Source: Terasakiella brassicae (lineage in GTDB: Bacteria > Pseudomonadota > Alphaproteobacteria > Rhodospirillales > Terasakiellaceae). Taken from it: a DNA stretch of 64,000 bases. Of the stretch, positions 1 through 64,000 are shown in pieces; positions within the stretch are counted from its first letter, which is position 1; the number at the start of each line of letters is the position of its first letter. The DNA lies in contig NZ_BMHV01000012.1 of the NCBI RefSeq assembly GCF_014641495.1, positions 62,001-126,000 on the forward strand. The letters are read 5' to 3'. A program made the translations under genes and the position numbers. The notes under the pieces are model-generated. The model saw only the letters and a program-made list of their open reading frames with translations. It ran no database searches and was not told where the DNA came from.

Positions 1-69
1 GATCATCCCCGCATTTGGACCGCAGAACGTGATGTCGAGATGTGGAAAGCACTCGAAGAAGTCGAATAA
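1..69 (+). CDS. C-terminal end of an unidentified gene
   Basis: An open frame enters from the left edge and ends with TAA at 67-69. It gives about 22 residues ending in WKALEEVE. The hemerythrin gene starts 38 bases downstream in the same direction, so the two may be co-transcribed. The fragment is too short to assign a family. Confidence 0.5.
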   Translation, partial: DHPRIWTAERDVEMWKALEEVE

Positions 70-107
70 AACGCATAACTGAAACGATTTTTGAATGGGG
101 GTCTGAC

Positions 108-701
108 ATGACCAAAGCCATTACTATTATGAAAAGAGAACACCTAAGCTTGAATACGGTCTTGCATGTTCTCAATCAACTTGTGCTGGATCTGGAATCG
201 GGACGTTTGCGTTCTGACGATGTTGATTATGAATTGATCGAAAAGATCATGCATTATATCGAGGAATTTCTCGATACCATGCATCATCCCAAAGAAGATA
301 ATTACCTTTTTCCGGCCTTGTTGAAAAAAACGTCCGAAGCCAATGATGTTATTCTGGAGCTTCAGGAACAGCATGAAAAAGGGGTGGAACACCGCAAACG
401 TTTGGAAGTTCATATTCAGGCGATGAAAGATAAACACCCCGGTCAGACCGAAAAGGTTATTGATGCCTTGAAAGACTATCTGGCAGCACACCGTGCACAT
501 ATGAAGCTGGAAGACACAGTCGTAATTCCGCTTGCCGAACGCGTTCTGACGGAAGAAGATTGGGCACCGATTGACGCGGCCTTTAATGAAAACAAGGATC
601 CTGTGTTTGGCGACATTCCGCAAAACAAGTTCCGCAAACTATTGTCCGATATTACTTTTCTTGCGCCTTCACCGATTGGATTAGGCGGAGGAAGAAAATA
701 G
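108..701 (+). CDS. Hemerythrin HHE-domain protein
   Basis: A cytoplasmic four-helix protein of about 198 residues that should bind a non-heme di-iron (oxo) centre, for oxygen or nitric-oxide binding or iron handling. The metal-ligand pattern is visible as KREH near residue 11, MHHPKEDNYLFP near 58-69, QEQHEKG near 86 and AHRAHMKLEDTVVIPLAE near 129-146. The C-terminal 50 residues extend beyond the domain and have no recognised motif. I prefer the ATG at 108 over an upstream GTG at 42 because a GGGGG run lies about 6 bases before it. A strong terminator follows, so this is the last gene of its unit. A second hemerythrin domain occurs on the chemoreceptor at 53,996. Confidence 0.85.
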   Translation: MTKAITIMKREHLSLNTVLHVLNQLVLDLESGRLRSDDVDYELIEKIMHYIEEFLDTMHHPKEDNYLFPALLKKTSEANDVILELQEQHEKGVEHRKRLEVHIQAMKDKHPGQTEKVIDALKDYLAAHRAHMKLEDTVVIPLAERVLTEEDWAPIDAAFNENKDPVFGDIPQNKFRKLLSDITFLAPSPIGLGGGRK

Positions 702-755
702 TTCTCCTAGGCTGTCGAGAGTGTAATGCCTTCCAAGGCGGCCTGACTTTACAGG

Positions 756-790
756 CCGGGTTCTTTAAAACGAGAACCCGGTCTTTTTTT
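756..790 (+). terminator. Rho-independent terminator
   Basis: A 9-bp perfect stem (CCGGGTTCT at 756-764 with AGAACCCGG at 773-781) is followed by a T-rich tract at 782-790. It ends the hemerythrin transcript and abuts the convergent solute-binding gene. Confidence 0.9.
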
Positions 791-1478
791 ATTGGGTATA
801 AGTTTGCTGTTTTAATTGGTCATATGCCCCGTTGGCTTTCAGGCGCCGGAGTGCCTCAGCCAGTTTATGTGCTTCTTCCTGTCTGCTTTTATGAAAGAAA
901 AGATAAGACGGTGTGCTGTGTAGTGGGGGATAAAGGAAGCGGAACGGATGGTCTGTGCGGTTTTTAAGTAAGCTATGCGCAATTGTTTCAGACAGTAAAA
1001 TGATATGAACCCGATCAATTTCCAGCAAATTAAACAACTGCATATGATCGTTTACTGTGGTTGTCTTGGTGCTTGCGGGTACATTGGCGTCAAAAATTTT
1101 CCATCCTGCAGGGTACGCCACTTTATAGGGGGCTAGGTCGGCCCAACTTTTTACAATAATGTCGTCGCGTTTGGTAATAGCGATGAAGTCAATATGGAGA
1201 ACAGGTTCGTCCATTTTGATGATATTTGGATAACGTTCTTCCAATATGCGCAAACGTAGGCCATTAGCGTCAATACGTCCCTCATTCAGTTCGACCAAAG
1301 CACGGCGAGAGGGAATAGTAATAATTTTAGCCTCTAGTTTTACATCGTTCAGTAATTCAGGCAACAGTGCTTCCAGAAAGACATTGTTTTGTTCAACCGA
1401 TATGGTCAACGGATTGGCGTGAGATGTTGACGAGACGTGGTTGAGCAAAAATAAAGCGAAGATGAAGAGGCGAGACAT
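789..1478 (-). CDS. Periplasmic solute-binding protein, SBP_bac_3-like, orphan
   Basis: A 229-residue exported protein of the family-3 solute-binding fold, the amino-acid ABC transporter type that also serves as a sensor input module. Residues 1-21 form a signal peptide (charged start, hydrophobic FIFALFLL, cleavage likely after SHA). The mature part begins NPLTISVEQNN and has the usual two-lobed layout with PYKVAYPAGWKIFD in the middle. No permease or ATPase lies nearby, so it is not a standard transporter subunit. It may feed a remote transporter or signalling protein. It is convergent with the hemerythrin gene and lies downstream of the paaK terminator on the same strand. The ligand cannot be told from sequence. 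Confidence 0.7.
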   Translation of the reverse strand: MSRLFIFALFLLNHVSSTSHANPLTISVEQNNVFLEALLPELLNDVKLEAKIITIPSRRALVELNEGRIDANGLRLRILEERYPNIIKMDEPVLHIDFIAITKRDDIIVKSWADLAPYKVAYPAGWKIFDANVPASTKTTTVNDHMQLFNLLEIDRVHIILLSETIAHSLLKNRTDHPFRFLYPPLHSTPSYLFFHKSRQEEAHKLAEALRRLKANGAYDQLKQQTYTQ

Positions 1479-1550
1479 ACTTTGTAAGCCACCTGAGGGC
1501 TGAGTGATTCTGTTGTGATTATCCTACATACATGATCGGGCGAGGGCCAG

Positions 1551-1580
1551 ACAAAAAAAGAGGCTTCCAAGAAGCCTCTT
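1551..1580 (-). terminator. Terminator of the paa operon
   Basis: AAGAGGCTT (1558-1566) pairs with AAGCCTCTT (1572-1580) across a 5-base loop. The A-run at 1553-1559 reads as a U-tract on the minus strand. It lies 28 bases past the paaK stop. Confidence 0.9.
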
Positions 1581-1607
1581 ACAAAATTGAATTTTCGTCA
1601 GATAACA

Positions 1608-2912
1608 TCAATCCTTGGGCCGGATATCCGTTACCCGTTGCGCTTTGCCTTGTGAGCGTGGAATGGCACCGGGTTCCAGAACTTCGATTTTGGTTGAAAT
1701 ACCGATGTAGGATTTGATGTGATGGGACAGGTTCTTTTTAATGTCATCGTCGTTGTCCTGACCACTTTTATTGCGTTCGACCTGAACTTTCAGTTTATCC
1801 AGATGTCCGTCACGCGATAACACGAGATGATAGTGCGGGCTGAGGCGCGGATCACGTAGCACTTGTTCTTCGATCTGACTGGGGAAGACGTTGACGCCGC
1901 GAATAATCATCATATCATCCGAACGTCCGGTGATTTTGTCAAAACGCCGCATGGTGCGTGCAGTCCCCGGCAGCAAACGGGTTAAATCCTTGGTACGGTA
2001 ACGGAAAACCGGCATGGCTTCCTTGGTTAATGAGGTAAAGACCAGTTCGCCCATTGTGCCGTCTTCAACTGGATTGAAATTATCATCAACGACTTCGGGA
2101 TAGAAATGATCCTCCCAAATGGTCGGGCCGTCTTTGGTTTCCAGACATTCCTGTGCCACACCGGGGCCGATGACTTCGGACAGGCCGTAAATGTCCAGAC
2201 AGTCAATACCAAGGCGGCTTTCCATTTCATCGCGCATCTTGTTGGTCCAGGGTTCTGCCCCAAAGATTCCGCAGCGTAATTTAATGGCGCGAGGGTCCAG
2301 CCCTTGGCGTTCCATTTCATCGGCCAGAACAAGCATATAGGACGGTGTGACCATGATAACGTCAGGGTCGAAATCGCGGATCAACTGAACCTGTTTTTCG
2401 GTTTGCCCGCCGGACATGGGAATGACGGTACAACCCAGTTCTTCTGCCCCGTAATGTGCACCTAACCCCCCTGTAAACAAGCCGTAACCATAAGCAACAT
2501 GGACCCGGTCACTATGATTAACGCCTGCAGCGCGCAGAGAACGTGCAACCACACCGGCCCAGACTTTCAAGTCTTGTTTGGTATAGCCTACAACGGTTGG
2601 TTTCCCGGTCGTGCCAGAGGAAGCATGAACGCGCACAATGGATTCCATCGGGACAGCGAAACTGCTGAACGGATAAGCCTTGCGTAAATCTTCTTTGGTG
2701 GTAAAGGGGAATTTTTTAAGATCGTCCAGATGCTTCAGGTCATCGGGGTGGACCTGCGCATCCACACATTTCGCGCGATAATATGAAACGTTGTTATAGG
2801 CATGGTCCAGTGACCATTTCATGCGTTTGAATTGCAGCGAGCGCAGCTCATCCACGCTTGCCTTTTCGATAGGGTCGAGTTCCCCGAGTAAAGGGATATC
2901 CGTATGTTGCAT
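1608..2912 (-). CDS. paaK: Phenylacetate-CoA ligase
   Basis: An AMP-forming ligase that activates phenylacetate to phenylacetyl-CoA, the entry step of the aerobic hybrid pathway. At 434 residues it matches the family length. The adenylate-forming signature VHASSGTTGKPTVVGYT lies near residues 95-111, YGLSE near 242, and the C-terminal hinge and AMP-binding domain contain FDKITGRSDDMMIIRGVNVFPSQIEEQ. A strong ribosome site (GGGAGGAA) precedes the ATG. It is the last gene of the leftward paa operon, 67 bases after paaJ, and is followed by a clear terminator. The family also contains ligases for related aryl acids, so substrate identity rests mainly on the neighbouring paa genes. Confidence 0.95.
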   Translation of the reverse strand: MQHTDIPLLGELDPIEKASVDELRSLQFKRMKWSLDHAYNNVSYYRAKCVDAQVHPDDLKHLDDLKKFPFTTKEDLRKAYPFSSFAVPMESIVRVHASSGTTGKPTVVGYTKQDLKVWAGVVARSLRAAGVNHSDRVHVAYGYGLFTGGLGAHYGAEELGCTVIPMSGGQTEKQVQLIRDFDPDVIMVTPSYMLVLADEMERQGLDPRAIKLRCGIFGAEPWTNKMRDEMESRLGIDCLDIYGLSEVIGPGVAQECLETKDGPTIWEDHFYPEVVDDNFNPVEDGTMGELVFTSLTKEAMPVFRYRTKDLTRLLPGTARTMRRFDKITGRSDDMMIIRGVNVFPSQIEEQVLRDPRLSPHYHLVLSRDGHLDKLKVQVERNKSGQDNDDDIKKNLSHHIKSYIGISTKIEVLEPGAIPRSQGKAQRVTDIRPKD

Positions 2913-2979
2913 AATTTAGTTCCTCCCAAACATTCCCTGTTGGTCATTTTATAACAATTAATCTGTATTTTTTATATGT

Positions 2980-4185
2980 TTATATGCGTTCGATGATGGT
3001 GGCGATGCCTTGACCGACACCGATACACATGGTGCACAGGGCATAACGCCCTTTGCGGCGTTCCAGTTCATAAAGGGCGGTGGTGATTAGACGCGCCCCA
3101 CTCATCCCCAAGGGGTGACCCAAGGCAATGGCCCCGCCATTGGGGTTGACGTGTTCGGCATCATCTGCCACACCGAGTTCACGCAGAACAGCCAAGCCCT
3201 GTGAGGCAAAGGCTTCGTTCAGTTCGATCACGTCCATATCCTTGATGGACAGACCGGCTTTTTCCAGAACTTTCTGTGAGGCGGGCGCTGGACCGATCCC
3301 CATAATGCGCGGCTCTACTCCGGCGGTTGCCATTGCGACAACGCGGGCGCGCGGCTTCAACCCCAATTCGCTTGCTTTTTCTTCGGACGCCAATAACAAG
3401 GCACAGGCCCCGTCATTCACGCCGGAGGCATTGCCCGCTGTAACACTACCGCCATCGCGAAACGGGGCCCGTAAGCCTGCCAATGTTTCCAGCGTGGTAT
3501 CGGCACGCGGGTGCTCATCCGTATCAACGATTTTTGGATCACCTTTGCGCTGAGGAATGGTGACAGGGCAAATTTCTTCTGCCAGTCGGCCTGCATCCTG
3601 TGCGGCTTTGGTCTTTTGTTGGGATCGTAAGGCAAAGGCATCTTGATCTGCGCGGGTGATGTTGAAATCTTCGGCGACATTTTCTGCCGTTTCGGGCATG
3701 GAGTCCGTGCCGTATTGTTTTTCCATCAGTTTATTGACGAAGCGCCAGCCAATGGTGGTGTCATAAACCGCATTGGCGCGGGAAAATGCGGTTTCTGCCT
3801 TGGGCATGACAAAAGGGGCACGCGACATGCTTTCCACACCACCGGCAATCATAAGTTCACAATCACCAGCCTTGATAGAGCGTGCAGCCAATCCGACAGC
3901 ATCCATACCGGATCCACACAAACGATTGACTGTTGTACCCGGAACTGTCGTGGGCAAACCAGCCAGCAAGGCGGACATGCGCGCAACGTTGCGGTTGTCT
4001 TCGCCTGCCTGATTGGCGCAGCCATAAATCACATCATCAATCGTGGACCAGTCAACGGTTTGGTTACGCGACATCAACGCTTTCATGGGGATCGCCCCCA
4101 GATCATCGGCACGGACTTTGGACAAGCTGCCGCCATAACGTCCAATCGGGGTGCGGATGGCATCAATAATGTAAGCTTCACTCAT
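2980..4185 (-). CDS. paaJ: 3-oxoadipyl-CoA / 3-oxo-5,6-dehydrosuberyl-CoA thiolase
   Basis: A thiolase that cleaves the two beta-ketoacyl-CoA intermediates of phenylacetate breakdown, releasing acetyl-CoA and finally succinyl-CoA. At 401 residues it matches PcaF/PaaJ. The nucleophile Cys90 sits in [13 protein letters not shown], the conserved His in [16 protein letters not shown], and the second Cys in [10 protein letters not shown] near the C-terminus. Its ATG overlaps the paaI stop by 4 bases (ATGA), so the two are translationally coupled, and a GAGGAAA ribosome site is present. PcaF of the protocatechuate pathway is nearly indistinguishable. The paa context favours PaaJ. Confidence 0.93.
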
Positions 4186-4631
4186 TTTTTTGTTTCCTCT
4201 GTGTCCGGGATCAACTGTCCCGAAATCGTTCTTGATCGTCCCCTAAACAGGGCAACAATGGTGCCGTCCTGTTTGGTAATTGTGATGTCATAGATGCCTG
4301 AACGTTCCATCAGAATAGTTTCCTTGGCCACGGCTGTCAGAATATCGCCTTCATGGCTGGGGGCGCTGTAGGTGATGTCGCAGCCAGAGGCCACGGTGAC
4401 TTTGTTATAGGTGTTGCAGGCATAGGCAAAAGCTGTATCGGCCAAGGCAAAGGTCGCCCCGCCGTGGGTCATGGCATGACCGTTGAGCATATCTTTACGC
4501 ACGGTCATAGTGGCCTTGGCATATCCCGGTGCAATCTCGGTGATCTTAATCCCCATGGATTGGGCCATGTGATCATTTGGGTACATGACATCGACAGAGG
4601 CCTGCGCCCATTTTTGTGCTGTCTCAGTCAT
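4182..4631 (-). CDS. paaI: Hydroxyphenylacetyl-CoA thioesterase
   Basis: A hotdog-fold thioesterase of 149 residues. PaaI enzymes hydrolyse dead-end ring-hydroxylated phenylacetyl-CoA species and free the CoA. The motif [20 protein letters not shown] holds the catalytic Gly/His and Asp segment. The longer open frame to 4727 runs into paaH, so the ATG at 4629-4631 ([10 protein letters not shown]) is preferred. It overlaps the paaH stop by 8 bases in the usual order paaH-paaI-paaJ. It overlaps paaJ by 4 bases at the other end. Confidence 0.93.
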
Positions 4632-6162
4632 GGAAATATTTCCCCGTATTGACTTTGCGCCGCAGGAGGATGGAGGTCCGATAACGGTCTTCGCCATAGG
4701 TCCGTCCCATATTTTCAATGACGGCACTGATATAATCCGGCCCGATTTCGTCTGCCCAAGCCAATGGGCCTTTCGGATAATTCACACCCTTTTGCATGGC
4801 AAGGTCCACGTCTGTGACGCTGCAAACTTGTTTGTGAACAGTATCTGCGGCTTCGTTGATGATCATGGCGACAGTGCGTGCCACAATCAGACCGGGGATA
4901 TCGTCCAGAACGCTGACGTCAATCCCTAAAGATTGAAACAGGCCGCAAGCCTCCGCCACATGTTCTTCGTCTGCGGTGTCGGACGGGGCAATGGTGATGC
5001 GTGTGGTTTTTGCGTAATCAATAGCAAGGTCAAACAGCACAAGGGCCTCGTTTTCTTCCATGATCATGGAGGCTTCCAGCTCGCTTGCCAGCATACCCGG
5101 TGTCAGCATTAAATGCGTATGCCCGACAATAATGCGGTCCACCATGCTGTCTTGGTCATCAATGCGTTCGACATCCAGTCCGGCCTTGATCATGCGTTCC
5201 ACCAGAACTTCGGCGGGACCAAGATCGCCTTCAACAATGATCTTGGACGGCTTTAAGCCTTTATCTGCGTTATGGGGCCCGGCTTTGGGGACGTTATCGC
5301 CATATTCGTAAAAACCACGGCCGGATTTGCGACCCAAAAGACCGCCATCAACCAGTTCCTTTTGAATAAGGGATGGCAGAAAGCGGGGATCGTTATAAAA
5401 TTGCCCCCATGTAGTCAGTGTGACGGCATAGTTTACATCCAGACCAATCAAGTCCATCAGTTCAAACGGTCCCATGCGAAATCCGCCAACGTCTTTTAAG
5501 GCCGTGTCGATGGTGGCAATGTCTGCGCCACCTTCTTCAAGGACACGTAAAGCTTCTGCGTAAAAAGGGCGCGCCACACGGTTGACGATAAAGCCCGGTG
5601 TGGATTTGGCATGAACCGGTTTTTTACCCCAAGACAGACTCGTTTCGTAAACGCAATCAGCAACTTCTTTTGCAGTTGTCAGGCCGGAAATAACCTCAAC
5701 CAATTGCATGATCGGTGCAGGATTGAAGAAGTGCATACCGACCAAGCGATTGGATCGTTTCAGTTTTGCACCAATTGCTGTTAATGAAATGGATGACGTA
5801 TTAGAAGCCATAATGGTGTCGGCAGAACAGATATCTTCCAACTGAGCAAAGACGTTTTGTTTAATGTCCAGATTTTCAACAATGGCTTCGATGACCAGTT
5901 TGGCCGGGGCCAGATCACTGAGGTTCTCAACGATCTGGATACGCGAAAGTAAATCATCGACATCGGGTTGGGACATTTTGCCTTTTTCAACAAGGCGGTT
6001 TAGTCCCTTGGCGGTTTTGTCTTTACCCGATTGGGCTGCGCCGTGCTGGGCGTCAAACAGCAAGACAGGATGCCCGGCTTTGGCGGCAACCTGAGCAATT
6101 CCGGCCCCCATTGTGCCGGCACCGATGACGGCAACAGTATCTGATGTGGAAAGGGCAGCCAT
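4624..6162 (-). CDS. paaH: 3-hydroxyadipyl-CoA dehydrogenase
   Basis: An NAD-dependent 3-hydroxyacyl-CoA dehydrogenase that oxidises 3-hydroxyadipyl-CoA to the 3-keto form just before thiolysis. The 512-residue protein has an N-terminal Rossmann fold (VIGAGTMGAGIAQVAAKAGH at about 13-32), the conserved NTSSISLT and HFFNPAPIMQLVEV segments, and the 3HCDH C-terminal domain with TPGFIVNRVARPF. A second, diverged 3HCDH domain follows (residues about 300-505, with IVARTVAMIINEAADTV). This two-module layout is typical of PaaH. It lies 2 bases after paaG and overlaps paaI by 8 bases. Confidence 0.94.
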   Translation of the reverse strand: MAALSTSDTVAVIGAGTMGAGIAQVAAKAGHPVLLFDAQHGAAQSGKDKTAKGLNRLVEKGKMSQPDVDDLLSRIQIVENLSDLAPAKLVIEAIVENLDIKQNVFAQLEDICSADTIMASNTSSISLTAIGAKLKRSNRLVGMHFFNPAPIMQLVEVISGLTTAKEVADCVYETSLSWGKKPVHAKSTPGFIVNRVARPFYAEALRVLEEGGADIATIDTALKDVGGFRMGPFELMDLIGLDVNYAVTLTTWGQFYNDPRFLPSLIQKELVDGGLLGRKSGRGFYEYGDNVPKAGPHNADKGLKPSKIIVEGDLGPAEVLVERMIKAGLDVERIDDQDSMVDRIIVGHTHLMLTPGMLASELEASMIMEENEALVLFDLAIDYAKTTRITIAPSDTADEEHVAEACGLFQSLGIDVSVLDDIPGLIVARTVAMIINEAADTVHKQVCSVTDVDLAMQKGVNYPKGPLAWADEIGPDYISAVIENMGRTYGEDRYRTSILLRRKVNTGKYFHD

Positions 6163-6164
6163 TG

Positions 6165-6956
6165 TTATTTACCTGTGAAGTTCGGTTTGCGTTTTTCCAA
6201 AAAGGCGCTGACACCTTCTTTATAATCTTCACTGAACCCGGCGAGTTTTTGCAGGTCGCGTTCCAGATCAAGTTGTTCATCCATCGTATTGGTCGGGGCG
6301 GCATTTAGGGCCCGTTTGATCAATCCCAACCCCAATGTCGGTTGTTGGGCGAGGTGGAGACAAAGTTCCTCGGTGGTTTCGTTTAAGGCATCGTCATCGA
6401 CACATTTCCAGATCATGCCCCATTCTTCGGCTTGGGTTGCACTGATTTTTTCACCCAGCAAGGCCAAGGCTTTGGCGCGTGCCATGCCGACCAGATTGGG
6501 CAGGCTCCAGGTGCCGCCGCTATCGGGGATCAGGCCGATTTTACAGAAAGCTTGAATGAAACTGGCACGTTCTGCGGCATAGACGATGTCACAGGCAAGG
6601 GCGATATTGGCCCCTGCACCCGCAGCGACACCATTGACAGCGCAGACAACAGGTTTTTCGATGGACTGGATGAGGCGGATCAACGGGTTATAAAACTTCT
6701 CAATGGTTTGGGATAAATCGCGCGGTCCTTCATCGCCTTGTACGGCACGATCGCCCAAATCCTGTCCGGCACAAAAACCACGCCCGGCGGCGGTCAGCAA
6801 AATGGCGCGTACGGTGTCGTCTTTTTGGCAGTCTTTTAAGGTATCACGCAATTCAACATGCATGGTTTCGTTAAAACTGTTGAGCACATCGGGGCGGTTC
6901 AACGTGATTTTGGCGTAGCCGTCTTTCTTTTCAAACAGGATGGTTTCTAAGGTCAT
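6165..6956 (-). CDS. paaG: 1,2-epoxyphenylacetyl-CoA isomerase
   Basis: A crotonase-fold enzyme of 263 residues that converts the ring epoxide of phenylacetyl-CoA to oxepin-CoA and later shifts a double bond. It starts METILFEKKDGYAKITLNRPDVLNSFN-like, with the oxyanion-hole segments GRGFCAGQDLGDRA and NGVAAGAGANIALACD and the IGLIPDSGGTWSLP loop. Because the window has no canonical epoxidase subunits, PaaG is the best evidence that the ring-epoxide route is used. Gene spacing is 5 bases from paaF and 2 bases to paaH. Confidence 0.92.
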   Translation of the reverse strand: MTLETILFEKKDGYAKITLNRPDVLNSFNETMHVELRDTLKDCQKDDTVRAILLTAAGRGFCAGQDLGDRAVQGDEGPRDLSQTIEKFYNPLIRLIQSIEKPVVCAVNGVAAGAGANIALACDIVYAAERASFIQAFCKIGLIPDSGGTWSLPNLVGMARAKALALLGEKISATQAEEWGMIWKCVDDDALNETTEELCLHLAQQPTLGLGLIKRALNAAPTNTMDEQLDLERDLQKLAGFSEDYKEGVSAFLEKRKPNFTGK

Positions 6957-6961
6957 TGTTC

Positions 6962-7765
6962 TTAGCGTCCCTTAAATACAGGTTTTCGTTTTTCCATGAA
7001 GGCGGCAACGCCTTCGGCTTTGTCTTCGGTGGCAAACAAGGTGCCAAAGGCTTTGCGCTCAAACGCCAGCCCTTCAGCGAGAAGAGCGTCAGAGGCTTTG
7101 AGTACGGATTCTTTTGCTAAACGTGCCGCAACAGGCGGTTTGGACGCTATCACACAGGCAAGGGCGTAGGCCTTGTCATATGTCAGTTCCGGTTCACACA
7201 CTTCTGCGACCAGTCCGGCTTTTTCAGCGTCCTCAGCCGACATGAATTGCGCGGCAAGGACCATACGCATGGCTTTTGATTTTCCAATCATTTGGGTGAG
7301 GCGTTGCGTTCCGCCCGCACCGGGAATGATGCCGAGGTTAATTTCCGGTTGCCCAAATTGGGCGTTTTTTCCGGCAATCAGGATATCGCAATGCATTGCC
7401 AATTCATTCCCACCGCCCAGACAAAAACCATTGACGGCCCCGATCAGGGGTTTGTTAAAGGTCCGAATGGCAGCCCAATGATCGGCGCGCGGATCGTTCA
7501 AAACATCGACAGGGGTTTTATCTGCCATTTCCGTAATGTCGGCACCGGCGGCAAAGACTTTTTCACCACCGGTTAAAACAACACAGCGCACATGTTCGTC
7601 ACGGTTTGCTTTGCCAAGGGTTTGTGCAAGTTCGTGCAGTAATTGCGTACGCAAGGCATTGCGTGCCTTCGGTCGGTTCAGGCGAAGGCTCAGGACATAT
7701 TTATCATCCAGTTCAGATAAAATATCTGTGCATCCATCCAGATAGGGGGCGTGAGGATTAGCCAA
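6962..7765 (-). CDS. paaF: 2,3-dehydroadipyl-CoA hydratase (enoyl-CoA hydratase)
   Basis: A crotonase-family hydratase of 267 residues that adds water to 2,3-dehydroadipyl-CoA. The catalytic Glu-bearing segments are NGFCLGGGNELAMHCD and INLGIIPGAGGTQRL, both as in true hydratases. It opens the compact block paaF-paaG-paaH-paaI-paaJ-paaK. A 65-base gap separates it from the PaaA/C-like gene and contains a copy of the shared regulatory motif, so paaF may have its own promoter. General short-chain enoyl-CoA hydratases look alike. The assignment rests on gene order. Confidence 0.9.
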   Translation of the reverse strand: MANPHAPYLDGCTDILSELDDKYVLSLRLNRPKARNALRTQLLHELAQTLGKANRDEHVRCVVLTGGEKVFAAGADITEMADKTPVDVLNDPRADHWAAIRTFNKPLIGAVNGFCLGGGNELAMHCDILIAGKNAQFGQPEINLGIIPGAGGTQRLTQMIGKSKAMRMVLAAQFMSAEDAEKAGLVAEVCEPELTYDKAYALACVIASKPPVAARLAKESVLKASDALLAEGLAFERKAFGTLFATEDKAEGVAAFMEKRKPVFKGR

Positions 7766-7774
7766 TTTCAGATC

Positions 7775-7797
7775 CTAAAAAATAATATGATACAAAA
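7775..7797. promoter_or_regulatory. Putative paa operator/promoter copy 1 (before paaF)
   Basis: The core AAAATAATATGATACAAAA recurs with a single change in front of the PaaA/C-like gene at 8654-8676, where the shared block is 23 bp. Both copies have the same orientation relative to the downstream gene. The AATATGATAC part resembles, from memory, the E. coli PaaX box (WWTRTGATTC) with one mismatch. The regulator is not encoded in the window. Confidence 0.5.
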
Positions 7798-7830
7798 AAT
7801 AGGTAATATCGTTTGAAATTGATAACTTTC

Positions 7831-8598
7831 CTAACAGCGCGCTTCCAGTCCGATTCTGGCGAGTTGTTCTGCCATGCGGCTTTCCCACTTTGCCAGCAGA
7901 TCGGCGTTGGCTGTTTTACGCAGGCCATAGGCTTTGTCCTGTTCAAAACGTTGCGAATCGCTTTTGCCGAATGTGGCGGCGACACGCGGATACCAGTAAT
8001 CGACACTGGCTTGTGCCGCTTCCAGACTATAACCGTTTTCGATGGCTTTTTGCAGGCCTTTGCGCCCCAATTCGGCATGTTCGGCCTCACGTGCGGCAAT
8101 CTCGCCCATGACAGCAACCAGCGGGGCGTAGGAACAATGGGTCAGTTCTTCAAGCTGGATGGAAGAGGCAAGGCCCATCAACATGTTCATCACAACGGAG
8201 TCGAGCCAGCCTTCAAAGGGGTAGTGAAAAACGTTCAAACGTTTGTCCCCACCAATGCGGCGGTTGCCCAGATCAATGGTACGTGACAGACGCGCATCCC
8301 ACGGATGAGACTGAACGTAAAGGTCTGTATTTACACTAAAATCTTCCAAAAGGGTCAGCGCCTGCTGGGCATGGTCAAACTTTTCGGACACGATACGCGC
8401 AGCGGTGCAGCGTTCGCGCATTCCCGGTGCTTTGTTGATGGTATCGACAAAGCCTGCGGCACCAGCCAGTTCAGAATCGACAAAAGCCACGAGCAAACGG
8501 CGCAGTTCCCCGCGATAGCCCGGCGTCAGTTCATCGGTTGACATAAGTTTTTCGTTGTTGGCAATGCGGGCAAGCAATGCATCATCTGTCTTGGACAT
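7831..8598 (-). CDS. PaaA/PaaC-like ferritin-fold protein (putative oxygenase component)
   Basis: A 255-residue all-helical protein that I place in the PaaA_PaaC family, which contains the catalytic and structural subunits of phenylacetyl-CoA epoxidase. Candidate iron ligands are Glu43 (FVDSELAG), Glu72 with His76 (VSEKFDHAQ), Glu150/151 (QLEELTH), and Glu171-x2-His174 (REAEHAELG). The second ExxH is intact. The first is shifted: the Glu is four, not three, residues before His, and Lys sits at the usual Glu position. Normally paaA is followed by B, C, D and E. Here it stands alone at the head of the paa operon, opposite a flavodoxin. It could be a reduced epoxidase, a PaaC-like structural subunit, or an oxygenase for another aryl-CoA. 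The start is supported by a GGGGAGAGGAA stretch. Confidence 0.7.
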   Translation of the reverse strand: MSKTDDALLARIANNEKLMSTDELTPGYRGELRRLLVAFVDSELAGAAGFVDTINKAPGMRERCTAARIVSEKFDHAQQALTLLEDFSVNTDLYVQSHPWDARLSRTIDLGNRRIGGDKRLNVFHYPFEGWLDSVVMNMLMGLASSIQLEELTHCSYAPLVAVMGEIAAREAEHAELGRKGLQKAIENGYSLEAAQASVDYWYPRVAATFGKSDSQRFEQDKAYGLRKTANADLLAKWESRMAEQLARIGLEARC

Positions 8599-8653
8599 AT
8601 TCTTCCTCTCCCCTTGGCAAAAGGTATTTTCAATTTGTGCCTTGTTTCGTCTT

Positions 8654-8705
8654 CTAAAAAATAATGTGATACAAAACTAGACAACTTTATATAAATTTAG
8701 TATCA
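8654..8705. promoter_or_regulatory. Putative paa operator copy 2 in the divergent promoter region
   Basis: The 243-base gap between the leftward PaaA/C-like gene and the rightward flavodoxin gene is A/T-rich. It holds AAAATAATGTGATACAAAA within 8654-8676, a one-mismatch copy of the site before paaF. TGATAC (8667-8672) is repeated in inverted form as GTATCA (8700-8705), 27 bases apart, which would suit a regulator controlling both directions. Confidence 0.5.
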
Positions 8706-8841
8706 AAAAAATTAGAAACATTCAAACATTAATGTTAAAAGAAAAAGGGCCGATCCTTATATAGATGTGTACGCAAGGCAAAAAAGCCATCTTTTATCTA
8801 GGGATCATGCAGGGTTAAACAAAGAAGAACGAGTGTAAGAA

Positions 8842-9291
8842 ATGACAAGCATCGCGATATTCGTAGGAACAGAATCGGGAAATGCCCAGATGGTGGCGGA
8901 GGCGCTGAATGATGAATTGTCGCGTCTGGACCATGATGTAGAGATCATCGAGGATTTTGACGACGGATGCGCTGTGCTGGAAGGACATGACACCATCATC
9001 ATCAGTTGTTCAACGCATGGACTGGGGGAACTGCCCGATAATATTATTCCCTTGTTTGAGGCCATGAAAGAAAACACACCCGATTTGTCCAGCGTGAAAT
9101 ATGGCATTATCGCACTGGGCGATCAGACTTATTCCGATACGTTCTGCAAAGCGGGCAAGGATATGGACGCTGCTTTTGCTGCCTGTGGGGCAAAACGGGT
9201 GGGGGATCGTCTGGAAGTGGACGCCTGCACGCAACCGTTGCCCGATGAAGAAGCAATTGAATGGGTCAAGGAATGGCTTGATCTTCTGTAA
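8842..9291 (+). CDS. Flavodoxin (MioC-like), putative electron donor
   Basis: A 149-residue FMN-binding flavodoxin. The phosphate-binding loop is FVGTESGNAQMVAE at residues 6-19. The later FMN-contacting segments are SCSTHGLGELPDN and ALGDQTYSDTFC. It is the size of MioC and lacks a reductase domain, so it would carry electrons between a separate reductase and an acceptor. Its placement opposite the PaaA/C-like gene and 55 bases ahead of paaN suggests that it serves the ring-oxidation step instead of the usual PaaE ferredoxin-type reductase. That role is an inference. Confidence 0.85.
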   Translation: MTSIAIFVGTESGNAQMVAEALNDELSRLDHDVEIIEDFDDGCAVLEGHDTIIISCSTHGLGELPDNIIPLFEAMKENTPDLSSVKYGIIALGDQTYSDTFCKAGKDMDAAFAACGAKRVGDRLEVDACTQPLPDEEAIEWVKEWLDLL

Positions 9292-9346
9292 TGAAAACAG
9301 ACGATCTTAAAAAAAGAAACACATCCAAGAATAGGGAATTAGGAAA

Positions 9347-11005
9347 ATGAGCCTCGAGCTTTTTGAACGTCATCAGGAAAAACTGGATCAAGCCTGTGCC
9401 GCAGCACGTTCACGTGGATATTGGTCCGCTTATAAAGAAATGCCCAGCCCGCGCGTTTATGGCGAGAGTGCACAGAATGACGGGATCAAGGCTTTTCAAT
9501 CTCATTTGGGCAAAGCCTTTGAAATCGACCAGCCGCACAACGGCACGACCAAAGGGTCAGAAGACGGCCCGTTCGGTGTGACGTTTGATATTGATTATCC
9601 GGCACCTGATGTAAATGCGATGATGACAGCAGCCAAAGCGGCGATACCTGCATGGCGTAAATTGGGGCCAAAAGGGCGCGCCGGTGTGTGCATGGAAGTG
9701 CTGGAACGTCTGAATGCCAGAAGTTTCGAGATTGCGTTTTCCGTTATGCACACCACAGGTCAAGCCTTTATGATGGCTTTTCAGGCCGGTGGGGCGCATG
9801 CGCAAGACCGGGGGCTGGAGGCTGTTGCCTATGGCTATGATGAAATGATGCGTCACCCGGAAACAGCCGATTGGGTCAAGCCACAGGGCAAGAATGATCC
9901 GTTGGAAATGAAAAAGAAATTTACCGCTGTCGGGCGTGGTGTTGCCTTGATGGTCGGTTGTGCGACGTTCCCGACATGGAATGGCTATCCCGGTTTGTTT
10001 GCTTCTTTGGTGACCGGGAACGCCGTCATTGTCAAACCGCATCCGCGCGCTGTTTTGCCCTTGGCAATTACGGTGCGTGTTATTCGTGATGTGCTCAGCG
10101 AAGTCGGGATTGATCCCAATTTGGTTTGTTTGGCGGTGGATACGCTGGAAGCACCGATCACGAAGGAATTTGCCACACATCCCGATACCAAAATTATTGA
10201 TTTCACCGGGTCCAGCGAATTTGGTAACTGGTTGGAAGATAATTGTAAGCAAGCCCAAGTCTATACGGAAAAAGCCGGGGTCAATGCGATTATTATTGAT
10301 GATTTTGATGATATCAAAGGGATTGCACGCAATTTGTCTTTCACGTTCAGCCTGTATTCCGGGCAAATGTGTACGACCCCGCAAAATATCTTCATCCCCA
10401 AAGGCGGCATTGATGTAAATGGCGAGAACATGAGCTTTGATGACGTTGCCAAAGCCATTGCCACAGGTGTTGAAAAATTCCTGTCTGTGCCGGAACGCGC
10501 GGTTGAGGTTTTAGGCACTATTCAGAATAAAGCGATTTTAGACCGTATGGAACAGGCCAAGGGATTGGGTGAAGTGGTCTTGGATACCACGCAAATCGAT
10601 CACCCGATGTTCAAAGGTATTCAATGCCATACGCCGGTGATTGTGAAGCTGAACGGGGACGAGATTGATAAATACAGTGAAGAACTGTTTGGCCCCATTG
10701 TCTTTGTGATTGCAACGGAAGATACAGCCGACAGTATCCAGAAAATGCGCAAAACTATTTCGGAACATGGTGCGATTACATTGGGCATGTATTCCAAAAA
10801 CGAAGACGTGATTGCACAGGTGGAAGAAGCTGCGCTGGAGGCAGGTGTCAACCTGTCCATCAACTTGACGGGGGGCGTGTTTGTCAACCAGTCAGCCGCA
10901 TTTTCTGATTTCCATGCGACCGGTGCAAACCCGGCGGCGAATGCGGCCCTGACGGATGGGAATTTTGTATCGGGGCGTTTCCGTGTGATGCAAAGCCGTC
11001 GTTAA
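9347..11005 (+). CDS. paaN: Phenylacetate degradation aldehyde dehydrogenase PaaN
   Basis: A 552-residue aldehyde dehydrogenase-superfamily protein matching the stand-alone PaaN type, proposed for ring cleavage and oxidation. In E. coli PaaZ this activity is fused to a MaoC-type hydratase. Seen here are VGCATFPTWNGYPGLFASL (cofactor loop), IIDFTGSSEFGNWLE near residue 285, the Cys-bearing YSGQMCTTPQNIF near 341, and ELFGPIVFVI near 447. The C-terminus ends in RFRVMQSRR with no hydratase domain, so the oxepin-CoA hydrolase activity must come from elsewhere. The ATG follows AGGAAA. A terminator separates it from paaY. Confidence 0.9.
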   Translation: MSLELFERHQEKLDQACAAARSRGYWSAYKEMPSPRVYGESAQNDGIKAFQSHLGKAFEIDQPHNGTTKGSEDGPFGVTFDIDYPAPDVNAMMTAAKAAIPAWRKLGPKGRAGVCMEVLERLNARSFEIAFSVMHTTGQAFMMAFQAGGAHAQDRGLEAVAYGYDEMMRHPETADWVKPQGKNDPLEMKKKFTAVGRGVALMVGCATFPTWNGYPGLFASLVTGNAVIVKPHPRAVLPLAITVRVIRDVLSEVGIDPNLVCLAVDTLEAPITKEFATHPDTKIIDFTGSSEFGNWLEDNCKQAQVYTEKAGVNAIIIDDFDDIKGIARNLSFTFSLYSGQMCTTPQNIFIPKGGIDVNGENMSFDDVAKAIATGVEKFLSVPERAVEVLGTIQNKAILDRMEQAKGLGEVVLDTTQIDHPMFKGIQCHTPVIVKLNGDEIDKYSEELFGPIVFVIATEDTADSIQKMRKTISEHGAITLGMYSKNEDVIAQVEEAALEAGVNLSINLTGGVFVNQSAAFSDFHATGANPAANAALTDGNFVSGRFRVMQSRR

Positions 11006-11028
11006 CAATTCTTTACTTCCCGAAAGAC

Positions 11029-11066
11029 GCGGGCTTCGGCATAAAAGTTGAAGTCCGCTTTTTTTC
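11029..11066 (+). terminator. Rho-independent terminator after paaN
   Basis: GCGGGCTTC (11029-11037) pairs with GAAGTCCGC (11050-11058) with one G-U pair, followed by T at 11059-11065. It would limit read-through into paaY. Confidence 0.8.
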
Positions 11067-11091
11067 TTTTGTGCTTCAGGAGTACCCTTAG

Positions 11092-11703
11092 ATGTCCATG
11101 TCCCCAAAAGTTTATGAAATTGACGGTATCGTGCCGGTGATTGATGAAACCGCCTTTGTTCATCCTGATGCGGTTTTGATCGGGGATGTGATTGTGGGTC
11201 CCGGTGTTTATGTCGGTCCTGCCTGTTGTTTGCGTGGCGATTTCGGTCGGTTGGTTCTGGAAGAAGGCTCAAACATTCAGGATACTTGCGTGATGCATGG
11301 TTTTCCCGGCACTGATACGGTGGTGAAGAAAAACGGACACATCGGTCATGGAGCCGTCTTACATGGCTGTGTCGTGGGCGAAGACGCGCTGGTGGGTATG
11401 AATGCGGTGATTATGGATGGGGCCGAAATTGGACCACAATGTATTGTGGCGGCTTCTGCCTTTGTACGTGCGGGATTAAAGTTTGATAAGCGATCTTTGA
11501 TTGGCGGGGTTCCTGCCAAAGTCATGCGGCAAGTCACTGACGAAGAATTTGCATGGAAACGTGCGGGAACGAAGGAATATCAGGACTTGGCAATCCGTTC
11601 GCTCAAAACCATGAAACCGGCAACGGCCTTGCGCGAAGTTGAAGAAAACCGCGCCCGTATGCCCAGCGGGGGTGTGAAGCCTTTGTTTGAGACTAAAGGC
11701 TAA
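11092..11703 (+). CDS. paaY: PaaY thioesterase, gamma-carbonic-anhydrase fold
   Basis: A 203-residue left-handed beta-helix protein with hexapeptide repeats (residues about 20-140, e.g. [30 protein letters not shown]). PaaY is a thioesterase that rescues CoA from dead-end phenylacetate intermediates. It belongs to the gamma-carbonic-anhydrase-like transferase fold, and metal-type His residues occur in [12 protein letters not shown]. The C-terminal [26 protein letters not shown] segment is typical of the group. It is convergent with the amidotransferase gene and overlaps its tail by 11 bases. The start has an AGGAGTA ribosome site. Confidence 0.9.
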
Positions 11704-12460
11704 AAGCCTGACTTACGACACCATCTTTTGTGGCATGCAGCAAGGTCCCTTGATCAAGCGAGCACCAGTTGACACCATCGTTGCTGAGGGGTTCGGAAGC
11801 AATGAGCGTTGCCCCGTTTTGAGTGCAGGTAAACAGGCTGGGGGCCTGCGGGTCACTGGAAAAGCGCAGGGCGTAAATATCCTGTCCATTGCTGAGGCAG
11901 GCGGTAAAACGCAATGGATGTTCCGCGTTGAGTTGATCCATCATGTTTATGGTTTGATGCAAGGTTTTGCGCAAGGCCGCAACCGGGTCTTGTTCCAAAC
12001 CGTTTTGAATTAAAAGCAGAAAAAGCAATTCACTGTCGGTGGCGCCTAAACGATGGGCAAAAAGATTGGCATTGAGCGTCATTTCCAAACCATGACGGAC
12101 ATCACGGTAATTGCCAATTTGCCCGTTATGCATAAACAACCAGTTTTTATAGACAAACGGATGACAGTTTTCACGCGAGACAGGTGTCCCGGTCGAAGCG
12201 CGGACATGGGCGAAAAAGAGCCCCGATTTTATCTGATGGGCCATAGATTTCAGATTGCTGTCGTTCCATGCGGGTAAAATATCGCGAAACAGGCCCGGCG
12301 TTTGACGGTCTCCGTACCATCCAACACCAAATCCATCACCATTGATTGCGCTGACGGATTTGCGTGCATGCAAACTTTGTTCGATCAGGGAATTCTCCGT
12401 ATCAAACAGGAGGCTATCCAGAAAAATCGGATCACCGCAATATGCAAGCCAACGACACAT
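11693..12460 (-). CDS. Class II glutamine amidotransferase, YafJ-like
   Basis: A 255-residue Ntn-type amidotransferase domain. After Met removal, Cys2 (MCRWLAYCG) is the nucleophile. [19 protein letters not shown] and the [10 protein letters not shown] loop line the glutamine site. It has no partner synthase domain, as in YafJ and EgtC-like proteins, so its acceptor is unknown. It lies 66 bases after maiA on the same strand with a GAGGGAA ribosome site and may be part of the fahA-maiA unit. EgtC (ergothioneine) is possible, but no other egt gene is present. Confidence 0.85.
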
Positions 12461-12526
12461 GGTTCCCTCTTTCTTTATTTTGATGGAGGGAACGCTATCA
12501 TAAAACGCGGTGGTTGTTGTTGTCTT

Positions 12527-13162
12527 TTATTCCGCATCCGGCTGATTTTCAGGCAAGGCTTTTTGAAAGGCATCCTGTTTCAGGCAGTTTTCATTGATGC
12601 GCGCAATTTTGGGGTAGGGGGCCATGTCAATGTTAAACCGATGGGCGTTATAAACTTGGGGGATAAGACAGATATCGGCCAAGCCGGGGGTCTCGCCGTA
12701 ACAAAACGGGTCATCGCCGAGCCGTTGTTCCAATGCGTTAAATCCTTCAACGACCCAATGTTGGTACCATGCTGTTTTTGTATCTTCTTCTACGCCGAGT
12801 TGCTTTGTTAAGTATTTCAGAATGCGCAAATTATTTACCGGGTGAATGTCGGCGCTGATCATGTTGGCGAGTGAGCGCACGTAAGCCCGCTCGCGTGGGC
12901 TTTTGGGAAGAAAGGGCGAGGCCGGGTAAGCCTCATCCAAATATTCCAGAATTGCCATCGATTGTGTCAGGATATGGCCGTCTTCCAATTCCAGTGACGG
13001 CACGAAGCCTTGCGCATTTTTGGCTTTGTAATCCGCTTTATGGTGTTGACCGCCGTCTTTGACCAGATGCACGCAAATATGTTCGTACGGTATATTTTTC
13101 AAGTTTAGCCCAATCCGTACACGATAGCAGGCGGACGAACGCCAGTAGTCATAAAGCTTCAT
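12527..13162 (-). CDS. maiA: Maleylacetoacetate isomerase (zeta-class GST)
   Basis: A glutathione-dependent enzyme that isomerises maleylacetoacetate to fumarylacetoacetate in the homogentisate route of tyrosine and phenylalanine breakdown. At 211 residues it is family length. The N-terminal thioredoxin fold begins MKLYDYWRSSACYRVRIGLN with the catalytic SSxCxxRVR motif. LTQSMAILEYLDE binds glutathione, and a helical C-terminal domain follows. Its ATG overlaps the fahA stop by 4 bases, so the two genes are coupled. Confidence 0.93.
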   Translation of the reverse strand: MKLYDYWRSSACYRVRIGLNLKNIPYEHICVHLVKDGGQHHKADYKAKNAQGFVPSLELEDGHILTQSMAILEYLDEAYPASPFLPKSPRERAYVRSLANMISADIHPVNNLRILKYLTKQLGVEEDTKTAWYQHWVVEGFNALEQRLGDDPFCYGETPGLADICLIPQVYNAHRFNIDMAPYPKIARINENCLKQDAFQKALPENQPDAE

Positions 13163-14172
13163 ACGTTTTTCACCACGGTTTGTTCAATGCTGCCAAAGAT
13201 GGATTGTCCGTTTTTATCCAGCATTTCAATGCGGATGGTATCGCCAAATTTCATAAAGGGGGTTTTAGGGGCACCATCTTCGATGGTTTCAATCATGCGG
13301 ATTTCTGCGATACAGGAATAACCGACACCGCCTTGTGAAATAGGTCTGCCCGGTCCGCCATTCATTTTATTGGAAATGGTGCCGGAGCCAATGATGGCAC
13401 CCGCCCCGACATTGCGGGTTTTGCAAATATGGGAAACGAGTTTGGGGAAGGTAAAAGTCATGTCAACGCCCGCATCCGGCTTGCCAAAAGCTTGTCCATT
13501 TAAAGTGGACAGCAGGGGGAGGGACAGTTTTTCCCCATCCCACGCATCGCCCAATTCATCCGGGGTGACGCACACCGGGGAAAAGGCAGAAGCAGGCTTT
13601 GACTGGAAGAAGCCAAACCCTTTTGCCAGTTCACCGGGAATAAGTCCGCGCAGGGAACAGTCATTGACCAGCATCAGCAGCTTGATATGGGGGGCCGCCT
13701 GTTCGGGCGTGGTGGACATGGGAACATCATCGGTAATAACCGCGATTTCCGCCTCAAAATCCACACCCCATTCATCAGATGCCAGCGCAATATCATCGCG
13801 CGGACCGATAAAATCATCCGATCCCCCTTGATACATCAAAGGATCTGTCCAGAAGCTATCCGGTAATTCTGCCCCACGGGCTTTGCGAACCAGTTCCACA
13901 TGGTTGATGTAAGCCGACCCGTCTGCCCATTGGTAAGCACGAGGCAAAGGGGCCATGCATTCTGTTTGATCAAAGGCTTTTGTCTCTTTAATCTCGCCGG
14001 CATTTAATTGATCGGAGACCGCTTGTAGTTTGGGTGCGGTGTCTGCCCAGTTATCAATAGCAGCTTGCAAGGTCCGGGCAATTTGGGGAACCGGCGTGCA
14101 AAGCGTAAGGTCACGAGAGACAACGACCAGTTGACCGTCACGGCTTGCGTCTTTGAGCGTTGCGAGTTTCAT
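13159..14172 (-). CDS. fahA: Fumarylacetoacetate hydrolase
   Basis: The FAH-family hydrolase that splits fumarylacetoacetate to fumarate and acetoacetate. It has 337 residues. The metal-binding acidic cluster appears in WGVDFEAEIAVITDDV, and the substrate region in VNDCSLRGLIPGE and GAGAIIGSGTISNK. It is the first gene of a leftward unit with maiA, divergent from a MarR regulator 166 bases away. Homogentisate dioxygenase (hmgA), which should act one step earlier, is not in the window. Confidence 0.92.
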   Translation of the reverse strand: MKLATLKDASRDGQLVVVSRDLTLCTPVPQIARTLQAAIDNWADTAPKLQAVSDQLNAGEIKETKAFDQTECMAPLPRAYQWADGSAYINHVELVRKARGAELPDSFWTDPLMYQGGSDDFIGPRDDIALASDEWGVDFEAEIAVITDDVPMSTTPEQAAPHIKLLMLVNDCSLRGLIPGELAKGFGFFQSKPASAFSPVCVTPDELGDAWDGEKLSLPLLSTLNGQAFGKPDAGVDMTFTFPKLVSHICKTRNVGAGAIIGSGTISNKMNGGPGRPISQGGVGYSCIAEIRMIETIEDGAPKTPFMKFGDTIRIEMLDKNGQSIFGSIEQTVVKNV

Positions 14173-14199
14173 GGGTGTGATATTCCTGATAATCGGGTC

Positions 14200-14240
14200 A
14201 ATGAAAATTAGTTTCCATTAATAATAATTTCATTTGAAAC
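14200..14240. promoter_or_regulatory. Putative MarR operator between fahA and the regulator
   Basis: The palindrome TTTCATTTGAAA lies at 14228-14239. A looser inverted pair GTTTC...GAAAC spans about 14211-14240. MarR proteins commonly bind such sites, and this one sits in the divergent gap. Function is inferred. Confidence 0.4.
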
Positions 14241-14338
14241 CATTTCAAGGGAAAAATGGCAAAACCTTGCAAAAAAAGCAGGTTCATGGCTATAAACGTG
14301 GCTATAAATATGTGGGTTTAAGAAAAAAAGGGGTTCCC

Positions 14339-14809
14339 ATGTTACTCAGAGATGAAGACGACGACGATAAGTGCGACCTTATTCTGGATCAGTATTTGCC
14401 TTATCGTATGGCGGTCATTGCACATTTAATGAGTACGGGATTTTCAAAACGGTATTCAAAAGATTTTGATATGACAATCGGGGAATGGCGGGTCATGGCG
14501 AATCTTGGCCATTTGGAACCGCAAAGTGGCCATGAGATCGGGGCCCATTCCCATCTGGATAAGGTTCAGATTTCACGGGCCGTTGCACGTTTGGAAAAGA
14601 AAGGCTGGATCCAGCGCGAAGGCGATACGGTTGATCGGCGCCGTAATCTGCTGACCCTGACACCGGAAGGTCGTCGGGTTTTTAATTCCATTGGGAAAAT
14701 GGCGTTGGATTTCGAAGATGATGTCAGCGCATCTTTATCGACGGAAGAATACGCCGCGCTGGACAGAATTTTGCGAAAACTGTCCAAGCGGGCGGAAAGT
14801 CTGATTTAG
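14339..14809 (+). CDS. MarR-family transcriptional regulator
   Basis: A winged-helix regulator of 156 residues. The DNA-binding part spans about residues 40-110. It contains MTIGEWRVMANLG, SGHEIGAHSHLDKVQISRAV (recognition helix) and the wing KKGWIQREGDTVDRRRNLLTLTPEGR. I chose the ATG at 14339 because AAGGGG lies 5-6 bases before it. The longer frame from 14234 adds a basic stretch unlike MarR proteins. The N-terminus is unusually acidic (RDEDDDDKCD). Its position opposite fahA-maiA suggests it controls that operon, possibly in response to a pathway intermediate. Confidence 0.85.
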   Translation: MLLRDEDDDDKCDLILDQYLPYRMAVIAHLMSTGFSKRYSKDFDMTIGEWRVMANLGHLEPQSGHEIGAHSHLDKVQISRAVARLEKKGWIQREGDTVDRRRNLLTLTPEGRRVFNSIGKMALDFEDDVSASLSTEEYAALDRILRKLSKRAESLI

Positions 14810-14967
14810 CCGTTTTCGGACTTGGAACAGCTCATATCGCAGAAATGCATGGCAGATAAACCAATTGCAGCGATTAAAAATGCCAAAAACAACGGTACGC
14901 CGACAAGTGTGCTGCCGTAAAGCATAGGAAGCATAACAAGCCACGGTAAAATCAATTGAAAGGGCAT
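14806..14967 (-). CDS. Small membrane protein, 53 residues
   Basis: A short frame with a good ribosome site (GGAGA, 6 bases before the ATG). The stop overlaps the marR stop tail to tail. It begins MPFQLILPWLVMLPMLYGS, continues through a hydrophobic span of about residues 20-38, and ends in a short Cys-bearing tail, MHFCDMSCSKSENG. One or two membrane helices are likely. I do not recognise the family. The hydrophobic organisation and ribosome site argue that it is real. Confidence 0.6.
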   Translation of the reverse strand: MPFQLILPWLVMLPMLYGSTLVGVPLFLAFLIAAIGLSAMHFCDMSCSKSENG

Positions 14968-15162
14968 GGTCTATCTCCATTCGATTACTGTAAAAATTGC
15001 GCGGATTGTGCGCCAAGCTTGTCATGGTTTTCAAGTGCTAATTTACACAGTGTCCTTATAAGTCAGGTTTTTTTATATTGTCAGGTGCATAAAGGCTTAG
15101 AAAAATAAATCAAAATAAGCTAAACCTTATGTGAGGATAAACTAAAAAAACTGCGAACTCGG

Positions 15163-17634
15163 ATGCCTGTTGAAGCACAGAATACCAAAATTTTGGTGGT
15201 CGATGATGATTTGATTATACGCAAGCTGGTCAGTGGGTTTTTATCTCAAAAAGGCTATGACACTGCGACCTGCAACAATGCCGGCGATGCTCTGACCCAT
15301 CTGGAAAATCAGGCGGTCAACCTTGTTGTGCTGGATCATTTGATGGACCCGGGCATGAACGGTCTTGAAATGCTGAAGCATTTGCGCACGCAAGGAAGTC
15401 ATGTGGCTGTAGTCATGTTGACGGGTGCGGAAGAACACGAAGTTATTGTTGAAGCCATGCAGGCAGGCGCACAGGATTTCATTTTAAAAACAGGTGGAAA
15501 TGAATTTCTGTTAAAACTGGAACAAGGCGTGGAACGCGCTTTGCGGGTCTGCCTTCTGGAACAAAAAATGCGTGAAGCCCATGAGGCGTTGCAACAACAG
15601 GCAGAGTTCCTGCAAACGGTAATTGATGCCGTCCCGACCCCGATTTATTACAAGGACCGAGAAGGACGGTACATCGGGTGCAACACTGCAATGGCCGATT
15701 TTATTGAAACACCCAAATCTGACATTATAGGCAAGAAAGCAACAGAACTTTATGAAAGTGTGTTGGCAGAAAGAGTCAGCAGACTGGACGATACTCTCTA
15801 TGCGCAAGGGGGGCATAGTCTGGAGGAATTATCCTTCACCCGATCAGATGGCACCCATCATCTTTTATTGCATAAAGCACGTTTTCAGGAACCCGGTGGA
15901 GCAATGGGGCTGGTGGGGGCCGTTGTCGATATAACGGATCGTAAGCTTTATGAAAATGAATTGCGTCTGGCGCAAACCGTCTTTGAAACGACCTCCGAAG
16001 CCATTGTCGTTACAGACGCGCACAATCGCATTCAGGCGGTTAACCCGTCTTTTACGCATGTAACGGGATATACGGAAGACGAAGTCATTGGGCGGGATCC
16101 GGGTTTTTTAAGCTCAGGGCGACAGGATAAAGCGTTTTATCACAAAATGTGGTTGCAGTTATCGCAAAACGGGCATTGGCACGGGGAAATTTGGAACAGG
16201 CGTAAAAATGGCGACCTTTATGCAGAATGGTTATCCATTTCAGCGGTGCATAATGAAAACAATGAAACAACCCAATATGTTGCGGTGTTCAGTGATATTA
16301 CCAAACGGATTAAAGCCGAAGAACTGATCCGCCATCAGGCCAATTATGATGCCTTGACCAATTTGCCGAACCGCAATTTGTTTCTTGACCGTCTCAGTCG
16401 TTCTATGGTGCGCGCCAAACGCCACAAAACACAAGTCGCCCTGATGTTTCTGGATCTGGACCGTTTTAAAAGCGTGAATGACACATTGGGCCACAATGTG
16501 GGTGATGCATTGCTTCAGGAAGCCGCCGTGCGGATCAGCACGTGTGTGCGCGAAACTGATACGGTGTCGCGTTTGGGTGGGGATGAGTTCACAGTGATCA
16601 TTCCCGATTTGCATCACGTGAACGATATTGAAAAAATTGCAAATAAAATTTTATATCAATTGTCGCAGCCGTTTTCTTTGGCAGGCCATGAGATTTTTGT
16701 TTCCGGTAGTGTCGGTGTGACGGTCTTTCCTGATGATGGTCAGGATTTGGAAGTCCTGTTGCGAAATGCGGATACGGCTATGTATCGGGCCAAGGAAGCC
16801 GGGCGTAATGATTTTCGCTTTTTTACACAGGAAATGAACGCCGAAGCCCATGAACAAATGGTGCTGGAACGCGAAATCCGCAAAGCCATTAAGAAGGAAG
16901 AATTCGTCGTTTATTATCAACCGGTTGTGGATGTAAAGCAAGGCCGGATTGTTTCTTGTGAAGCCTTGGTGCGTTGGCAACACCCCTTTAAAGGGCTGGT
17001 GGCCCCAAACTATTTTATTGCGATTGCCGAAGAAACCGGTCTGATTGACGGTATTGGGCACCTTGTCCTTAAACAGGTCTGTCAGCAAATTCAAAAATGG
17101 CAAAATGACCCGGTGATGAAGGACATCCGGGTGGCCGTTAATCTGTCGCCGCACCAATTGCGCAACAATAACCTAGTCCATGATATAGAAAAAATGTTGC
17201 AGTATTACGGAATATCAGCCGGAGCACTCGCGTTTGAAATCACAGAAACACAGGTGATGCAGGACCCCGAAGGGACAGCCGTTTTATTGGATGATATTCA
17301 GGCATTAGGTATAAAAATATATCTGGATGACTTCGGCACCGGTTATTCGTCACTGAACTATTTAAAACGTTTTTCTTTTGATGTTTTGAAAATTGACCGC
17401 TCGTTCATAATGGATGTTGAAGTTGACAGTGGTGATGCTGCTTTGGTTGAGGCTATTATCGTTATGGCACATAAACTGGGGATCAAGGTTGTTGCAGAAG
17501 GTGTTGAAACAGAAAATCAACGTCAGTTCGTCGCGCAGCAGGAATGCGACTTGATTCAGGGCTTTTATTATAGTCGCCCCATTGATGCCGAGGAAATGTC
17601 CTCATTTTGTCATCTGAATTTTGCAAAGAATTAG
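15163..17634 (+). CDS. Receiver-PAS-PAS-GGDEF-EAL c-di-GMP protein
   Basis: An 823-residue cytoplasmic signalling protein. Residues 8-125 form a receiver: ILVVDDDLIIRK, phospho-acceptor region LVVLDHLMD, TGAEE, and the Lys in FILKTGG. Two PAS domains follow (about 150-265, starting with AVPTPIYYKDREGRYIG, and 275-390), then GGDEF at about 395-555 and EAL at about 570-820. The GGDEF site reads SRLGGDEF and keeps the RETD inhibitory I-site. The EAL domain keeps CEALVRW, DDFGTGYSSL and KIDRSF. Both synthase and phosphodiesterase activities look possible. No cognate histidine kinase adjoins it. bluB starts 16 bases downstream and may be co-transcribed. Confidence 0.92.
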   Translation: MPVEAQNTKILVVDDDLIIRKLVSGFLSQKGYDTATCNNAGDALTHLENQAVNLVVLDHLMDPGMNGLEMLKHLRTQGSHVAVVMLTGAEEHEVIVEAMQAGAQDFILKTGGNEFLLKLEQGVERALRVCLLEQKMREAHEALQQQAEFLQTVIDAVPTPIYYKDREGRYIGCNTAMADFIETPKSDIIGKKATELYESVLAERVSRLDDTLYAQGGHSLEELSFTRSDGTHHLLLHKARFQEPGGAMGLVGAVVDITDRKLYENELRLAQTVFETTSEAIVVTDAHNRIQAVNPSFTHVTGYTEDEVIGRDPGFLSSGRQDKAFYHKMWLQLSQNGHWHGEIWNRRKNGDLYAEWLSISAVHNENNETTQYVAVFSDITKRIKAEELIRHQANYDALTNLPNRNLFLDRLSRSMVRAKRHKTQVALMFLDLDRFKSVNDTLGHNVGDALLQEAAVRISTCVRETDTVSRLGGDEFTVIIPDLHHVNDIEKIANKILYQLSQPFSLAGHEIFVSGSVGVTVFPDDGQDLEVLLRNADTAMYRAKEAGRNDFRFFTQEMNAEAHEQMVLEREIRKAIKKEEFVVYYQPVVDVKQGRIVSCEALVRWQHPFKGLVAPNYFIAIAEETGLIDGIGHLVLKQVCQQIQKWQNDPVMKDIRVAVNLSPHQLRNNNLVHDIEKMLQYYGISAGALAFEITETQVMQDPEGTAVLLDDIQALGIKIYLDDFGTGYSSLNYLKRFSFDVLKIDRSFIMDVEVDSGDAALVEAIIVMAHKLGIKVVAEGVETENQRQFVAQQECDLIQGFYYSRPIDAEEMSSFCHLNFAKN

Positions 17635-17650
17635 ACAAAAGGGTTGAGGA

Positions 17651-18289
17651 ATGCCACCGGTTTTTAATAAAGAATTCTGCGAAAAACTTGATGAATTGTT
17701 TCGTTGGCGCAGGGATGTTCGACGGTTTAAAGCCGACCCTTTACCGCAAGGGATGCTGGATGAGTTGCTGGAAACCGCAACCTTGGCCCCATCGGTCGGA
17801 AATAGCCAGCCGTGGCGCTTTGTCGTCGTCGAAGATCGCACACGCCGTGACAAGGTCCGCAACAATTTTGAAGCCTGTAATCGTGAGGCTTTAGAAGATT
17901 ATCAGGGCAAAGAGGCGGACACCTATGCTTCTTTAAAATTATCCGGTCTGGATCGGGCCCCGGCCCATATTGCGGTTTTTTGTGATACTCAAACCGATAT
18001 TGGCAAGGGGTTGGGTCAGAAAACCATGCCGGAAACCTTAAAATATTCGGTTGTCTCCAGTATCCAGACATTGTGGCTTTCTGCGCGCGCCAAAGGTATT
18101 GGATTGGGCTGGGTTTCGATTGTGGAACCGGAAACGATCAAGGAAATTCTGGATATTGACGAGGAAAGCTGGGATTTGGTCGCCTATCTGTGTATCGGTT
18201 ATCCTGAGGAAGAGCACGAAGTCCCTGAACTGGTGCGTTTTGGATGGCAGGATCGTTTGCCCCTAAGCCAGACGGTTATTCGTCGCTAG
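17651..18289 (+). CDS. bluB: 5,6-dimethylbenzimidazole synthase BluB
   Basis: A flavin-destructase of the nitroreductase fold that turns FMNH2 into 5,6-dimethylbenzimidazole, the lower ligand of B12. It has 212 residues. Diagnostic segments are FRWRRDVRRF (residues 17-26), APSVGNSQPWRFV (46-58), KLSGLDRAP, and MPETLKYSVVSSIQTLWLSA followed by GLGWVSIVEP. These distinguish BluB from generic nitroreductases. It implies B12 synthesis, consistent with the riboswitch-controlled metal transporter 6 kb away. The repeat element begins within its stop codon region. Confidence 0.9.
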   Translation: MPPVFNKEFCEKLDELFRWRRDVRRFKADPLPQGMLDELLETATLAPSVGNSQPWRFVVVEDRTRRDKVRNNFEACNREALEDYQGKEADTYASLKLSGLDRAPAHIAVFCDTQTDIGKGLGQKTMPETLKYSVVSSIQTLWLSARAKGIGLGWVSIVEPETIKEILDIDEESWDLVAYLCIGYPEEEHEVPELVRFGWQDRLPLSQTVIRR

Positions 18290-18391
18290 AGCATTTAGGT
18301 TCGCATTGGCTCACCCGAAATGCTCTAACTTATTGATTTTACGCAAATGCGTCGTCGCAATCTGAATCAGATTGCTCGGGATTTGCTCTAG
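18286..18391. repeat. Palindromic intergenic repeat element
   Basis: The 106-base gap between two convergent genes is bounded by CTAGAGCA (18286-18293) and its inverse TGCTCTAG (18384-18391). Inside are further inverted pieces, GAGCATTT/AAATGCTC and CGCAAATGCG. It resembles the small dispersed palindromic repeats common in Rhodospirillales and may act as a bidirectional transcript end. Confidence 0.6.
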
Positions 18392-18392
18392 A

Positions 18393-18683
18393 TCAATAAT
18401 AGGTGTGGTCTTCCGGCGGATCATCGCGTTCCTGCGCAAGGCTGAAAATGCCCCAGCCCATAGCGATACTGCCAAATGTAACCGCCAAACCGGTAAACAT
18501 CACAATCATAACCAGCCAGCCATCGGAAGAAGACGATATCATCGTCCATAGTTTGCTGATGTCGTAATAAAGAAGTAAGGCACCAAAGAAAAAGCCACCG
18601 CATATCCCTGCCAACATATGTTTGAACAGGAAAATTAAGGTGGTTTGTGCAGTCCAGTGCAGATGGCTTAAAGGGTTTCTCAT
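18393..18683 (-). CDS. Small two-helix membrane protein
   Basis: A 96-residue protein with two membrane spans, about residues 24-44 (MLAGICGGFFFGALLLYYDI) and 58-82 (LVMIVMFTGLAVTFGSIAMGW). A short acidic tail ends DDPPEDHTYY. Its ATG overlaps the cinA-like stop by 4 bases, so it is the last gene of the unit 571-aa protein, CinA-like, membrane protein. I do not recognise the family. Confidence 0.65.
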   Translation of the reverse strand: MRNPLSHLHWTAQTTLIFLFKHMLAGICGGFFFGALLLYYDISKLWTMISSSSDGWLVMIVMFTGLAVTFGSIAMGWGIFSLAQERDDPPEDHTYY

Positions 18684-19426
18684 ACAGAGAAAATAAGCTT
18701 TCCACCCAAAGATTCAATCATTACTTTGATTCTTTCTAAACAAAGATCAATATCTTCTTCGTTTAACGCTCTCACGACAAGGCTGACACCTGTTTTCCCC
18801 TCACGAAAGTAAGGGTAACTGCCGATCTCAATATTTGGGAATTTATTTTGAATGTCTCCTAACGGCCCGGCAATAAGGCCTTCCCCTAAGTCTGTCGAAA
18901 TGGTTTTGGAGATAACTGGCACAGCGCCTTTTAAACGGGGTTTGAGGTTTTCAAACATGGCTTGTGCGATGCGTGGAACCCCCGCCAGAACAAAAACATT
19001 GTCGATTTGAAAACCAGGAGCTTTGCTGATAGGGTTTTCAATCAAAATGGCATCGCTGGGGGTATTTGCCATACGCAGACGTGCTTCGTTTAAATCTTCC
19101 GGCCTGTAATGGGTTTGAAGCATGGCAACCGCCTTTTCATTGCGAATAAGCGGACGCTTGAAGGCCTTGGCGATACAGGCGGCGGTGATATCGTCATGCG
19201 TTGGGCCGATGCCGCCCGTTGTAAAGACGTAATCAAAGGCCGTGCGCGCATAATTCACCGTATCGATAATGATCTTTTCATCATCGGGAATGACGCGGGC
19301 TTCGCCAACCTGAATGCCGATTTCATTTAAGGCATTGGCAAGGAATGTGAGGTTTGCATCGCGGGTTCGCCCCGATAAAACCTCGTTCCCGATAATCAAA
19401 ATAAAGGCACGGATTTTATCAGGCAT
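18680..19426 (-). CDS. CinA-like molybdopterin-binding-fold protein (short form)
   Basis: A 248-residue protein of the MoCF-biosynthesis fold, matching the N-terminal half of CinA (IIGNEVLSGRTRDANLTFLA, FTTGGIGPTHDDITA, VFVLAGVPRIAQAMF). The C-terminal NMN deamidase domain of full CinA is absent. CinA N-domains are nucleotide pyrophosphatases (ADP-ribose/CoA-type). Stand-alone versions are common in alphaproteobacteria. It starts 3 bases after the 571-residue unknown gene. Confidence 0.85.
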   Translation of the reverse strand: MPDKIRAFILIIGNEVLSGRTRDANLTFLANALNEIGIQVGEARVIPDDEKIIIDTVNYARTAFDYVFTTGGIGPTHDDITAACIAKAFKRPLIRNEKAVAMLQTHYRPEDLNEARLRMANTPSDAILIENPISKAPGFQIDNVFVLAGVPRIAQAMFENLKPRLKGAVPVISKTISTDLGEGLIAGPLGDIQNKFPNIEIGSYPYFREGKTGVSLVVRALNEEDIDLCLERIKVMIESLGGKLIFSV

Positions 19427-19429
19427 GGC

Positions 19430-21145
19430 TTAGGATTTTTTCATCTTTTCATACATGCCTTCATAGGCCGTAATGAATTTGCCAATTGTATGGGAAATGG
19501 TGTCTTTGGTGTTGTGTGAGGTATCTTCACCAGTTTCGCGCGCCTGTTGGCGGGCAAAAAGAACACGGTCCATTAAACCGAGAATGCCATCGATGACACC
19601 CTGAAGCGGCTTCGCCAGACTTTCTTTTTGTGATTCCAGATAAGTTGACGCGTTTGCGAAATCTTTTTCATACTTAATCAGATGCAAAACCAAGATTGCT
19701 TCGAAAAAATATTCCAGACAATTTTTAAGAACACGCGGCTCGCAAGGCTCTTTCAACAGCTTGATGATTTGTGTGGCATAGGCATTGGGACGACGACCCA
19801 TTTCCGGTACGGAAAGCGGCAAGCGTCCTTCATCCAGTTTTTGTCCCATACAGGCGGTTTGAACTTCGGCCAAGCCAATGGAGTTTTTGGTGTACAGCAG
19901 GTTGAGGATCAGCATTTCAAAGAAGTTCTGATCATTATTCTTGAAAGATTGTTCCAAACCGCGTGCGACAGCGCCTTTTGCGGTAGAACCCCCTTTGGCT
20001 TGTTCGGCAATCTGGATAATACGTTCCACTTCTGATTTAAACAGATTTTCACGCATTTGCGACAGGTAGCTGAGAATGGAAAAATTGAAGGTGCGGGGGA
20101 AGAAAATCTCGCCACGGGCTTCGGCAGCCTTGAAAATTTCCAGAACTTCTTCCCACGCCTCTTTTTCTTTTTTTCGTGCGCGTTTGGGGGCGGCCTGCGG
20201 TTTCTTTTCTTTACCCAGAAGTTTGGAGAATAAACCGCCTTTTTTCTCTTTTACTGTGGTTTTCTTTGCGGTGTCATTTTCGCCCGTATGGGCACGTTTG
20301 GCGGCTTCGGCTTGGGCACTGCCCCAGCCGGCAAAACCGGACTCAACCACATCCAGAAGCGGACGTGATTTATCCCGCAGTACTTTACGGATTGTTTCTT
20401 CGTCGGCTTTGGGGTCGGTGTCGTTATAGACGCGGCGGGCTAAAATATCGCGGCTGTCCACGATCAGGGCTTTGATGGCATCTTCGATCAAGACGCTGAA
20501 TTCGACGGTGTACAGGAAATGCGGTGGAATGCCGATATCCACTGTTGAATGTCGTCCATACATATGCACACTGCGCAGGACGTCCAGCTTGGCATCAAAA
20601 TGACGGACAACGGTTTGAATGCAGATTTTTTCTGCCAGTTCGTATGGGAAATCCGGTTCTATTTCTTCGACAACGGTTTCTTCTTTATCGATCGGGCTCC
20701 CTTTCCCACCAGCGGCAATCGCTTTGGCTTTGGCTGCGGATTTTGCTTCGGCAGCCTTGCGTTTGGCTTCTTCGGCTTCGCGTTTTTTCTTTTCTTTTAG
20801 GGCTTGAGACCGTTTGGGCAAATCTTCCAAACCGACCATGATGTCTTCGGCGTGGCTGCGCACCAAGCGGGTAAACTGACCGTCGCGAAATTCTTTACAT
20901 TGTTCCATGACACCCAGAACGAATTTAACCTGCTGAAGATAGGTGCCTTGCTGCAATGTATCCGGATTGCCCTCTTTGAGGACTTTCAGGACACGCAAAG
21001 CCGCACGATCAACCTGAGACATCATCGCTGCTTTACCCTCTTCAGGTTTGAGCGATGCTAACTCTTGCATGGCTGTCATCAGTTCGATTTTTTCAAAATC
21101 GCTTTGTTTCTCTTCAGACACGTTTAAAACCGTTGTTTTGTTCAT
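19430..21145 (-). CDS. Uncharacterised 571-residue cytoplasmic protein
   Basis: I do not recognise this protein. It has no signal peptide or membrane span. It is mostly helical, with a Lys/Ala/Glu-rich coiled-coil stretch at about 108-150. A central block follows (PDFPYELAEKICIQTVVRHF to about 250). A basic linker at about 275-320 (KKGGLFSKLLGKEKK) has the look of an amphipathic membrane- or nucleic-acid-contacting helix. The C-terminal domain (about 320-571) contains FNFSILSYLSQMRENLFK. It is the first gene of a unit with cinA-like and a small membrane protein. The ribosome site is weak, but the start is the first Met and the coding frame is continuous. Confidence 0.7.
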   Translation of the reverse strand: MNKTTVLNVSEEKQSDFEKIELMTAMQELASLKPEEGKAAMMSQVDRAALRVLKVLKEGNPDTLQQGTYLQQVKFVLGVMEQCKEFRDGQFTRLVRSHAEDIMVGLEDLPKRSQALKEKKKREAEEAKRKAAEAKSAAKAKAIAAGGKGSPIDKEETVVEEIEPDFPYELAEKICIQTVVRHFDAKLDVLRSVHMYGRHSTVDIGIPPHFLYTVEFSVLIEDAIKALIVDSRDILARRVYNDTDPKADEETIRKVLRDKSRPLLDVVESGFAGWGSAQAEAAKRAHTGENDTAKKTTVKEKKGGLFSKLLGKEKKPQAAPKRARKKEKEAWEEVLEIFKAAEARGEIFFPRTFNFSILSYLSQMRENLFKSEVERIIQIAEQAKGGSTAKGAVARGLEQSFKNNDQNFFEMLILNLLYTKNSIGLAEVQTACMGQKLDEGRLPLSVPEMGRRPNAYATQIIKLLKEPCEPRVLKNCLEYFFEAILVLHLIKYEKDFANASTYLESQKESLAKPLQGVIDGILGLMDRVLFARQQARETGEDTSHNTKDTISHTIGKFITAYEGMYEKMKKS

Positions 21146-21264
21146 TTACAATTGTTGCCAAGAGTACGGACAAATCAGGCAAAAATCAACGCTTTGAACG
21201 CACAGGGATAGCAACATTTATAAACTATAAGACAATAGTTAATAAAATCGATACGAAAGATGAC

Positions 21265-21942
21265 TTATTTTGCGTGTTTGCATTTTGGGGCAGGGGAAAT
21301 AAGTTGTCCTCCTTCAAGGTTTAAATGGTTTTTTGTCACTTTGCGGCGAAAATGAGGATCATGGGAAATCACGATCATGGCCTGTGGTAAATGATTTAAA
21401 ATATCAACCAGACGTTCCTGCGTACCTTCATCCAGCGCGTTGGTCGGTTCATCCAGCAACAGGATGTCGGGCTCCATTGCCAGAACGCAGGCGAGGCTGA
21501 CAAGACGTTTTTCGCCACCGGACAGGTTATGGGTGGCACGATCTCGCAAATGATCCAGTCGTAAATCCTGCAATGTTTTTTCAACGATGGCGAGGGCTTG
21601 ATCAATTGGTTTGCCGAGGTTCAACACCCCAAAGGCGATGTCTTCGGCGACTGTGGGGCAAAATAACTGGTCATCGGGGTCTTGAAAAACCAACCCGATG
21701 CGGCGGCGTACCTCTTTGAAATCGCTTTCGATGCGGCGTTCCTTGTTAAAGGCGAAGACATGGCCTGCTGTCGGTTTGATCAATCCGACCATAATATGAA
21801 ACAGGGTGCTTTTACCGGCACCGTTTGGCCCATTAATCGCAATACGTTCACCGGCGCTGAGGGAAAAGTCGATTCCATTTAAAACGGGTTTTTGATTGGG
21901 ATAGGAAAAATGGATGTTTGTTAGTTCAATAAGTTTATCCAT
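21265..21942 (-). CDS. cbiO: ECF metal transporter ATPase (CbiO/NikO)
   Basis: A 225-residue ABC ATPase energising a cobalt or nickel energy-coupling-factor transporter. Walker A is NGPNGAGKSTLF, the Q-loop FQDPDDQLFCPTV is characteristic of CbiO/EcfA, the signature is LSGGEKRLVSLA and Walker B is ILLLDEPTNALD. I use the ATG at 21940-21942 (MDKLIELTNI), which overlaps the cbiQ stop by 8 bases. The frame upstream only adds a hydrophobic run belonging to the overlapping gene. It is the last gene of the riboswitch-controlled operon. Confidence 0.92.
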   Translation of the reverse strand: MDKLIELTNIHFSYPNQKPVLNGIDFSLSAGERIAINGPNGAGKSTLFHIMVGLIKPTAGHVFAFNKERRIESDFKEVRRRIGLVFQDPDDQLFCPTVAEDIAFGVLNLGKPIDQALAIVEKTLQDLRLDHLRDRATHNLSGGEKRLVSLACVLAMEPDILLLDEPTNALDEGTQERLVDILNHLPQAMIVISHDPHFRRKVTKNHLNLEGGQLISPAPKCKHAK

Positions 21943-22705
21943 AAGAAATATCCAGAATAAAAAGGCCAAGGAGAAAAAGAAAAGAGGCAAGACAGAAAAT
22001 ACGATCGCGCTTTTGAAAATGGAATTCGCCCAGAAGATAGAATTTCCCCTGAAATCCCCGACATTTCATCGCCTCTAAAATACGTTCGGAGCGTTCAATA
22101 CTGCGCACCAGCAACATACCGAGCAGATAGCCGATAGAACGGTAGGTATGCAGGTTGTTGCCCGGTTGAAAACACCGTGCTTTCATCGCGACCCGCAGGC
22201 GGAAGTATTCCTGTTTGAGCACATCAATATAACGCACACTGAAAAGCATGAGATGAACCAGATTTTCCGGCACCCGCAGACGGTTGAGGGCATGCCCCAA
22301 TACAATGGCGTCAATCGTGCCGACAAGGGCGAGCAAGGTTAGAACAACAGCATTGGCTTTTAAGGTGATTTCGCAGGCTTTGTAAAACCCTTCCCATGTG
22401 GCCTCAAAACCGAACAGGGTGAACCAGACTTCCCCCGGTGTGGTAAAAGGCAGCATACACAGGAGAAAAATAATAAAGCCGTCCATCGTTATGACTTTTT
22501 TGACAGTTTCCCCGGCCGGTAATTTTGCCGATAACATGAGGAAGACACCGCAAAGTACCGCAATGGATAAGCTGATAAAGCCTGTCAGGCTGACGACCAC
22601 GCATGCGAAAATAAAAGAGGCAACGATACGGGCGCGGGGATCAAGACGTAACATCCATGATGATCCACCTGCGCCCATATGCATGTTTGAGGAAGCCGGG
22701 CTCAT
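21935..22705 (-). CDS. cbiQ: ECF transporter transmembrane T-component (CbiQ/NikQ)
   Basis: An integral membrane protein of 256 residues, the scaffold linking the ATPase to the substrate-capture subunit. It has about five or six membrane helices. It also has the coupling-type motif region with RVAMKARCFQPG and ERILEAMKCRGFQG, typical of CbiQ cytoplasmic helices. The ATG at 22703-22705 (MSPASSNMHMG) makes a 4-base ATGA overlap with the upstream gene and is preferred over 22726. Confidence 0.9.
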   Translation of the reverse strand: MSPASSNMHMGAGGSSWMLRLDPRARIVASFIFACVVVSLTGFISLSIAVLCGVFLMLSAKLPAGETVKKVITMDGFIIFLLCMLPFTTPGEVWFTLFGFEATWEGFYKACEITLKANAVVLTLLALVGTIDAIVLGHALNRLRVPENLVHLMLFSVRYIDVLKQEYFRLRVAMKARCFQPGNNLHTYRSIGYLLGMLLVRSIERSERILEAMKCRGFQGKFYLLGEFHFQKRDRIFCLASFLFLLGLFILDISYG

Positions 22706-23271
22706 TCCCCTTTCTTTTCCTTGCAACGTGCAGCCATGTAAAAGGCAATGCCGGTCAGACCAAGGATATAACCGATCCCGCCCATGATGGTCTGCAAATC
22801 GTTCTTTTCCTTGTAGGATGCGATTTCTTTGCGTAACGGTTGGATTTCCTTACGTACAGCTTTGGCAACCAGTTTTTGCATGTCACCGGATACGGCAACA
22901 GATTGATCTGTGCTTTGGGATGGGGTTTGTACCGGGGCTGTCTCGCCTTTTAAATGGTCGGGTAATTCATCAACCTGCATGATGAGGGTCGCCACATGCC
23001 CGGCTCCTAAATTCGCACGAAATTTATGGGGAATGGCTTTGGTCGGGGTGAAACGGAACAAACCTTCTTTACCGATTTTTGTTTCCCCCAAGAGATTATC
23101 GTCAAGATCGAAGACTTCAACCGCTGTGCCTTCCAAGGCAACATCCCCGTTGGACAGACCGACTTCACCTTCGATATCCGCCCCGTCCGTCCAAGCCGAA
23201 GCGATAACCTTGTGAGCATCGGCCGGTGTTGTGAGGGCCAGCAGCGCAATGAGTACAAGAAACTTACGCAT
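22702..23271 (-). CDS. NikL/CbiL-like periplasmic accessory subunit
   Basis: A 189-residue protein with a signal peptide (residues 1-19, cleavage near PADA-H) and a mature N-terminal His. A beta-rich domain (about 20-105) recalls carboxypeptidase-regulatory folds. A coiled region spans about 125-155, and one C-terminal membrane helix (about 160-182, IMGGIGYILGLTGIAFYMAA) precedes a Cys/Lys tail. This is the pattern of NikL-type partners that accompany M, Q and O subunits in place of CbiN. It overlaps cbiM by 8 bases. Confidence 0.75.
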   Translation of the reverse strand: MRKFLVLIALLALTTPADAHKVIASAWTDGADIEGEVGLSNGDVALEGTAVEVFDLDDNLLGETKIGKEGLFRFTPTKAIPHKFRANLGAGHVATLIMQVDELPDHLKGETAPVQTPSQSTDQSVAVSGDMQKLVAKAVRKEIQPLRKEIASYKEKNDLQTIMGGIGYILGLTGIAFYMAARCKEKKGE

Positions 23272-23893
23272 GGCGAACCGCCGTCACGGGAATAAAGCTG
23301 TCAAATAGTTCAGGCTTGACGCGATGGATCAGGGAAACTGCACAGGCACAAAGGAAGCCTTCAATCGCCATAACGGGGGTATGGGCCAAGATGACCAATT
23401 TGGCAGCGGGAATAAAAGATTCCCCGGTAATGGCCAAGGCAATGGTAACGAGTACGGCGGTGACGGCAATTGACCCGCCCCCGGCAAGAGCCCCCCAGAA
23501 CATGGCGACTTTTTTGTTTGAATGACGGATACCTGTGCGACAAATATAGTGCATCAAAACAGCGGGTAGGGCAATTGCAACGGTATTGACACCCAAAACC
23601 GTGACACCGCCGTAGCCAAAAAATAATGCTTGTAATAATAAGCCGACGAACAGGGCAGGGAAAGCCGTCCATCCCAAGATCAATCCTGCCAAACCATTCA
23701 TAATCAAATGGACGGAACTGGGACCAATGGGCACATGGATAAGGGAGGCAACGAAAAACGTTGCCGCCATGATCCCGGCGGCCGGGATTTTTTCCATATC
23801 CATTTTCTTTAACCCAAGGGCAATACCGCCAACGGCAAGAATACCGCCGGCAATGACCACATCATTGGAAAGGGCACCATCTACGATATGCAT
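23264..23893 (-). CDS. cbiM: Cobalt/nickel ECF transporter S-component (CbiM/NikM)
   Basis: The metal-capturing membrane subunit, 209 residues. It begins MHIVDGALSNDVVIAGG. The N-terminal Met-His-Ile motif binds the metal through the free amino end and His2 in this family. Six or seven membrane helices follow, including HVPIGPSSVHLIMNGLAGLILGW with further metal-type His residues. It lies 3 bases after the DUF4198 gene. Family members transport Co2+ or Ni2+. The upstream riboswitch favours cobalt. Confidence 0.92.
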   Translation of the reverse strand: MHIVDGALSNDVVIAGGILAVGGIALGLKKMDMEKIPAAGIMAATFFVASLIHVPIGPSSVHLIMNGLAGLILGWTAFPALFVGLLLQALFFGYGGVTVLGVNTVAIALPAVLMHYICRTGIRHSNKKVAMFWGALAGGGSIAVTAVLVTIALAITGESFIPAAKLVILAHTPVMAIEGFLCACAVSLIHRVKPELFDSFIPVTAVRHA

Positions 23894-23896
23894 CTT

Positions 23897-24694
23897 TTAA
23901 TCCTCCAACGTGTGGGCTTTGATCCATAAAACAGCGTCTTGTGAGAGTTCTTTAGCGTTGAATTCACTGTCCGGGCCGACCCCCAAGGCGGCAAATCCCC
24001 AATAACCGGCCTTTGGAATGCCAAAGCTGAATTTCCCTTGGGCATCGGTTAGGGCCACAATCGCCCCGCCGGGAACTTCGCTGACTTTTGCATTTTGCGG
24101 TTTGTTGGCGTTCATATCCGGTTCTGCGATCATATGTTCGATTTCAATTTCAACACCGGGCGCAGGTTGTCCATTTTTGAGAACAACACCGGAAAAAGTC
24201 GATCCGACCAGTGCGCCATAGGGTTTACTGAGTGGGACAATTTCCGTTTTCAGGCCCAGCGGTTCAGACCAATTGGTTGGCACATCGCCTTTATTGATGA
24301 TCACCTTGGTGATCTGCTGGATGTAGATATCTTCGCTTTCTTCGTAATAAGGGGCCGGTACAGCCACGAGAGCATAATCCCCGTTGCGTTTCAGGGTGAC
24401 AGAAGCATCGTAGGCCGTAGCCTCATTGGACAGACCCTTAAATGTGATGGGGTTTAAGGTGGGCTTCAGGTCTGTCTTTTTACCTTTGAAGACGGAATAA
24501 AATTCAACGGGTTCGCCCATTGCCATTGTATGACCATTGGACATGGGGTGCCAGAACACCAGCTTTAACGGCACTTCTCCGGCTTTTTTGATGTTAATTT
24601 CGGGTGTGTAGATAAGTTGGAAATGAGCGTTGGCCTGTTGCGCCATGCTCAGAACACTTACCATTGCGGCAGCGAAGATAGATTTACGTAACAA
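23897..24694 (-). CDS. DUF4198/NikK-like periplasmic metal-transport protein
   Basis: A 265-residue exported protein, with a signal peptide at residues 1-23 and a mature start at HFQLIYTPE exposing an N-terminal His. It has two beta-sandwich regions and the conserved HPMSNGHTMAMGEP segment (about 50-63), rich in His and Met. DUF4198 proteins accompany nickel and cobalt ECF systems as NikK. It is the first gene of the operon, 115 bases downstream of the cobalamin riboswitch, with a GAGGGG ribosome site. Confidence 0.8.
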   Translation of the reverse strand: MLRKSIFAAAMVSVLSMAQQANAHFQLIYTPEINIKKAGEVPLKLVFWHPMSNGHTMAMGEPVEFYSVFKGKKTDLKPTLNPITFKGLSNEATAYDASVTLKRNGDYALVAVPAPYYEESEDIYIQQITKVIINKGDVPTNWSEPLGLKTEIVPLSKPYGALVGSTFSGVVLKNGQPAPGVEIEIEHMIAEPDMNANKPQNAKVSEVPGGAIVALTDAQGKFSFGIPKAGYWGFAALGVGPDSEFNAKELSQDAVLWIKAHTLED

Positions 24695-24809
24695 TGTTGA
24701 TCCCCTCGATCAGAGAAATAAATGTCAGGATCAAGCGGTTTGGTAGAGAAGGTACAGGTTGGAAAAAAAGACATCCCCGTGAGCTTCCCCGCTCGATCGT
24801 CGTATATAT

Positions 24810-24989
24810 GGCAGGTATCCTGGCTTGCGCTTTTTCGCCCCGTCTCCCTTCCCGGCCATTTTACCAGTGGGCTATCAGACGGCACATTTGCGCTTACAGT
24901 TGCGGGGGCAGCCACGGTTTCGATCCCTGATGGGTACGTCTCACCGTGTTCCCTTTTAATCTCCTAGACTCTTGCCTTCGGAGAACCAT
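24810..24989 (-). promoter_or_regulatory. Cobalamin riboswitch
   Basis: Read on the minus strand, this 180-base leader shows the B12-riboswitch landmarks in order. They are AAAAGGGAACACGGTG, the core CTGCCCCCGCAACTGTAAGC, a CCACTG element, a GGGAAGG element, and the closing AGCCAGGATACCTGCC (24810-24825 on plus). It lies directly upstream of the K-M-L-Q-O transporter operon and should repress it when adenosylcobalamin is high. I could not define the expression-platform hairpin. The rest of the 469-base gap (24695-25163) is transporter leader and the promoter region of yceI. Confidence 0.95.
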
Positions 24990-25163
24990 GAGTACTTTTA
25001 GGGCGGATTTGTTTTGCGAGTCAACAATTCTGTGCTTTGATGAAATGTTATTGGTTCAATTTTAGAAACAATCCCTTTCGTTTTACGTTCTTTTTGTCGT
25101 GCAAAGAACAGATTATCTTGCTTGGAGTAACCATTCATCTCTCATAAGCAAGGATATCTCTCG

Positions 25164-25739
25164 ATGAAAAAACTTTTGCTCGCTTCTGTATTCGCTCTCG
25201 GTCTTGGTGTTTCCGGCGCACAGGCGGAGCCCGTAGAATATGTATTTGATACCGATCACACTTCGATTGAATTTTATGTCAATCATATGGGGTTTTCCAA
25301 TTTCCAAGGTGAGTTCCAGACTTTTGACGGCACGCTTGTTTTTGATGAAGCCAAGCCCCAAGACAGCCGTGTTGAGGTCGTTATTGAGGCAAACAGCATC
25401 GACACCGATGTTGCCGCGTTGGACAAACACTTAAAGTCGGCTGATTTTTTTGATGTAGCAAATTTTCCGAACCTGACATTCAAAAGCAAATCTATCGAAA
25501 TCACAGGTGAAAAAACCGGGATTATCACAGGCGATCTCACCATGCATGGCGTGACCAAAGAGGTTGCCTTGAACGTAACGCTGAACAAAGCAGCCCCGAA
25601 CCCGATGACGAAAAAAGCAGCCGTTGGTTTTTCTGCAACAGCAACTTTGCAACGTTCCGATTTTGGCATTTCCACCTATGTCCCGGCTGTTGGCGATGAA
25701 GTGAAAATCCGTATTGAAACAGAAGCGCAAGCAAAATAA
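25164..25739 (+). CDS. yceI: YceI-family periplasmic protein
   Basis: A 191-residue exported lipocalin-like beta-barrel of the YceI family, which binds isoprenoid or other lipophilic molecules. The signal peptide is residues 1-21 (cleavage after AQA). The mature N-terminus EPVEYVFDTDHTSIEFYVNHMG is characteristic, as are GDLTMHGVTKEVAL and LQRSDFGISTYVPAVGDEVKI. It lies 23 bases before a b561-YceI fusion gene, so two YceI domains are made from one transcript. Such genes often pair with cytochrome b561. Confidence 0.92.
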   Translation: MKKLLLASVFALGLGVSGAQAEPVEYVFDTDHTSIEFYVNHMGFSNFQGEFQTFDGTLVFDEAKPQDSRVEVVIEANSIDTDVAALDKHLKSADFFDVANFPNLTFKSKSIEITGEKTGIITGDLTMHGVTKEVALNVTLNKAAPNPMTKKAAVGFSATATLQRSDFGISTYVPAVGDEVKIRIETEAQAK

Positions 25740-25762
25740 CGCATAAATTAAGGATTACCGCC

Positions 25763-26830
25763 ATGTCATTGCGTAATAGCAGCACGTCTTACGGATGGAT
25801 TGCCAAGCTCTTTCACTGCAGTATGGTGCTCAGTTTTTTGATAATGTTTCCGCTTGGTTATTATATGACCGGGTTGCCGCTGGGGCCGGATATGTTTGAA
25901 AAAATTGCGTTACATAAATCCATCGGTGTCATCGTTCTGTTCCTTGCTGTGCTGCGACTGGCATGGCGGTTGATCAATCCAACACCCGAATTACCGATTG
26001 AAATGGCGTGGTATGAACGTCTGGGGGCGCATGGGGTGCATATTGCCCTTTATGGGGTGATGTTTGTCATGCCGCTAAGCGGATGGGCCATGAGTTCTGC
26101 GGCCAATTTCCCACTGTCAGTCTTTGGCTGGTTTACGTTGCCTGCATTGATGGAACCGTCCAAGGAAGCAGTTGATTTCTTAAAAGCGTTTCACGAAGTC
26201 ATGGCGGTATTGATCCTTGTGTTGATTACTCTGCATATTGGCGCTGCGCTGAAACATCATTTTATTAATCGTGATGATGTGTTGAAACGTATGTTGACGG
26301 TTGTGGCCGTGTTTTTGATCACAAGCCCGGCCCTTGCAACAGATTGGTCGGTCAAAGACAGCAGCAAGCTTGGATTTATCGCCACGCAAACCGGGGCGGA
26401 ATTTGAAGGGGCCTTTAAGGCGTTTACTTCGACTATTTCGTTTGATCCGGATAATCTTGAACAAAGTCACGTCGAAATCATCATTGATATTACCAGTGTG
26501 GATACCCAAAGTGCAGAGCGTGATAGTCAGATTGTCAGCGCCGACTGGTTTGATGCGTCCACTCATCCTCAGGCAATCTTTAAAACGATAGAGATTTCAA
26601 AAGGTGAAAACGGGGACTATATCGCCAAGGCAAGCTTGACCATGCGGGGAATAAGCAAGGAAGTTGAGTTGCCTTTTAAGGTGAAGATTGACGCCGATCA
26701 GGCACATGCCACAGGTGAGTTGACAATTCAGCGCAATGATTTTGGGATCGGGCAGGGGCAATGGGTTGCGACAACGGTTGTTGGCGATGATGTTCGCATT
26801 TTCTTTGACTTGAAGGCCGATAAAAAATAG
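25763..26830 (+). CDS. Cytochrome b561-YceI fusion protein
   Basis: A 355-residue two-part protein. Residues about 10-165 form a four-helix cytochrome b561 membrane domain with heme-type His at 18, 51, 90/93, 144 and 158. Residues 193-355 form a YceI domain (TMRGISKEVELPF, IQRNDFGIGQGQW). The junction, residues 177-192 (MLTVVAVFLITSPALA), looks like a complete signal peptide with an AxA cleavage site. This suggests that two genes fused and that the YceI part lies in the periplasm. It may shuttle electrons between the quinone pool and a lipid-soluble ligand. It follows yceI in an apparent two-gene operon. Confidence 0.88.
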   Translation: MSLRNSSTSYGWIAKLFHCSMVLSFLIMFPLGYYMTGLPLGPDMFEKIALHKSIGVIVLFLAVLRLAWRLINPTPELPIEMAWYERLGAHGVHIALYGVMFVMPLSGWAMSSAANFPLSVFGWFTLPALMEPSKEAVDFLKAFHEVMAVLILVLITLHIGAALKHHFINRDDVLKRMLTVVAVFLITSPALATDWSVKDSSKLGFIATQTGAEFEGAFKAFTSTISFDPDNLEQSHVEIIIDITSVDTQSAERDSQIVSADWFDASTHPQAIFKTIEISKGENGDYIAKASLTMRGISKEVELPFKVKIDADQAHATGELTIQRNDFGIGQGQWVATTVVGDDVRIFFDLKADKK

Positions 26831-26872
26831 GGTGCCGCACTGCTTAATCATTTGAATGCGAGATGTGTGATC

Positions 26873-27487
26873 ATGGCGACGAACAAGCCCGGAAAATATA
26901 TTGGTGATGCAGGCGTTGCCAAATTTCTTGAACAGTACAAAAGCCAAGTGCCGTTTCATGTGGTACGCATGCGTGTGCTGGGGGCCTTGGCTAGCCCCAA
27001 TAAGGATTTGTTGCCTGTGATGGTGATTGCCAGCTTCTGGGGGGAGAACGAGTTTCCCAAGTTTGTAACAAAGGCAGAAAGCGAAAGTTTTTTTGCGACC
27101 TTCATGGGCTTATGGCACCGTATTGAGAAAATGGCGATTGCACGAACCCCGTTGCTGAGCGCGCGGGGCAAGCTCGCCACGTTGGAGGCTGCGAAAGACC
27201 TGCTTCTGCGCCGTGTGGAAGAACTGGATGCCGGCTTTATCGAAGGTTTTTGGGGTGGTGAGGACGATATGAAAATGGCCTCTGCCACCGCTGCCCTTAT
27301 TGATGGTCTGGGCGAAGAAGCCGAAGGATTTAGCGCGCTTTTACAAGATGTGGAAAACTGGTCCGATTACACACTGGCAATGCGTGAAGCCTTGTTGGAA
27401 GAAATCACCGAGCGTGATACCCTGATCGAAGATGCGATATTGGCCCTGTTGGTTTTGAAGGATAAAACCAAAGAGACGGTCCATTAA
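26873..27487 (+). CDS. Uncharacterised 204-residue protein
   Basis: I do not recognise this family. The protein is soluble and probably mixed alpha/beta in the first 90 residues (VPFHVVRMRVLGALASPN, VMVIASFWGENEFPKF) and helical afterwards. It has acidic patches and an Asp/Glu-rich C-terminal half. I use the ATG at 26873 (MATNKPGKY) rather than a TTG 21 bases upstream. It lies 42 bases after the b561-YceI gene in the same direction and could be co-transcribed. No signal peptide or membrane span is visible. Confidence 0.6.
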   Translation: MATNKPGKYIGDAGVAKFLEQYKSQVPFHVVRMRVLGALASPNKDLLPVMVIASFWGENEFPKFVTKAESESFFATFMGLWHRIEKMAIARTPLLSARGKLATLEAAKDLLLRRVEELDAGFIEGFWGGEDDMKMASATAALIDGLGEEAEGFSALLQDVENWSDYTLAMREALLEEITERDTLIEDAILALLVLKDKTKETVH

Positions 27488-27570
27488 TCTTGAAATTCGA
27501 AGACCGCGCCCCATATGCTTAAGATTATAGTGGGGTGATAGGCAGGGACACCGATCAAGAAGGTGGTGTC

Positions 27571-28740
27571 ATGCTCAGTCCGCAGGTGGCAAAAGCCAAA
27601 GTAGGATATGCAGTTACGGATCAGTCCCGTCGACCGGGTCTGGTGCGTGCGCTTGTCGTGTGCAAACACGAAAAATTCAGAAGTGAAATTGTCACTGCTT
27701 TGGACCGCAGTTTTGAGGTCGATTATTATGCCACCCCGGAAACGGCGATGGCCGGACTTATGGCGACAAAAACCCCCGGTCTGATTGTGATGGATTATGA
27801 TCTGGTCATTCGGGGGTCGCGCGATTTTATGCGCATGAAGCTGGAAAGCGATCATTTGCGCGATATTCCGTTTTTGATTACAGGGCGGGTTCCAACGGAA
27901 ACATTTAATGAGACGGTGCGTATGCTCTGTCCTGTTTCCTATCTGCGCCGTCCGTTTATGAAATCGGCTTTGCATGATGAAGCCGGAAAATTAATTGATC
28001 GACTGTTAGAGGCCAGTTGGCGGAGCTTACCGGCACGTCAGCGCGAAGCGTTGGAAACGTCACTGGGGCATTTTCGCGGTACAACCCACCGCGTGCGCCG
28101 TGGAAATCCATTGAATATTCATAACACCAAAGAATGTTGTTTCCCCTTGATGGAAGAAGTGTTGGAGGGGCAGGTTGCGGATTTGATTTCCAACGTGAAA
28201 GATCATCATAATTATACCTATGTCCATTCCTTGAAAGTGTCGAGTTTGATGTGTCTTATGGCGCATGCCATCGGGATCAGCGGGCACGAACTGTTAACGG
28301 TTGCGGCTGCAGGTATGCTGATGGATGTGGGCAAGCTGGCGGTGTCGCAGGAATTGTTAAATTCACCGGATCCATTGTCGCGGGACGAATTGAAGCAGTT
28401 AAAAAAACATGTGTTGCATTCTCATGATATTTTGAATCGGAGTGAAAATATCAGCGAAGGCATTCGTGTCATTGCCGAACAACACCATGAAAAACTGGAT
28501 GGAAGCGGGTATCCCAAGGGATTGACCGGACAGGATTTAAATGAACTGGCGCGATTGGCCACGATTGTGGATATCTTCTGCGCCTTGACGGATAAGCGCC
28601 CGTACAAGCCGGAATTCAGTTGTGAAAGTGCGATAAAGGTACTGGAAACACTGGAGGGAAAAATTGATCCCTTCCTTTTGGCATTATTTAAAGAAATTAT
28701 TATGGATGTCTATCGCCCGGAAAACCCGAGCATCCATTAA
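27571..28740 (+). CDS. Receiver-like / HD-GYP protein with altered metal motif
   Basis: A 389-residue protein starting at an ATG with an AAGGTGG ribosome site. Residues about 25-140 form a diverged receiver. The acidic pair is replaced (VVCKHEK), a possible phospho-Asp remains in IVMDYDL, and the usual Lys is Arg (YLRRPF). Residues about 200-385 form an HD-GYP domain with HSLKVSSL, AAAGMLMDVGKLA and QHHEKLDGSGYPKGL. GYP is intact, but the HD pair of the usual HDIGK motif reads Met-Asp, so a metal ligand is missing. c-di-GMP phosphodiesterase activity is therefore uncertain. It could be a c-di-GMP-responsive scaffold. Confidence 0.85.
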   Translation: MLSPQVAKAKVGYAVTDQSRRPGLVRALVVCKHEKFRSEIVTALDRSFEVDYYATPETAMAGLMATKTPGLIVMDYDLVIRGSRDFMRMKLESDHLRDIPFLITGRVPTETFNETVRMLCPVSYLRRPFMKSALHDEAGKLIDRLLEASWRSLPARQREALETSLGHFRGTTHRVRRGNPLNIHNTKECCFPLMEEVLEGQVADLISNVKDHHNYTYVHSLKVSSLMCLMAHAIGISGHELLTVAAAGMLMDVGKLAVSQELLNSPDPLSRDELKQLKKHVLHSHDILNRSENISEGIRVIAEQHHEKLDGSGYPKGLTGQDLNELARLATIVDIFCALTDKRPYKPEFSCESAIKVLETLEGKIDPFLLALFKEIIMDVYRPENPSIH

Positions 28741-28752
28741 GGAGCTCGGGTT
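28717..28752 (-). terminator. Stem-loop at convergent gene ends, probable terminator
   Basis: AACCCGAGC (28723-28731) pairs with GCTCGGGTT (28744-28752) around a 12-base loop that includes the HD-GYP stop. On the minus strand it is followed by a short T tract, so it most likely ends the chemoreceptor transcript. Confidence 0.5.
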
Positions 28753-28770
28753 CTGGGGAAAAGGGGGGCG

Positions 28771-30465
28771 TTAACTGCGGATCGTCGCAAGGAAGTTGCG
28801 GACTTCTTGGTTTAATTGATCCGTCGGGCCTTTTAAATCTTCGGCGGCCCATGTGACCTGAATGGCCGTGTTGTGGGATTTGGCGGCACTGCGTGTCATG
28901 GCAACGATGCGGTCGGCAACGGCTTGGGCATCATCGGATACATTTTGCACATTTCTGGCAATATCGCGTGTGGTGGCATCCTGTTCTTCAACGGATGCGG
29001 CGATTGCCGCTGCGATTTGGTCGATCTGGTGGATGGTCTGACTGATATCGTCAATCGCCTCGACAGCCTCGCCGGTTGCGTCTTGAATTTGAGAGATTTG
29101 ACTGGCGATTTCATCTGTGGCACTTGCGGTTTGATTGGCGAGGTTTTTCACTTCGGAGGCCACAACCGCGAACCCTTTGCCCGCTTCCCCTGCCCGTGCC
29201 GCCTCAATGGTGGCGTTCAGGGCAAGCAGGTTGGTTTGTTCGGCAATATCTGTGATCAGGCCCAGAACTTCACCAATGCGTTGTGCGGCTTCTGCAAGGC
29301 CATTGACCTTGTCGTTGGCGGTGCTGGCCTTGGTGACGGCCTGATTGGCAATGTCGGTTGACTGGGTAACCTGTTGACCGATTTCACTGATGGCGGCAGA
29401 AAGTTGTGTGGTGGAGGCCGCAACCGTATCGGCGTTGGTTGTCGTGCGTTCGGACGCTTCTGCAACTTCCATAGATTGACTGGTATCTGTTTCTGAACCT
29501 GCCGTACCGCCATGACTGGCAACAGAGAGGATATCGCTTGTTTTATCTGCAATGCTGGCAATAATGCTGGAAACGGAATTTTCCAGGTGATCGGCCAATT
29601 CAATCATTTGCTGACGATTGGCTTTTTCCTGTTGTTTACGCTCCGTTTCCTGATTGGCGCGCATATTTTCCATTTCAACCAGATTGTCTTTAAAAATACT
29701 GAGGGCTTCAGCCATTTCGCCGACTTCATCATGGCGTTCGTCGGCGGGGATTTCCGCGCTGAGGTCGCCTTTGGCCAAGGTTTGCATCGCACGTGTCATG
29801 CCGCGCACCGGGCGTGAAATACTGGTTGCGATGAAAATGGCAACAACAAAGACCACAACCAGAACCACAACAACGATGATGGCATCGACACGAATGGTGT
29901 TGTCGATGCTGTTGTTGACGTTTTCAAATTGGCTGTCGGCTTTTTCGCGCCAGTTTTCGACTTGAGAGGCCACGTTCTGATTGACTTGCGAGAACAGGTC
30001 ATCGGCTTCAAACATATAGATGACGGCTGTTGCCGCATCGGTTTCCGAAGTGTCGATGACATCGGTTGCCGCAACGATATATTGTTCGAAAAGGGATGCG
30101 ATTTTATCGACGGATTTCTTTTCTTCGCCTTGGAAGTCATGTTTTTTGATCAGAAGCTTGAGGTCAATGTTCAGACCATTCAGGGATGATTTCAGCGATT
30201 CTCGCATGGATTTCTGCGAATCTTCGTCCGTCATGTTACTGGCAGCCCAGCTGATCATGCGGAAAAGCCCGCCGTTGACTTCGCTCAGTGATTCCTGGAA
30301 ATCAAGGGCTTTAACCACTTTTGCCGTATTCTCATTGAATAAATTATCCATCGAGGTTCGGATTGTCTGAATACCCGAGTAGGATAACCACGATAAAAAA
30401 ATCAGGGCGATTGTAAAAATCACAGGAGAAACGAGCAGTTTCTTTGTAATGCTCCAGTTTTTCAT
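28771..30465 (-). CDS. Methyl-accepting chemotaxis protein
   Basis: A 564-residue membrane chemoreceptor. TM1 is at about residues 11-30 and a periplasmic helical sensor at about 31-185. TM2 is at about 189-212 ([21 protein letters not shown]). A HAMP domain starts at [18 protein letters not shown], and the signalling domain carries the tip [20 protein letters not shown]-type sequence. The sensor resembles a four-helix-bundle ligand domain. No adjacent che genes are present, so it joins arrays encoded elsewhere. The C-terminus ([10 protein letters not shown]) lacks a CheR/CheB tether pentapeptide. Confidence 0.92.
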
Positions 30466-30618
30466 ACCAAAGAACGTCCTTTTCGTCGAAGCCAGAAGTA
30501 GTTCTGTTGAAGGCTAAAATTATGTTAGTTTTACAAACAATTTATCTTGGCTAATGGGAGGGGGCAAGTTGAGCATTGTAATAAATTGTAAGCTTTATCA
30601 TTCAATCGCGCAGTTACG

Positions 30619-30647
30619 TTGACATTCGGTGCGAGTCAGCATAGTTT
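30619..30647 (+). promoter_or_regulatory. Sigma-70-type promoter of nadE
   Basis: A perfect TTGACA (30619-30624) and TAGTTT (30642-30647) are separated by 17 bases, 39 bases ahead of the nadE start. Confidence 0.55.
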
Positions 30648-30686
30648 CGCGCACAGTTGGATATTTAAATTCTAGACCCTCAGTAA

Positions 30687-32336
30687 ATGACCGATACATT
30701 TTCCCTCGCTTTGGCGCAACTTAACCCCACAGTCGGTGCAATCCGTAAAAATATGGCATTGCTGGCAATGTATTATGACCGTGCATTGGAACAATGCGCC
30801 GATCTGTTGGTGAGCCCGGAGCTGCTGACCACGGGCTACCCTCCTGAAGATTTGGTGTTGAAGCCGTCTTTTCAAGATGCTGTTGAAGATGCCGTGCTGG
30901 CGTTTGTCGAAACAACGCGAGGAAAGCCGACCGGTGTGTTGCTGGGAACACCGTGGCGTGTCGAGGAGGGATTGTATAATGCCGCCTTGTTTATTTTTGA
31001 TGGGGAAATCCGTCAGATCGTCCTGAAACGCCATTTGCCCAATTACGGTGTTTTTGATGAAATGCGCTTGTTTTCAAGTGGCGCAGAAAGTGCGGTTATC
31101 AATTTTGCAGGGCGTAAATTGGGCGTAATGATCTGTGAAGATATGTGGTACGACGATGTCGCTGCCGATTTGAAACTCGCCGGGGCAGAGATGTTGATCG
31201 TCCTGAACGGATCACCTTTTGAAGGGGACAAGCCGTTTTTGCGTTATGATCTGGCGGCGGAACGGGTTGAACATTGTCATGTGCCGCTGGTGTACGTTAA
31301 TCAGGTCGGCGGGCAGGACGAACTGGTCTTTGACGGGGCTTCATTCGTGATGAACAGTGCTGGTGAACGGGTCTGTCTGATGCGCCATTGGCGTGAAGAA
31401 ATGGCAATTGTCAAAATCAGTAAGGACAATCAAATTGCCGGACCGTTGGCCCATGATAGTCATGGGTTAGAAGCCTTGTATCAGGCTATGGTTTTGGGCT
31501 TACGCGATTATGTGAATAAAAACGGTTTTCCCGGTGTGGTCTTGGGTTTGTCCGGCGGGATCGACAGTGCCTTGTCTGCGGCTGTGGCGGTTGATGCGCT
31601 TGGGGCAAAACGTGTGCGTTGCGTGATGATGCCTTCGCCTTATACATCGCAAGAAAGTCTGGATGATGCACGAGGGTGTGCAGAAATGTTGGGTGTTGAA
31701 TACGAAAGTGTTTCTATTGAACCGGCAATGCAGGCGTTTGAAACGATGTTGGCACCGATTTTTAGTGGCAAAGACAAAGATATTACCGAAGAAAATATTC
31801 AGTCGCGTGCTCGGGGCCTTTTGTTGATGGCCCTGTCCAATAAATTTGGACATATGTTGCTGACAACAGGCAATAAATCAGAAATGTCTGTCGGTTATGC
31901 CACCATTTACGGGGACATGTGCGGTGGCTATTCTGTCTTGAAAGATGTTTATAAAATGACGGTCTTTGCGTTGTGTAAATGGCGTAACGATCAAAAACCA
32001 GAAGGTTGTTTGGGCCCTGATGGGCGTGTCATGCCCGATAATGTGATCGCCAAGCCGCCTTCGGCTGAACTTCGTCCTGATCAAAAGGATGAAGACAGTC
32101 TTCCGCCTTACGAAATTCTCGATGATATACTGGAATGTTTGATCGAGAAGGAGTATTCCCTTGAAGATGTGGTGGCCTGTGGCCATGATGCAGATGTGGT
32201 GCGCCGGATCTGGAAGTTGCTTGATCGTGCGGAATATAAACGCCGTCAAGCGCCTCCGGGTGTTAAGCTGACATCGCGTGCATTTGGTCGCGACCGCCGC
32301 TATCCCCTTACCAACGGTTTTACGAGTCTGATATGA
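30687..32336 (+). CDS. nadE: Glutamine-dependent NAD+ synthetase
   Basis: The last step of NAD biosynthesis, amidation of nicotinate adenine dinucleotide. The 549-residue protein has an N-terminal nitrilase-type glutaminase with the catalytic triad visible as the PELLTTGYPPEDL Glu, the LKRHLPNYGVFDE Lys and the VMICEDMWYDD Cys. The C-terminal synthetase has the PP-loop GLSGGIDSALSAAV near residue 287 and GNKSEMSVGYATIYGDMCGG. The stop overlaps the gltX start by 4 bases (ATGA), so nadE and gltX are coupled. Confidence 0.95.
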   Translation: MTDTFSLALAQLNPTVGAIRKNMALLAMYYDRALEQCADLLVSPELLTTGYPPEDLVLKPSFQDAVEDAVLAFVETTRGKPTGVLLGTPWRVEEGLYNAALFIFDGEIRQIVLKRHLPNYGVFDEMRLFSSGAESAVINFAGRKLGVMICEDMWYDDVAADLKLAGAEMLIVLNGSPFEGDKPFLRYDLAAERVEHCHVPLVYVNQVGGQDELVFDGASFVMNSAGERVCLMRHWREEMAIVKISKDNQIAGPLAHDSHGLEALYQAMVLGLRDYVNKNGFPGVVLGLSGGIDSALSAAVAVDALGAKRVRCVMMPSPYTSQESLDDARGCAEMLGVEYESVSIEPAMQAFETMLAPIFSGKDKDITEENIQSRARGLLLMALSNKFGHMLLTTGNKSEMSVGYATIYGDMCGGYSVLKDVYKMTVFALCKWRNDQKPEGCLGPDGRVMPDNVIAKPPSAELRPDQKDEDSLPPYEILDDILECLIEKEYSLEDVVACGHDADVVRRIWKLLDRAEYKRRQAPPGVKLTSRAFGRDRRYPLTNGFTSLI

Positions 32337-33667
32337 CCTTTAAAGTACGCTTCGCACCTTCACCCACCGGTATGATGCATATCGGCAATGCCCGCATGGC
32401 GCTGGTTAACTATCTTTATGCAAAAAAAGAAGGCGGCACCTTTTTGCTGCGTGTGGACGATACCGATCAGGAACGTTCCAAACCTGAATATGAACAGGCC
32501 ATCAAGGATGCTATGAACTGGCTGGGTTTGAGCTGGGACGAAGAAGAACATCAGTCGGCCCGCATGGACCGTTACGAAGACGTTTTTGAAAAATTGAAAG
32601 CCGATGGTCTGGTCTATGATTGTTACGAGACCCCGGAAGAGCTGGAATTTATGCGCAAACGCCTGCGTTCACGCGGCAAAGCGCCGATCTATGATCGTTC
32701 TGCCCTTGATCTGTCCGATGCGGATAAAGAAAAGTTGAAGGCTGAAGGCCGTCAGGCGCACTGGCGTTTTAAGCTGCCAGCAGATGATATTGAATGGACC
32801 GATCTGGTACAGGGCGAAAAGAAATTTTTGGCGGCCAATCTGGCGGACCCGGTTATCCGTCGTGCGGACGGGACGTTCCTTTATATGATGCCGTCTGCCA
32901 TTGACGATATTGATCTGGGTGTCACCCATGTTTTGCGCGGTGAAGACCATGTGTCCAACACGGCTGTGCAAATTGCCATGTTCAAGGTTTTGAATGACGG
33001 TAAATTTCCGGCATTCGCTCACTTACCGTTGCTGTCCGGTACGGAAGGCGAAAAACTGTCCAAGCGCAAAGGGTCCATGTCTTTGGCAGAAATGCAGGAA
33101 GATGGTCTGGAAGCCATGTCGATCAACAGTCTGCTGGCACATTTGGGAACCTCTGAAAATATCGAGGCGGTCAAGAGTCTGGATGAACTGGTTGCGAGCT
33201 TTGATATTGCAAGTTTCGGGCGCGGCACACCCAAGTTCGATTTCAAGGAACTGGAACGCCTGAATTCCAAGCTGATTCACGAAATGGATTGGGCGACAGC
33301 CTCTGCGCGCTTGAACCTTGAAGGCGCAGACGAATCTTTCTGGGAAGCGGTGCGCCCCAACCTGTCACGTGTAAAAGATGCACAAGACTGGGCTGATATC
33401 GTTTATGGCAAAGTCACCCCGATTATTGAAGATGCCGATTTTGCTGTTCAGGCCAAAAACCTGTTACCTGCAGGTGATTGGGATGAAACCACGTGGCAGA
33501 CATGGACAACGGCTGTTAAGGAAGCAACCGGACGTAAAGGCAAGCAATTGTTTATGCCATTGCGCCAAGCCCTGACCGGCATGGATCATGGGCCGGAACT
33601 GGGCGTCTTGTTGCCCTTGCTGGGTCGTGAAAAAGTGGAAGCCCGCCTGCAAGGGACAGCCGCTTAA
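32333..33667 (+). CDS. gltX: Glutamyl-tRNA synthetase
   Basis: A class I aminoacyl-tRNA synthetase of 444 residues, charging tRNA-Glu. The HIGH-type motif is PSPTGMMHIGNARMALVNYL near the start, and the KMSKS-type motif is EKLSKRKGSMSL near 237. The anticodon-binding domain is shorter than in E. coli GltX (471). Alphaproteobacteria often carry two GltX proteins, one of them discriminating and the other also charging tRNA-Gln. Which one this is cannot be told here. It is translationally coupled to nadE and followed by a strong terminator. Confidence 0.93.
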   Translation: MTFKVRFAPSPTGMMHIGNARMALVNYLYAKKEGGTFLLRVDDTDQERSKPEYEQAIKDAMNWLGLSWDEEEHQSARMDRYEDVFEKLKADGLVYDCYETPEELEFMRKRLRSRGKAPIYDRSALDLSDADKEKLKAEGRQAHWRFKLPADDIEWTDLVQGEKKFLAANLADPVIRRADGTFLYMMPSAIDDIDLGVTHVLRGEDHVSNTAVQIAMFKVLNDGKFPAFAHLPLLSGTEGEKLSKRKGSMSLAEMQEDGLEAMSINSLLAHLGTSENIEAVKSLDELVASFDIASFGRGTPKFDFKELERLNSKLIHEMDWATASARLNLEGADESFWEAVRPNLSRVKDAQDWADIVYGKVTPIIEDADFAVQAKNLLPAGDWDETTWQTWTTAVKEATGRKGKQLFMPLRQALTGMDHGPELGVLLPLLGREKVEARLQGTAA

Positions 33668-33683
33668 TTTATTTTTTACAAGT

Positions 33684-33715
33684 GCCCCTGCGTCATGCAG
33701 GGGCCTTTTCTCTTT
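33684..33715 (+). terminator. Rho-independent terminator after gltX
   Basis: A perfect 8-bp stem, GCCCCTGC (33684-33691) with GCAGGGGC (33697-33704), is followed by TTTTCTCTTTTT. Confidence 0.9.
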
Positions 33716-33737
33716 TTAAACATCGTTGGTTAAGACA

Positions 33738-35105
33738 ATGACATTGCATATCTACAACACCCTGACCCGCAAAAAAGAAGAATTCAAACCGATTAATCCG
33801 GATTGTGTGGGCATGTATGTCTGTGGACCGACGGTTTATGATTTTGCCCATATCGGCAATGCGCGTCCGGTGATTGTCTTTGATGTTTTGTACCGCTTGC
33901 TCAAGACGCTTTATAAAGATGTGACCTATGTGCGCAACATTACCGATGTGGATGACAAGATCAACGCGAAATCCAAGGAAACCGGCGAAGATATCCGCAC
34001 GATTACCGAACGCACAGCCAAAGCGTTTCACGAAGATATGGCGGCGTTAAACGCCGGTAATCCCGATATTGAACCGCGCGCGACCGAACATATCGCTGAA
34101 ATGATCGACATGATCGAAACCCTGATTGCCAACGGCAATGCCTATGCTGCGGATGGTCATGTTCTGTTTCATGTGCCGAGTATGCCCGAATACGGTGCCT
34201 TATCCGGGCGTAATATGGACGATATGATTGCCGGTGCCCGTGTGGAAGTGGCCTCTTATAAAAAAGATCCGGCCGATTTTGTCCTTTGGAAACCCAGTGA
34301 AGAGGATGTCCCCGGTTGGGAAAGCCCGTGGGGGCGCGGGCGTCCCGGCTGGCATATTGAATGTTCCGCGATGAGCCGTAAGTACCTCGGCAATACGTTT
34401 GACATTCATGGAGGGGGGCACGATTTGATTTTCCCCCACCATGAAAATGAAATTGCCCAAAGCTGCTGCGCGAACAAAACCGAACGTTTTGCCAATTACT
34501 GGATGCATAACGGTCATCTGATGGTTGAAGGTGAAAAAATGTCCAAATCGTTGGGCAATTTCTTCACGGTCCATGAATTACTGGAAGAAGTTCCGGGTGA
34601 AGCGTTGCGTTTTTATATGCTGTCAGCCCAGTATCGCTCTCCATTCGATTTTACCAAAGACGGTGTGCGTGAAGCGAAATCGACACTGGATCGTTTTTAC
34701 ACAGCCCTTCGCCAGCATAACGATGTGGTGGCCTCTGACGTGGCTGCGCCACAGCCCTTTATTGCGGCGCTGGAAGATGATTTAAACACACCTTTGGCAA
34801 TTTCCCAACTGCATGAACTTTTAGGGAACTTTAACAAGGACCCCAACCCGCAGACGAAAGGGCAACTTTTAGCCGCCGCGCAATTGCTGGGCATACTGCA
34901 ACAAGATGTTGAGGTGTGGTTGAAAGGTGGGTCTCAGGAAAACTCCGGGGTTGATGAAAGTTCAATTGAGCGTATGATTGAAGAACGAAAACAAGCCAAA
35001 GCAAACAAGGATTTTGCAGCGGCGGACCGTATCCGTGATGAACTTGACGGGCTCGGTATCGTTCTGGAAGACAGCGCGCAAGGGACAACGTGGAAACGAA
35101 AGTAG
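33738..35105 (+). CDS. cysS: Cysteinyl-tRNA synthetase
   Basis: A class I synthetase, 455 residues from the ATG at 33738 (MTLHIYNTL); an upstream TTG is less likely. Zinc ligands begin with the Cys in YVCGPTVYD. The HIGH motif is FAHIGNARP, the second zinc segment includes [14 protein letters not shown] and [14 protein letters not shown], and the KMSKS motif is [12 protein letters not shown]. The C-terminal helical anticodon domain includes [23 protein letters not shown]. It overlaps the next gene by 16 bases. Confidence 0.95.
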
Positions 35106-35881
35106 CACAAAGGAAAACTTTTAAATTCAGGCTTCCGGTCTTATTTTTGATAGGACTGTTGGTGTGGTCTGCGTCCTCCTTTGCTGCAGAACGAGATATA
35201 TTGGTCGGTGTGGGGTTGTCCAAACCACCGTATATTATTCAGGATGGAAATGCTGGTGCCGAGCTGGATATCGTGCGCCGTGGGCTGGAAATTGCGGGCT
35301 ATAACATGAAAATCCGCTATATGCCGTTAAAACGCATCCCCCATGAACTGAATGGCGGGGCGCTGGATGCGGGGATGACCATGCGTGCGCATATGGCGGT
35401 GGATGGTTTTTTCTCCAAAGCGATTATTTCTTATCAAAATTACGCGATTACGTTGGTCCGGCCGGACATCCGTTTGAAAAACTTAAATGATCTGGGTTAT
35501 TATCGTGTCACCGCATTTCAAAATGCATCGAAGTTGTTAGGGGCCGATTTTAAATCCGCGATTGCAGAAAACCGGGAATATTACGAGGTCGTCAATCAGG
35601 CTTTGCAAGTTAAAATGCTGGCAAAGGGGCGCACGGATATTGTGATTTCCGATTTTCGTATTTTCCTGCATTTTAAACAAAAAGTGGAAGAGGAAAGCGG
35701 GGAGAAAATTGCGGTTCAGTTCCATTCCTTGTTTCCGCCGACCCATTATCGTGTCGGCTTTCGCGATCGACAAGTGCGCGATGATTTTGATGCCGCCCTT
35801 GATGAGATAAAAGCATCGGGGGAATATGCTGCTATTCTTCAAAAATATATTCGTGAAGACACGATGAATATTATCAACTGA
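35090..35881 (+). CDS. Periplasmic solute-binding protein, SBP_bac_3-like, orphan
   Basis: A 263-residue exported family-3 solute-binding protein. The GTG start at 35090 has AAGGGA about 6 bases before it and overlaps the end of cysS. The signal segment is residues about 13-32 (FRLPVLFLIGLLVWSASSFA). The mature part starts ERDILVGVGLSKPPYIIQDGN, with the typical ligand-pocket strand, and later GYYRVTAFQNASKLLG. As with the gene at 789, no transporter subunits are near. A role as a sensor or signalling input is possible. Confidence 0.75.
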   Translation: METKVAQRKTFKFRLPVLFLIGLLVWSASSFAAERDILVGVGLSKPPYIIQDGNAGAELDIVRRGLEIAGYNMKIRYMPLKRIPHELNGGALDAGMTMRAHMAVDGFFSKAIISYQNYAITLVRPDIRLKNLNDLGYYRVTAFQNASKLLGADFKSAIAENREYYEVVNQALQVKMLAKGRTDIVISDFRIFLHFKQKVEEESGEKIAVQFHSLFPPTHYRVGFRDRQVRDDFDAALDEIKASGEYAAILQKYIREDTMNIIN

Positions 35882-35970
35882 CAAAGTGTTTCGTCGTTCT
35901 TTTTTATAAAAACATCCCTAAACCGTGTATATTGCCATTCAAATTCTTTCAAAGATGATTGAGGCGTGTG

Positions 35971-37542
35971 GTGAATAGGGTTGTCTTGTGTCTGGTAATA
36001 AGTATGGGGCTGTTTGTTTCAGCTGTTGTACCTTCTCTGTATGCAGAAGAAGGCGTGGTCCAAGCAGTCGAACAATCCGCATCTGAATATCGTCAGGATA
36101 AGCCGTGGCGCAAAAAAGACCCGGATCAGGAACAAGACAAAGATAAAAAGAAAACGGTTTCCACCTCTAAAAAATTTAGAACGATGGCGCGTGCCCTTTT
36201 GGGGCAACCGCATTGGAGTGAGCGTTTCCTCAATTTACTGGATCGTGATACGCCGAAAATTGCGATACACCCCTTTAAGGCGGATGAACTGCCGATTTCG
36301 TTGGAAGAAGCCCAGATTTACGTAAACGGATTTACGCAGGCCTTGGTTCGCGAAGCCGATGGGCGTTACGCCGTTGTCGCGCGCAAGGAACTGGGGGCGC
36401 TGGTTCAGGATATTAACGAAATGGGAATGCGCAGCGAAAGTGAAAACCCCTTGGGGGATTTAATCACCCGCGCGCGTTCCGATCTTTTGGCCGTGGGCAC
36501 GTTAAGCCTGAAGGGTGATAAAATTCTGCTGGCCTATAAAATGGTGGAAACGGAAACCGGGCGCATTGTATCCAGTAGTCAACAGACGTTTGCCCGTAAG
36601 AATGAGGCGATAAGCAAAGCGCACGGCGGGTTGTCTGTGAATGGGGCAGCGCAAAAAGCCGCAGGTGCTTTGCTGCGCGATGTTAATTTTGTTCGCAAAA
36701 TCATGGTTCAGGGGATCCGATACCAAACCAGTGGCATCCATACCGGGTTTGGGCGTTATTTCACCGGGGTACTGGTGGACAGTTTGCGCCAGTATGCCAC
36801 CAGTGGTCCGCGCAATATCAACAGTATGGAAATCAGCGACTTTGTCATTGAAGAAGAACAATTTCGGGGATTGCAATTAAGTGCAAACAGTGTGGAACGC
36901 ACGAGGTTATCACAGGATGGGCAGGGGAGTTTTATTTTAAAAGGAACCTATTGGCCATTTGAAGAGTATGTGGAAATGCGCCTGAGTTTGGAAAATGAAA
37001 AAGGCGCTGCGCACGTCTGGCGCGGGCGGATCGTGAAAAGTGAAATCCCGCCTGAACTTGACCTTTTGCCGCCCCCTTCCCCGATTGCACAGGAAGAAAC
37101 AAATCCATTAGGGCCGATTGATCTTTACCTCAGCAGCAATAAAGGGAGTGACCCGTCTTACAAAATCGGGCAAAAGATGGTGCTTTCTGTGCGCACCTCT
37201 GTTGATGCTTATATCGGTTGTTATTATTTGCAGGCTGATGGGATGATTTTTCGTATTTTTCCCAATCGGTTTATGAAAAGCGGTTTTCTAAATGGGGGAT
37301 TTACGCAAAATATCCCCTCGGCCTCCATGCCGTTTGCCTTTGAATTTACGCCGCCCAGCGGTGTGGAGGCCGTCAAATGTTTTGCAACGGACCGCGATGT
37401 GGCAAAGGATTTAACAACGGCCTTGGGCCAAGCTGCCTTTAAACCGTTGTCGGTTGCCAATGAACGACAACTGACGAAAGTCTATCGCAGCTTGCCCAAT
37501 GTGCTTTTAAGCGAAGTATCCCTGATTATCAGTGTGGAATAA
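35971..37542 (+). CDS. Exported CsgG/FlgO-like protein with C-terminal DUF4384
   Basis: A protein of about 523 residues with a signal peptide (VVLCLVISMGLFVSAVVPSLYA). A charged linker rich in D, K and Q follows (about 45-65). A middle domain at about 85-350 resembles the FlgO/CsgG-type fold of outer-membrane accessory proteins (PKIAIHPFKADELPIS, ARSDLLAVGTLSLKGDKILLAYKMVETETG). A C-terminal DUF4384-like domain at about 380-500 contains YKIGQKMVLSVRTSVDAYIGCYYLQADGMIFRIFPN. I favour the GTG at 35971, with GAGG 6 bases upstream, over a TTG at 35959. It probably acts at the cell envelope. No partner genes lie nearby. Confidence 0.7.
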   Translation: MNRVVLCLVISMGLFVSAVVPSLYAEEGVVQAVEQSASEYRQDKPWRKKDPDQEQDKDKKKTVSTSKKFRTMARALLGQPHWSERFLNLLDRDTPKIAIHPFKADELPISLEEAQIYVNGFTQALVREADGRYAVVARKELGALVQDINEMGMRSESENPLGDLITRARSDLLAVGTLSLKGDKILLAYKMVETETGRIVSSSQQTFARKNEAISKAHGGLSVNGAAQKAAGALLRDVNFVRKIMVQGIRYQTSGIHTGFGRYFTGVLVDSLRQYATSGPRNINSMEISDFVIEEEQFRGLQLSANSVERTRLSQDGQGSFILKGTYWPFEEYVEMRLSLENEKGAAHVWRGRIVKSEIPPELDLLPPPSPIAQEETNPLGPIDLYLSSNKGSDPSYKIGQKMVLSVRTSVDAYIGCYYLQADGMIFRIFPNRFMKSGFLNGGFTQNIPSASMPFAFEFTPPSGVEAVKCFATDRDVAKDLTTALGQAAFKPLSVANERQLTKVYRSLPNVLLSEVSLIISVE

Positions 37543-37549
37543 CCCGCCC

Positions 37550-38068
37550 TTATTCGTCGTAAGAGACCAATGTATCAAAGGGAATATCCCCAAGCTTTTC
37601 CCGACCATTCAGGAAGGTCAGTTCAATCATACAGGCGGTGCCGACCACGTTTGCGCCAACTTGTTCAAATAATTTTATGGCAGCTTCCAGCGTGCCGCCG
37701 GTTGCCAGCAAGTCGTCCAGAATAACAACGCGCTGTCCCGGTTTGACGGCATCGGCCTGAATTTCGACTGTATTGGATCCATATTCCAGATCATAGCTAT
37801 ATTCAATTGTTTTGCCCGGCAGCTTGCCTTTTTTGCGCACCATCGTAAAACCAAGACCCAGTTTTAAGGCCAGAGGCGCTGCGACCAGAAAACCGCGTGC
37901 GTCCAGACCTGCAAGGATATCAGGTTGATGACGGCTGACGATTTTGGCCATGCGTCCCATTGCAACCTGCCATGCATCCGGTTCAGCCAGCAAGGTTGAA
38001 ATGTCGTAAAAAAGAATACCGGGTTTTGGAAAGTCCGGAATGCCGCGAATATGGTCTTTCAGATCCAT
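37550..38068 (-). CDS. apt: Adenine phosphoribosyltransferase
   Basis: A purine-salvage enzyme joining adenine and PRPP to AMP. It has 172 residues. The PRPP-binding motif is [18 protein letters not shown] near 118-135, and the adenine region is [19 protein letters not shown]. It is convergent with the DUF4384 gene, with 7 bases between the stops. The downstream end shows no obvious terminator. Confidence 0.95.
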
Positions 38069-38148
38069 GTGATGTACCCCAAATTAAATAAGCGGGTTGT
38101 ATACTAAACGTGCGTTTTGAGAAGTACCATGTAAAATTTTTGATTTTA

Positions 38149-39708
38149 TCAGACGGATTTTTGTAGTCTTTCAATCGGCAAATTGAACGGTGGGCGCAGT
38201 TTGGGCGTATTGCGCACAAGGGCAGCCCCGTTGATCAGTTCCATACCGATTTCCAGCATGTCATTGACCTGATCACGTCGGCGCAAGCCAAGGGCATAAG
38301 GCTTGGCGTCAAGGGCTGTAATTTCCGTCAGGCGGTTTTCCAGTTGAGGCAATGAAATACCGTTTTTTGAATTGAGTATTGAAAAATCAATCCCGACCCA
38401 ATTTAATTCGTTGCATAACGGGGTTGCGAATTTATTTTCGGCATTCAAGGTTAAAGCCGTTCCGTTCACCACGCTGTTTAAGGCCGTGCAAGTGTGTTGC
38501 AGGTCGTCAGTGGTCCAGTGCCCATCGTCCAATATTTCGATGATAAGAAATCGTTCCCGCAAGGGAAGTGTGAATTTTGCAAGCGTTTCCAGAACAGCCT
38601 GAAGGTTTTCACCACGCAAGGAGGGACTGTGTATGGGGATGAAAACAGGTGTGACAATGTTTTGCGTATTAAAGGAAAATAAAGCTTTGGCGGCTTGTTG
38701 CAAGACCCAGAGATCTGTTTTTAATTTTTGTTGATTGTTGGCTTTGCCATAGGCTTTTGAGCCTTCCAGTTTTTGCCCTGTGGGTGAGGTATAGCAAAAA
38801 CGCGCACGATATAGCCGCAGGCTTTGACTATCCCTTTCCCAGCACGGGGCATATTCAACAGCGTAGGTTGGCTTGTCTTTGGGGAGAAGGGGCGGGTTTG
38901 TGCTTTTTTCTTCTTTTTCCTTCGACATCACCACCCATTGTGGTTCGTCTTTGCTTGTTTCTTTGCGCTCACGTTGTAATTGAACCCATTGGGCTTCGCT
39001 CATGGAAGATGGCTTCTTTTGCCCTTTTTGCCAATGCGGATTGTTTTCTGCGTGGGCTAAATGGTGTTCTTTCCAGTTGGTCTTGTCTTCTTTGGGATCG
39101 TGCGTTTGTTGTTGCGGATCGATACTTGTTTTTTGGGGCGTTTTTTCTTGTGTGTTGTCGTTTGCTCCCTTTTCTTTGGCGTTCCCGGCGGCTTCACCCG
39201 CACGACCTGCTTTTTCAAGGAATTCGATATTCAGGCTGCCGTCTTCTTTGAGGGCATCCTTCGGGTCAACGCCTGCCACGCGGACAAGGGGGCGGCGTTC
39301 CCCATCGAAGCGATCCCCGATAATTTTACGCCCGACTTCCTCGGCAATGTCATAGGCACGGGCATCGGCTTCTATTTCAGACAGGGTCGGGAACAACATG
39401 ATGTAGATTTCCTGGCTTTGATGTTCCCAGCGATTGCCCTGACCGACACGGTCGCGCATCACGCCTTCTGTCAGTCGGAAAATTTTGTCTTCACGTTTAT
39501 CCCACGTGTCACCGAGGGCTTGATGAAATTCTGTCATGCTGAGGACGTGCAGCTTGCCAATATCTTCATGGTCTTCTTCGCTGATAATATCTTCGATACT
39601 GACAGCAATATCATCAGACATAAAACCATCGTCCTTGATCCGCACAAGGGCACGGTCTTCACCGATCCCTGAAAAGATTTTTTTTGCCGTTTTAATCCAC
39701 TTGAACAC
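38149..39708 (-). CDS. Uncharacterised 519-residue protein with charged linker
   Basis: I do not recognise this protein with confidence. Residues 1-160 form a folded N-terminal domain (MFKWIKTAKKIFSGIGEDRA, EIYIMLFPTLSEIEADARAYDIAEEV). Residues about 165-275 are a long low-complexity linker rich in K, E, Q, T and P. The C-terminal 240 residues form a second domain. This has parts faintly like a degenerate EAL domain (QNIVTPVFIPIHSPSLRGENL, LRERFLIIEILDDG, WVGIDFSIL), but without the catalytic EAL, DDFGTG or lysine motifs. It lies upstream of apt on the same strand, 80 bases away. Confidence 0.6.
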   Translation of the reverse strand: MFKWIKTAKKIFSGIGEDRALVRIKDDGFMSDDIAVSIEDIISEEDHEDIGKLHVLSMTEFHQALGDTWDKREDKIFRLTEGVMRDRVGQGNRWEHQSQEIYIMLFPTLSEIEADARAYDIAEEVGRKIIGDRFDGERRPLVRVAGVDPKDALKEDGSLNIEFLEKAGRAGEAAGNAKEKGANDNTQEKTPQKTSIDPQQQTHDPKEDKTNWKEHHLAHAENNPHWQKGQKKPSSMSEAQWVQLQRERKETSKDEPQWVVMSKEKEEKSTNPPLLPKDKPTYAVEYAPCWERDSQSLRLYRARFCYTSPTGQKLEGSKAYGKANNQQKLKTDLWVLQQAAKALFSFNTQNIVTPVFIPIHSPSLRGENLQAVLETLAKFTLPLRERFLIIEILDDGHWTTDDLQHTCTALNSVVNGTALTLNAENKFATPLCNELNWVGIDFSILNSKNGISLPQLENRLTEITALDAKPYALGLRRRDQVNDMLEIGMELINGAALVRNTPKLRPPFNLPIERLQKSV

Positions 39709-39766
39709 GCGGGAGCGCCTTTATTTATTGTTTTTGGTTCGAGGACTTTAACAGGTTGTTTTCCAT

Positions 39767-39802
39767 AAAAAAAGAGCGAAGGCGTCAGGGGAACGCCTTC
39801 GC
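39767..39802 (-). terminator. Rho-independent terminator of the cytochrome P460 gene
   Basis: A perfect 10-bp stem, GCGAAGGCGT (39776-39785) with ACGCCTTCGC (39793-39802). On the minus strand it is followed by a CTCTTTTTTT tract. Confidence 0.9.
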
Positions 39803-39824
39803 CCAGGGGGCCGTTGATTGAAGG

Positions 39825-40517
39825 TTAACGGCGATATTCTTCCGGGAGGAAAAGAAGCCCATCGGTTTCTGCACCCATTGCGTTATGACATTCAAAACAG
39901 AAGGTCATGCCTGCTGAATTACGCCCTTTTGTTTCGCCCCACAAACTGCCATCTGCCATGACCATGGAATATTTCCAGTCCAGTGATTGCGGGTGCCAGC
40001 CGGACGGCATTTTTTCCATCAGGAAAAGCGGACCGATATCGGCCTTGCCATCAGCTTTGCCGACGATGGTCGGTTTTGCAATGATCGCCCCTGCCGGCAG
40101 GATGCCTGCCTCTTCCCATTTTTGATAATTTTTGGCTTTTTCATTGACGATGTTGACGAGATAACGATCCCCATGTGTGCTGGACTGATAGGGACTTTTT
40201 GTAACGTTTATCCAGTTAAAAAATTGAGCCGCAGCAGGAATGCCGGATTTTGCATATGTTGTCTGCATGGCGGGAAGCAAACGATCCCATTCGCGCATGG
40301 CTTGTTCATCATTAAGTTCTGCGGGTTGCGCAGCCGCGCATGGGTTGGCTGCGCACGGATTTTTGGCGCAACAGGGGTTTTGAGCACAGGCTTTTGCCGC
40401 ACACGGATTAGCGAGAGCTGGCGTAAGCGGGAGGGCACTTGCGATTCCAAGCCCAAGCCCAAACCCCAAGGCCAAAGGTGTGAAAGATGCGGTTTTTAGT
40501 GTTGTGCGTAATGTCAT
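39825..40517 (-). CDS. Cytochrome P460-family protein with Cys-rich N-terminus
   Basis: A 230-residue exported heme protein. The signal peptide ends near residue 36 (TPALA). The mature N-terminus carries NPCAA-type repeats with six Cys at 39, 44, 49, 50, 55 and 60. The P460 domain (about 75-230) has HGDRYLVNIVN, PAGAIIAKPTIV and the c-type heme site CFECH at 207-211. P460 proteins oxidise hydroxylamine or detoxify NO, or carry an ordinary c-heme. The crosslinking Lys cannot be assigned by eye. The Cys repeats could bind metal or form disulfides. It is a single-gene unit ended by its own terminator. Confidence 0.8.
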   Translation of the reverse strand: MTLRTTLKTASFTPLALGFGLGLGIASALPLTPALANPCAAKACAQNPCCAKNPCAANPCAAAQPAELNDEQAMREWDRLLPAMQTTYAKSGIPAAAQFFNWINVTKSPYQSSTHGDRYLVNIVNEKAKNYQKWEEAGILPAGAIIAKPTIVGKADGKADIGPLFLMEKMPSGWHPQSLDWKYSMVMADGSLWGETKGRNSAGMTFCFECHNAMGAETDGLLFLPEEYRR

Positions 40518-40722
40518 AATGCCTCCCGAAGAATTTGTTGGATGAAGTGCTTTTCAAGTGTTCCAAGTATGAAGGGAGAAGGCTGGAATATCTCTAAACA
40601 AACCCTTCACGCGCCATCAATAAAATGTGATTAAAACTTGAGTGCTTGTGATAAGTACTTATCTGGAAAAGGGATTAAGTTCTTTGTCTGGTCATTTGGG
40701 GAACTTGAAATAGGAACGTGTT

Positions 40723-41433
40723 ATGACGGACTTGTCACAGGTCACAACAGAACGTCTGAACAAAATGTTGACGGCTGGCCATGAGGTCGAAAATTGCCAG
40801 CGTGTCTTGAGCAAAGTTGGTGAAAATATTGTTGGGGATGTTCTGCGCGGATGTGGGACGTTTTATCAGATGAACCATTACCCGGATGGTGATGTTTATG
40901 ACCATGAAACGCATGGTCAGTATTATTATCATGCACACCGTGACGGCGAACATGGTCATTTCCATTTGTTCTTGCGCCCGAAGGGAATGCCATCGGGGAT
41001 CAAACCGGCTTTGGTCGAAGATTTTGAAGAACCAAAAGCCAAAAATGATGCGCTGAGTCATTTAATTGCGATTTCGATGGATGAATTTGGTCACCCGAAG
41101 GCCTTGTTTACCACAAACCGTTGGGTGACGGCGGAATACTGGTATGGCTGTGAGGATGTGATCCGCATGCTGGATCATTTTGAAATTGATCATGCCAGTC
41201 CGTCCTGGCCTGCAAATCGTTGGATGGGGGCAATGGTTCAATTGTTTTATCCACAAATCTGCGATCTATTGCGCCTGCGCGATCATGTCGTTGCCGATTG
41301 GAAAGAACAAAACCCCAAAGAAAACGTTTTTGAATGTCGTGATCTGGATGTAACGTCAGAATTGGAATGTAATATTCCCATGCAAATCACGGCGATTGAA
41401 CAGGAATTGGCAGCCCGCAAAGTTGAAAAGTGA
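40723..41433 (+). CDS. Uncharacterised His-rich protein (DUF6969-like)
   Basis: A 236-residue soluble protein. Residues about 50-90 hold an aromatic/His-rich stretch, MNHYPDGDVYDHETHGQYYY then HAHRDGEHGHFHLFLRPKGMP, which looks like a metal- or ligand-binding site. I recall this pattern from a conserved proteobacterial family named DUF6969, but cannot confirm it. There is no signal peptide. It is a lone gene, 205 bases from its divergent neighbour and 79 bases before the Atm1-type exporter. Its function is unknown. Confidence 0.65.
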   Translation: MTDLSQVTTERLNKMLTAGHEVENCQRVLSKVGENIVGDVLRGCGTFYQMNHYPDGDVYDHETHGQYYYHAHRDGEHGHFHLFLRPKGMPSGIKPALVEDFEEPKAKNDALSHLIAISMDEFGHPKALFTTNRWVTAEYWYGCEDVIRMLDHFEIDHASPSWPANRWMGAMVQLFYPQICDLLRLRDHVVADWKEQNPKENVFECRDLDVTSELECNIPMQITAIEQELAARKVEK

Positions 41434-41512
41434 ATTAAGTCACTGTCCGATTGGATGATCTTGAGGCATACTGTTTTTATTCCTTTTAATTAAAAAAGAA
41501 AAATGACAGTGC

Positions 41513-43375
41513 ATGCGCCACCTTTCCAATGATGCCCCACAACGTACCGGTCCGCGAAACGACTGGAGAACGTTAAAAACGCTTCTGCCCTATCTCTGGC
41601 CTAAAAATGCGCAAAATCTGCGTATCCGGGTGGTGATTGCCTTGTTGTTTCTGGCAGCCGCAAAAGGGTTAAACGTCTCCGTTCCGATCTTTTATAAAAA
41701 AGCGGTCGATGCATTGAGCATGGACGCAACTGCCCAACTGCTTGCGGTGCCGATTATGTTACTGGTCGGCTATGGTGTGGCGCGTGTGCTGTCTCAGGCC
41801 TTCGGGGAATTGCGCGATGCGGTGTTTGCCCGTGTGGGGCAACGTGCCATTCGTGATGTTGCCCTTAAGACCTTTCAACATCTGCATAAACTGTCCTTGC
41901 GATTTCATGTGCAACGCCAGACCGGAGGGTTGAGTCGGTCCATTGAGCGTGGCACCAAGGGGATTGAATTTCTGTTGAACTTCATGTTGTTCAATATTCT
42001 GCCAACGTTGCTGGAAATCGTGCTGGTCTGTGGCATTTTGTGGGTCATGTATGACTGGACGTTTGCGCTGGTGACCTTTGCGACCATTGCCGGATATATC
42101 GCCTGGACCTTGATTGTGACGGAATGGCGGATCAAATATCGCCGCACCATGAACAAAAGCGATAACGAGGCCAATACCAAAGCAATTGACAGTTTGCTCA
42201 ATTTCGAAACCGTCAAATATTTCACCAACGAAGACCATGAAGCACGTCGTTATGACAGTGCGTTACGCCGATTTGAAGAAGCTTCCATTAAATCCAAGGT
42301 GACGCTCAGTCTGCTGAATATTGGGCAGGGCGTAATTATCTCGTTGGGGTTAACAGCGGTGATGATTATGGCGGGTTACGGTGTGCAAGGCGGCACCATG
42401 ACTATTGGTGATTTTGTCTTGGTCAACAGTTATCTGATCCAGCTTTATATGCCGCTGAACTTTTTGGGCTTTGTCTATCGCGAGATCAAGCAATCGCTGA
42501 CGGATATGGAACATATGTTTTCCTTACTGGATAAAGAGGCAGAGATTGCAGACGATGTGGATGCCTGTGATTTACCTGAAGGCGGCGGGGATGTGCGTTT
42601 TGAACAGGTTTCGTTTTCTTACGATCCACGCCGACCCATTTTGAAAAATGTCGATTTCCATGTACCTGCCGGTAAAACAACGGCAATTGTCGGGTCCAGT
42701 GGGGCGGGGAAATCGACCTTGTCACGCTTGTTGTTCCGGTTTTACGATGTTTCAGATGGCGCTGTCAAAATTGATGGTGTCGATGTGCGCCAGATTAAAC
42801 AAGCCGCCTTACGCGGGGCGATCGGTATTGTGCCGCAAGATACGGTTTTGTTTAATGATACGGTCTTTTATAACATTGCATATGGGCGACCCGGCGCGAC
42901 ACCGGGGGATGTGGAAGAGGCGGCCAAGCTGGCCAGTATTCATAACTTTATTATGGGATTGCCCGATGGCTATAACACAATGGTGGGTGAACGCGGCCTC
43001 AAGCTGTCCGGCGGGGAAAAACAACGGGTTGCGATTGCACGTACAATCCTGAAACGCCCGCGCATTTTATTGTTTGATGAGGCAACATCGGCATTGGATA
43101 CCCATACGGAAAAAGAAATCCAGGTGTCGTTGCGCGATGTTTCAAGTGGATTGACGACATTGGTCATTGCCCACCGTTTATCAACGGTGGTGGATGCCGA
43201 TGAAATTCTGGTTCTGGAGCAAGGTGAGATCGTTGAACGCGGCAACCATGCAAAATTATTGGACAAGGGCGGGGCGTATGCTGCCATGTGGGCAAAACAG
43301 CAAGAAGCCGCCCAAGCGTTGGAAACCCTGGAACAAGTGGGCCAAGATGTCGCCCCTGTTTTGAAACCGGTTTGA
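41513..43375 (+). CDS. Atm1-type ABC exporter (glutathione/heavy-metal)
   Basis: A half-transporter of 620 residues, with six membrane helices at about 35-320 and an ATPase domain at about 365-600. Walker A is VGSSGAGKSTLSRL, the signature is LSGGEKQRVAIARTI and Walker B is ILLFDEATSALDT, followed by the H-loop IAHRLST. The membrane domain has Atm1/HMT1 features such as LRFHVQRQTGGLSRSIERGTKGIEFL and LLNFETVKYFTNEDHE. Bacterial homologues export glutathione-metal or persulfide conjugates from the cytoplasm. It works as a homodimer. It stands alone here. Confidence 0.93.
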   Translation: MRHLSNDAPQRTGPRNDWRTLKTLLPYLWPKNAQNLRIRVVIALLFLAAAKGLNVSVPIFYKKAVDALSMDATAQLLAVPIMLLVGYGVARVLSQAFGELRDAVFARVGQRAIRDVALKTFQHLHKLSLRFHVQRQTGGLSRSIERGTKGIEFLLNFMLFNILPTLLEIVLVCGILWVMYDWTFALVTFATIAGYIAWTLIVTEWRIKYRRTMNKSDNEANTKAIDSLLNFETVKYFTNEDHEARRYDSALRRFEEASIKSKVTLSLLNIGQGVIISLGLTAVMIMAGYGVQGGTMTIGDFVLVNSYLIQLYMPLNFLGFVYREIKQSLTDMEHMFSLLDKEAEIADDVDACDLPEGGGDVRFEQVSFSYDPRRPILKNVDFHVPAGKTTAIVGSSGAGKSTLSRLLFRFYDVSDGAVKIDGVDVRQIKQAALRGAIGIVPQDTVLFNDTVFYNIAYGRPGATPGDVEEAAKLASIHNFIMGLPDGYNTMVGERGLKLSGGEKQRVAIARTILKRPRILLFDEATSALDTHTEKEIQVSLRDVSSGLTTLVIAHRLSTVVDADEILVLEQGEIVERGNHAKLLDKGGAYAAMWAKQQEAAQALETLEQVGQDVAPVLKPV

Positions 43376-43380
43376 TCTGA

Positions 43381-43410
43381 AAAAAGACCCCCACCGAAAA
43401 CAGGTGGGGG
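43381..43410 (-). terminator. Rho-independent terminator of the lipoprotein gene
   Basis: CCCCCACC (43388-43395) pairs with GGTGGGGG (43403-43410). The A-rich run at 43379-43387 reads as a U-tract on the minus strand. It lies between two convergent genes and may also stall the plus transcript. Confidence 0.8.
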
Positions 43411-43442
43411 CGTGTGGGTATGATGGAGATGATCAATAGGGG

Positions 43443-43772
43443 TTATTGATCTGTGGCCGGATGTACGGTTGAATCATCGGGGATGGGTTCTTCATCACGT
43501 ACATAAAAGGCCACCGGGGGCGGTGCGACAGATTCCAACCGATCGGGAGGTGAGGGCGTATCGTATCGGCTGGGATGAGGGCCATAGTAATTAACCAGTC
43601 GGGCCGCGTCCCGGTGAACAGGTTCGCTGAAACATTGGATGGAACCGAGCTGTCGATAACAATAGCGCGGTTCTTCTTCATAGACGGCTTCTTCGTATTT
43701 ATCGACGTACCCGCAGGCACTCAGACTGAGAAGTCCGCTTATGATCCATCCTAATTTCAGCCTTTGTAACAT
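43443..43772 (-). CDS. Small outer-membrane-type lipoprotein
   Basis: A 109-residue protein with a lipoprotein signal. It starts MLQRLKLGWIISGLLSLSAC, with lipobox LSAC and lipidated Cys near residue 20. The mature part is acidic and Pro/Tyr-rich (YEEAVYEEEPRYCYRQLGSI, PSRYDTPSPPDRLE) and contains two further Cys. I take the ATG at 43770-43772 because GAGGATC precedes it. The frame upstream adds a charged stretch that would spoil the signal. The family is not recognised. Alphaproteobacteria often have such short lipoproteins. Confidence 0.65.
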   Translation of the reverse strand: MLQRLKLGWIISGLLSLSACGYVDKYEEAVYEEEPRYCYRQLGSIQCFSEPVHRDAARLVNYYGPHPSRYDTPSPPDRLESVAPPPVAFYVRDEEPIPDDSTVHPATDQ

Positions 43773-43905
43773 TTTCGATCCTCTTTTTTGATCGGGTCGT
43801 TTTTTCCGACCTCTGTTAAAATGAGACTGCAAAGAGGATGCCAAAAAGAAAAGGGGCTGCTCAAAAATTAACAACCCCTTAAAATTCAAAAAGTTAACAA
43901 AAGGT

Positions 43906-44889
43906 TTACGAATTCACGTCCACCACAATACGTCCTTGTGTTTGGCCTTTGAGGATTTTTTTGCCTACCTCCGGCAATTCTGACAGGGTAATTTCGCTTG
44001 TCAGGGCATCCAGTTTATCCATCGGCAGTTCATTGGTCAGGCGCTCCCATGCCATGACGCGCCGTTCAAACGGGCAGGTGGCACTGTCGATCCCTTGCAG
44101 GGTAATACCGCGCATCAAAAAGGGTAAAACAGTGGTGTGCAATTCGTTCGACGCCGCAAGACCAACAGAGGCACAGCAGCTCCAATATTTTAAAGTCGCC
44201 AAAACATGATGCAGGGTGGAACCGCCCACATTGTCAATGGCCCCGATCCAGCGTTCACCGCCCAAGGGGCCGCGCGGGCCTTCTTCGAGTTCGCTGCGTG
44301 GAACAATGGTGCTGACGCCGAGACTTTTCAGATACGCGTGGGAACTTTCAGACCCGGTGGACCCGGCAACTTTATAACCCAGATTGGCAAGTATAGCGCA
44401 GGCAATGGACCCCACACCGCCGGATGCACCGGTGACCAGAACCTCGCCATCTTGATCGGGTTTCATACCGTGATCTTCCAACGCCATGATGGATAACATA
44501 GCGGTATAACCTGCCGTTCCAATTGCCATTGCGCGTTTGGTGGAAATCGCATCGGGCAGGGGAACCAGCCAATCGGCTTTCACGCGGGCTTTTTGGGCAT
44601 ATCCCCCCCAATGAATTTCACCCACGCGCCAACCGTTTAACACCACGCGGTCACCGGGTTTATATCGATCATCTTCTGAGGCCTCAACCGTCCCGGCAAA
44701 ATCAATGCCGGGGACGTGGGGGTATTCTTTTACCAGCTTGACCAGACCATTCATAATCAGCCCGTCTTTGAAGTTCAGTGTGGAATAATCAACCTTCACC
44801 AGAACCTCCCCGGCAGGCAGGTCATTGTCGGAAACTTGCTTGATCGCCAGTGTCATATCTTGATCAAGCAACAGGGCATTAAATGTCAT
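43906..44889 (-). CDS. AcuI/YhdH-type acrylyl-CoA reductase-like MDR oxidoreductase
   Basis: A medium-chain dehydrogenase/reductase of 327 residues that resembles AcuI (acryloyl-CoA reductase, NADPH). It has an N-terminal GroES-like domain (VKVDYSTLNFKDGLIMNG, PHVPGIDFAGTV, DRVVLNGWRVGEIHWGGYAQ). A Rossmann fold follows, with VLVTGASGGVGSIACAILAN and AGSTGSESSHAYLKSLG. In marine bacteria AcuI detoxifies acrylate derived from DMSP, but the same family has broader quinone-reductase members. No DMSP genes adjoin it. Confidence 0.85.
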   Translation of the reverse strand: MTFNALLLDQDMTLAIKQVSDNDLPAGEVLVKVDYSTLNFKDGLIMNGLVKLVKEYPHVPGIDFAGTVEASEDDRYKPGDRVVLNGWRVGEIHWGGYAQKARVKADWLVPLPDAISTKRAMAIGTAGYTAMLSIMALEDHGMKPDQDGEVLVTGASGGVGSIACAILANLGYKVAGSTGSESSHAYLKSLGVSTIVPRSELEEGPRGPLGGERWIGAIDNVGGSTLHHVLATLKYWSCCASVGLAASNELHTTVLPFLMRGITLQGIDSATCPFERRVMAWERLTNELPMDKLDALTSEITLSELPEVGKKILKGQTQGRIVVDVNS

Positions 44890-45167
44890 TTCTAGAACCT
44901 TTCATGGTTTGATTTGACAGAACGATACATAATGTTCGGTAGGCGATCAATCTTTTCAGTTTATTTTTGTAAGCGAATCTTATGGGGGATTAGGATTTTT
45001 TATTTTCCGAGAGTAATTTCATTTCAAATGGAACTTTATTTTCGGTTCTATCCTTCTGAATTCGGCTGTGTTTTTGCTTGATTGTCGCAAATGTATGACA
45101 GTTTCTTGACTTCTTGGTTAACTCGAAACATTGTTGCGAACAAATCATTTGAACCAATAAAGAATAC

Positions 45168-45941
45168 ATGACCAAAGATTATCCGGCCCTTGAGGTCAAC
45201 GACATCCATAAATATTTCGGCGACCTTGAAGTGTTGAATGGGATTTCCCTGACGGCGCATTATGGTGATGTGATTTCCATTATCGGTTCCAGCGGGTCCG
45301 GTAAAAGTACGTTTTTGCGTTGCTTGAACTTGCTGGAACGCCCGACAAAAGGCAGCATCCGCGTGGCCGGTGAAGAAATGAAATTGCACCGTGAAAAAGA
45401 TGGTCAATTGGGCGCGGCCGATAAAAAACAGATCACACGTTTGCGTTCTGAAATCGGATTTGTGTTTCAGGGGTTCAATCTGTGGGCACACATGGATTTG
45501 ATGGAAAATATCATCGAAGGTCCAACGCAGGTAAAAGGCGTTTCAAAAAAAGAAGCGACTGAAAAAGCAGCAGAATTGCTTAACAAAGTTGGGCTTTATG
45601 ATCGTCGCGGGCATTATCCGTCGCAACTTTCCGGCGGGCAACAACAACGCGCAGCCATTGCGCGCGCATTGGCGATGGAGCCTGAGTTATTGTTGTTTGA
45701 TGAACCGACCTCGGCACTTGATCCGGAACTGGTCGGTGAAGTTTTGAAAGTGATGCAGATCCTTGCCGAAGAGGGGCGCACCATGTTGGTGGTGACACAT
45801 GAGATGGGCTTTGCCCGCGAGGTGTCCAGCCACGTGATGTATCTGCACCAAGGGCAGGTGGAAGAGTTCGGGCCGCCTAAAGAGGTTTTTGAAAATCCGA
45901 AATCCGAACGCATGAAACAGTTTATCAGCACGGAATTATAA
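45168..45941 (+). CDS. Polar amino-acid ABC transporter ATPase (HisP-like)
   Basis: A 257-residue ATPase of the HisP/GlnQ/ArtP class. Walker A is GSSGSGKSTFLRCLNLL, the Q-loop FVFQGFNLWAHMDLMENI, the signature LSGGQQQRAAIARAL and Walker B LLLFDEPTSALDPE. The AHM segment in place of HLT is like HisP/AotP transporters for basic amino acids. It is first in the run ATPase, binding protein, permease, permease, 54 bases before the binding protein. Confidence 0.92.
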   Translation: MTKDYPALEVNDIHKYFGDLEVLNGISLTAHYGDVISIIGSSGSGKSTFLRCLNLLERPTKGSIRVAGEEMKLHREKDGQLGAADKKQITRLRSEIGFVFQGFNLWAHMDLMENIIEGPTQVKGVSKKEATEKAAELLNKVGLYDRRGHYPSQLSGGQQQRAAIARALAMEPELLLFDEPTSALDPELVGEVLKVMQILAEEGRTMLVVTHEMGFAREVSSHVMYLHQGQVEEFGPPKEVFENPKSERMKQFISTEL

Positions 45942-45995
45942 ACAAAATCCGGCTGGTTAGGGGTTTAATCAAATACATCACGGGAGATGTTTTCA

Positions 45996-46739
45996 ATGAA
46001 GAAAATTGCATTTGCACTGGCTGCTGTTCTGGGCCTGAGCGTTTCTATGGCACATGCGGGTGATAAAATCCGCATCGGGACGGAAGGTGCTTACCCTCCG
46101 TTTAACGGGATTGATAAAGACGGCAAAGCGTTTGGTTTTGACGTTGATATCGCCAATGCCCTTTGTGCAGAAATGAAAGCGGAATGTGAAATTATCGCAC
46201 CGCTGGATTGGGATTCTATCCTGATCGGTTTGAAAAAGAAAAAGTATGACGCGGTTGTGGCTTCTATGTCCATTACCGAAGAACGCAAAAAGGCAGTTGA
46301 TTTTACGGAACCTTACTATTCCAACAACCTGACTTTGGTTGCTAAAAAAGGCTCCAGCGTTGATCCAGCAAATTTGGCAGGTAAAGCGGTTGGTGCACAA
46401 CGTGCAACCATTGCAGCAAACTACGTGACAGATGAGCTGAAAGACGTTGACGCGAAATTGTATGATACGCAGGAAAATGCGTACCTCGACCTCGCTTCTG
46501 GCCGTATCGACCTGTTGGTTTCTGATAAATTGCCGGCTTATGACTGGTTGCGTAGCGAACAGGGCCAAGGTTTTGAATTTATTGGCGATGCGATCGATGT
46601 AAATGATAAAATCGGTATTGCTGTTCGCAAAAAAGATGATGAGCTGCGCGAAAAATTCAATGCGGCGATCAAGGCAATTGTTGCCAATGGCACATATGCA
46701 AAGATCAACGAGAAATATTTCCCGTTCTCTATCTACTAA
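45996..46739 (+). CDS. Basic/polar amino-acid-binding protein (ArgT/HisJ-like)
   Basis: A 247-residue periplasmic receptor with a signal peptide (MKKIAFALAAVLGLSVSMAHA). The mature start GDKIRIGTEGAYPPFNGIDK and the motifs FDVDIANALCAEMKAECEI, MSITEERKKAVDFTEPYY and RIDLLVSDKLPAYDWL match lysine/arginine/ornithine/histidine binders. I prefer the second ATG (45996), about 9 bases after GGGAG. The first lies right against the ribosome site. A terminator-like hairpin follows, which would make this subunit more abundant than the permeases. Confidence 0.92.
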   Translation: MKKIAFALAAVLGLSVSMAHAGDKIRIGTEGAYPPFNGIDKDGKAFGFDVDIANALCAEMKAECEIIAPLDWDSILIGLKKKKYDAVVASMSITEERKKAVDFTEPYYSNNLTLVAKKGSSVDPANLAGKAVGAQRATIAANYVTDELKDVDAKLYDTQENAYLDLASGRIDLLVSDKLPAYDWLRSEQGQGFEFIGDAIDVNDKIGIAVRKKDDELREKFNAAIKAIVANGTYAKINEKYFPFSIY

Positions 46740-46746
46740 GACCTGA

Positions 46747-46786
46747 AATACCGCTCCTTTCCTCTGGTTAGGGGCGGTATTTTTTT
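46747..46786 (+). terminator. Intra-operon terminator/attenuator
   Basis: AATACCGC (46747-46754) pairs with GCGGTATT (46774-46781) and continues through partly paired bases, followed by a T-run to 46786. It lies between the binding protein and the permeases, so read-through is probably partial. Confidence 0.8.
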
Positions 46787-46800
46787 ACGAAAGACGAAAC

Positions 46801-47496
46801 ATGATTGACCTGCAAGGATTTGGTCCGCAAATCGCGTTGGGTGCCTGGATGACGGTTCAGGTGGCCTTTGGCGGTTTGATCGTCGGCCTTGTCTTCGGAT
46901 TGATGGGGGCGGCGGCCAAGCTGTCACCTTATGCTGTTTTACGTGGTATGGGGCAAAGCTACACCACAGTTGTACGCGGTATCCCGGAAATCCTTGTGGT
47001 GTTGATCGTCTATTTTGGCGGGGAAGATATCGTCAACCGTATTGCCGAAAGTGTTGGATATAACGACTATATCGAGATCAACGTTTTCGTTGCCGGGGTT
47101 TGTGCCCTTGGTTTGTCATTTGGTGCTTATGCCACCGAAGTCTTTCGTGGTGCGATTCAGTCTGTCCCTGTCGGCCAGATTGAAGCAGCAGTGGCGTGCG
47201 GGATGCACTCTCACCAAATTTATTGGCGTATTACCTTGCCTCAGGCCATGCGTCTGGCAATACCGGGCTTGGGCAATTTGTTTCAGGTCTTGCTGAAAGA
47301 CACCTCGCTTGTGTCGCTCATTGCTTTGCCTGAATTGATGCGAACATCACAAGCCGCCATTCAAAATACAAAAGAGCCCTTTACCTTTTATTTTATTGCC
47401 GCGCTTATTTATCTGGGGATTACGACAGTTGTTTTGGTGGGGCAGATTTATGCGGAACGCTGGGCCAATCGCGGTGTGAAGAGGGCATCGGCATGA
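46801..47496 (+). CDS. Amino-acid ABC transporter permease (HisQ-like)
   Basis: A 231-residue inner-membrane permease with five or so helices. The EAA-type coupling loop is visible in VGQIEAAVACGMHSHQIYWRITLPQAMRLAIPG near residues 122-155. It opens with the family's short N-terminus (MIDLQGFGPQIALGAWMTVQ). It overlaps the next permease by 4 bases (ATGA), and the two should form a heterodimeric pore. Confidence 0.92.
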   Translation: MIDLQGFGPQIALGAWMTVQVAFGGLIVGLVFGLMGAAAKLSPYAVLRGMGQSYTTVVRGIPEILVVLIVYFGGEDIVNRIAESVGYNDYIEINVFVAGVCALGLSFGAYATEVFRGAIQSVPVGQIEAAVACGMHSHQIYWRITLPQAMRLAIPGLGNLFQVLLKDTSLVSLIALPELMRTSQAAIQNTKEPFTFYFIAALIYLGITTVVLVGQIYAERWANRGVKRASA

Positions 47497-48173
47497 ATTG
47501 GGAAGAAATTTTTGTTGCTCTGCCCAAATTGCTGGATGGTGCCGTCTTAACGTTGGAACTGGTGTTTATTTCCTGCATCATCGGTTTTGTGATTGCCATT
47601 CCGGTTGCCTTGATGCGGGCTTCACAAAACTGGTGGGTCAGCAATATACCGCTTATCTATACCTTCTTTTTCCGGGGCACACCCCTGTTGGTGCAGTTGT
47701 TTTTGTTCTATTATGGGGCCGCACAATTTGATGCGGTGCGCGAAAGCATCTTTTGGCCTGTATTGAAAGAGGCCTACTGGTGTGCATTGATTGTATTTGC
47801 CTTGAATACGGGCGCTTATACCGCTGAAATATTTCGCGGGGCCATTCAGGCCGTTCCACATGGTGAAGTGGAAGCCGGGATTGCAATCGGCATGCAGAAA
47901 CACACACTTTATCGCCGCATCGTTTTGCCTCGCGCAATTCGCATGGCCTTGCCTGCCTATGGCAACGAAATTATCTTGATGCTGAAAAGCTCGGCGCTGG
48001 CTTATACCATTACCTTGTTCGATCTGACCGGTGTGACGCGTACGATCATTGCGCGTAATTATCTGGCGATTGAAATGTATTTTACGGCAGGGGTGATTTA
48101 TCTGCTGATGACATTCATCTTTATTCAGGTCTGGATGCGGGTGGAAAAACGCTTGCTGAAATTTCAAAATTAA
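47493..48173 (+). CDS. Amino-acid ABC transporter permease (HisM-like)
   Basis: A 226-residue membrane protein, the second permease of the transporter. The coupling loop reads HGEVEAGIAIGMQKHTLYRRIVLPRAIRMALPAYGNE (residues about 123-160), and FFFRGTPLLVQLFLFYYG is a conserved early segment. The C-terminal helix ends in WMRVEKRLLKFQN. It completes the import system with the three upstream genes. Confidence 0.92.
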   Translation: MNWEEIFVALPKLLDGAVLTLELVFISCIIGFVIAIPVALMRASQNWWVSNIPLIYTFFFRGTPLLVQLFLFYYGAAQFDAVRESIFWPVLKEAYWCALIVFALNTGAYTAEIFRGAIQAVPHGEVEAGIAIGMQKHTLYRRIVLPRAIRMALPAYGNEIILMLKSSALAYTITLFDLTGVTRTIIARNYLAIEMYFTAGVIYLLMTFIFIQVWMRVEKRLLKFQN

Positions 48174-48311
48174 CACTTCCAGCCAAAATATTTTAATGCC
48201 TATGCGGGTGTAAGGTTGATTTTTTTACACTTAATGGCTAACTATTTGCAAGGTGTCGATACTGCATCACAAGAAAGGCAGATCGTTCATAAAAGTCGGC
48301 AGGATAGTGCA

Positions 48312-48740
48312 ATGCTTTTTTTTGAAAACTACGCAACCGTCGAGGATGTGATTAATTTTAAACAATCAGAAAACCCCGAACATGATGGTCTTCTGAAAAT
48401 TCCGATGACGGCAACGTTACTTCAACTTATTGATTATATGGCAGATCATCAGGTCGGTGTGGTTTTTTTACATGATGCAGACGATCAGATTATCGGCTTG
48501 ATATCGGAACGTGACATTATCCGCCATATTGCGATGAATGCGTTGGAAGCTTTTGAAAAACCAATTCATATGATGGTGCGACATAGCGTCATCACCTGTA
48601 AACGCGGTGATAAATTAAAGGCTGTCGCAAGCCATATGGCAGAACAACATATTCGTCATGTGGCTATTCTCAGCGATAAAGGGGAATATATCGGGGTTGT
48701 CAGTTCCAGTGATATCGAACTTTTTGCCGGGAAAGGGTAG
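48312..48740 (+). CDS. Two-CBS-domain protein
   Basis: A 142-residue protein of paired CBS domains, which bind adenine nucleotides and usually act as energy sensors. The first repeat includes LLQLIDYMADHQVGVVFLHD and IIGLISERDIIRHIA. The second includes KLKAVASHMAEQHIRHVAILSD and YIGVVSSSDIELF. I take the ATG at 48312 with AGGA 7 bases upstream rather than the longer frame from 48216. The next gene starts one base past its stop, so they are coupled. Confidence 0.8.
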   Translation: MLFFENYATVEDVINFKQSENPEHDGLLKIPMTATLLQLIDYMADHQVGVVFLHDADDQIIGLISERDIIRHIAMNALEAFEKPIHMMVRHSVITCKRGDKLKAVASHMAEQHIRHVAILSDKGEYIGVVSSSDIELFAGKG

Positions 48741-48741
48741 T

Positions 48742-49476
48742 ATGGAAAAACTTCCCTGTAAAAATACATTCGATATGACCGTCCATATTGTTGTTTCTGC
48801 TGTGAAAGAGAAATTGGCAACAGGTGAGATAACCCCCGATGATCTTGATGAGATTGAGCAGGCGTTGACGGTTGAAAATTCACAGGTAGAGGCCTTTTGT
48901 CATTCTGTGCATGAACGCTGCATGAGTAAGTCTAAACTGGACCTATTGGTGCCGCCCAGAACCAATGCCTATGGCCGGATTATGGTTCAACCGTTGGAAC
49001 GTCTGTTTGATAAAAGGCACCGGCGTTTTTCAGAAAGACAACTGGCGAATTATTTTCATATGCTGTCCTCGATCATAGGGCGGGAAGTTTACGAAAAAAA
49101 CCATGATCAAATGTCTGAATTAATGCGCAGCGAAATTCGTGATCATGGCAGCAATTTTTCGTGGGACAGCTTCTATAACCATCCTGAAGTTGTGCGTTGC
49201 CGATTGGAGACATTAGGCGCAATTGCACAAGCCTTTGACCATTTTGATCAACGTATGAACTGGTTTATCAATGTGATGGAAGGCTCCGCCCATAACCCGG
49301 AAGATGGTGCCGGCACTCTTCAATTTACCGAGCAACAGGCAAAGGCCTTTTTGTCGGCACTCTTTACAGAATGTATGGATATGACCGAGGGCGAAAGAGA
49401 ACGTCTTCAACAATATGTCGGCGAGAGACGCCGCAAAAACATTGCGTTCCTGATTGCCCGGCTCACCCAAATGTGA
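48742..49476 (+). CDS. Uncharacterised 244-residue helical protein
   Basis: I do not recognise this family. The protein appears all-helical and cytoplasmic, with several Cys and His residues early (AFCHSVHERCM). A central region reads FSERQLANYFHMLSSIIGREVY, and the C-terminal part is charged (ERERLQQYVGERRRKN). The ATG at 48742 follows GGGAAAGGG and lies 1 base after the CBS gene's stop, which suggests that the CBS protein and this one act together. The longer frame from 48658 would run through the CBS gene. Confidence 0.6.
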   Translation: MEKLPCKNTFDMTVHIVVSAVKEKLATGEITPDDLDEIEQALTVENSQVEAFCHSVHERCMSKSKLDLLVPPRTNAYGRIMVQPLERLFDKRHRRFSERQLANYFHMLSSIIGREVYEKNHDQMSELMRSEIRDHGSNFSWDSFYNHPEVVRCRLETLGAIAQAFDHFDQRMNWFINVMEGSAHNPEDGAGTLQFTEQQAKAFLSALFTECMDMTEGERERLQQYVGERRRKNIAFLIARLTQM

Positions 49477-49514
49477 TTCTTAAGAGTTCAGTTAAATAGG
49501 TATGCTGCCAACTC

Positions 49515-49546
49515 AAAAAGAAAAACCCTTGGTTTCCCAAGGGTTT
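49515..49546 (-). terminator. Terminator of tRNA-Thr
   Basis: A 10-bp stem, AAACCCTTGG (49523-49532) with CCAAGGGTTT (49537-49546). The A-rich run at 49515-49522 gives a U-tract on the minus strand. Confidence 0.85.
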
Positions 49547-49550
49547 AACA

Positions 49551-49625
<75 letters not shown>

Positions 49626-49742
49626 AATATACGTCTTGCGTGGGCGGGCTTATCGCATAGGCGTTCGATCCGTTCAAGTTCTTTTTTAACAAAAATGTAC
49701 TTTTGCTTGACCTGTTCCTATGGATCAGGCACCAATTCGCTT

Positions 49743-49901
49743 ATGAGCGAAGATAACCGAAACATAACGCCCCCGAAACAGGACGAAAAACAGAAGAAGC
49801 AGGAACGCCTTGCCGAGGCTTTGCGGGCGAATCTGCGTCGTCGAAAAAGTCAAAGCCGGGCGCGCACGCAAGTCGAGCAAACGAAAACGCACGAGAGCTG
49901 A
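49743..49901 (+). CDS. Small basic protein, 52 residues
   Basis: A short, highly charged protein beginning MSEDNRNITPP. Its Arg-rich helix RLAEALRANLRRRKSQSRAR recalls a small conserved ORF found near murA in many alphaproteobacteria. The longer frame from 49569 covers the tRNA and is not credible. There is no clear ribosome site. Function is unknown. The net basic helix suggests nucleic-acid contact. Confidence 0.55.
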   Translation: MSEDNRNITPPKQDEKQKKQERLAEALRANLRRRKSQSRARTQVEQTKTHES

Positions 49902-50051
49902 AAATCAGCTTGTGATCGGGTTGTTTTTTTGTCGTCAGGGCGGTCTATTCCCCTTGAGAAGGGATTCTTTTATTTATGCGCTTGAGACTCCCGGCTCTTT
50001 CCTATAAGAACAGGCAGTATTTTTTCGTTATTTTTTTGGAGAATTCCTGCC

Positions 50052-50606
50052 ATGGCTGTACTGCCCGACAAGTGGATACGTGAACGCGCGCTTAAAGACG
50101 GTATGATTGAACCGTTTGTGGATGGCTTAAATCGCGATGGCGTTATTTCTTACGGGCTGTCTTCATACGGCTACGATGCCCGTGTCGCCAGCGATTTCAA
50201 AATCTTCAGCAATGTTGATTCGGCAACGGTTGATCCCAAATCTTTCGATGATGATTGCTTTGTCACCCGCGATCAGGATTATGTCATCATCCCGCCAAAC
50301 AGTTTCGCACTGGGTCATACGGTGGAATATTTTCGTATCCCGCGCGATACTTTGGTCATTTGTCTGGGCAAATCCACATATGCCCGTTGCGGCATTATCG
50401 TCAACGTCACGCCGCTGGAACCGGAATGGGAAGGCCATGTGACGCTGGAATTTTCAAATACAACTCCGTTACCAGCCAAGATTTATGCCAATGAAGGGGC
50501 TTGCCAATTCATCTTTTTGAAAGCCGATGAAGTGTGCGAAACCTCCTATGCGGATCGTGCTGGAAAATATATGGGTCAACGCGGTGTGACCCTGCCTAAA
50601 CTTTAA
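50052..50606 (+). CDS. dcd: dCTP deaminase
   Basis: Converts dCTP to dUTP for thymidylate synthesis. It has 184 residues, close to family size. The trimer-type fold shows [16 protein letters not shown], the active-site stretch [32 protein letters not shown] with the catalytic Glu, and the C-terminal [19 protein letters not shown] lid. It lies 9 bases before murA. Confidence 0.95.
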
Positions 50607-50615
50607 GGATATCTC

Positions 50616-51911
50616 ATGGACAGAATTCACATTCGCGGCGGTCAACGTTTGCGAGGGTCCATTCAAATCGGCGGCGCGAAAAACGCAGCCCTTCCCCTGA
50701 TGGCAGCTTCTTTATTGAGTGAAGAAACGCTGACGCTGTCAAATCTGCCGCATCTGGTCGATATTACGACCATGACGCACCTGTTGGCGGAACTTGGTGT
50801 CGAAGTCGGTATGAACGGACACGCCCCCAATGGCGGACATGTCGGTCGTGTGTTTGAACTGACCGCCCATGATGTCGGTAAAACCGTTGCACCGTACGAA
50901 GTTGTGCGCAAGATGCGGGCTTCTGTACTGGTTCTTGGTCCTTTACTGGCCCGTTATGGCAAGGGCAAAGTCTCTTTGCCGGGGGGCTGTGCCATTGGAA
51001 CACGCCCGGTTGATGTGCATCTGGGGGCCCTGGAACAGATGGGCGCGGTGATTGAACTGAAAGAAGGTTATATTGTCGCACATGCGCCGGATGGCTTGCA
51101 TGGGGCGCATATTACTTTCCCGATGGTGTCCGTTGGCGCAACCGAAAACCTTTTGATGGCGGCAACCTTGGCAAAGGGCGAAACTGTCCTGTCCAACTGT
51201 GCGCGTGAGCCGGAAATTACCGACCTTGCCCGTTGCCTTGTCGCAATGGGGGCGCAAATTCAAGGGATTGGAAGCGATACCTTACGCGTTCAAGGCGTTG
51301 ATAAACTGCACGGTGCGAAATATTCCGTTCTGCCGGACCGGATTGAAACCGGGTCTTATGCCGTGGCGGCCGCCGTCACAGGTGGGGATTTAACCTTGCT
51401 GGGAACGCGTATGGATTTGATTGAATCCGTTGCTGAAGTGATGAAAAAATGCGGTGTGAATTTCGAAGAAGTCGATGGTGGCGTACGTGTCTGGTGCGAT
51501 GGTCCGATCCGGGGTGTGGATGTGATGACGGAACCTTTTCCGGCTTTCCCCACCGATATGCAAGCACAGTTTATGGTGATGATGGCCGTGTCTGACGGGG
51601 CATCCATGATCACCGAGTCTATTTTTGAAAATCGTTTTATGCATGTGCCTGAGCTCAATCGAATGGGGGCTAATATCAATGTGCATGGGCGATCTGCCAT
51701 TGTGCGCGGTGTCAAAAAGCTTTCCGGTGCGCCGGTTATGGCAACCGATTTGAGGGCGTCCATGTCTTTGGTGCTGGCGGGTTTGGCGGCTGAAGGGGAA
51801 ACAACCGTGAACCGGGTCTATCATCTGGATCGTGGTTATGAAGCCCTTGAACAAAAGCTGTCGGCTTGTGGTGCGATCATTGAACGTGAAAAAGGCGCTC
51901 CCGCCGAATAA
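50616..51911 (+). CDS. murA: UDP-N-acetylglucosamine 1-carboxyvinyltransferase
   Basis: The first committed enzyme of peptidoglycan synthesis. It has 431 residues with two inside-out alpha/beta domains. The loop Cys that reacts with PEP and fosfomycin is in [32 protein letters not shown] lies near the start, and [10 protein letters not shown] and [17 protein letters not shown] are present. It is in the conserved order dcd-murA-hisG-hisD, 17 bases before hisG. Confidence 0.96.
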
Positions 51912-51928
51912 TTTGGAAATTGAAAGCC

Positions 51929-52597
51929 ATGTCTGAACAAGAAAAACTGGTTATTGCCCTGCCAAAGGGGCGTATTCTTGATGAAGTTATGCCCTTGGTG
52001 CAAAAATGCGGGATTGAGCCGGAAGCTGCCTTTTTTGATTCCAAATCACGCGCCCTGAAATTTGCGACTAATCATTCGCATATCGAGATTGTACGTGTGC
52101 GTAGCTTTGATGTCGCAACATTTGTGGCATTTGGGGCGGCACAAATCGGTGTCTGTGGCGGGGATGTTTTGCTGGAATTTGATTATCCTGAAATTTATGC
52201 CCCACTGGATTTAGGGATCGGCTATTGCCGTATTTGTGTGGCGGAACCCAAGGATTTGTCCGATGATGATGATCCCAGCCGTTGGTCGCATGTGCGTGTC
52301 GCCACCAAATATCCCAACATCACCAGCAAATATTTTGCGCAAAGGGGTGTTCAGGCGGAATGTATCAAGCTAAATGGTGCAATGGAACTGGCACCCAATA
52401 TGGGGCTGTGTTCGCGCATTGTTGATTTGGTTTCGACCGGATCGACCTTGAAAGCCAATGGGCTGGTCGAAGTTGAACAGATTTGCGAAATTACATCGCG
52501 TTTGGCTGTCAACCGAACAGCCCTGAAAACCCGATCTGAAGAGATCACCGACCTGATTGAAAAATTCCGCGAGGCCGTCAATGACGTTTCGTCTTGA
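51929..52597 (+). CDS. hisG: ATP phosphoribosyltransferase, short form
   Basis: The first enzyme of histidine biosynthesis. It has 222 residues and lacks the C-terminal regulatory ACT-like domain, so it belongs to the short HisG_S class that needs a HisZ partner, which is not encoded here. [12 protein letters not shown] is near the start. The PRPP-binding segment is [18 protein letters not shown] near 165-182. I use the ATG at 51929 rather than a TTG at 51920 because of ribosome-site spacing. It overlaps hisD by 17 bases. Confidence 0.94.
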
Positions 52598-53879
52598 AAC
52601 CACACAAGCTGATTTTGAAGCTCAATTCACCGCTCTTCTGTCTGCCAAGCGCGAAGAAGCACCCGATGTGAACAAGATCGTTGAAGGCATTCTTGCCGAT
52701 GTAAAAAAACGCGGTGACGAAGCGGTCGTTGAATATACCAATAAATTTGACCGGATGAATATTTCGGTTGATGATTTGGCGATCGGTGCCGAAGAAATGG
52801 ACCGCGAAATTGCCAAGGTGCCGCAAGATGCACTGGCTGCATTGAAGGTGGCATCCGATCGGATCAAGGCCTTCCACGCCAAACAATTACCCGAAGATCT
52901 GGATTATACCGATGAAGCCGGTGTGCGTCTTGGATATCGCTGGAAACCGGTTCAGGCGGCGGGGTTGTATGTGCCGGGTGGTACAGCGGCTTATCCGTCT
53001 TCCGTTTTGATGAATGCCATTCCAGCCAAGGTTGCCGGGGTGGACCGTCTGGTTATGGTTGTGCCGACACCGGACGGGATTGTGAACCCGTTGGTGATGG
53101 CGGCGGCCCGTTTGTCCGGTGTGGATGAGATTTACCGCATCGGTGGTGCGCAGGCTGTTGGTGCGTTGGCTTATGGGACCGAAACCATCAAACCGGTTGA
53201 TATTATCGTTGGACCGGGTAATGCCTTTGTTGCGGCGGCCAAACGTCAGGTCTTTGGTACGGTTGGCATTGATATGATTGCCGGACCGAGTGAGATTTTG
53301 GTGATTGCTGATAATAAAAACGATCCGGCATGGATGGCGGCTGATTTGTTATCACAGGCCGAACACGACACGGCGGCCCAATCCATTTTGATTACGGATG
53401 ATGGGAATTATGCCCGTGCGGTTGAAGATGCCATTGAAACGCATCTTGAAACCCTGCCGCGCGCCGATATTGCAAGTGAAAGCTGGGAAGAACACGGTGC
53501 GTTGATCGTGGTTCAAAACTGGGATGAAGCGGTTGCCTTGTGCGACCGGATTGCACCGGAACATCTGGAGCTTGCCATTGATAACCCGGACGCACTGGAA
53601 CGTAAAATCCGCAATGCCGGTGCGGTGTTTATGGGGCGTTATACCCCCGAAGCCATTGGTGATTATGTCGCCGGTCCCAATCACGTCTTGCCGACAGCAC
53701 GCAGCGCACGTTTTTCTTCCGGCCTCGGTGTGCTTAATTTTATGAAACGCAATAGCCTGATCCAATGTGATGCATCCAGTCTGAATAAAATCGGCCCGGC
53801 AGCAGTGACATTGGCAAAGCAGGAGGGATTGGACGCACACGGTCTATCTGTTGCGATCCGCTTGAATGTGGAAAGATAA
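52581..53879 (+). CDS. hisD: Histidinol dehydrogenase
   Basis: Catalyses the last two oxidations to histidine. It has 432 residues from the ATG at 52581, which has GAGG 6 bases upstream. [56 protein letters not shown] and [12 protein letters not shown] are hallmark segments. The zinc and catalytic His/Glu region is [12 protein letters not shown] and APEHLEL. A conserved alphaproteobacterial order has UPF0262 next, but a chemoreceptor gene intervenes here. Confidence 0.96.
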
Positions 53880-53995
53880 AAAAAGTTTGAAGCAGACAAG
53901 ATCAATTCAGCTTTGACTTAGTTTATTAAACCTTTACATGCATTAAACCATCCCTATATACAGATTCAATTGAGATCGGTTCTAGGGAGTGGAAA

Positions 53996-56440
53996 ATGTT
54001 GTCTCATATGCGCTTACGGACCAAGCTTGTCTTGAGCTTTATGGTTGTTCTCGTCCTTATGATTGTAACATCGGGGCTGGCTTATAAACAATTTATGATG
54101 GTCGCACACGAAGTGGTGGAATATGCCCATATTGTAGAGGGGGCTTCCAAAGCCAGCCATATTGAAGCGCGTTTTCTCAAACTTCGAACCCATGCCCGTG
54201 AATATGCCGTTACGGGAAATAAAGAAGAAGGTGCGCAAGTTGAGAAAATCGGCACGGTTCTCGTTGATGATTTAAAGCGTGCACTGTCTGAAAATCAAGA
54301 CCCGGAACGCCAAGCCTTGCTTAAAGAAATGTTGGAAGATGCTCAAAAATATATGAGCGACTTTGCCTCTGTCAAAAAACTGGATGAGGAATACCGCAAT
54401 CTGGTTCGTAACGACATGATGCCCAAAGGTTTGCAAATGTCGATGGAACTTGACGGTATTCTTCAAGAGGTTGTCCGCAATGATACAAATGAAATTCGCA
54501 CACATATCGAAAATGCGATTAAGCATACGCTCATGGCACGGCTTTATTCCAATCAGTTGATTGGCAATAAAGATGTGACGGTTGAGGACAAGGTGAGAGA
54601 AGAATTTTTACGGCTTCATCAATCCGTTAAAGAATTACGTGCTGTTGCCCGCAATGCTCAAGATCTTGAATTGGCAGATCATATTGATCAATTGGCGACC
54701 AGTTATGAACAGACTTTGAATCAGGTTATCGAAGAAACTTCGGAAATTCATCATCTTGTTGATGGTGAAATGAAAGGGTTCGCCCGTGAACTTGTTGAAG
54801 ATGCGGAAAAGCTACAGATTTTAGCCGCCGAAGATGAAAGTCGAATTTCGGCGGAAACATTGGCTAATATTGAACTGGGCGAACGCGAACTGATTATTGT
54901 CGGCCTGTCGTCGTTTGTACTGGGGTTGGGGATGGCATGGTGGTTGGGCGGTACACTTGCCAAACCTGTTCAGGCCATCACCAAAGTGATGCATGCTTTG
55001 GCAAATAATGATCTGAATGTTCACGTTCCTTATACCGAAAACCGTGATGAATTGGGTGATATGGCATCTTCTGTAGAACATTTCAAAGAGGCAATGGCCG
55101 AAGTCAAGCGTATGGAAAAGCGCCAACAGGAAGATAAGCTAAAAGCCGAAGCCCAACGCCGCGTTGCCATGATCCAGATGGCTGATATTTTTGAAAGCAG
55201 TGTTGGCAAGGTTGTTGAGGCTGTGACCTCTGCCGCCACTCAGCTTCAGGCCTCTGCCGGACAAATGGCGCACACAGCCAAACAGACCAGCGAGCAAGCG
55301 ACCAACGTTTCTGCTGCGACGGAAGAGGCTTCCGCAAATGTACAGACTGTGGCTTCTGCCTCAGAAGAACTGGCAAGTGCAAATAGCGAAATTGGACGCA
55401 ATATGCAGAACTCGGCCCGCGTAACAGCGGATGCGGCCTCTAAAGCACAGGAAACCCATGAAACGGTCATTTCAATGGTGGATGAAGTCCGGCGCATTAC
55501 CAGCTTTGCAGAACTTATCAGCCAAATCGCAGACCAAACCAATATGCTGGCGCTAAATGCCACCATTGAATCGGCCCGCGCAGGTGAAGCCGGCAAAGGT
55601 TTTGCCGTTGTTGCCAGCGAAGTGAAATTGCTTGCACAACAAACCGCTGATGCCACAGAAGAGATCGTTAACCAAATCCGCCAAGTCAATCTGGTCACGC
55701 AACGCGCGGCACGGGAAATGGAAAACATCAGCCAATGCATTGGGGAAGCTGATAAACTGAGCAATTCAGTTGCCAGTACAATTGAAGAACAGGTTGCCGC
55801 AACGGCTGAAATTGCCCGCAGTGTGGAACAAGCCGCACAGGGAACGCAAATGGTTGCGAACAATATTACAATGGTGGAACAAGCCTCTGGCGAGACAGGT
55901 TTGGCCGCACAGGAAATTGCGCTATCGTCTCAGGAATTGTCAAAACAGGCAGAATTCCTGCGTGCAGAAGTCGGCAAGTTTCTTGAAAATATTCGTGCCA
56001 GCAACGAAAATAAGCAATTCCTTGCATGGTGTGATGATTTTTCATGTGATATCAAAGTGATAGATGATCATCATAAAACATTTTTTCAGGAAATTAACTA
56101 TTACCATGCCCGTATGCTGGATGGTATTACGGCGCAAGAAGTGGATGCCTCTTTAAACCGTATCCTGATTTCGTTTGAAGAACATCTGCGTGAAGAAGAA
56201 AGCGAAATGCGTCAGGCGCAGTATTCTCAGGTCGAATCCCACTGTGCAGCCCATAACGAAATCATGGCAAAATTAAACCAGATTGCACAACAACATTTTG
56301 ACGGAGATGACATTAGTCTGGATTTCTTTGATGCGCTCGCCAGTTGGCTGCGTGAACATACAGCAAAAGAAGATCGAGACTTCGCACAGTATCTTAAAGA
56401 AGAACGTCCCGATTTCATTGTTCAATTGGAAGCGGCCTAA
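53996..56440 (+). CDS. Chemoreceptor with C-terminal bacteriohemerythrin domain
   Basis: An 814-residue methyl-accepting protein. TM1 is about 9-30, a long helical periplasmic sensor about 31-295, TM2 about 300-320 ([19 protein letters not shown]), HAMP about 325-375 and the signalling domain about 400-660, with the tip [21 protein letters not shown] hemerythrin domain occupies about 690-805, with ligands in [38 protein letters not shown] and [13 protein letters not shown]. The di-iron tail should sense O2 or NO inside the cell, giving aerotaxis-type input at the cytoplasmic end of the receptor. It lies within the housekeeping cluster. Confidence 0.92.
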
Positions 56441-56557
56441 AAATATGAAGCGTCAGCGCGTTTCAATTGAGATGCATATGACGGATTGTGCAATGCCCAC
56501 CTTTATGCTTTTATACCCTTTCTAACACAAAGAAGTCTTTGAGGGGGACGGACAAAG

Positions 56558-57037
56558 GTGCATCATTTACAAAAAATCGCCAATATTCAAATCGAAGAAT
56601 TGGATGGTATCCGCCTGAAACCGGAAGTGGAGCATGAACGCAAAGTTGCCGTATTCGATTTGCTCGAGGAAAACTATTTTGCCCCGGTTGGTGATGAAAT
56701 CGGTCCTTATGATGTGAAATTGTCGATTGAAGACGGAAAACGTCTTGTGTTGGATGTCGCCAAGGAAGGCAAAACGGACTATTTTATGCAAATCAAAGTC
56801 CCCTTGATGCCGGTACGTAAAATCGTCAAAGATTACTTTCTGGTGTGTGATAGCTATTTCAAAGCCATTAAAACGGCGTCTCCTGCCCAGATCGAAGCCA
56901 TTGATATGGGGCGGCGCGGCTTGCATAACGAAGGATCAACCATTTTGCGCGACCGGCTGGAAGAAAAGGTCCATGTGGACCACGATACGGCCCGTCGCCT
57001 TTTTACCCTTGTCTGTGTTCTCCATATTCGCCAGTGA
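56558..57037 (+). CDS. UPF0262 family protein
   Basis: A 159-residue protein matching the alphaproteobacterial UPF0262 family, including IGPYDVKLSIEDGKRLVLDV and a conserved IDMGRRGLHNEGS segment followed by LRDRLEEKVHVDHDTARRLFTLVCVLHIR. Starts at GTG with GGGGG upstream. Function is unknown. It usually lies between hisD and a low-molecular-weight phosphatase, as it does here apart from the inserted chemoreceptor. Confidence 0.88.
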   Translation: MHHLQKIANIQIEELDGIRLKPEVEHERKVAVFDLLEENYFAPVGDEIGPYDVKLSIEDGKRLVLDVAKEGKTDYFMQIKVPLMPVRKIVKDYFLVCDSYFKAIKTASPAQIEAIDMGRRGLHNEGSTILRDRLEEKVHVDHDTARRLFTLVCVLHIRQ

Positions 57038-57046
57038 GGATAAGGG

Positions 57047-57493
57047 GTGAGTGAACTGCCTTCCGCCATTTTATTCTGTTGCACGATGAATGCCATTCGC
57101 TCCCCTATGGCGGAAGGGATTATGAAATTGCTGCATGGCCGACAGATTTATGTCGATTCCTGTGGTGTTCGACTGGGACAGGAACTGGACGGTTTTGTCA
57201 TGGAAGTCATGGACGAGATCGGTATCGATATGTCCAAACATAAACCAAAGACATTTGATCAGCTTGAAGACAGTTTTTATGACCGTATTATAACTTTATC
57301 GCCCGAAGCCCATCACCATGCATTGGAAATGGCGGCCTATATGGATTGCGATGTCACCTTTTGGAATACGTTTGATCCCAGTCTGGAAACCGGCAGTCGC
57401 GAACAACGTCTTGAGGCATATCGTGCTGTACGCGACCAATTAATGATGCAGATCAAACGCGCTTTCCCCCGTCACGGTATGGTGGATGTTTAA
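57047..57493 (+). CDS. Low-molecular-weight protein-tyrosine phosphatase-like
   Basis: A 148-residue protein of the LMW-PTP/arsenate-reductase fold. The P-loop is CTMNAIRSPMAEGI, a CX5R motif with Cys13 and Arg19. The usual C-terminal catalytic Asp-Pro appears in NTFDPSLE. It starts at GTG, 9 bases after UPF0262. It may dephosphorylate protein tyrosine or act as an arsenate reductase. Context does not decide. Confidence 0.85.
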   Translation: MSELPSAILFCCTMNAIRSPMAEGIMKLLHGRQIYVDSCGVRLGQELDGFVMEVMDEIGIDMSKHKPKTFDQLEDSFYDRIITLSPEAHHHALEMAAYMDCDVTFWNTFDPSLETGSREQRLEAYRAVRDQLMMQIKRAFPRHGMVDV

Positions 57494-57603
57494 TGTTTAA
57501 TGCATGAAAAAATTGTGTTTTTATCTGACTTCCTTTGTTTTCTATACATCATTAGGTCATCTTGATATAACACGCAGCAGGATTCATTTTTTTGAGCGGA
57601 CTG

Positions 57604-59046
57604 ATGAAAGAAAATAAACTACGCTTTATCCTGATTTTGGCCGTCCTTATGGTGTTCGGCTTTATGGTGACAAGCCTGACCAGTTATTTTGCCGCTCATA
57701 ATTCGCTGTCCAAACAGATTTCCGAAACGGCACTGCCGCTGACCAGTGACAATATTTATTCTGAAATCCAGAATGACCTCCTGAAGCCGATTTTCATTTC
57801 ATCTTTGATGGCGCAAGATACATTTGTGCGTGACTGGACCATTCAGGGGGAAGAAGAACCGCATCGTTTGGTGCGATACCTTGCGGAAATTCAACGACAA
57901 TATAAAGCCGTTACCGCCTTTTTTGTTTCTGAAAAGACCAAACGTTATTATCACCCGACAGGTGTGATCAAGACACTTAGCCCCGAGGATAATATTGATA
58001 AATGGTATTATCATTTCCGCGATAGCGGGGAGGAATACGAGGTCAACGTTGATGCGGATACCGCAAACCCGGGCAAAATGACGATTTTCATCAATTATCG
58101 TGTTTTTGATTATGCGGGTAATTACATCGGGGCAACCGGTGTGGGCTTGAGTGTCAATAAAGTTCAGGAACTGATCCGTATCTATCAGGAACGTTATGGT
58201 CGCCGGGTTCTCTTTGTTGATCGCCAAGGTCAGGTTATGATGGCGTCCGAGCAATATCGCGGCGGATCCATTCGCAATACGCCGGGGCTGGAAAAGATTG
58301 CCACGCAAATTCTGGCGGTGCCCAGTGGAACGTATAGTTATGAACGCGATGGTAAAACGGTTCATCTGAACGCACGGCTGGTCCCTGAATTTCAATGGTA
58401 TTTACTGGTTGAACAGGAAGAAAAAACCGTTGAAGGCGAAATTACCAATAATCTTATCCGTAATCTGGCCGTCAGTCTGGTCATTTGTATCATTGTAATC
58501 AGTCTTGCGCATATGACCATCTCGCGCTACCAGAGGCGACTGGAAGATATGGCGATGAATGACAAGCTGACGAACGTTTCCAACCGACATATGTTTGACG
58601 CCGTTTTCGATCAGGTGGAACGCACATCCAAACGGCAAAATCATCCTGTCTCGTTGGTGATGATGGATATTGACCATTTTAAGACCATTAACGACACCTA
58701 TGGACATTGGGCAGGCGATAAAGTCATTGTGGCAATTGCCTCGACTTTAAAGGAGCGCCTTCGCGACTCCGACAGTATTTTTCGCTGGGGCGGGGAGGAA
58801 TTCCTCATTCTGTTGCCCGATTGCAGTCTGGAACGCGCTGCTGGGATTGCAGAAGATTTGCGCCGGGCAATCGCGGCCTCGACAGTGCGCGCAGATAGTG
58901 AAAATATAACGGTTACTGCAAGTTTTGGCGTGGCGGAGCAAGGTATAAACGAAGATTCACAGCAGGTGATGAAACGGGTTGATCATGCGCTTTATGCGGC
59001 AAAAGATGCGGGCCGCAACACTGTTGTGCGGGCTAAATTTGTGTGA
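57604..59046 (+). CDS. Membrane diguanylate cyclase with periplasmic Cache-type sensor
   Basis: A 480-residue protein. TM1 is about 8-30, a periplasmic Cache-like sensor about 35-275 (YYHFRDSGEEYEVNVDADTA, GATGVGLSVNKVQELI), TM2 about 283-305, and GGDEF about 320-480. The active site reads FRWGGEEFLILLP, and the RDSD I-site lies five residues before it, so it should make c-di-GMP with product inhibition. I use the ATG at 57604 over a TTG at 57592. It sits between the phosphatase and infA genes. Confidence 0.9.
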   Translation: MKENKLRFILILAVLMVFGFMVTSLTSYFAAHNSLSKQISETALPLTSDNIYSEIQNDLLKPIFISSLMAQDTFVRDWTIQGEEEPHRLVRYLAEIQRQYKAVTAFFVSEKTKRYYHPTGVIKTLSPEDNIDKWYYHFRDSGEEYEVNVDADTANPGKMTIFINYRVFDYAGNYIGATGVGLSVNKVQELIRIYQERYGRRVLFVDRQGQVMMASEQYRGGSIRNTPGLEKIATQILAVPSGTYSYERDGKTVHLNARLVPEFQWYLLVEQEEKTVEGEITNNLIRNLAVSLVICIIVISLAHMTISRYQRRLEDMAMNDKLTNVSNRHMFDAVFDQVERTSKRQNHPVSLVMMDIDHFKTINDTYGHWAGDKVIVAIASTLKERLRDSDSIFRWGGEEFLILLPDCSLERAAGIAEDLRRAIAASTVRADSENITVTASFGVAEQGINEDSQQVMKRVDHALYAAKDAGRNTVVRAKFV

Positions 59047-59140
59047 ATTCAAACACGTCTGATAACTCAACCCTCCCGGTTTGATAAAAAAGTCTTGACC
59101 TGAAGCGGATTCCTGAGCATTTTCCCCACCAACTAGCTAG

Positions 59141-59146
59141 TATAAT
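59141..59146 (+). promoter_or_regulatory. Likely -10 box of infA
   Basis: A perfect TATAAT lies 17 bases before the infA start. The -35 position (CATTTT at 59118-59123) is poor. Confidence 0.4.
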
Positions 59147-59162
59147 TTAAAAGGATATATCC

Positions 59163-59381
59163 GTGGCCAAAGAGGACATGATTGAATTTCAGGGCGTTGT
59201 GACAGAACTTCTCCCTAATGCTATGTTTCGTGTAAAGCTGGAAAACGACCACGAAATTTTGGCACATACTTCCGGTAAAATGCGCAAGAACCGCATCCGC
59301 GTTCTGGCAGGTGACAAGGTGACTGTTGAAATGACACCTTACGATCTGACCAAAGGCCGCATTACCTTCCGTTTCAAATAA
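59163..59381 (+). CDS. infA: Translation initiation factor IF-1
   Basis: A 72-residue single S1/OB-fold factor that binds the ribosomal A site during initiation. It matches IF-1 end to end: [50 protein letters not shown]. Starts at GTG with AAAGGA upstream. It heads the run infA-maf-RNase E/G-yacG. Confidence 0.97.
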
Positions 59382-59399
59382 GATTTCGGGTTTTAGACA

Positions 59400-59978
59400 T
59401 TGCGTCTTGTCTTGGCTTCCGCCTCGCCCCGTCGGGTTGATCTTCTGGCTCAAATCGGCATTACAGCCGATCAGGTGGAACCTGCCCATATTGACGAAAC
59501 TCCGTTAAAAAACGAGTTGCCCCGCCAGCTTGCCTTACGCCTTGCCGTGGGAAAAGCGCAGGCGGTTTCTGCACACCACGAGGGAAGCCTTGTGGTGGGG
59601 GCTGATACCGTTGTCGGGGTCGGGCGACGCAGTTTGCCCAAAGCTGCCGATGCAGATGACGCGCGGCGTTATCTCTCCCTTTTATCCGGGCGGCGCCACC
59701 ATGTTTATGGGGGGCTGTGCATTGTCGATACAAAGGGAACGCTCCATACGCGCCTGATTGACACAGCCGTTAAATTTAAACGGCTGAGTGTCGAGGAAAT
59801 TGACGATTATATCGCCAGTGGTGAATGGGAAGGCAAGGCCGGTGCCTATGCCATCCAAGGGCGTGGCGGGGCTTTTGTTGAAAAAATCATCGGTTCCTAT
59901 ACCAACGTTGTCGGTTTATCTTTATATGAAACCAACAATATCTTAAATGGATTGGGCTATCGTTCTGTGAAAGGATAA
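59400..59978 (+). CDS. maf: Maf-type nucleoside triphosphate pyrophosphatase
   Basis: A 192-residue house-cleaning nucleotide pyrophosphatase acting on dTTP/UTP or modified nucleotides. It begins at TTG, giving MRLVLASASPRRVDLL, the family's N-terminal substrate motif. No ATG fits. VVGADTVV and the EWEGKAGAYAIQGRGG segment follow. It lies 18 bases after infA and 4 bases before the RNase gene. Confidence 0.93.
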   Translation: MRLVLASASPRRVDLLAQIGITADQVEPAHIDETPLKNELPRQLALRLAVGKAQAVSAHHEGSLVVGADTVVGVGRRSLPKAADADDARRYLSLLSGRRHHVYGGLCIVDTKGTLHTRLIDTAVKFKRLSVEEIDDYIASGEWEGKAGAYAIQGRGGAFVEKIIGSYTNVVGLSLYETNNILNGLGYRSVKG

Positions 59979-59982
59979 GACG

Positions 59983-61329
59983 ATGTACAGGTTGGCCATC
60001 GATCAAATCCCCGCAGAAACCCGCATTGCAATCCTCAAGGGTGACGATCTCGTCTCCCTGCATATTGAACGCAAGGGCCTCAGCCAACATACGCCTGTTC
60101 AGGCCGGCAATATCTATTGGGGGCGTGTGGTCAATGTTGTTCCCAGCCTGCAAGCGGCTTTTGTTGATTTTGGCGGCAAAGAAAACGGCTTCCTGCCTGC
60201 CAAGTCTCTAGGGTGTGACGATATCGCCAAGGCGGTTCAAAACGGGCAATATCTGTGCGTTCAAGTCAAAAAAGAACCCAGCGAAGATAAGGGCGCATTG
60301 CTGAGTGCGAAGATTGAGCTCAACGCTCCAGATTGCATTTTAACCCCGCTCCATCCCGGTATTAATGTATCACGTAAATTTACAGACGCCGATCAACGCC
60401 ACCAGATGCAGGAAACTTTGCGTGACGGACTGGGGCCGGATTTTGGTCTGATTGTGCGTACCAGTGCGCAGGCTTTAACGCCGGAGCAGGTTTTAGCGCA
60501 GGCAAAACAGTTGCAACACGCTTGGCAAGATATGCTGCAATTGCGCGCCAAACATCCCGTGTTGCTTTATGCTCCGACCGACTTTATTGAACAGGTCTGG
60601 CAACGTTATGCCTCCCTCCCTTTCGATGAAATCCTCGTCGAAGGTATGGAAGCCTTTCGTGCACTGAAACACTTCAACGCAGACGCACAGCTTTATAGCG
60701 ATAGCCAAGCGTTATTTGAACGCCTTGGCATTGAAGAACAGATCGAACAGGCGCTTGCGACAGAGGTTCCTTTGGTTGGGGGCGGGAGTATTGTGATTGA
60801 ACGCACAAAAGCCCTGATCGCGATTGATGTGAATATGGGCACGCGTACAGATCAGTATGACGATGACGGCAATCGATTGCAGCTCAATCTGATGGCGCTG
60901 GATGCGATAAAGCAGCAAATGGAATTGCGTAATCTGAGCGGTCAGATCTTTATAGATTTTGTACGCCTGAAATCAATAAAGGCCCGCAATCGTTTGCTTG
61001 AAGCCTGTAAAACCGTTTTTGCGCAGGATAAACGCTGCCAGTTACATGGGTTTACACGTTTGGGCTTGGTGGAAGTGTCGCGGGCGCGTAACGGTTATGG
61101 CTTGGATGAGCTCTACAACGACCCTTTAAGTCCGGCGCTTGCTCTGGTGCGACAGTTGGCTTATCTACGGGGGCGTAAACGTATTTTAATGGGTGCGCGC
61201 CTGTTTAGACTATGGCGGGAACCGGTGCTGAAAGACAGTCTGGATTGGTTGGAACAACGTCTTGGCTATCGCATTGACTATATACAAGATGATCGTTTGG
61301 CGCCGTTGAGTTACAAAATTGAAGAGTAG
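59983..61329 (+). CDS. rng: Ribonuclease E/G family protein
   Basis: A 448-residue endoribonuclease. An S1 domain at about 38-100 includes [20 protein letters not shown]. The catalytic DNase-I-like region has the metal-binding Asp in [11 protein letters not shown] and FIDFVRLK. The zinc-link CPxCxGxG usual in RNase G and E is missing. After [20 protein letters not shown] there are no paired cysteines. This short form is seen in alphaproteobacterial RNase E/G-like proteins next to maf and yacG. Full RNase E is probably encoded elsewhere. Confidence 0.9.
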
Positions 61330-61333
61330 AAAA

Positions 61334-61534
61334 ATGACTGATGAAAAAAGAGTGGAATCCTTACCGCTGACGAAAACAGGACTTTGTCCGAATTGCAATA
61401 AGCCAAGCGATGTCAAATACCGTCCGTTTTGTTCAAAACGCTGCGCCGATGTGGATTTGGGGCAATGGTTAAATGAGGGCTACTGCATTGAATCAGAAGA
61501 AGAAAATAACTTTGATGAGGAGGATGTCACCTAA
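61334..61534 (+). CDS. yacG: DNA gyrase inhibitor YacG (zinc-binding)
   Basis: A 66-residue zinc protein, with CPNC at about 19-22 and the second pair in [19 protein letters not shown]. YacG binds GyrB and blocks DNA binding. The ATG at 61334 lies 4 bases past the RNase stop and has GAAGAG upstream. A poly-acidic tail ([10 protein letters not shown]) ends the protein. Confidence 0.92.
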
Positions 61535-61592
61535 GCTGGCGGCGTTAAGTTTTTTTTCTGTCACATGGATGCATTTTTTTTGAAAAAGACAC

Positions 61593-61621
61593 TAGACAGA
61601 AGCGCAACCCTGCTCTATAAC
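61593..61621 (+). promoter_or_regulatory. Promoter of tRNA-Phe
   Basis: TAGACA (61593-61598) and TATAAC (61616-61621) are separated by 17 bases, 44 bases ahead of the tRNA, with a G/C-rich stretch at the expected start point. Confidence 0.55.
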
Positions 61622-61665
61622 CCCTCCCACGCAGCACAGAGCCGACGCTGCGAAACATACGGTAA

Positions 61666-61741
61666 GCCCGGGTAGCTCAGTCGGTAGAGCAGCGGATTGA
61701 AAATCCGCGTGTCGGTGGTTCAAGTCCGCCCCCGGGCACCA
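61666..61741 (+). tRNA. tRNA-Phe (anticodon GAA)
   Basis: 76 nucleotides with encoded CCA. The acceptor GCCCGGG pairs with CCCGGGC. The D-arm contains AGCTCAGTCGGTAGAGC, the anticodon loop is TTGAAAA, and the T-loop GGTTCAAGTCC is standard. It marks the boundary between the housekeeping run and the accessory region. Confidence 0.96.
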
Positions 61742-61893
61742 TTTTCCTGATAAAGTTCAAGAAGTTAGGTGATGGTTGAGAAATTTTCTCCCATCGTTTT
61801 ATTTTTTCTCCCAATTTTCCCCCAAAGCATAAACCTGTCGATTACTTGTCAACGCCATTTTCAATTCGTTAGAATTTTCTAACAAAAATATTC

Positions 61894-62316
61894 TTATGAC
61901 CGATCCCGCCGCTTTGCCTTTTCTTTTAGGGCAAGAATGCGATCATCAAGGTCGCCGCGTTCCACCATCTTACGGACATGGTTCAGCACGTCCACCACAT
62001 CATCCAAACTATCGCCACACAGGATGCTGGGTTTGTTGTCATCCAATGCGAGTATGTAACTACTGCCGTAACGAAGTTCCAAGAAGTATTGCCCTGATTC
62101 GTCTCTAAACCACCACTGACGTGGTTTAGCAGCAACCATGCGCTTGACCTTATTACCTTCGCCATCATCGACGTATCTGTATCTGGAAACTTTATACGCT
62201 GGATCGGCGATTAACCCCAATTGATTGTCGATGCCACCGATCACCACGTCGCGCGGTTTCGGTCGGCGTGTCTCGGCTCGTAACGGCTTACGTTTATCAC
62301 TCAGTTTCAGTTCCAT
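61894..62316 (-). CDS. Uncharacterised mobile-element-type protein (DUF6641-like)
   Basis: A 140-residue basic protein. The first half is charged (MELKLSDKRKPLRAETRRPK). The second half shows the pattern KPRQWWFRDESGQYFLELRYGSSYI and an ERGDLDDRI end. I recall this as DUF6641, a family frequent on integrated elements. I cannot verify it. The ATG at 62314-62316 has a GGAGGGTG ribosome site. The 152-base gap between tRNA-Phe and this gene holds only A/T-rich DNA with repeated TTTTCTCCC-type stretches. A regulatory or handling role is unknown. Confidence 0.65.
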   Translation of the reverse strand: MELKLSDKRKPLRAETRRPKPRDVVIGGIDNQLGLIADPAYKVSRYRYVDDGEGNKVKRMVAAKPRQWWFRDESGQYFLELRYGSSYILALDDNKPSILCGDSLDDVVDVLNHVRKMVERGDLDDRILALKEKAKRRDRS

Positions 62317-62392
62317 AAAGACACCCTCCATATTGTTATATGAAGGGTATCTATCATCGCATACGCGGCCAATATTTGAACGGTATGTTCGG

Positions 62393-62686
62393 TCAACTTT
62401 GTTGACGAACGTGGCCTGTCGGCCGCTGACGTTTTTTCCAAACAATCAAATGACAAGCACCCCACATGGTTAAACTGTCTTCTATGTAATCACGATCCAC
62501 AAGATACCCCATCGTATCTGTGACATGAACAGCATGACCAGACAGGTACATCTGTTTCACAAATCGTAGGGCTTGTTCTTTGGTACGAATGACGGGCATT
62601 GCATCCTTGCGCATTTGTTTGTGTAGGCGGCGCAAAACATCCTCGTGGTGTTCATGCCCTTCTGGTGCGTTCTTCATGTATAGCAT
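62393..62686 (-). CDS. Uncharacterised 97-residue protein
   Basis: A small basic protein, beginning MLYMKNAPEGHEHHEDVLRR, with His-rich and Arg/Lys-rich parts and the segment DTMGYLVDRDYIEDSLTMWG. I use the ATG at 62684-62686, which has GGAG 6 bases upstream, instead of a TTG start at 62698. It is upstream of the DUF6641-like gene on the same strand, 76 bases apart, and divergent from the next pair. It is not recognised. Confidence 0.55.
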   Translation of the reverse strand: MLYMKNAPEGHEHHEDVLRRLHKQMRKDAMPVIRTKEQALRFVKQMYLSGHAVHVTDTMGYLVDRDYIEDSLTMWGACHLIVWKKRQRPTGHVRQQS

Positions 62687-62846
62687 ATGTATCTCCAATG
62701 CAGATGAATGTGATTCTTCAAGTTCTGAACTTGAAGTGATCCTTCTATTTATCGCTAATCTTTCAGCGCCAATGTTTCCGTGGAAACTTTCGTATGTCCT
62801 TCATGGATAAATATTTAACAGTTGAATTTTTATCAAAGGAATCGCA

Positions 62847-63137
62847 ATGCACTGCGTAACTGAACAGGTCTATGACGTTTTGCGTGGTACAAACGTCATC
62901 ACCAATATCGACACCTTGTCCAACTGGACAGGGAGATGCGGATCGTATTTACGATCTATCTGGTCAAAAGAAATGCAAGCATCCACAGACGCGCTGGTCG
63001 TTCTGTATTTCAAACTCCATGAACAAAAGGGCAAGGTGGAAAATGCCGCACATCAAGCGGTTCTTGAGGATATGCAACGCCTCATTTGGCTCAATATCCA
63101 GACACGGGTGATGAATAAATTGGAGGGCATAGCATGA
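62847..63137 (+). CDS. Small helix-turn-helix-like protein (DUF6626-like)
   Basis: A 96-residue protein. Residues about 15-55 (TLSNWTGRCGSYLRSIWSKEMQASTDALVVLYFKL) fit a pattern I associate with DUF6626, a small family common on integrated elements that resembles a helix-turn-helix. An AAGGAA ribosome site precedes the ATG. The stop overlaps the next gene's start by 4 bases. It could be a small regulator. Confidence 0.55.
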   Translation: MHCVTEQVYDVLRGTNVITNIDTLSNWTGRCGSYLRSIWSKEMQASTDALVVLYFKLHEQKGKVENAAHQAVLEDMQRLIWLNIQTRVMNKLEGIA

Positions 63138-63607
63138 GGTTAATGGAACTTGAAAACGCCACTCTTATGACAGGAAAAACCGAAATATTTGATTGCAATA
63201 AAGTCTGGGTGGTGCCTGTGCGTATTTTGGGATCAACCAAGATACGTGCAAATAGTGAACCCAAAAATGCGTGGCTGGAACTCGACCAAGGCGATCATAC
63301 GATCATGGATGCGCCAAGTGAGATTACCTTTGAAAAACTGAATAATAATGAATGGCTGGTGCTGTGTGAATGTTACGGTACCGTCGTACTCAAAGGACTT
63401 CCTTCATTGAATTCTTGTGAAGAAGTGATCCGTGTGATGACACCTGTTGTTTGGACGGACAGAGGATGGGGTGCTTTGGAAAAGCCATCTATTCGCACCT
63501 CTGGTTCCATAACGACTATCAACCTTGATACTCCAAGTATCTATAAACTGGTCAGGAATTGCAGCACCAGTGAATTTGCGGATGATGATGGGTATGTGAC
63601 GTTTTAG
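63134..63607 (+). CDS. Uncharacterised 157-residue protein
   Basis: A soluble, probably beta-rich protein (VWVVPVRILGSTKIRANSEP, NEWLVLCECYGTVVLKG), with no signal peptide. It is translationally coupled (ATGA overlap) to the small protein before it and is followed by a strong terminator, so the two form a complete operon. It is not recognised. Confidence 0.6.
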   Translation: MRLMELENATLMTGKTEIFDCNKVWVVPVRILGSTKIRANSEPKNAWLELDQGDHTIMDAPSEITFEKLNNNEWLVLCECYGTVVLKGLPSLNSCEEVIRVMTPVVWTDRGWGALEKPSIRTSGSITTINLDTPSIYKLVRNCSTSEFADDDGYVTF

Positions 63608-63630
63608 AAATAAGACAATATTATACCATT

Positions 63631-63658
63631 TAGACCAAAAATAATTTTGGTCTATTTT
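63631..63658 (+). terminator. Rho-independent terminator
   Basis: A perfect 10-bp stem, TAGACCAAAA (63631-63640) with TTTTGGTCTA (63645-63654), has a 4-base loop, then TTTT. It ends the two-gene unit. Confidence 0.85.
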
Positions 63659-63762
63659 CAGGCTTTCTAACGAACGGTTGGTTCGAAACGCGAGATTGTT
63701 AGATCACGCTCAGGATACCTGTTTATCGAACGCTGGCCGCCCGTATTGTCATATTGCGAAGG

Positions 63763-63996
63763 TTACGCCACCAAACCTTCCAGCCACGTTGTACGATGGC
63801 AGATAGCATCAGTATTCTTGTCGGTGATAGTCTTGGTGATGTAGCGGTTCCAGTAATCGAAATCACCGACTTCTTCAACATCCATCGAACATTGCACTTT
63901 GTCCAAGTTGAAGGACATTTTCTTTTTCCAGACGCTCTCAAGCAAATCAATCATATCGTCAACCGTCTGGTATTTGGGCTTAGCAGATGAAGACAT
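63763..63996 (-). CDS. Uncharacterised 77-residue protein at the window edge
   Basis: A frame whose first ATG is 4 bases from the window end. It gives MSSSAKPKYQTVDDMIDLLE and ends ICHRTTWLEGLVA. The composition is protein-like, with a helical acidic/Lys middle (WKKKMSFNLDKVQCSMDVEE). The ribosome site lies outside the window, and the gene may start further upstream. An overlapping minus-strand frame (63723-63950) is basic and less likely. Confidence 0.45.
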   Translation of the reverse strand: MSSSAKPKYQTVDDMIDLLESVWKKKMSFNLDKVQCSMDVEEVGDFDYWNRYITKTITDKNTDAICHRTTWLEGLVA

Positions 63997-64000
63997 CGGT

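Follow-up and report, generated by a model that had tools for sequence, protein, structure and literature searches.

A PaaA/PaaC-type protein paired with a flavodoxin in the phenylacetate cluster of Terasakiella brassicae, a candidate component of a proposed PaaB- and PaaE-free oxygenase

Aerobic phenylacetate catabolism hinges on the oxygenation of the ring, a step assigned, in the relevant passages of PMC4498308 and PMC9493321, to the epoxidase PaaABC(D)E. The window analyzed here, a stretch of 64,000 nt of the Terasakiella brassicae genome (G000:C12:62001-126000), contains a paa cluster in which a 255-aa protein of the PaaA/PaaC type, designated P0001, is encoded divergently from a MioC-like flavodoxin. 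The locus raised the question of which enzyme oxygenates phenylacetyl-CoA in this bacterium and what P0001 contributes to it. An earlier note on this DNA had proposed a compact, flavodoxin-driven oxygenase or, alternatively, a complete epoxidase encoded elsewhere in the genome.

Gene content of the cluster and of a second locus

Both reading frames of the facing pair were present as the earlier note had described them. P0001 matched PF05138 (PaaA_PaaC) with 78.6 bits (gathering cut-off 28.5) and stayed far under the cut-offs of the PaaA equivalog TIGR02156 (58.5 bits, cut-off 280) and the PaaC equivalog TIGR02158 (20.6 bits, cut-off 133.35). The 149-aa flavodoxin, P0005, scored 146.6 bits to NF005989 (cut-off 160) and 135.1 to MioC (cut-off 158), with matches to PF00258 (E 3e-26) and to cindoxin (4oxx, E 1e-17). 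The genes paaF, G, H, I, J, and K come after P0001 on the same strand, and the flavodoxin gene was followed by paaN and paaY (Table 1). With curated profiles, PaaK, J, I, G, and N scored above the cut-offs and PaaF, H, and Y somewhat below. As listed, paaI has a GTG start that overlaps paaH, and its real start is probably internal. Judged by P0001, the nearest named relative was Terasakiella pusilla DSM 6293 (87% identity).

Table 1. Features of the paa cluster in the window and of the P0002 gene outside it (coordinates within the window unless a contig is given)
Feature	Coordinates	Strand	Remarks
paaK	1608..2912	-	679 bits, above cut-off (646.3)
paaJ / 3-oxoadipyl-CoA thiolase	2980..4185	-	735.4 bits, above cut-off
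paaI	4182..4727	-	147.6 bits, above cut-off
paaH	4624..6162	-	668.6 bits, cut-off 669.4
paaG	6165..6956	-	417.6 bits, above cut-off
paaF-like enoyl-CoA hydratase	6962..7765	-	343.3 bits, cut-off 371; 3' of P0001
P0001, 255-aa PF05138 protein	7831..8598	-	site residues E43, K73, H76, G142, E171, H174
PaaX-like box TGATAC-N27-GTATCA	8667..8705		P0001/flavodoxin intergenic region
MioC-like flavodoxin, 149 aa	8842..9291	+	divergent from P0001
paaN	9347..11005	+	TIGR02288, 834.6 bits, above cut-off; 3' of flavodoxin
paaY-like protein	11092..11703	+	305.7 bits, cut-off 319.6
P0002, 274-aa PF05138 protein	G000:C12:54960-55784		6.2 kb outside window, 14 kb from P0001

The lack of PaaB and PaaE noted for the window held genome-wide, with no match to PaaB (TIGR02157) at E 0.1 and no PaaE above the cut-off (best 138.6 bits against 420.8). 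The pathway thus has a hole, since PaaK, G, J, I, N, and the regulator PaaX were above their cut-offs, yet PaaB and an above-cut-off PaaE were missing. The whole genome held exactly two PF05138 members, P0001 and P0002, which contradicts a complete canonical epoxidase elsewhere in it. A canonical paaABCDE operon that is present in the organism and was lost from the assembly is extremely improbable: although the 3.64 Mb genome is a draft of 83 contigs, its completeness is 99.7%, and its three closest named relatives (Terasakiella pusilla, L065, as well as L066 and L067) likewise had neither PaaB nor a PaaE at E 1e-60.

P0001 had been called a lone protein of its type, which is correct inside the window and fails for the genome, where P0002 lies nearby on the same contig. 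P0002 scored 83.5 bits with TIGR02156, again under the cut-off of 280. It is neighbored by P0003, a 133-aa protein without a family, and then by a branched-chain-type ABC transporter. Divergent from P0002 are paaX (319.1 bits, above the cut-off) and, overlapping the paaX reading frame by 4 bases, the gene of a 424-aa FprA-type NADPH reductase, which matched FprA and adrenodoxin reductase (E 3e-75). Gene order was counted over 33 P0002 loci, one per genome handle, with G318 excluded for its contig edge and G308 being identical to L041; G302 and G307 had no P0002. P0003 lay 3' of P0002 on the same strand in all 33 loci. Both paaX and FprA were divergent from P0002 in 28 loci each, and FprA was not adjacent in the other five, one of which (L201) stops at a contig edge. 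A relationship between P0003 and PaaB was rejected, as an hhalign comparison of 33 P0003 with 45 PaaB rows gave a probability of 0.65%. In Pfam, P0003 had sub-cut-off matches only (SrfA, E 0.0037; MIT, E 0.013).

From words of 7-8 bases common to the P0001/flavodoxin and paaX/P0002 intergenic regions, a dyad TGAYAC-N27..29-GTRTCA was built. Counted in the same regions from which it was derived, the exact box (spacers 26-30) occurred in 14 of 34 P0001/flavodoxin and 12 of 28 paaX/P0002 regions, and, if up to one mismatch was tolerated, in 31 of 34 and 27 of 28, compared with a mean of about 0.3 and a maximum of 2 over 40 mononucleotide shuffles. The genome contained three exact N27 matches: one per promoter region, that between P0001 and the flavodoxin being the only one in the window, and a third at C54:4102-4140, some 250 bases ahead of the gene for an acyl-CoA synthetase whose best match was MbcS (523.9 bits, below the cut-off of 850). 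When one mismatch was allowed, 19 sites were found in the genome versus 4 for the reversed pattern. The PaaX box given in a passage of the review PMC9493321 is TGATTC(N27)GAATCA, which has identical spacing and differs by one base in each half-site. A search for TGATTC-N20..32-GAATCA found none in the K-12 paa region searched; therefore, the published N27 consensus is taken here from the review's citation. PaaX is predicted to bind the box in both promoter regions.

Distribution across genomes and tree placement

When the genome collection was scanned with the P0001 alignment, 338 relatives were found; the best 80 were retained, and the neighborhoods of these 80 loci were surveyed for matches of more than 45 bits. 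The flavodoxin pairing was conserved in 34 of these best 80 of 338 loci, whereas in 45 P0001 was located directly behind paaE. A paaA gene was visible in 42 of the 45, and the other three loci were cut by contig ends; the suggestion that P0001 accompanies a complete epoxidase is thus true of this paaE-type group. An electron donor gene was consequently the neighbor of P0001 in 79 of the best 80 loci. The remaining locus, L105, showed neither gene at its contig edge and was grouped with the flavodoxin setting because its genome has P0002 and its residue 119 fits. One locus, L111, had the flavodoxin plus paaABCDE nearby. In Paracoccus denitrificans, the relative PDEN_RS23920 is located between paaE and paaZ and is annotated as 'Phenylacetic acid catabolic protein', nothing more.

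All 32 genomes with the flavodoxin setting (L105 included) and 11 paaE-type genomes, out of 45 loci, were searched whole. P0002 (79-98% identical) was present in 30 of the 32 flavodoxin-setting genomes versus none of the 11 paaE-type genomes (Fisher p = 1.4e-8). PaaB had the opposite distribution, with 7/32 versus 11/11, one of the 11 being a sub-cut-off fragment. A PaaE match at E 1e-60 was found in 8/32 and 11/11, respectively, and was above the cut-off in 8 of the 11 paaE-type genomes. Seven of the eight PaaE matches in the flavodoxin setting were above the cut-off and belonged to the same seven genomes that had PaaB; the eighth, in Marinobacterium arenosum, had 276.9 bits, below the cut-off, in a genome without PaaB. 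Thus, 25 of the 32 flavodoxin-setting genomes had no PaaB, and none of these 25 had a PaaE above the cut-off. P0002 was found in 23 of them, and the two others are MAGs (L081, L089).

A draw of 289 genomes across the class, made irrespective of P0001, had five with P0002 orthologues, our own genome included. All five had a P0001 orthologue and none had PaaB, which was present in 32 of the 289; as this draw alone gives a Fisher p of 1, it demonstrates no mutual exclusion of P0002 and PaaB. A sixth P0001 orthologue (G148) was located behind a complete paaABCDE. A phylum-wide draw of 398 genomes contained P0001 relatives in 10 (E 1e-40) and P0002 in our own genome only (E 1e-50), and therefore adds only the rarity of P0002. 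Among plasmids, 195 records matched P0001 and 178 matched P0002, all with less than 60% identity (25-30% in the 20 P0002 rows listed), and the search with P0003 gave no match.

The tree was calculated with every second P0002 row and with one in three of the PaaA and PaaC rows, together with the 9 of 24 other class-scan loci that passed the filter; L105 was labelled paaE-type in it despite its contig edge. The 45 paaE-type relatives formed one clade inside P0001 (SH-aLRT 99). P0001 (SH-aLRT 84) and P0002 (SH-aLRT 100) branched apart from PaaA and PaaC, a placement for which the tree tool issued a long-branch warning. The 16 PaaC rows used formed their own clade (SH-aLRT 100) with P0001 outside. 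The identification of P0001 as a PaaC orthologue was rejected by profile score, tree, and site residues.

Iron-site residues and fold

The iron ligands of E. coli PaaA named in a passage of PMC4498308 are Glu42, Glu72, His75, Asp126, Glu155, and His158. For P0001, an ExxH motif at 171-174 and a shifted motif, E72-x3-H76, had been pointed out earlier. Both are present, but the alignment to E. coli PaaA puts Lys73 at the position of ligand Glu72 and Gly142 at that of Asp126. P0001 therefore keeps four of the six ligands (E43, H76, E171, H174). This alignment contained 15 PaaA, 15 PaaC, and 4 P0002 rows beside the references, and the P0002 and PaaC residues were recounted on all rows. Among the best 80 of the 338 relatives, E43 was found in 78, K73 in 78 (R in two), H76 in 79, G142 in 76, and both E171 and H174 in all 80. 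The substitutions E43Q and K73R occur in both Amphritea copies and H76S in Oceanospirillum, all in PaaB-bearing genomes. Since E43Q and K73R change jointly in Amphritea, the pattern suggests that E43 and K73 touch, as in a salt bridge rather than a metal ligand.

Besides E171 and H174, residues R103, R106, R114, D118, R120, and Y126 of P0001 were invariant (80/80). The PaaA-like F-x-Y-P motif of the substrate loop was also retained, with V123, H125, Y126, and P127 in 80/80 and F124 in 77/80. Residue 119 separated the two settings, being K in 35/35 flavodoxin-setting and M in 45/45 paaE-type loci.

In P0002, five of the six PaaA ligands are conserved (E32, E62, H65, E157, and H160, invariant in 33/33), with Thr128 in place of ligand Asp126 (33/33) and an invariant lysine, K58 (33/33). 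P0002 lacks the FxYP loop motif of PaaA that P0001 retains. PaaC keeps only two ligand positions, D101 and H133 (44/44 rows), and has lost the other four; the loop around PaaA K103, which P0001 keeps, is a gap in 15/15 aligned PaaC rows. By this residue pattern, P0001 does not qualify as an intact PaaA or as an eroded PaaC.

The AlphaFold2 models had mean pLDDT values of 91.8 for P0001 (56 rows) and 86.8 for P0002 (38 rows). By Foldseek E-value, PaaA was the nearest structure for both. The TM scores over the query against PaaA were 0.83-0.84 for the P0001 model and up to 0.76 for the P0002 model, compared with up to 0.77 and 0.66 against 4mud, 0.74 and 0.68 against BoxB, and 0.69 and 0.68 against PaaC.

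A candidate oxygenase module and competing explanations

We consider it fairly probable that P0001 is part of a phenylacetyl-CoA oxygenase free of PaaB and PaaE, in which it would be the partner subunit of P0002. With greater confidence, the module as a whole is likely to carry out ring oxygenation in the PaaB-less strains. Phenylacetyl-CoA would lift PaaX, which would control both halves of the module. Electrons would pass from NADPH via the FprA-type reductase and the flavodoxin to the iron centre of P0002, the predicted catalytic subunit, which would convert phenylacetyl-CoA to the 1,2-epoxide, to be taken on by PaaG. P0001 would most likely serve P0002 in docking for electron transfer or in substrate handling, and P0003, for which no relationship to PaaB could be detected, may be an additional subunit. 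The flavodoxin-linked oxygenase suggested earlier therefore stands as the step replacing PaaABCE, from conserved gene content and the PaaX-like box common to both promoters, but not in its single-protein form, as P0001 has lost two ligands and P0002 is the better catalytic candidate. Counting against the module are Thr128 at a ligand position of P0002 and the lack of the FxYP loop there, as well as the two flavodoxin-setting MAGs without P0002 and the sub-cut-off PaaE-like match of Marinobacterium arenosum.

The partner role of P0001 is the weakest step of the proposal and is uncertain because its sister clade accompanies a complete PaaABCDE. The relatives beside PaaABCE indicate that P0001 is able to serve a different epoxidase or to function alongside it, and the clade directly behind paaE (45 of the best 80 of 338 loci) means that P0001 is no mere stand-in for PaaC. 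It is this clade, with the Paracoccus denitrificans relative between paaE and paaZ and its SH-aLRT of 99, that lends weight to P0001 being a separate acyl-CoA-binding paa enzyme, with P0002 and P0003 alone forming the oxygenase. Such an enzyme might act, for example, on the epoxide, the oxepin, or a shunt product, serving whichever epoxidase is present. The eight invariant residues of P0001 would suit an enzyme of its own, and PaaC, the known structural partner, keeps just D101 and H133. However, P0001 occurs together with P0002 in 30 of 32 flavodoxin-setting genomes, an electron donor gene is its neighbor in 79 of the best 80 of 338 loci, and it has no known reaction, so that we regard a separate enzyme as unlikely, though deserving of consideration. 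Still less credible is P0001 as the catalytic, flavodoxin-driven oxygenase acting alone. The flavodoxin is its neighbor in 34 of 35 loci without paaE, the exception being a contig end; four ligands and the PaaA-like loop are kept; and the model fits PaaA over PaaC (up to 0.84 versus 0.69). Lys73 and Gly142, however, replace two ligands in 78 and 76 of the 80 relatives, the joint Amphritea substitutions suggest a salt bridge, and the site of its companion P0002 is the better one.

The substrate of the module was also considered. Since seven flavodoxin-setting genomes also hold PaaB and PaaE, the substrates of the two systems could differ, and the third PaaX-like box precedes a further acyl-CoA synthetase gene. 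Nevertheless, PaaK is above its phenylacetate-specific cut-off, paaX is divergent from P0002 in 28 of 33 loci, and 25 of 32 flavodoxin-setting genomes are without PaaB and without an above-cut-off PaaE. That the module oxygenates a different aryl-CoA, for example a phenylacetyl-CoA hydroxylated on the ring, with the phenylacetate pathway supplementary or inactive, is accordingly very doubtful. A bolder extension of the favored module, in which P0001 is a partner of P0002, would be an aerobic phenylacetyl-CoA oxygenase of a second class, fed by NADPH, FprA, and flavodoxin instead of PaaE, with a functional lysine-substituted site in P0001 that was also recruited beside PaaE in canonical operons; we rate it as rather improbable. 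Such a site might hold a single metal, or be metal-free and flavodoxin-activated. Class Ie ribonucleotide reductase R2 with NrdI is a metal-free, flavodoxin-activated precedent.

The module resembles PaaABC(D)E in having PF05138 members with PaaA as the best structural match, in its pathway genes, and in PaaX; its PaaX-like box matches the published one in spacing, though not in every base of the half-sites. Unlike PaaABC(D)E, it has the 133-aa orphan, the flavodoxin, and in 28 of 33 loci the FprA-type reductase, and 25 of 32 flavodoxin-setting genomes lack PaaB and an above-cut-off PaaE, one of the 25 with a sub-cut-off PaaE-like match. With PaaC, P0001 shares the ferritin-like fold and the place of a second PF05138 protein beside a catalytic one, but PaaC keeps D101 and H133, whereas P0001 keeps E43, H76, E171, H174, and the loop. 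The best PDB sequence match of P0001, SSO1313 of Sulfolobus (4mud), differs in having both ExxH motifs kept in the alignment. A flavodoxin as the redox partner of an oxygenase is known from the cindoxin/P450cin electron chain, but cindoxin serves a P450 and not a ferritin-fold iron enzyme. According to a passage of PMC4498308, the benzoyl-CoA epoxidase BoxAB is a di-iron enzyme that epoxidizes an aryl-CoA, and its reductase is a separate protein that fails to co-purify. BoxB matches P0001 fairly well in structure, better than PaaC does; in contrast, BoxB chains of about 470 residues are monomeric, BoxA carries two [4Fe-4S] clusters, and PaaA is the better structural match for both P0001 and P0002.

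Among the matches listed, the titles, abstracts, and passages of open papers contained no description, biochemistry, or growth data of the module, which is conserved and apparently undescribed. The papers PMC8632152 and PMC8230428 contain 'flavodoxin' together with paa terms. According to passages of a 2026 survey (PMC13186573), its final filter was for ligases near PaaABCDE, with some paralogous copies excepted, and PaaA and PaaC were present in all 825 proteomes; the word 'flavodoxin' is absent from its main text. Bacteria with only the flavodoxin module would therefore be invisible to this filter. The module offers a defined set of genes, a candidate box for the regulator, and the named isolates Terasakiella pusilla DSM 6293 and Marinobacterium arenosum CAU 1594. 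It raises the questions of how an enzyme resembling PaaA can function in the absence of PaaE and what role the unnamed PF05138 gene behind paaE plays in Rhizobium and Paracoccus.

Further genes of the window

The hemerythrin-type gene at the start of the window adjoins branched-chain-type transporter genes, an arrangement that is conserved in the Terasakiella-like loci L175-L177 and weaker in L200. The PaaN encoded in the window comprises the aldehyde dehydrogenase only, and no PaaZ was found among the genes examined, so that none of them is assigned as the oxepin-CoA hydrolase. PMC9007349 also discusses this gap for such bacteria.

Coordinates of the features discussed
Feature	Location	Strand	Basis
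Hemerythrin-type protein	window 42-701	+	
PaaN, aldehyde dehydrogenase only	window 9347-11005		
PaaX-like box, third exact copy in genome	G000:C54:4102-4140 (L205/L208)		pattern search of genome
P0001 relative (PF05138) between paaE and paaZ	Paracoccus denitrificans PD1222, NC_008688.1 301596-302348 (L218)		
P0002-like remnant	G125:C27:17760-18221 (L052)		

Relatives of P0001 and P0002 in other genomes

The Paracoccus relative of P0001, the 255-aa PF05138 protein, carries no gene name and only a generic annotation, although PD1222 is a laboratory strain amenable to genetic work. An additional PF05138 lineage within the Alphaproteobacteria (L014, L018, L023, and L024) was placed by the tree apart from PaaA, PaaC, P0001, and the PaaA-like P0002. 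In genome G125, the P0002-like remnant consists of two pieces with stops (51-58% identity), and a search of that genome returned no other close P0002 match. Three oceanospirilla each contain two P0001-flavodoxin pairs (L070/L072, L071/L074, and L075/L079); in Marinobacterium (L070) and Pontibacterium (L074), one pair lies near P0002 and the second in the lower-pathway cluster.

Third PaaX-like box

The gene for a 541-aa acyl-CoA synthetase begins approximately 250 bases after the third box and may belong, at its periphery, to the regulon marked by the other PaaX-like boxes.
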